Source of the DNA: Candidatus Cloacimonadota bacterium
GTDB lineage: Bacteria; Cloacimonadota; Cloacimonadia; JGIOTU-2; B8-G9
Length of the DNA: 14,805 nucleotides
Assembly (NCBI GenBank): GCA_003647765.1
Contig: QMNM01000007.1
Coordinates: 1-14,805 of the forward strand
Reading direction: 5' to 3'
Shown here: positions 1 to 14,805 of the stretch, piece by piece
Numbering within the stretch: position 1 is the stretch's first letter
Layout of the letters: each line of letters opens with the position of its first letter
Translations under genes and position numbers: made by a program
The notes under the pieces: generated by a model
What the model saw: the letters and a program-made list of their open reading frames with translations, nothing else
Database searches by the model: none
Told to the model about the DNA's origin: nothing

Positions 1-1140
1 AATCTAGCTTGGTTAGGATTTACTGCAAGAAAAGAACCGTATATACAAGGACTTTTTGATAAAGGAGGTCAATTTACAGAAGATGAGAAATTATATCTTC
101 TAAAATATCATTTTACAGTAATGGGAAAAACATTGAGTTTATACAAAAAGTTGTACAATGAGAATAAAATAGAATTGTGTACGAGTCCTTTTTATCATCC
201 TATTCTGCCATTATTGATAGATACTGATTGTGCAAAGAGAGCATTGCCAGATATTTCTTTACCAAAACATAGATTCAATTTCCCTATGGATGCAGAATTA
301 CAAATAAAAAAAGGTGTGGATTATTTTACTAAAATTATAGGTAAAGAGCCATCTGGATTTTGGCCATCAGAGGGGTCAGTATCGCCAGAGATAGCAGAAT
401 TGCTTACTAAATGTAATATTCATTGGTTCGCTTCTGATGAAGATGTGCTTGCTCATTCCACAGTAGATGGAAATTCCAATAAATATACAAATTATCGTCT
501 GGATTTTGGCAATAGTTCAATCAATGCAATATTTCGTGACAAAACTTTATCTGATTTGATAAGTTTCCATTATTCGCAAGTTCCGCCAGAACAAAGTGTA
601 AATGATTTCATTTCACATTTGGAAAATATTGCTCATAATATACAAGCTCAACAAGAGCCAAAATTGATATCTATAATATTAGATGGTGAGAATGTGTGGG
701 AGTATTTTCCTGACAGTGGCGAGAATTTCCTGCGTATGCTTTATCAGTCATTATCAGAGCATCCTTATCTTGAAACAATTGGGATAGGTGATTTTAATAG
801 ACGATTTTCTCCACAAAGGAGGATAGTCGTATTACATACTGGTTCATGGATAAACCATAATTTTCGTATATGGATTGGGGATGATGAGAAAAATCAGGCA
901 TGGGAACTTATGACAAAAGTCAGGAAAAGATTTCAAAGATACTTGAACAATAACACGCTATCAGAAAATACGATAGAAAAAATAAGAGAAGAGATTTTGA
1001 ATGCACAAGGAAGTGATTGGTTCTGGTGGTATGGTGAGCCGTTCTCTTCTGAAAATGATGAATTATTTGATCAGTTATTTCGTAATCATCTCACTATGGC
1101 TTATCAATTGATGAGACATTACAAATCTATGGCTGTGTAA
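1..1140 (+). CDS. Glycoside hydrolase family 57 protein, 5'-truncated by the window edge
   Basis: The reading frame is open from base 1 through the stop at 1138-1140, so the ATG at 121 is internal and about 379 C-terminal codons are present. GH57 enzymes are retaining alpha-glucan hydrolases or transferases (alpha-amylase, amylopullulanase, branching types). Visible family motifs are SPFYHPILPLL (about residues 62-72 of the visible part), WPSEGSVS with the expected nucleophile Glu near residue 124, ILDGENVWEYF with the expected acid/base Asp near 228, and HTGSWINHNFRIW near 279-291 followed by EKNQAWEL. The catalytic residues are assigned by family analogy. No signal peptide can be judged because the N-terminus is missing. 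The gene ends opposite the convergent pnp gene. Its likely role is in intracellular starch or glycogen-type glucan metabolism; the exact specificity cannot be read from this fragment. Confidence 0.9.
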   Translation, partial: NLAWLGFTARKEPYIQGLFDKGGQFTEDEKLYLLKYHFTVMGKTLSLYKKLYNENKIELCTSPFYHPILPLLIDTDCAKRALPDISLPKHRFNFPMDAELQIKKGVDYFTKIIGKEPSGFWPSEGSVSPEIAELLTKCNIHWFASDEDVLAHSTVDGNSNKYTNYRLDFGNSSINAIFRDKTLSDLISFHYSQVPPEQSVNDFISHLENIAHNIQAQQEPKLISIILDGENVWEYFPDSGENFLRMLYQSLSEHPYLETIGIGDFNRRFSPQRRIVVLHTGSWINHNFRIWIGDDEKNQAWELMTKVRKRFQRYLNNNTLSENTIEKIREEILNAQGSDWFWWYGEPFSSENDELFDQLFRNHLTMAYQLMRHYKSMAV

Positions 1141-1147
1141 AGTTAAT

Positions 1148-1190
1148 AAAGATTGAAAGATTATAAAGATTAAAAAGATTGAAAGATTAT
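1148..1190. repeat. AAAGATT short tandem array after the GH57 stop
   Basis: Five exact AAAGATT copies start at 1148, 1156, 1165, 1174 and 1182, giving a period of 8 to 9 bases. The array begins seven bases after the GH57 stop codon. The varying spacing means this is a degenerate microsatellite rather than a coding repeat. Confidence 0.75.
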
Positions 1191-1224
1191 TTTGATATAT
1201 ATTTTTTTTAGTTGATAGAGACAC

Positions 1225-1238
1225 ACGATTTTAATCGT
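1225..1238. repeat. Small palindrome in the GH57-pnp spacer
   Basis: ACGATT and AATCGT form perfect 6-bp arms around a TT centre, just after a T-rich stretch (about 1202-1209). It lies in the 220-bp spacer between two convergent genes, so it could help end transcription, but the stem is short. Confidence 0.35.
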
Positions 1239-1275
1239 TGGTATGAAAATCAAGAACTGATGTATTTTAATATTG

Positions 1276-1296
1276 TAAAACCGTTAAAAGGTTTTA
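1276..1296. terminator. Candidate bidirectional terminator hairpin between GH57 and pnp
   Basis: TAAAACC (1276-1282) and GGTTTTA (1290-1296) form a 7-bp stem around a 7-base loop. The arms end in A and T runs, so the transcript has a U-rich side in either direction. It sits between convergent genes, where a shared terminator is expected. The stem is AT-rich and weak. Confidence 0.4.
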
Positions 1297-1303
1297 ATTT
1301 ATC

Positions 1304-1350
1304 CTCTGTGCCTTCCGTGTCTCTGTGGCGAATTTACGCACTACGCCTTA
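1304..1350 (-). repeat. Dispersed CACAGAG/GCGTAGTGCGTAA repeat, minus-oriented copy downstream of pnp
   Basis: Read on the minus strand this stretch joins a GCGTAGTGCGTAA portion to a GCCACAGAGACACGGAAGG portion. Positions 1320-1346 are an exact 27-base reverse complement of 3687-3713, so two inverted copies flank the whole pnp gene. Related fragments occur near 4213-4247, 4328-4386, 11157-11180 and 11963-11990. It ends ten bases from the pnp stop codon. Confidence 0.8.
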
Positions 1351-1360
1351 TTTTACATTC

Positions 1361-3463
1361 TTACTTTCTTATGTCTTTCATACTAAGTTGTACTTTACCA
1401 TCATCATCTATACGAATGATTTTAACCATTACCTCATCTCCTTCTTTGACAACATCTCGTACATTTTTTGTCCGTTTTTGTTCTAGATTAGATACATGTA
1501 CAAGTCCTTCCTTTTTGGGCAGGAATTCTACAAAAGCACCAAAATCACGAACATTTTTTACTTTCCCTATATATGTTTTTCCAACTTTTGGTTCTTCTAT
1601 CAGCATTTCTATCATTTGCATTGCTTTTCTAATTGATGCTTTATTTGGAGATGCAATTTTAGTGGTTCCATCATCATCAATATCAATCTTTACATCTGTT
1701 TGCTCAATGATTTTTTTTATAGTTTTTCCAGATGGACCGATAACTTCGGCGATTTTTTCGTGTGGTATTTTAAGAGTTTCAATTCTTGGAGCGTAAGTGG
1801 AAATATCAGAGCGAGGCTGTGGTATTGTTTCTAATATTTTATTCAATATAAATAGGCGAGCATCTTTAGCCTTGTATAGTGCTTTCTTCATAATTTCAGT
1901 AGTAATACCATCTATTTTTATGTCCATTTGAAGAGCAGTAATACCATGTTTAGTCCCAGTAACCTTGAAATCCATATCACCATAATGGTCTTCCATCCCA
2001 ATAATATCAGTAAGGATTATATAGTTATCACCATCTTTAATCAAACCATTTGCTATTCCAGCAACTGGTTTTTTTATTGGTACTCCACCAGCCATTAAAG
2101 CCAAAGTTGCACTACACACAGTAGCCATTGATGATGAACCATTAGATTCTAATATTTCAGATACAATTCTGATAGTATAAGGGAATTTGTCCTGTTCTGG
2201 TAATATAGGCAATAAAGCTTTTTCTGCTAAATTGCCATGCCCTAGTTCTCTTCTGCCTGGCGCTCGTAAAAATCTTACTTCACCAACACTAAAAGGTGGG
2301 AAATTATAATGAAGATAGAATTGCTTTTTGTATTCCTCTTGCAAACCATCAACAATTTGTTCATCAGAGGTACTACCTAATGTTAAAGTGCCTAACGACT
2401 GTGTTTCGCCACGAGTAAATAATGAAGAGCCATGAGCTCTTGGAAGCACATCTATCTCACAAGAAATTTCTCGTATCTCATCAAGACCACGCGCATCAAC
2501 CCGTTTATGATCATACAAAAGATATCTCCTTATCAGTTCTCTTTTTATATTCTCATACGCGGATACAAGAAATTTTTCCTTTTCAGCATATTCCTCATCA
2601 GTAAGTGATGACTCATATTCAGTTAACAGCTCTTCTTTTATTTCATTAAATTTTTCATTTCGTGCTTTTTTATTCTTTATAAAATATGCTAAACTTAATT
2701 TATCCTGTATTTTTTCTTTAACTTCTGTAAGTAATTCTTCTTGTATAATTTCTTGTTCTATTTCCATTTTTTCTTGTGCGATACCTTCTGCAAATTTTTC
2801 CTGAAATTCAACAATATTTCTAATTACTGGCAGTGCTTTTTCAATAGCTTGCAGAATGGCATCTTCAGATACTTCTTTTGCAGATGCCTCAACCATAACT
2901 ACATCATTTTTAGTACCAGCAATATCTAACTCCAACTTTGACTTTTTCAATTGTGATACAGTAGGATTAATAACAAATTCGTTGTCAATAAGCCCAACTG
3001 TAACCCCTGCAATTGGTCCATTGAAAGGGATATCAGATATTGTCAATGCTGCTGATGCTGCTATCATTCCTATCATATCAGGACTGTTTTGTTCATCGTA
3101 GGATAATACAGTAACCACGATTTGGACTTCATTATGAAATCCATCTGGGAATAGTGGACGAAGTGGACGGTCAATTAAACGTGCGGATAATATTGCTTCT
3201 GTGGATGGTCTCGCTTCTCTTTTATAAAAGCCACCTGGAACTTTTCCAGCTGCATACATTTTTTCAACAAAATCAACAACTAATGGAAAATAATCAATAT
3301 CTTCACTAGGCTTCCTAGAAGCTGTAGCTGTAGCTAATACCATACTATCACCATATTTAGCAACTACCGAGGCATTAGCTTGTTTTGCCATTTTGCCTGT
3401 TTGTAGAACTAACTTTCTACCAGCTAATTCCATTTCCATTTCTTTGAATGGCTGATGTAACAT
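1361..3463 (-). CDS. pnp: Polyribonucleotide nucleotidyltransferase (PNPase)
   Basis: This 700-residue protein has the standard PNPase length and domain order. PNPase degrades RNA 3' to 5' by phosphorolysis and is a trimeric core component of RNA decay machinery. The first RNase PH domain contains GGFYKREARPSTEAILSARL near residues 77-96. The second contains FTRGETQSL and the active-site region GDMDFKVTGTKHG with its conserved acidic and Lys residues. A KH domain follows (about 555-615, loop GPSGKT), then a C-terminal S1 domain (about 625-698, RDFGAFVEFLP and GLVHVSNL). The ATG is preceded by a strong GGAGG site. It lies downstream of rpsO on the same strand, the classic arrangement, but the spacer is 288 bp and holds a repeat copy, so an internal promoter or a processing site in the spacer is plausible. 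Confidence 0.98.
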   Translation of the reverse strand: MLHQPFKEMEMELAGRKLVLQTGKMAKQANASVVAKYGDSMVLATATASRKPSEDIDYFPLVVDFVEKMYAAGKVPGGFYKREARPSTEAILSARLIDRPLRPLFPDGFHNEVQIVVTVLSYDEQNSPDMIGMIAASAALTISDIPFNGPIAGVTVGLIDNEFVINPTVSQLKKSKLELDIAGTKNDVVMVEASAKEVSEDAILQAIEKALPVIRNIVEFQEKFAEGIAQEKMEIEQEIIQEELLTEVKEKIQDKLSLAYFIKNKKARNEKFNEIKEELLTEYESSLTDEEYAEKEKFLVSAYENIKRELIRRYLLYDHKRVDARGLDEIREISCEIDVLPRAHGSSLFTRGETQSLGTLTLGSTSDEQIVDGLQEEYKKQFYLHYNFPPFSVGEVRFLRAPGRRELGHGNLAEKALLPILPEQDKFPYTIRIVSEILESNGSSSMATVCSATLALMAGGVPIKKPVAGIANGLIKDGDNYIILTDIIGMEDHYGDMDFKVTGTKHGITALQMDIKIDGITTEIMKKALYKAKDARLFILNKILETIPQPRSDISTYAPRIETLKIPHEKIAEVIGPSGKTIKKIIEQTDVKIDIDDDGTTKIASPNKASIRKAMQMIEMLIEEPKVGKTYIGKVKNVRDFGAFVEFLPKKEGLVHVSNLEQKRTKNVRDVVKEGDEVMVKIIRIDDDGKVQLSMKDIRK

Positions 3464-3609
3464 CTTTCCTCCAATATATTACAGGATAATGGCCAATAAC
3501 ATCTTAATAAATAGCAGTTAACTATCTCCTATTATGTGTTTCGGTATTTTTCTGTATGCTATCAGTCAAATATTATGATATATTTTTATAATCCTGATTT
3601 TTTATTATG

Positions 3610-3643
3610 CCTCTGACCAATAGAGAAATGCTGAAATCAGAGG
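3610..3643 (-). promoter_or_regulatory. Leader hairpin candidate in the rpsO-pnp spacer
   Basis: CCTCTGA (3610-3616) and TCAGAGG (3637-3643) are perfect 7-bp arms around a 20-base loop, about 150 bases upstream of the pnp start. In E. coli a hairpin in this spacer is cut by RNase III and allows PNPase to autoregulate. An equivalent role here is inference from position only. Confidence 0.3.
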
Positions 3644-3661
3644 ACATTCCTTAAATTTTTA

Positions 3662-3732
3662 GCCACAAAAACACACAAGGTGTAATGCGTAGTGCGTAAA
3701 TTCGCCACAGAGAACACAACGTAATGCGTAAA
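3662..3732 (+). repeat. Dispersed CACAGAG/GCGTAGTGCGTAA repeat copy in the rpsO-pnp spacer
   Basis: This stretch contains GCCACAAAAACACA (3662-3675; the same 14 bases recur at 11034-11047), then two heptads of the AATGCGT/AGTGCGT type, then a CGCCACAGAGA block and another AATGCGT. Its 27 bases at 3687-3713 match 1320-1346 exactly in inverse orientation. It starts directly beyond the rpsO stop codon and would be transcribed in the rpsO-pnp message. Confidence 0.8.
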
Positions 3733-3751
3733 ACACAAAAAATATCAGATA

Positions 3752-4021
3752 TTATCTACGAAGACCTAATTTTTTTATCAATTCACGATATCTATTAATG
3801 TCTTTATAACTAAGATAATTAAGCAATCTTCTTCTCTGACCAACTAGTTTCAATAATCCTCTTCTGGAATGATGATCTTTAGAATGTGCTTTCAGATGTT
3901 GTGTAATATTTCCGATTCTTTGGGTCAATAAAGCAATTTGCACTTCTGGTGAACCTGTATCCGTACTATGTAATCTAAATTCTTCCATAATAGGGGTTCT
4001 ATTTTTTTTGGTTATTGACAT
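3752..4021 (-). CDS. rpsO: 30S ribosomal protein S15
   Basis: The 89-residue product has the usual S15 length and sequence, including [16 protein letters not shown], the [16 protein letters not shown] helix region and RRRLLNYL. S15 binds the central domain of 16S rRNA early in 30S assembly and joins the inter-subunit bridge. The start is a good ATG with GGAGG five bases upstream. It precedes pnp on the same strand, as in many bacteria. The upstream 394 bp hold no gene but do hold a MITE-like element reaching within 30 bases of the start codon, so any S15 autoregulatory leader must lie inside or beside repeat sequence. There is no sign of truncation. Confidence 0.98.
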
Positions 4022-4047
4022 TTTACCTCCATAATAATTTATTGTAT

Positions 4048-4167
4048 TATGAGTTATGCAAAATAGGTGAAAACGGTGTTATTGCGAGGAACGAAATGAC
4101 AAAGCAATCTATAATGGTTTAATCATCATTCGCAATGACAGAAAAACTCTATTTCTCAAAACTCATA
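4048..4167. mobile_element. MITE-like repetitive element upstream of rpsO
   Basis: The ends form an imperfect 19-base inverted repeat: TATGAGTTATGCAAAATAG at 4048-4066 and CTATTTCTCAAAACTCATA at 4149-4167, matching at 15 of 19 positions. Inside is ATTGCGAGGAACGAAATGAC (4081-4100), AAAGCAATCT and a partial mirror, ATTCGCAATGACAG (4128-4141). From memory, GCGAGGAACGAA...AAGCAATCT sequences recur between genes in many unrelated bacterial genomes. There is no coding capacity. It could be a decayed non-autonomous element or a REP-like hairpin, and it overlaps the likely rpsO promoter region. Confidence 0.6.
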
Positions 4168-4212
4168 TTTATTATATTGTAAAAAATTAGCAATGAAGAA
4201 CACACAAGGCAT

Positions 4213-4247
4213 AGGGCGTAGTGCGTAATGCGTAGGGCGTAGGGCGT
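4213..4247 (+). repeat. GCGT heptad tandem array
   Basis: Five contiguous heptads read AGGGCGT, AGTGCGT, AATGCGT, AGGGCGT and AGGGCGT. The GCGT part is invariant and only positions 2 and 3 vary. The same heptad types occur in the repeat copies at 3684-3699 and, reversed, at 1333-1348. The array lies in the gene-free stretch 4022-4415. Confidence 0.8.
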
Positions 4248-4274
4248 AAAAATATACAAGAAATAATATACTGT

Positions 4275-4291
4275 GCTTGGATATGCCAAGC
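4275..4291. repeat. Short GCTTGG hairpin
   Basis: GCTTGG and CCAAGC form a perfect 6-bp stem around a 5-base loop, followed by AT-rich sequence on the plus strand. It may be a minor terminator or a repeat remnant in the spacer between the hydrolase and rpsO genes. Confidence 0.35.
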
Positions 4292-4327
4292 TATATTGTT
4301 TTCTATACTATATAGATAATTTTGGGT

Positions 4328-4386
4328 TAGCCACGAAGCACAAAGAGAGAAAGGAACAGAAAAAACTCTTTGTAACTCCGTGGCTA
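4328..4386 (-). terminator. Long imperfect hairpin built from repeat arms, downstream of the MBL-fold gene
   Basis: TAGCCACGAAGCACAAAGAG (4328-4347) pairs with the reverse complement of 4366-4386. Eight base pairs match at each end around a 4- or 5-base mismatched middle, with an 18-base A-rich loop. It begins about 30 bases after the hydrolase stop codon, so in the minus transcript it can act as a terminator or a 3'-end stabiliser. There is no long U run. The arms belong to the CCACRRAG...CACAAAGAG repeat family seen elsewhere in the window. Confidence 0.5.
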
Positions 4387-4415
4387 TGAGACAGTTTAAC
4401 TATTGTTCTGTAATG

Positions 4416-5063
4416 CTAAACTCTCTCTAAAATAATTACAGGTACATTCGCTAATTCTTTAAATAAAATGGCATCTTCTTCACTACCAACAACATCACCC
4501 CAGTGGAATGGAATGGCTAATTTGGGCTTGAATATATTAACGATCTTTGCGGCTTCTTTTGCTGTCATTGTATAAGTTCCACCTACTGGAACAAACGCAA
4601 TATCAATATGTTCAAGTGTTTTTAATTCTGGTACAGCATCTGTATCGCCAGTATGAAGAATTCTAATATCACCAACTGTTACTATATAACCTAACCAATT
4701 ATTATTTCGCGGATGATATTCTTTATTCAGATTATATGCAGGAATAGCTTTTATCTTAATATTATCGTATTCATTTTCATCTCCAGGATCCATAGTAATC
4801 ACAGGCATAGGCACCTCATTTTTTAATGAGGAAGGTATAATAACTTTTGTTGTATCATCTTTAATTTTATTTATATCTTCCAAAGAGAGATGGTCAAAAT
4901 GAGAGTGAGTAACAAGTATAAAATCTGCTTTTGGTTGATTAGATGGAACTTTCCATGGATCAATATAGATATTTTTACCTTGATATTGAATAAGAATAGA
5001 GCTCTGACAATACCATTTAATATTTTTTAGAAACTCTTGCAGATTATTATTAAGTGATCGCAT
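4416..5063 (-). CDS. Metallo-beta-lactamase-fold hydrolase (UlaG-like)
   Basis: The 215-residue protein carries the metal-binding signature of the MBL fold: THSHFDH (His53, His55, Asp57, His58), HTGDTD (His137, Asp140) and a late HWGD (His187). This spacing and length match the small UlaG-like or YtnP/L-ascorbate-lactonase-type family often annotated only as MBL fold metal-dependent hydrolase. The substrate cannot be told from sequence. There is no signal peptide, so it should be cytoplasmic. The ATG has an AAGGA site upstream and an extended -10 promoter lies about 25 bases away, so it is probably transcribed on its own. It is followed by a repeat-based hairpin. Confidence 0.9.
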   Translation of the reverse strand: MRSLNNNLQEFLKNIKWYCQSSILIQYQGKNIYIDPWKVPSNQPKADFILVTHSHFDHLSLEDINKIKDDTTKVIIPSSLKNEVPMPVITMDPGDENEYDNIKIKAIPAYNLNKEYHPRNNNWLGYIVTVGDIRILHTGDTDAVPELKTLEHIDIAFVPVGGTYTMTAKEAAKIVNIFKPKLAIPFHWGDVVGSEEDAILFKELANVPVIILERV

Positions 5064-5087
5064 AGTAAAAATTCCTTTCTATAATTT

Positions 5088-5096
5088 ATTATACCA
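5088..5096 (-). promoter_or_regulatory. Extended -10 promoter for the MBL-fold gene
   Basis: On the minus strand the bases read TGGTATAAT, a perfect extended -10 element (TGnTATAAT) placed so that the transcript would start about 18 to 20 bases before the hydrolase ATG. No good -35 hexamer sits at the usual distance, which an extended -10 can tolerate. Confidence 0.5.
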
Positions 5097-5175
5097 AAAG
5101 ATAATATCCATCTATTCATTTGTAAAGAAATTTATTTTTGTCGGATAAGCATTCCTAATCTGTGCAGTAAGGACA

Positions 5176-5262
5176 TTACTTAAGTTTAGGAATATCAACA
5201 GGCAAGCCAACTCTCATAAAAAATCTGGCAAAAGCTTGAGATAAATGCTCGCTATAAGCTTC
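5176..5262 (-). pseudogene. Orphan C-terminal coding fragment downstream of the nuclease gene
   Basis: One minus-strand frame is open for 28 codons between a TGA and a TAA and reads like the end of a protein: EAYSEHLSQAFARFFMRVGL followed by PVDIPKLK and a stop. Composition and charge pattern are protein-like, unlike the AT-rich spacers nearby. There is no usable start with a ribosome site (one internal ATG would give 13 residues). I read it as the 3' remnant of a gene whose body was lost, perhaps when the restriction-modification pair arrived. I do not recognise the parent family, and a chance open frame cannot be excluded. Confidence 0.4.
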
Positions 5263-5279
5263 TCAATTGGACAGAAGAA

Positions 5280-6005
5280 TCATTCTAATTTATCAAATTC
5301 ATTTAAAAATTCTTTCCATTTACCAAAGTCTCTTGCACTAAAATGTTGCCTATCTTGATCTTTGAAAAAGGAAATACCTTTTAAAGAATCACCCATAACT
5401 CTTTTAAAATCATTTACAGACATAACTAAAAAGTGAGGTTTGTCGTCATCATCAATCAAACACCAAATATAAAAATGATATTTATCTTTGATTAAATCTC
5501 GTGGTTTCATATCTACCGCATAAGTATTTTTTGATTTTCCATTCTTATATTCAATTCTTGAACTTTTTACCTGAATTGTGCGAAATTTTGTTACATAATT
5601 TTTACTGCCACATTTACAAGAATGGTCAATCATTTCTATTTCTCCACCACATATATCACAAGTGGGGCGATTAATCAAATTTTTACTGCCACATTTCTCG
5701 CATTTTCTTTTATTACCGACCATTTCATATTTACAATTAGCACATATTTTTTTAGCAATTATTTTATTTTTCTGAGTCTTGGAAAAATCTTTACCACATT
5801 TTTTACATACTAATACAGGTGTTAAATTCCAGTTTTTCCCACAATCTTCGCAAACATGTTTGTGAATTATAAGGTCTATATATTCATCGTAAACAGGATT
5901 ATATACATTCCAACCATATTTAGATAATTCAAAAGAGACCAAAAATTCCCCATAACGAGAAAAATGTCTTGCACTCAAATCAGTTGTAGTTCTCTTATTG
6001 TTCAT
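5280..6005 (-). CDS. Predicted type II restriction endonuclease, PD-(D/E)XK fold with three inserted zinc ribbons
   Basis: The 241-residue protein starts GEFLVSFELSKYGWNVYNPV (Glu20), then YDEYIDLII (Asp44), and resumes with TIQVKSSR (Gln145, Lys147). This resembles the E...D...QxK core of the PD-(D/E)XK endonucleases related to group I intron and type II enzymes. About 100 residues between Asp44 and the QVK motif hold three four-cysteine ribbons: C52/C55/C67/C70, C88/C91/C102/C105 and C116/C119/C130/C132. The last pair is CxC rather than CxxC. The ATG at 6005 leaves one base after the methyltransferase stop. A TTG at 6026 would add seven residues by overlapping that gene, and I consider it less likely. 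Pairing with the methyltransferase supports a restriction role; the recognition site is unknown. Confidence 0.75.
   Translation of the reverse strand: MNNKRTTTDLSARHFSRYGEFLVSFELSKYGWNVYNPVYDEYIDLIIHKHVCEDCGKNWNLTPVLVCKKCGKDFSKTQKNKIIAKKICANCKYEMVGNKRKCEKCGSKNLINRPTCDICGGEIEMIDHSCKCGSKNYVTKFRTIQVKSSRIEYKNGKSKNTYAVDMKPRDLIKDKYHFYIWCLIDDDDKPHFLVMSVNDFKRVMGDSLKGISFFKDQDRQHFSARDFGKWKEFLNEFDKLE
5597..5696. repeat. In-frame direct repeat inside the nuclease zinc-ribbon region
   Basis: AATTTTTACTGCCACATTT occurs exactly at 5597-5615 and 5678-5696. The offset is 81 bases, or 27 codons, so both copies encode the same piece (KCGSKN) in frame. This suggests that at least one zinc ribbon arose by tandem duplication inside this gene. 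Confidence 0.75.
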
Positions 6006-6006
6006 A

Positions 6007-7242
6007 TCAATTTTCACTATAATCAAACTCTGATATATCTATAACTTTATTATTAAGCAAATCAGGTTGAAAGTTCTTTGCTATATTTTTCAAACTCGCT
6101 TCACGAAACATCTTTTTATTTATCTCAATCCCGATACCAATTCTATTTAATCTTTTGGCTACAATTACAGAAGTAAAACTTCCCCCAAAAGGATCTAGAA
6201 CCTTTTCGCCTTTATAGCTAAACATCCTTACTGCAAATTCTGGTATTTCTTCTGGAAATGGAGCAGTATGTCCAAGAACATTTTTACCTTTACTATTTAT
6301 TTTTATAACCGGAGAAAATTTCACAATATCTCTACGCCATTTTTTGATAAATTCTTTTGGGATTTCATGCTCTTTTGATTGATGAGATTGTGTCATTATT
6401 GTCTTTAATGAGAACCTTTTGCCACGATTACTTTTACTTCTTTGAAAGCAATCTAAATTTTTACATTCCCAACTCATTAAACCGATTTCCGATTGTGTGT
6501 TTCCATTAACTTTCAGTGTCCCACAAATTGGGCAAGGATAACGAGTTCTATCTAATCTATGCTTATGAAAAATCAAAATATGTTCATAACAATTTGCTGG
6601 ATATTGATAAAATGGATATGGTTTGTTGCCGTGTTTATGCCTTTCTGTTTGGACTTCGCCTTTATCCCAGATAAAATCATCAACAAAAGTAAAACCTTCT
6701 TCCTCAAAAATCTTTGTAAAATATGAGCCAAGAGGTAATCTTCTTTTGCCCCAAACAGATTTGGTTGTTAAATTATCATTATCAAAAACATCACCAACAT
6801 TAAAAACAAATACACGGTGATTATCTAATACTCTGTAAGATTCCCGAATGATTTTACGCATATCTTCTAAATACTCATTTAGATTTTTCCATTGAGAGTA
6901 ATCACGGGCATTATAATATGGTGGGGAAGTAACCATAATATGAATTGATTCAGATTTCATTCCTTGCAGAACTTTTAAACAATCCCCCCAGATTATTTTT
7001 ATTCCATCATCTTCTTTCTCTATAAACTTTGATAATTTGTCATTGACACATTGATATTGTCTTTGATAATCTTCTTTAACGAATCGTATGTAAGTTTCAG
7101 AAAAATTTTTTATTATTTCATTACGGTTCTCTAATTTTCTCAAACATTCAATATCTTTTAGGAATTCATCTAAACGGACTTTAGAAAAAGTTTCCAATAA
7201 ATATGGTTCACTTATTTCTAAAATTTTATCTATGTAATGCAT
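6007..7242 (-). CDS. Site-specific DNA methyltransferase, beta class, probably N4-cytosine
   Basis: The 411-residue protein has catalytic motif IV TSPPYYNARDY (residues 105-115) before the AdoMet-binding motif VLDPFGGSFTS (348-358), which is the beta-class order. The SPPY form is typical of N4-cytosine enzymes, though some N6-adenine enzymes carry it. An 80-residue helical N-terminus precedes the domain. Between the motifs, in the likely target-recognition region, lies a Cys4 ribbon (C237, C240, C260, C265). The open frame reaches a TTG at 7332, but that extension reads through a perfect hairpin (7276-7318), so I take the ATG at 7242. The nuclease gene follows after one base, so the pair forms a compact operon. 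Its job would be to protect host DNA from the partner nuclease. Confidence 0.9.
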   Translation of the reverse strand: MHYIDKILEISEPYLLETFSKVRLDEFLKDIECLRKLENRNEIIKNFSETYIRFVKEDYQRQYQCVNDKLSKFIEKEDDGIKIIWGDCLKVLQGMKSESIHIMVTSPPYYNARDYSQWKNLNEYLEDMRKIIRESYRVLDNHRVFVFNVGDVFDNDNLTTKSVWGKRRLPLGSYFTKIFEEEGFTFVDDFIWDKGEVQTERHKHGNKPYPFYQYPANCYEHILIFHKHRLDRTRYPCPICGTLKVNGNTQSEIGLMSWECKNLDCFQRSKSNRGKRFSLKTIMTQSHQSKEHEIPKEFIKKWRRDIVKFSPVIKINSKGKNVLGHTAPFPEEIPEFAVRMFSYKGEKVLDPFGGSFTSVIVAKRLNRIGIGIEINKKMFREASLKNIAKNFQPDLLNNKVIDISEFDYSEN

Positions 7243-7275
7243 ACTTTTGTCATAAATGATTATCGTAAGAAACCT

Positions 7276-7318
7276 AAGAAACCCGACTCGAGTTCGGGAA
7301 GACCGAGTCGGGTTTCTT
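7276..7318. terminator. Perfect 15-bp hairpin between the GTPase and methyltransferase genes
   Basis: AAGAAACCCGACTCG (7276-7290) and CGAGTCGGGTTTCTT (7304-7318) are perfect inverted arms around a 13-base loop. The core is GC-rich and both ends carry A or T runs, so it can terminate in either direction. It begins about 10 bases after the GTPase stop codon on the minus strand. A further TAAGAAACC copy at 7266-7274 abuts the left arm. It marks the upstream edge of the restriction-modification pair. Confidence 0.7.
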
Positions 7319-7328
7319 GAGTCATACT

Positions 7329-8636
7329 TCAAAAATCTTTCAGCACATCAGCAATAGTTGGTCTGCCAATCTCCTGCAATTCATATTGAACACGAGTGCA
7401 TGGTTTATTTATGTCTATTATTCTTCTTAAATCAATAGGAGTCGCAATAATCACAGCATCACATTCTGTATGATTGATTGTGCATTCTAAATCCTCAATT
7501 TGCTGTTTGCCATATCCCATCGCAGGTAAAATAGTGCCTATCTCCGGATATTTCTTAAATGTATCCGTAATTGTGCCAACTGTATAAGGTCTGGGGTCAA
7601 CTAAATTCTTGCAATTGTATTTGTAAGCTGCAACAACACCAGCACCGTATGTCATTTCGCCATGCGTTAAAGTTGGACCATCCTCAATTACCAAAACTCT
7701 TTTTCCAGTAATAAGGTCAGGATTTTCAACCTTCAAAGGAGATGCTCCATCAATTACTTTTGCATACGGATTTCTCATTTTGATATTATGACGGACTGTC
7801 AATTTATCCTTAAAATCAGCAGTATCAATCTTATTTATCACAACTACATCTGCTAAATATAGATTTGTCTCACCTGGATAATAAGTAAGTTCATGTCCAG
7901 GTCTGAGAGGATCTACAACAGTTATTTGCAAGTCAGGTTTATAAAATGGTAAATCATTGTTTCCACCATCCCAAACAATAATATCAGCTTCTTTTTCCGC
8001 CTCTTCTAAAATTGCACAATAGTCAACACCAGCATAAACAATATTTCCACGATCAATATGTGGTTCGTATTCCTCTCGCTCTTCAATAGTGCAATTATAT
8101 CTTTCTAAATCTTCGTAACTTGCAAATCGTTGAACTTTTTGCTTTACTAAATCCCCATAAGGCATTGGATGTCTTATTACAACAATTTTTCTACCTTTTG
8201 CATTTAGAACCTCACATACTTTGCGTGTCGTTTGACTTTTTCCACAGCCAGTTCTTACAGCACATATGGCTATCACCGGCCTTAATGATTTTAACTGCGT
8301 ATTTTTAGTACCCATTATAATGAAGTCAGCACCGCAGGCATTTACTAATGATGCCTTATGCATTATTGTTTCATGTGATACATCACTATAAGCGAAAACA
8401 ACTAAATCTATATTTTCTTTTTTAATTAATTCTGGTAATTCCTCTTCTGAATAGATAGGGATGCCATCTGGATATAATTTGCCTGATAATTCCGCAGGAT
8501 ACTTTCTTCCATCAATGTTGGGAATTTGATTTGCTGTGAAAGCAACAATTTCATACTGCTCTTTATCTCTGAAGAATACATTAAAATTATGAAAATCTCT
8601 ACCAGCTGCACCCATAATTATAGTTCGTTGTCTCAT
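7329..8636 (-). CDS. Two-domain GTPase of the cyclic 2,3-diphosphoglycerate synthetase type
   Basis: The 435-residue protein begins with a Rossmann-like domain (MGAAGRDFHNFNVFFRD, residues 8-24), followed by a P-loop NTPase domain with AVRTGCGKSQTT (126-137, Lys133), DGGNNDLPFY (223-232) and NKID (268-271), the last giving guanine preference. It closely follows a family present in archaea and scattered bacteria that is usually annotated as cyclic 2,3-diphosphoglycerate synthetase or simply GTPase. I recognise the family, but the synthetase name is not proven for this branch. The ATG has AAGGAG eight bases upstream. A TTGACA lies at 8699-8704 and a perfect hairpin follows the stop, so this may be a single-gene transcript or the last gene of the pmbA-hydrolase group. 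Confidence 0.85.
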   Translation of the reverse strand: MRQRTIIMGAAGRDFHNFNVFFRDKEQYEIVAFTANQIPNIDGRKYPAELSGKLYPDGIPIYSEEELPELIKKENIDLVVFAYSDVSHETIMHKASLVNACGADFIIMGTKNTQLKSLRPVIAICAVRTGCGKSQTTRKVCEVLNAKGRKIVVIRHPMPYGDLVKQKVQRFASYEDLERYNCTIEEREEYEPHIDRGNIVYAGVDYCAILEEAEKEADIIVWDGGNNDLPFYKPDLQITVVDPLRPGHELTYYPGETNLYLADVVVINKIDTADFKDKLTVRHNIKMRNPYAKVIDGASPLKVENPDLITGKRVLVIEDGPTLTHGEMTYGAGVVAAYKYNCKNLVDPRPYTVGTITDTFKKYPEIGTILPAMGYGKQQIEDLECTINHTECDAVIIATPIDLRRIIDINKPCTRVQYELQEIGRPTIADVLKDF

Positions 8637-8698
8637 TATCAGTTCTCCTTAATCTTTCTTAATCTTAGTAAGGCAAAAAATGAAACTAGCCCTTTTAG

Positions 8699-8704
8699 TG
8701 TCAA
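8699..8704 (-). promoter_or_regulatory. Possible -35 element for the GTPase gene
   Basis: The minus strand reads a perfect TTGACA here, 62 bases before the GTPase ATG. The matching -10 region, about 17 bases on, is T-rich (CATTTT or ATTTTT) and poor. It is plausible but unsupported beyond the -35 match. Confidence 0.3.
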
Positions 8705-8747
8705 ATATATTTAACTAAACCAATTATGATAATATTCAAAATACTAA

Positions 8748-9569
8748 TTATTCATTTTTTTGACTGAAGCGATATGTTGATAATTCGCTATATAAATCAG
8801 TTCGTCTATCCTTAAAAAGATGATTATATTCATTTATATTTTTATTTCGTGCTTCTTGTGGGTCAATATCAACGATTCTTATCTCTTCCTTATCTATACT
8901 GGCTGATGCTAATATTTCACCTTTTGGAGACATTATTTGACTTGCACCAGTAAAATATAGTTCTGAACTTCTATTCTTATCTGAACCAATACGATTAGCA
9001 GTAATAATAAACACATTATTTTCAATGGCTCGCGCATACATTGCTTTTTGACAGTATGGCATAACCAAATTCGCTGAATGACATATAACATCTGCTCCTT
9101 TTAGTGCTAAAATCCGTGCTGATTCAGGAAATATCCAGTCAAAACATATCATTAAACCAAGTTTTACTTCTTGATAATTAAACACATTAAAACCGGTATT
9201 CCCTGGTGCAAAAAGCAATTTCTCCTTATAAAATAAATGTGTTTTCCTATACAATTCTATTTTCCCATCAGGATATACCAAAATAGAAGAGTTATAATAA
9301 ATCTCTTTATCCTGTTCTAAAATACCAACAACAATTGCAATATTTTCTCTTTTAGCAATATTACGAAAGAAATCAGCAATGCGTGATTGCTTTGCAGAAG
9401 CAGATAAGTATTTCATCTCATCCTTATTAGCAAATAAATATCCAGAAGTTGCTAATTCTGGTAAAACTATTAAATCAGCATTAACGTCGGTTAGTAATTT
9501 ATCAATTCTATGTAAATTCTTTTGCTCTTCAAAGAGACGAGGATAAAATTGCAAAAATCCTACACGCAT
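8748..9569 (-). CDS. Carbon-nitrogen hydrolase (nitrilase superfamily)
   Basis: The 273-residue protein has the full Glu-Lys-Cys catalytic set of the nitrilase superfamily: LPELATSGY (Glu38), YRKTHLFYKEK (Lys109) and MICFDWIFPE (Cys142). The length and the CFDW..PE signature fit amidase or omega-amidase-like members acting on small amides or carbamoyl compounds; the substrate cannot be told. There is no signal peptide, so it should be cytoplasmic. The ATG has TTGGAG about six bases upstream. It lies 102 bases after pmbA and 111 bases before the GTPase gene on the same strand. A palindrome and an octamer array fill the gap to pmbA, so co-transcription is possible but not shown. Confidence 0.93.
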   Translation of the reverse strand: MRVGFLQFYPRLFEEQKNLHRIDKLLTDVNADLIVLPELATSGYLFANKDEMKYLSASAKQSRIADFFRNIAKRENIAIVVGILEQDKEIYYNSSILVYPDGKIELYRKTHLFYKEKLLFAPGNTGFNVFNYQEVKLGLMICFDWIFPESARILALKGADVICHSANLVMPYCQKAMYARAIENNVFIITANRIGSDKNRSSELYFTGASQIMSPKGEILASASIDKEEIRIVDIDPQEARNKNINEYNHLFKDRRTDLYSELSTYRFSQKNE

Positions 9570-9596
9570 ACAAACTCCAATAAGAAAAATGGACTA

Positions 9597-9613
9597 TATT
9601 GATAATATCAATA
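9597..9613. promoter_or_regulatory. Palindrome upstream of the carbon-nitrogen hydrolase
   Basis: TATTGATA and TATCAATA form a perfect palindrome around a single A, 28 bases before the hydrolase start. It could bind a dimeric regulator or simply be an AT-rich inverted repeat. Confidence 0.35.
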
Positions 9614-9668
9614 ACTCTTATCTTCTTGAACTCTTGTCTTCTTGAACTCTTGAACTCTTGTCTTCTTG
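9613..9668. repeat. Octamer tandem array after pmbA
   Basis: Seven contiguous octamers alternate two types: AACTCTTA, TCTTCTTG, AACTCTTG, TCTTCTTG, AACTCTTG, AACTCTTG and TCTTCTTG. Only the first differs from its type, at its last base. The array ends three bases beyond the pmbA stop codon and is fully noncoding, with a period not divisible by three. Confidence 0.85.
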
Positions 9669-9671
9669 TCT

Positions 9672-11006
9672 CTACCCGCTTACAGATAATGCAGAAATCA
9701 ATATGCAGGGCGAACCAACAGCATTGAAGTTAAATTCCAAATCATTTCCAATAGCAACAATATCATTTAATAATTGTAGAAAATTCCCTGAAATAGTGAA
9801 GTTATGGACTGGATATTTCAATTTTCCATTTTGATAGAAGAAGCCTTGTGCTGATAATGAGAAATCACCGGAAACAGGATTACATCCACTATGCATTCCT
9901 TGTAATTCTACAATCTCTATGCAATTATTAGGTATATTTAAAATTTGCTCTCGTGTTTTATCACATTTCTCAAGATAGAAATTCGTATGAGATACAGTTA
10001 AAGTCCCTTTATAGCTACGAGATGCATTTCCAGTAGAACTTGTATTATCCTTATTTGCAGTAATTGTATTATGCAAAAATGATGTTAATGTCCCATTAGT
10101 TACAAGTTTAGTCATTTGTGAGGGATAGCCCTCATCGTCAAATGGACGAGTTGAAAAACCATGTTTTAATAAAGCATTATCAATGATATTCACTTTTTCA
10201 TTAGCGATTTTTTCCCCTAATTTTCCTTTTAACAAAGAATAGTTCTCTTGAACTGCTTTGGCAGAAAATATATTTGCAAAAGTATCCAAAAGTGTGGATG
10301 CCATTTTATTATTGAAAACTATTGGATATTTTCCAGGTTTTACCTCTTTTGCACCTAAAAGATTTACAGCTCTTTCAGCAGATTCCATACCAATTTTATC
10401 TGCCTTAATATCTTCAAATGAATGACTTATTTTATATGCCCTTCCTGATTTTATTTCTGTTTCTTTCTTTGCTAATGTCATTACAAAAGCATATCCTCTA
10501 TTTGTAATATATTCTCTGTCCAAACCTTGACTATTCGCAACTTTGATCTTAGATACAAAATCTCCAAATGATGAATGTGGCACATTTATAATCTTATTAT
10601 CAAATTCCCTTGCTGATTTTTCTAATAGTTTAGCCTTATCTATTTTATCTTCAACTTTTATATCTTCCCATTCCGGATAATATGTCTGTATTTTCTGTTC
10701 TATTTCAGCATAATTAGCGAACATTATTTTATCAGGATTATCAACATATTTAGCGTTTTCTAACGCAGATTTAATAATCATCTCAAAAGCATCATCAGAC
10801 ATTTTTTCTGTAAAAGCATAGCCAATATGGCCATTTTGAAGAACACGCACTCCTAATCCTAATCCATCTGAATAATCAAAACTCTCAACCTCTTGCTGAA
10901 ATATTTTCACGGAGAATGATTTATTAGCAGAAAGGTAAATTTCAATATCATCAATTTTTTTCTGTTTTGCTATTGAGAATATTTTTTCAAATTCTTTTTC
11001 ATACAT
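9672..11006 (-). CDS. PmbA/TldE-family protein (metalloprotease-related, TldD partner type)
   Basis: The 444-residue protein has the PmbA/TldE signature near the C-terminus, HSGCNPVSGDFSLSAQGFFY (about residues 372-391). It lacks the HExxxH motif that TldD uses to bind metal, so it is the E-type subunit. In E. coli TldD and TldE form a heterodimeric protease that processes microcin B17 and degrades unfolded peptides. No tldD lies in this window; the partner may be elsewhere or the protein may act alone. The open frame reaches a TTG at 11051, but the ATG at 11006 has GGGAG nine bases upstream and gives the normal length. It would be the first gene of a possible pmbA-hydrolase-GTPase group and is divergent from tetR. 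Confidence 0.92.
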   Translation of the reverse strand: MYEKEFEKIFSIAKQKKIDDIEIYLSANKSFSVKIFQQEVESFDYSDGLGLGVRVLQNGHIGYAFTEKMSDDAFEMIIKSALENAKYVDNPDKIMFANYAEIEQKIQTYYPEWEDIKVEDKIDKAKLLEKSAREFDNKIINVPHSSFGDFVSKIKVANSQGLDREYITNRGYAFVMTLAKKETEIKSGRAYKISHSFEDIKADKIGMESAERAVNLLGAKEVKPGKYPIVFNNKMASTLLDTFANIFSAKAVQENYSLLKGKLGEKIANEKVNIIDNALLKHGFSTRPFDDEGYPSQMTKLVTNGTLTSFLHNTITANKDNTSSTGNASRSYKGTLTVSHTNFYLEKCDKTREQILNIPNNCIEIVELQGMHSGCNPVSGDFSLSAQGFFYQNGKLKYPVHNFTISGNFLQLLNDIVAIGNDLEFNFNAVGSPCILISALSVSG

Positions 11007-11083
11007 TTTTAACACTCCCTTAAAAAAATTTTTGCCACAAAAACACAGCAAAAATATTAGAAATTTTATTTATTACAAATATG

Positions 11084-11126
11084 TTTTCACACTGACAGTG
11101 AAAAGATGTGTTACTTTTTATGTCAA
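11084..11126 (-). promoter_or_regulatory. Candidate pmbA promoter with overlapping palindrome
   Basis: On the minus strand TTGACA (11126-11121) lies about 17 to 18 bases before a palindrome, TTTTCAC-actgaca-GTGAAAA (11084-11104), which also contains CACTG-A-CAGTG. The palindrome occupies the expected -10 position, so it could be an operator, but no good -10 hexamer is seen there. Confidence 0.35.
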
Positions 11127-11156
11127 ATTAAATTTCCAGCAAGAAGGAAGTATATT

Positions 11157-11180
11157 GCCACAGAGACACAGAGAGAGAAA
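11157..11180 (+). repeat. CACAGAG-type dispersed repeat fragment upstream of tetR
   Basis: The bases GCCACAGAGACACAGAGAG match the CACAGAG part of the repeat at 1304-1330 and 3703-3716. A related inverted copy lies after tetR at 11963-11990, so the two flank that gene. Confidence 0.65.
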
Positions 11181-11259
11181 TATTCTTTTTAGCTAATTAT
11201 AACCAATTAACTAATTAACTAATTTAATGTTTAATTCGTAAATGGAAATTTTTTATTTT

Positions 11260-11287
11260 TTGACATCACAAAACTTTCTATTATATT
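11260..11287 (+). promoter_or_regulatory. Sigma70-type promoter of tetR
   Basis: TTGACA (11260-11265), a 16-base spacer and TATATT (11282-11287) form a near-consensus promoter. Transcription would begin near 11294, inside the direct-repeat candidate operator, giving a leader of about 50 bases. Confidence 0.65.
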
Positions 11288-11288
11288 T

Positions 11289-11316
11289 TGGACTAAAAGA
11301 CGAAAATGGTCTAAAA
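11289..11316 (+). promoter_or_regulatory. Direct-repeat candidate operator for the TetR regulator
   Basis: TGGACTAAAA (11289-11298) and TGGTCTAAAA (11307-11316) differ at one base and are 18 bases apart. They cover the predicted start of tetR transcription. AGAC...GTCT within the same span (11298-11301 and 11309-11312) also gives a small inverted repeat, the usual form for a TetR dimer. Autorepression is inferred. Confidence 0.45.
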
Positions 11317-11318
11317 TT

Positions 11319-11346
11319 CCAAAGAGGAAAATCCAAAGAGGAAAAA
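11319..11346 (+). repeat. Tandem duplication of the tetR ribosome binding site
   Basis: CCAAAGAGGAAAAT (11319-11332) is followed directly by CCAAAGAGGAAAAA (11333-11346), which runs into the ATG. The second AGAGG lies at a short but usable distance from the start; the first is 14 bases further up. Confidence 0.8.
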
Positions 11347-11918
11347 TGGATACGAAAAAAGAGCAAATATTAAAGGCAGCCGGAAATATTTTTGCAAAGT
11401 TCGGGCTAAAAAAAACAACAATGGATGAAATCGCAAAAATAGCTCGTATGGGCAAGTCAACAATATATTATTATTTTAAAAGCAAAGAATCCATATTTGC
11501 TGAAGTAATCGATAAAGAATCACGAATCTTAAAGCAAGAATTGTCAGAAGCAATTGCAAAAGCAACTAGTCCGCAACAAAAAATCAAAAATTATATGCTT
11601 ACCAGAATGAAACACCTGAAAAAGTTAATTAACTACAATACAAGCTTAACTGATGATTATCTTTCCCATTATTCATTTGTAGAAAATGCAAGAAAGGACT
11701 TTACTCAATATGAAATACATGCAATCAAAGACATACTTATTAACGGTATAGATCAGAACATATTTGCTATTGAAGATGCATCCGCGGTAGCTGTAATAAT
11801 TGTCAATGGAATTAAAGCTCTTGAACATATTCTATTTATTGAAAAATTGAGCGAAAATATAGAAAAGGAAATAGACCTGATATTGAATATTATTTTCAAG
11901 GGAATTGAGAAAAGATAA
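11346..11918 (+). CDS. TetR/AcrR-family transcriptional regulator
   Basis: The 190-residue protein has a typical TetR N-terminal helix-turn-helix: ILKAAGNIFAKFGLKKTTMD then EIAKIARMGKSTIYYYFKSKESIF (about residues 8-51). The variable helical C-terminal half (about 60-190) would bind a ligand and dimerise; the ligand is unknown. The ATG follows a duplicated AGAGG site and a near-consensus promoter with direct repeats over the start point, which fits autorepression. Downstream on the same strand, the GNAT-like and radical SAM genes are the natural targets. pmbA is divergent across 427 bp and less likely to be controlled. Confidence 0.93.
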   Translation: MDTKKEQILKAAGNIFAKFGLKKTTMDEIAKIARMGKSTIYYYFKSKESIFAEVIDKESRILKQELSEAIAKATSPQQKIKNYMLTRMKHLKKLINYNTSLTDDYLSHYSFVENARKDFTQYEIHAIKDILINGIDQNIFAIEDASAVAVIIVNGIKALEHILFIEKLSENIEKEIDLILNIIFKGIEKR

Positions 11919-11936
11919 AATTTTTTATAAAAATTT
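11918..11936 (+). terminator. Weak AT hairpin after tetR
   Basis: AAATTTTT and AAAAATTT form an 8-bp all-AT stem around a TAT loop, overlapping the tetR stop codon. It would be a weak terminator at best, so readthrough into the next gene is expected. Confidence 0.3.
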
Positions 11937-11962
11937 ATAGGTGATTAATTTTGTTTTGAGAA

Positions 11963-11990
11963 CTCCGTGCCTTTGTATTTCTGTGGTAAT
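11963..11990 (-). repeat. CACAGAG-type dispersed repeat fragment downstream of tetR
   Basis: Read on the minus strand this gives a CCACAGAAATACAAAGGCAC-type sequence ending in GGAG, a diverged inverted copy of 11157-11180. It fills part of the 114-bp gap between tetR and the GNAT-like gene. Confidence 0.55.
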
Positions 11991-12032
11991 GAAAAACTAA
12001 ATTAGTAAAACTCTCTAACAATAGGAATGAGA

Positions 12033-13148
12033 ATGAGTGTAAAAATTGATAACTTAAAAAATAAAGAGGATATGAAACAATTTCTTAAATTGCCTTGGAA
12101 AATCTATAAAGATAATCCATACTGGATTCCACCTCTTTTAAGTGAAGTAAAGAATACTCTTGATACTAAAAAGAATCCGTTTTGGGAACATGCCAAAAGA
12201 GAAATTTTCTTGGCAAAAAAAAACGATGAGGTAGTTGGAAGAATTGTGGCTACTATTGATGATAACCATAACAATTTTCATCAGGAAAAAACCGGATTCT
12301 TTGGCTTCTTTGAATGTGTAAATGATTTTGAGGTTGCACGATTACTATGGGATAAATCAAAAAATTGGTTGAAGATAAATAAAATGAATATTATGCGTGG
12401 ACCTGCAAGTCCAAGTTTGAATGATGAATGTGCTTTTCTTTTGGAAGGGTTTGATAAATCACCAACAATTATGATGCCTTATACTCCACCTTATTATTTG
12501 GAACTGGCTGAAAAGTATGGCTTTAAGAAAGCAAAGGATTTGTATGCTCTACTAAAAAAAACAGAAGATGGCATTCCTGAACGGATTGAAAAGATAGTAG
12601 AAAGGATTAAGAAGAAAACAAAAGTAAGAATCCGTCATTTTGATATGAAAAACTATAAAAGGGATATTCAATTTTTAAAAGATATTTATAATTCTGCCTG
12701 GGAAAAGAACTGGGGATTTGTCCCGATGACAGATAAGGAGATTGATTTAGCAGCAAAAAAGTTTAAACAATTTGCCGAACCAGAACTGAATTTATTTGCT
12801 GAAATTGATAATAAACCTATAGGAGTTTCCGTTACAATACCTGATATAAATCAAGTATTAAAAAAATTAAACGGCAAATTAGGTCTAATTGGAATTTTAA
12901 AATTCCTTTATTATAAAAAGAAAATTGATGGAACTCGTTCACTTATTGGTGGAGTTAAAAAAGAATATCGTAACACAGGAATAATTGCTGTTTTGTATTA
13001 TGAGACAACAATGAATGCTGTACGATTAGGTTACAAATGGGGTGAACTTGGTTGGAATTTGGAAGATAATGATTTAATAAACAGCTTTGATATGGCAATT
13101 GGCGGGAAAATTTATAAGAAATATAGAATTTATGAAATGGAAATATAA
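12033..13148 (+). CDS. GNAT-fold protein of the YghO-like uncharacterised family
   Basis: The 371-residue protein looks like a double-length GNAT-type acyltransferase. The N-terminal half has FLKLPWKIYKDNPYWIPPLL (about 18-37), then EIFLAKKNDEVVGRIVA, a GNAT-like strand pair. The C-terminal half has GVKKEYRNTGIIAVLYYET, resembling the acyl-CoA-binding loop, and GELGWNLEDNDLINSF followed by GGKIYKKYRIYE at the end. I recognise this as the family that includes E. coli YghO; the substrate is not known. AGGA sits against the ATG at 12027 but six bases before the ATG at 12033, so the latter is the better start. The radical SAM gene follows after 28 bases, giving a two-gene unit behind tetR. Confidence 0.75.
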   Translation: MSVKIDNLKNKEDMKQFLKLPWKIYKDNPYWIPPLLSEVKNTLDTKKNPFWEHAKREIFLAKKNDEVVGRIVATIDDNHNNFHQEKTGFFGFFECVNDFEVARLLWDKSKNWLKINKMNIMRGPASPSLNDECAFLLEGFDKSPTIMMPYTPPYYLELAEKYGFKKAKDLYALLKKTEDGIPERIEKIVERIKKKTKVRIRHFDMKNYKRDIQFLKDIYNSAWEKNWGFVPMTDKEIDLAAKKFKQFAEPELNLFAEIDNKPIGVSVTIPDINQVLKKLNGKLGLIGILKFLYYKKKIDGTRSLIGGVKKEYRNTGIIAVLYYETTMNAVRLGYKWGELGWNLEDNDLINSFDMAIGGKIYKKYRIYEMEI

Positions 13149-13176
13149 AAGCACATTTTAAAAATAAGGATTCGTT

Positions 13177-14565
13177 ATGAAAAAAGTAGTTAAAAAAACA
13201 AAAAATCACTTGATGGAATTGATGGAGAATCAGGCAATTAAATTTGTTGTAAATTCCTCAGATAAGAATTTTATCAGGGAAATAGAAATTGTAAAAAAAA
13301 TAGCATCGATTCTTGGAGTAACGAAGAAAGGCAAAGAAGAATTTGACTATTTTAAAAAATTGGTTGAAGCGAAACATCCCGTTAAAAGGTTGATAAAAAG
13401 AATAAATGACGAATTAAATCCACATTGCAGAAATCTGCTTTTTAAGAATATATTTTTAAAATCATTATACTGGAAGAAAAAGAAGAACAAATTTGCCAAA
13501 AGAGAAGGTTTTAAAGGTCCTACAAACATAGTGGTTAGCCCGACAATGAAATGTAATCTCCGCTGTGATGGATGCTGGGCTGGAAAATTCCAAAAAGTTC
13601 CTGACCTTGAAATGTGCTTGTTAGAAAGAATTGTTGAAGAAGTAAGAGAGATGGGTGTCAACTTTATTACAATTACTGGTGGAGAACCATTTATCAGAAC
13701 AGACCTTTTTAATCTTTATGAAAAATATCCTGATGTATATTTTCAGATTTATACAAATGCGACACTGATAAATGAAGAAGTAGCAAAAAAACTTGGTGAG
13801 ATAGGTAATGCTGCTGTGATGATAAGTGTAGAGGGTGGGGAAGAAAAAACTGATGCAAGACGAGGAAATGGTGTTTATAGAAAGGGAGTGAAGGCAATGA
13901 ATAATCTGAAAAAGGAAGGGGTCCCTTTTGGTTTTTCAGTGGTCGCTACACGCTACAATGTAGAGGAAATAACTTCTGATGAATTTATTGATGATCTAAT
14001 TGAAAAAGGGTGTTTGAATGGATGGTATTTTCAATATATCCCTATTGGTAGAAATCCTGATACTTCTTTAATGTTGACACCTGAGCAGAGAGATTATATG
14101 AGAAAAAGAGTTTATAAAATAAGGAATACAAAACCAATATTTCTTGCTGATTTCTGGAATGATGGTCCATTAATGAATGGTTGTATGGCTGGAGGAAAAT
14201 CATATTTACATATAAACCCACTTGGTGATATTGAACCCTGTGCTTTTGCCCAGTTTGCCATTGATAATATTAGAAATAAAACGATAACCGAGGCACTAAA
14301 ATCACCATTTTTTAAGGCAATAAGAGAAGGAATTCCATACGATGGAAATCTTCTTCGTCCCTGTATGGTGGTTGACAGACCTGAAATTTTACGGGACCAT
14401 GTAAAAAGATTTGGTGCCCATCCAACATATCCAGGGGGAGATTGCCTTCTTTCATCACCAATAAAAGATGAATTGGATAAATATGCTAAAGGAGTAAAGA
14501 AAATATATGATAAAGCATGGCAGGAACGCGATTGGATAACTCTTTTTACTACTGATTATTTATAA
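13177..14565 (+). CDS. Radical SAM protein with SPASM-like C-terminal cysteines
   Basis: The 462-residue protein has the 4Fe-4S motif CNLRCDGC (Cys126, Cys130, Cys133), the AdoMet-contact GGEP (168-171) and a TIM-barrel pattern with IYTNATLI and MISVEG strands. After the barrel come Cys336, HINPLGDIEPCAF (Cys355), Cys396 and Cys423, which could hold an auxiliary cluster as in SPASM or twitch domains. A lysine-rich helical extension of about 110 residues precedes the core. The reaction is unknown; relatives modify peptides or lipids. The ATG has AAGGA eight bases upstream, 28 bases after the GNAT-like gene, so the two are probably co-transcribed. Its stop overlaps the start of the next short frame by one base. 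Confidence 0.9.
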   Translation: MKKVVKKTKNHLMELMENQAIKFVVNSSDKNFIREIEIVKKIASILGVTKKGKEEFDYFKKLVEAKHPVKRLIKRINDELNPHCRNLLFKNIFLKSLYWKKKKNKFAKREGFKGPTNIVVSPTMKCNLRCDGCWAGKFQKVPDLEMCLLERIVEEVREMGVNFITITGGEPFIRTDLFNLYEKYPDVYFQIYTNATLINEEVAKKLGEIGNAAVMISVEGGEEKTDARRGNGVYRKGVKAMNNLKKEGVPFGFSVVATRYNVEEITSDEFIDDLIEKGCLNGWYFQYIPIGRNPDTSLMLTPEQRDYMRKRVYKIRNTKPIFLADFWNDGPLMNGCMAGGKSYLHINPLGDIEPCAFAQFAIDNIRNKTITEALKSPFFKAIREGIPYDGNLLRPCMVVDRPEILRDHVKRFGAHPTYPGGDCLLSSPIKDELDKYAKGVKKIYDKAWQERDWITLFTTDYL

Positions 14566-14690
14566 TGAAGAAATTTATCTCCCTTTCATTTTTCGGCATA
14601 GCAATGGAATTCCTTGAGGCAGCGGTTGTTGTTTATTTAAGAGAAATCATTGCCCAAATTAGTGAATTAATATGCTACGAAATTTCATAA
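14565..14690 (+). pseudogene. Truncated N-terminus of an integral membrane protein (41 codons)
   Basis: The frame starts with an ATG overlapping the radical SAM stop (TAATG), the arrangement of a translationally coupled gene. It reads MKKFISLSFFGIAMEFLEAA then VVVYLRE, a hydrophobic segment that resembles, from memory, the first helix of an uncharacterised polytopic membrane family with an EAAVVVYLR motif. After about residue 27 the family pattern stops, and 14 unrelated residues lead to a TAA inside the next gene. Most of the gene seems to have been deleted. It could instead be a genuine 41-residue single-span membrane peptide. Confidence 0.5.
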
Positions 14691-14805
14691 AATTTATAAT
14701 AAGAGGAGTTGCCGGAGCAATTGTTGATACATTAGTGTTATGGATACTTACAACACTTTTTTTTCATTCCTATTTCACAAAATATATATTATCTCCGGCA
14801 ATCTC
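14672..14805 (+). CDS. GtrA-like membrane protein, 3'-truncated by the window edge
   Basis: Only the first 44 codons are present: MLRNFIKFIIRGVAGAIVDT then LVLWILTTLFFHSYF. The FIKF...GxxGAxxD start and the first hydrophobic helix match GtrA-like four-helix membrane proteins, which often assist in moving polyprenyl-linked sugars across the membrane. The function here is unknown. The start lies 19 bases inside the preceding remnant frame and has only a poor ribosome site (AGTGA), so its expression may depend on coupling to the upstream frame. Confidence 0.7.
   Translation, partial: MLRNFIKFIIRGVAGAIVDTLVLWILTTLFFHSYFTKYILSPAI

Follow-up and report, generated by a model that had tools for sequence, protein, structure and literature searches.

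A nuclease gene in the window, the whole stretch of 14,805 nt of Candidatus Cloacimonadota DNA that we analyzed, can be assigned with good confidence to a new family of Type II restriction enzymes, in which a PD-(D/E)XK core with an E-D-QxK active site would be split by zinc ribbons, the nuclease is paired with a DNA methyltransferase (MTase), and the pair appears to have spread horizontally. This assignment was made from sequence, and the evidence for each of its parts is given below.

Layout of the putative nuclease and its insert

The putative Type II restriction endonuclease is a 241-aa protein in which an insert of three ribbons interrupts what appears to be a PD-(D/E)XK-type core. It is encoded on the minus strand at 5280..6005, with its ATG at 6003-6005 and its stop codon at 5280-5282, and is present in one copy in the window genome. 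The first-pass annotation had claimed an active site made up of Glu20, Asp44, and QVK (145-147), with about 100 residues and twelve cysteines in three Cys4 sets lying between Asp44 and QVK. The translation agrees on both points: all of the named residues are present, and the gap between Asp44 and Gln145 is exactly 100 residues with 12 Cys inside. Glu20, a putative metal ligand in the first helix (5946..5948, minus strand), is invariant in all relatives of the nuclease, including the single-ribbon forms described below. The putative catalytic Asp44 (5874..5876, minus strand) and the putative QxK catalytic half-motif Gln145-Val146-Lys147 (5565..5573, minus strand) are also invariant and align with the Asp and QVK of a PDDEXK_5 protein. 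The C-terminus follows directly after the core, with no extra domain beyond it.

The insert (residues 51-135; 5601..5855, minus strand) carries its twelve cysteines in three Cys4 sets, each of which has the spacing of a zinc ribbon and is invariant in eight orthologues. These are ribbon 1 (C52/C55/C67/C70; 5796..5852, minus strand), ribbon 2 (C88/C91/C102/C105; 5691..5744, minus strand), and ribbon 3 (C116/C119/C130/C132; 5610..5660, minus strand), the last of which closes with a CxC pair (C130/C132) rather than CxxC. The thirteenth cysteine of the protein, C182, lies outside the insert. Against Pfam, the intact nuclease gave only weak matches to DZR_2 and related zinc ribbons, below the cut-off, and Foldseek indicated a resemblance of the ribbon 2 model to the ribbons of eL40 and reverse gyrase that was a local fit only, with weak E-values. 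We infer that the Cys4 sets bind zinc. The three-ribbon inserts have a net charge of +6 to +13, and it is on this charge and the position of the insert that the DNA-reading arm suggested by the first-pass annotation may be considered plausible. The inserts of the single-ribbon relatives have net charges of -2 and +1; as these are not basic, DNA contact is perhaps not general across the family.

The excised core resembles PD-(D/E)XK nucleases

No nuclease family in Pfam matched the intact protein. When the insert was excised (residues 51-135, with boundaries set by our own choice), matches to nuclease profiles returned. The excised core matched PDDEXK_5 (PF11645) with an E-value of 0.0021 and 18.5 bits; as this score lies under the Pfam curated cut-off of 26.1, the protein is likely a relative of PDDEXK_5 and is not filed here as a member. 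The core also matched phrog_5018 (E 1.3e-10 over residues 17-133, compared with 4e-7 for the intact protein), and 7/7 excised cores tested did the same. A match to phrog_5018, a family with no assigned function, does not by itself prove a nuclease. In hhalign, the core alignment was paired with L126, a PDDEXK_5 protein (PF11645 E 5.8e-11) whose annotation is that of an intron-associated nuclease, at a Prob of 87.6 with Glu, Asp, and QVK in register, the E-value of this comparison being that of one pair and not of a database. The step from Asp to Gln is 13 residues in L126 vs. 101 in the window nuclease. The two single-ribbon sequences gave a weak alignment with L126 (Prob 2.5).

A control scan shifted an 85-residue deletion along the nuclease in steps of five positions, and each shortened sequence was compared with a profile built from the two single-ribbon relatives minus their inserts. 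The top score was obtained with removal of 51-140, at 36 bits vs. 19.8 bits for the intact nuclease. Structure prediction was less informative: the AlphaFold model of the window nuclease had a mean pLDDT of 48.8, with the core below 50 and the ribbons alone modeled with some confidence, and that of a single-ribbon relative had a pLDDT of 35.0, with low-confidence secondary structure that fits the PD-(D/E)XK order. Two Foldseek searches returned no nuclease match, and the excised-core profile matched no nuclease in the PDB. The earlier proposal of a PD-(D/E)XK core split by the ribbons thus draws its support from the excised-core profiles, the hhalign register, and the excision scan, and drew none from the predicted structures. 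Together, these comparisons suggest a core of PD-(D/E)XK type in which the insert separates the Asp strand from the QxK strand. From the match to the excised core, phrog_5018 is probably a PD-(D/E)XK nuclease family as well. The insert appears to mask the nuclease core from profile searches, such that enzymes of this kind would be missed by automatic annotation.

Conservation and spread of the nuclease

A scan of genome contigs with the nuclease recovered six full-length orthologues, in metagenome-assembled genomes (MAGs) of WOR-3, Nealsonbacteria, Hatepunaea, Nomurabacteria, Calditrichaeota, and Bacteroidetes, and a genome of the same order (L010, 76% identical) added a seventh. The seven are 74-88% identical to the window protein, and such close similarity between distant phyla suggests that the genes were transferred horizontally, as one module. 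All twelve insert cysteines as well as E20, D44, and QVK are invariant across the eight sequences (window plus seven orthologues), and 18/71 non-Cys columns of the insert are invariant. The difference between Cys and other insert columns (hypergeometric P 9e-7) is descriptive only, Cys being well conserved generally. E20, D44, and Q145/K147, in which Q replaces the usual D/E, are invariant in 10/10 aligned nucleases, down to 28-30% identity. Whether the insertion is conserved had been left by the first-pass annotation to a family search, and it is: the insertion is kept in all seven orthologues and occurs at the same site in two diverged relatives.

Calculated from pairs without dS saturation, dN/dS was about 0.11 for the whole gene, with 0.05 for the N-terminal core, 0.18 for the insert, and 0.10 for the C-terminal part; these values indicate that the gene is under purifying selection. 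Mean pairwise identity was 67% in the insert vs. 90% and 77% in the core parts. In plasmid and phage collections, neither the full nuclease nor a single-ribbon relative found a match, and the excised core gave non-significant matches only. Scans of viral contigs with the nuclease alignment, the window MTase, or the nuclease of L014 (one of the single-ribbon loci) found no match, and the scan with the excised-core alignment found L124. A weak match at G058/L011 (E 2e-4) contains three stops and was taken as a chance resemblance between zinc ribbons.

The nuclease is paired with a methyltransferase

Upstream on the same strand lies the partner DNA methyltransferase (6007..7242, minus strand; PF01555, N6/N4 class, SPPY motif), with its likely ATG at 7242. 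The MTase ends 1 nt from the ATG of the nuclease, which makes the nuclease the second gene of the pair. The same arrangement, with the MTase directly upstream and overlapping or within about 10 nt, was found in the window, in 7/7 orthologues, and in both single-ribbon relatives. The MTase contains a Cys set of the form CxxC...C-x4-C (6448..6534, minus strand), a possible zinc ribbon, in which C239/C242/C262/C267 (numbering counted from position 7248) are invariant in the MTase alignment. Both members of the pair therefore carry zinc-ribbon-like motifs; the MTase Cys4 set is seemingly absent from the Staphylococcus saprophyticus relative (L040).

A Methanophagales MAG has an intact MTase and a nuclease reduced to a C-terminal remnant of 29 residues; the nuclease gene appears to have been interrupted by genes for a DUF6996/6997/7226 protein and a D12-class MTase (L017 538-2685 and L009 2693-5087), so that one restriction-modification (R-M) system appears to have been invaded by another. 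A 430-aa ORF in L009 proved to be the DUF6996/6997/7226 protein and is unrelated. An ORF of about 790-866 aa (L043 407-2776) appears to be an MTase fusion that was duplicated or rearranged, in which the N-terminal half keeps the MTase zinc-ribbon segment and the C-terminal half has the catalytic motifs without the segment. A Staphylococcus Sepunavirus phage encodes a solitary MTase that is 46% identical to that of the window and is located beside further MTase genes (L035 2974-3903), possibly for anti-restriction.

Single-ribbon relatives share the insertion point

Two loci carry more diverged forms of the pair: L014, in a genome that belongs to the window genome's class, and the IMG/VR contig L124. 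Their MTases are 67 and 59% identical to the window MTase, and their nucleases, encoded 3' of the MTase, have 209 and 217 residues, respectively. The two nucleases share 52% identity with each other and 28-30% with the window nuclease. Both keep the G-E, D, and QVK residues; their inserts, located where the window nuclease has its ribbons, hold a single CxxC...CxxC set, and 51-56 residues lie between Asp and Gln. The same insertion point in diverged relatives indicates that the insertion site is a trait of the family and that the number of ribbons is variable. In L124, the single-ribbon system (477-5483) is flanked by an AbiJ_NTD4/DUF7014 gene on one side and a GmrSD-type gene on the other, neighbors typical of the small defense islands that this setting resembles.

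A link to BstXI-family enzymes

MTases of the same subfamily were also found beside BstXI-family (PF09552) HNH nucleases at three loci. In L036 (Patescibacteria), the MTase is 66% identical to that of the window and lies tail to tail with the PF09552 nuclease; in L040, a 2.3-kb S. saprophyticus plasmid, it is 31% identical and also tail to tail; and in L044, a viral contig, it is 67% identical and on the same strand as the nuclease. The neighbors at all three loci match the RE_BstXI profile (PF09552), and the window nuclease does not. L040 (1-2305) holds little beyond the BstXI-family nuclease and the convergent MTase, and no replication gene is annotated on it. In L044 (3578-5977), phage-like genes surround what appears to be a complete R-M pair, the MTase followed by the BstXI-family nuclease.

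BstXI cuts CCAN6TGG (PMC4335341) and is itself accompanied by a Type I-like MTase (PMC4335341, PMC3874165). Since window-type MTases take this place at the other loci, BstXI-type nucleases do swap MTase partners. Because the same MTase subfamily pairs with BstXI-family nucleases, a site of the type CCA-Nn-TGG can be guessed as the target of the window pair, a tentative proposal toward which we remain more doubtful than confident. The MTase trees were poorly resolved and did not separate the order in which the HNH and PD-(D/E)XK partners arose.

Comparison with known systems

The window nuclease shares the pattern and order E - D - QxK with PDDEXK_5, the family of I-Ssp6803I-type intron homing endonucleases. 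Its members are intron-borne and run straight from Asp to QxK, whereas the window nuclease has its 100 residues in between and is adjacent to an MTase. The phage family phrog_5018, of 134 residues and with no assigned function, matches the excised core end to end, and its length implies that it has no insert. BstXI-family enzymes are HNH-like and have no sequence similarity to the window nuclease, although they share the MTase subfamily and perhaps a related target.

The closest structural likeness is to R.DpnI (4esj), a PD-(D/E)XK enzyme whose Cys4 zinc site (PMC4081073) involves the hairpin from Asp to (D/E)XK; in the DpnI sequence, Cys56 and Cys59 lie between the catalytic residues Asp53 and Glu64 (active site: PMC4117772). 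Unlike the window nuclease, DpnI has one ribbon, the first half of which (Cys34/37) precedes the Asp, has ELK in place of QVK, carries a winged-helix domain, and needs methylated DNA. The window nuclease did not match DpnI in a search of PDB sequences. Large insertions are common in the PD-(D/E)XK fold (PMC1189080), and a search of the open-licence literature turned up no account of ribbons arrayed within a PD-(D/E)XK active-site hairpin, although an annotated, unpublished member may exist in REBASE. The first-pass annotation had offered the layout as one without a known counterpart; this holds for three ribbons in series, and it needs amending for zinc-site cysteines in the hairpin, which are known from DpnI. 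The three-ribbon layout thus appears to be new, with DpnI as a partial and closest structural precedent.

Discussion

By analogy with the PD-(D/E)XK superfamily in general, Mg2+ would be held by E20 and D44 in the window nuclease, and Q145 and K147 would complete the active site. The upstream MTase would protect the sites of the host by adenine-N6 or cytosine-N4 methylation, and the nuclease, presumably sharing the specificity of the MTase, would cut the same sites when unmethylated. The core would be of the intron-endonuclease type (PDDEXK_5-like), with a hairpin between Asp and QxK that bears three Cys4 ribbons here and one in the sister clade. The ribbons would probably project from the catalytic face and may touch DNA near the cut site.

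The role of the ribbons is where a different view carries the most weight. They may be structural, bracing the active-site hairpin or mediating dimerization, with other loops reading the bases, and we consider this a serious possibility at somewhat less than even chance; it concerns the ribbons and not the assignment as a restriction enzyme. Zinc sites in HNH restriction enzymes have been reported as structural (PMC4081073), the insert evolves faster than the core, the number of ribbons varies (one to three) among pairs that share one MTase subfamily, and single-ribbon inserts are not basic. Three-ribbon inserts, however, are always basic, and the insert sits at the active-site hairpin, near the path that DNA must take. 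A bolder version of DNA contact would make the hairpin an evolvable socket for ribbons, which form a basic DNA-reading arm beside the cut site. The length or spacing of the target would then depend in part on how many ribbons there are, and one MTase subfamily would be served in some hosts by the split enzyme and in others by a BstXI-type HNH enzyme, two unrelated nucleases converging on a CCA-Nn-TGG-type target; we regard this version as speculative and rather unlikely.

Other readings would change what the protein does, and each must contend with the MTase or with the conserved residues. The gene beside the MTase might encode a repair enzyme similar to Vsr, or a nuclease of homing type, rather than a restriction enzyme, as the core resembles the intron-type PDDEXK_5 nucleases and Vsr itself has both a Cys4 zinc site and a PD-(D/E)XK-like fold (PMC4081073); this is improbable, as an MTase of the N6_N4 class (PF01555) yields no T:G mismatches for repair, other members of the MTase subfamily have BstXI-family restriction enzymes as partners, and we saw no intron or homing context. 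The absence of a significant nuclease match for the intact protein and the poor AlphaFold models could be taken to mean that the protein is catalytically dead or a regulatory zinc protein in which E20, D44, and QVK are a chance resemblance. That these residues are invariant down to 28-30% identity, that the excised core as a whole matches nuclease profiles, and that the gene is under purifying selection render this very improbable. DpnI, with its own zinc cysteines in the active-site hairpin, suggests, as another reading, a modification-dependent (Type IV/IIM) enzyme with methylated DNA as its substrate, yet the nuclease always adjoins an MTase in the loci examined, and a methylation-dependent cutter would be self-destructive there unless the mark differed from the target; we give this reading next to no credence.

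We therefore retain the reading of an MTase-paired Type II restriction enzyme with a core split by zinc ribbons. As relatives show both a one-ribbon state and a swap of nucleases at the same MTase, the origin of the layout is open to test. If the reading is correct, the active-site hairpin itself bears a DNA-binding or scaffold module in a family of restriction enzymes. Such a ribbon-bearing hairpin would be a natural coupling of recognition and cleavage within 241 residues, and the split nuclease may offer a template for compact engineered nucleases.
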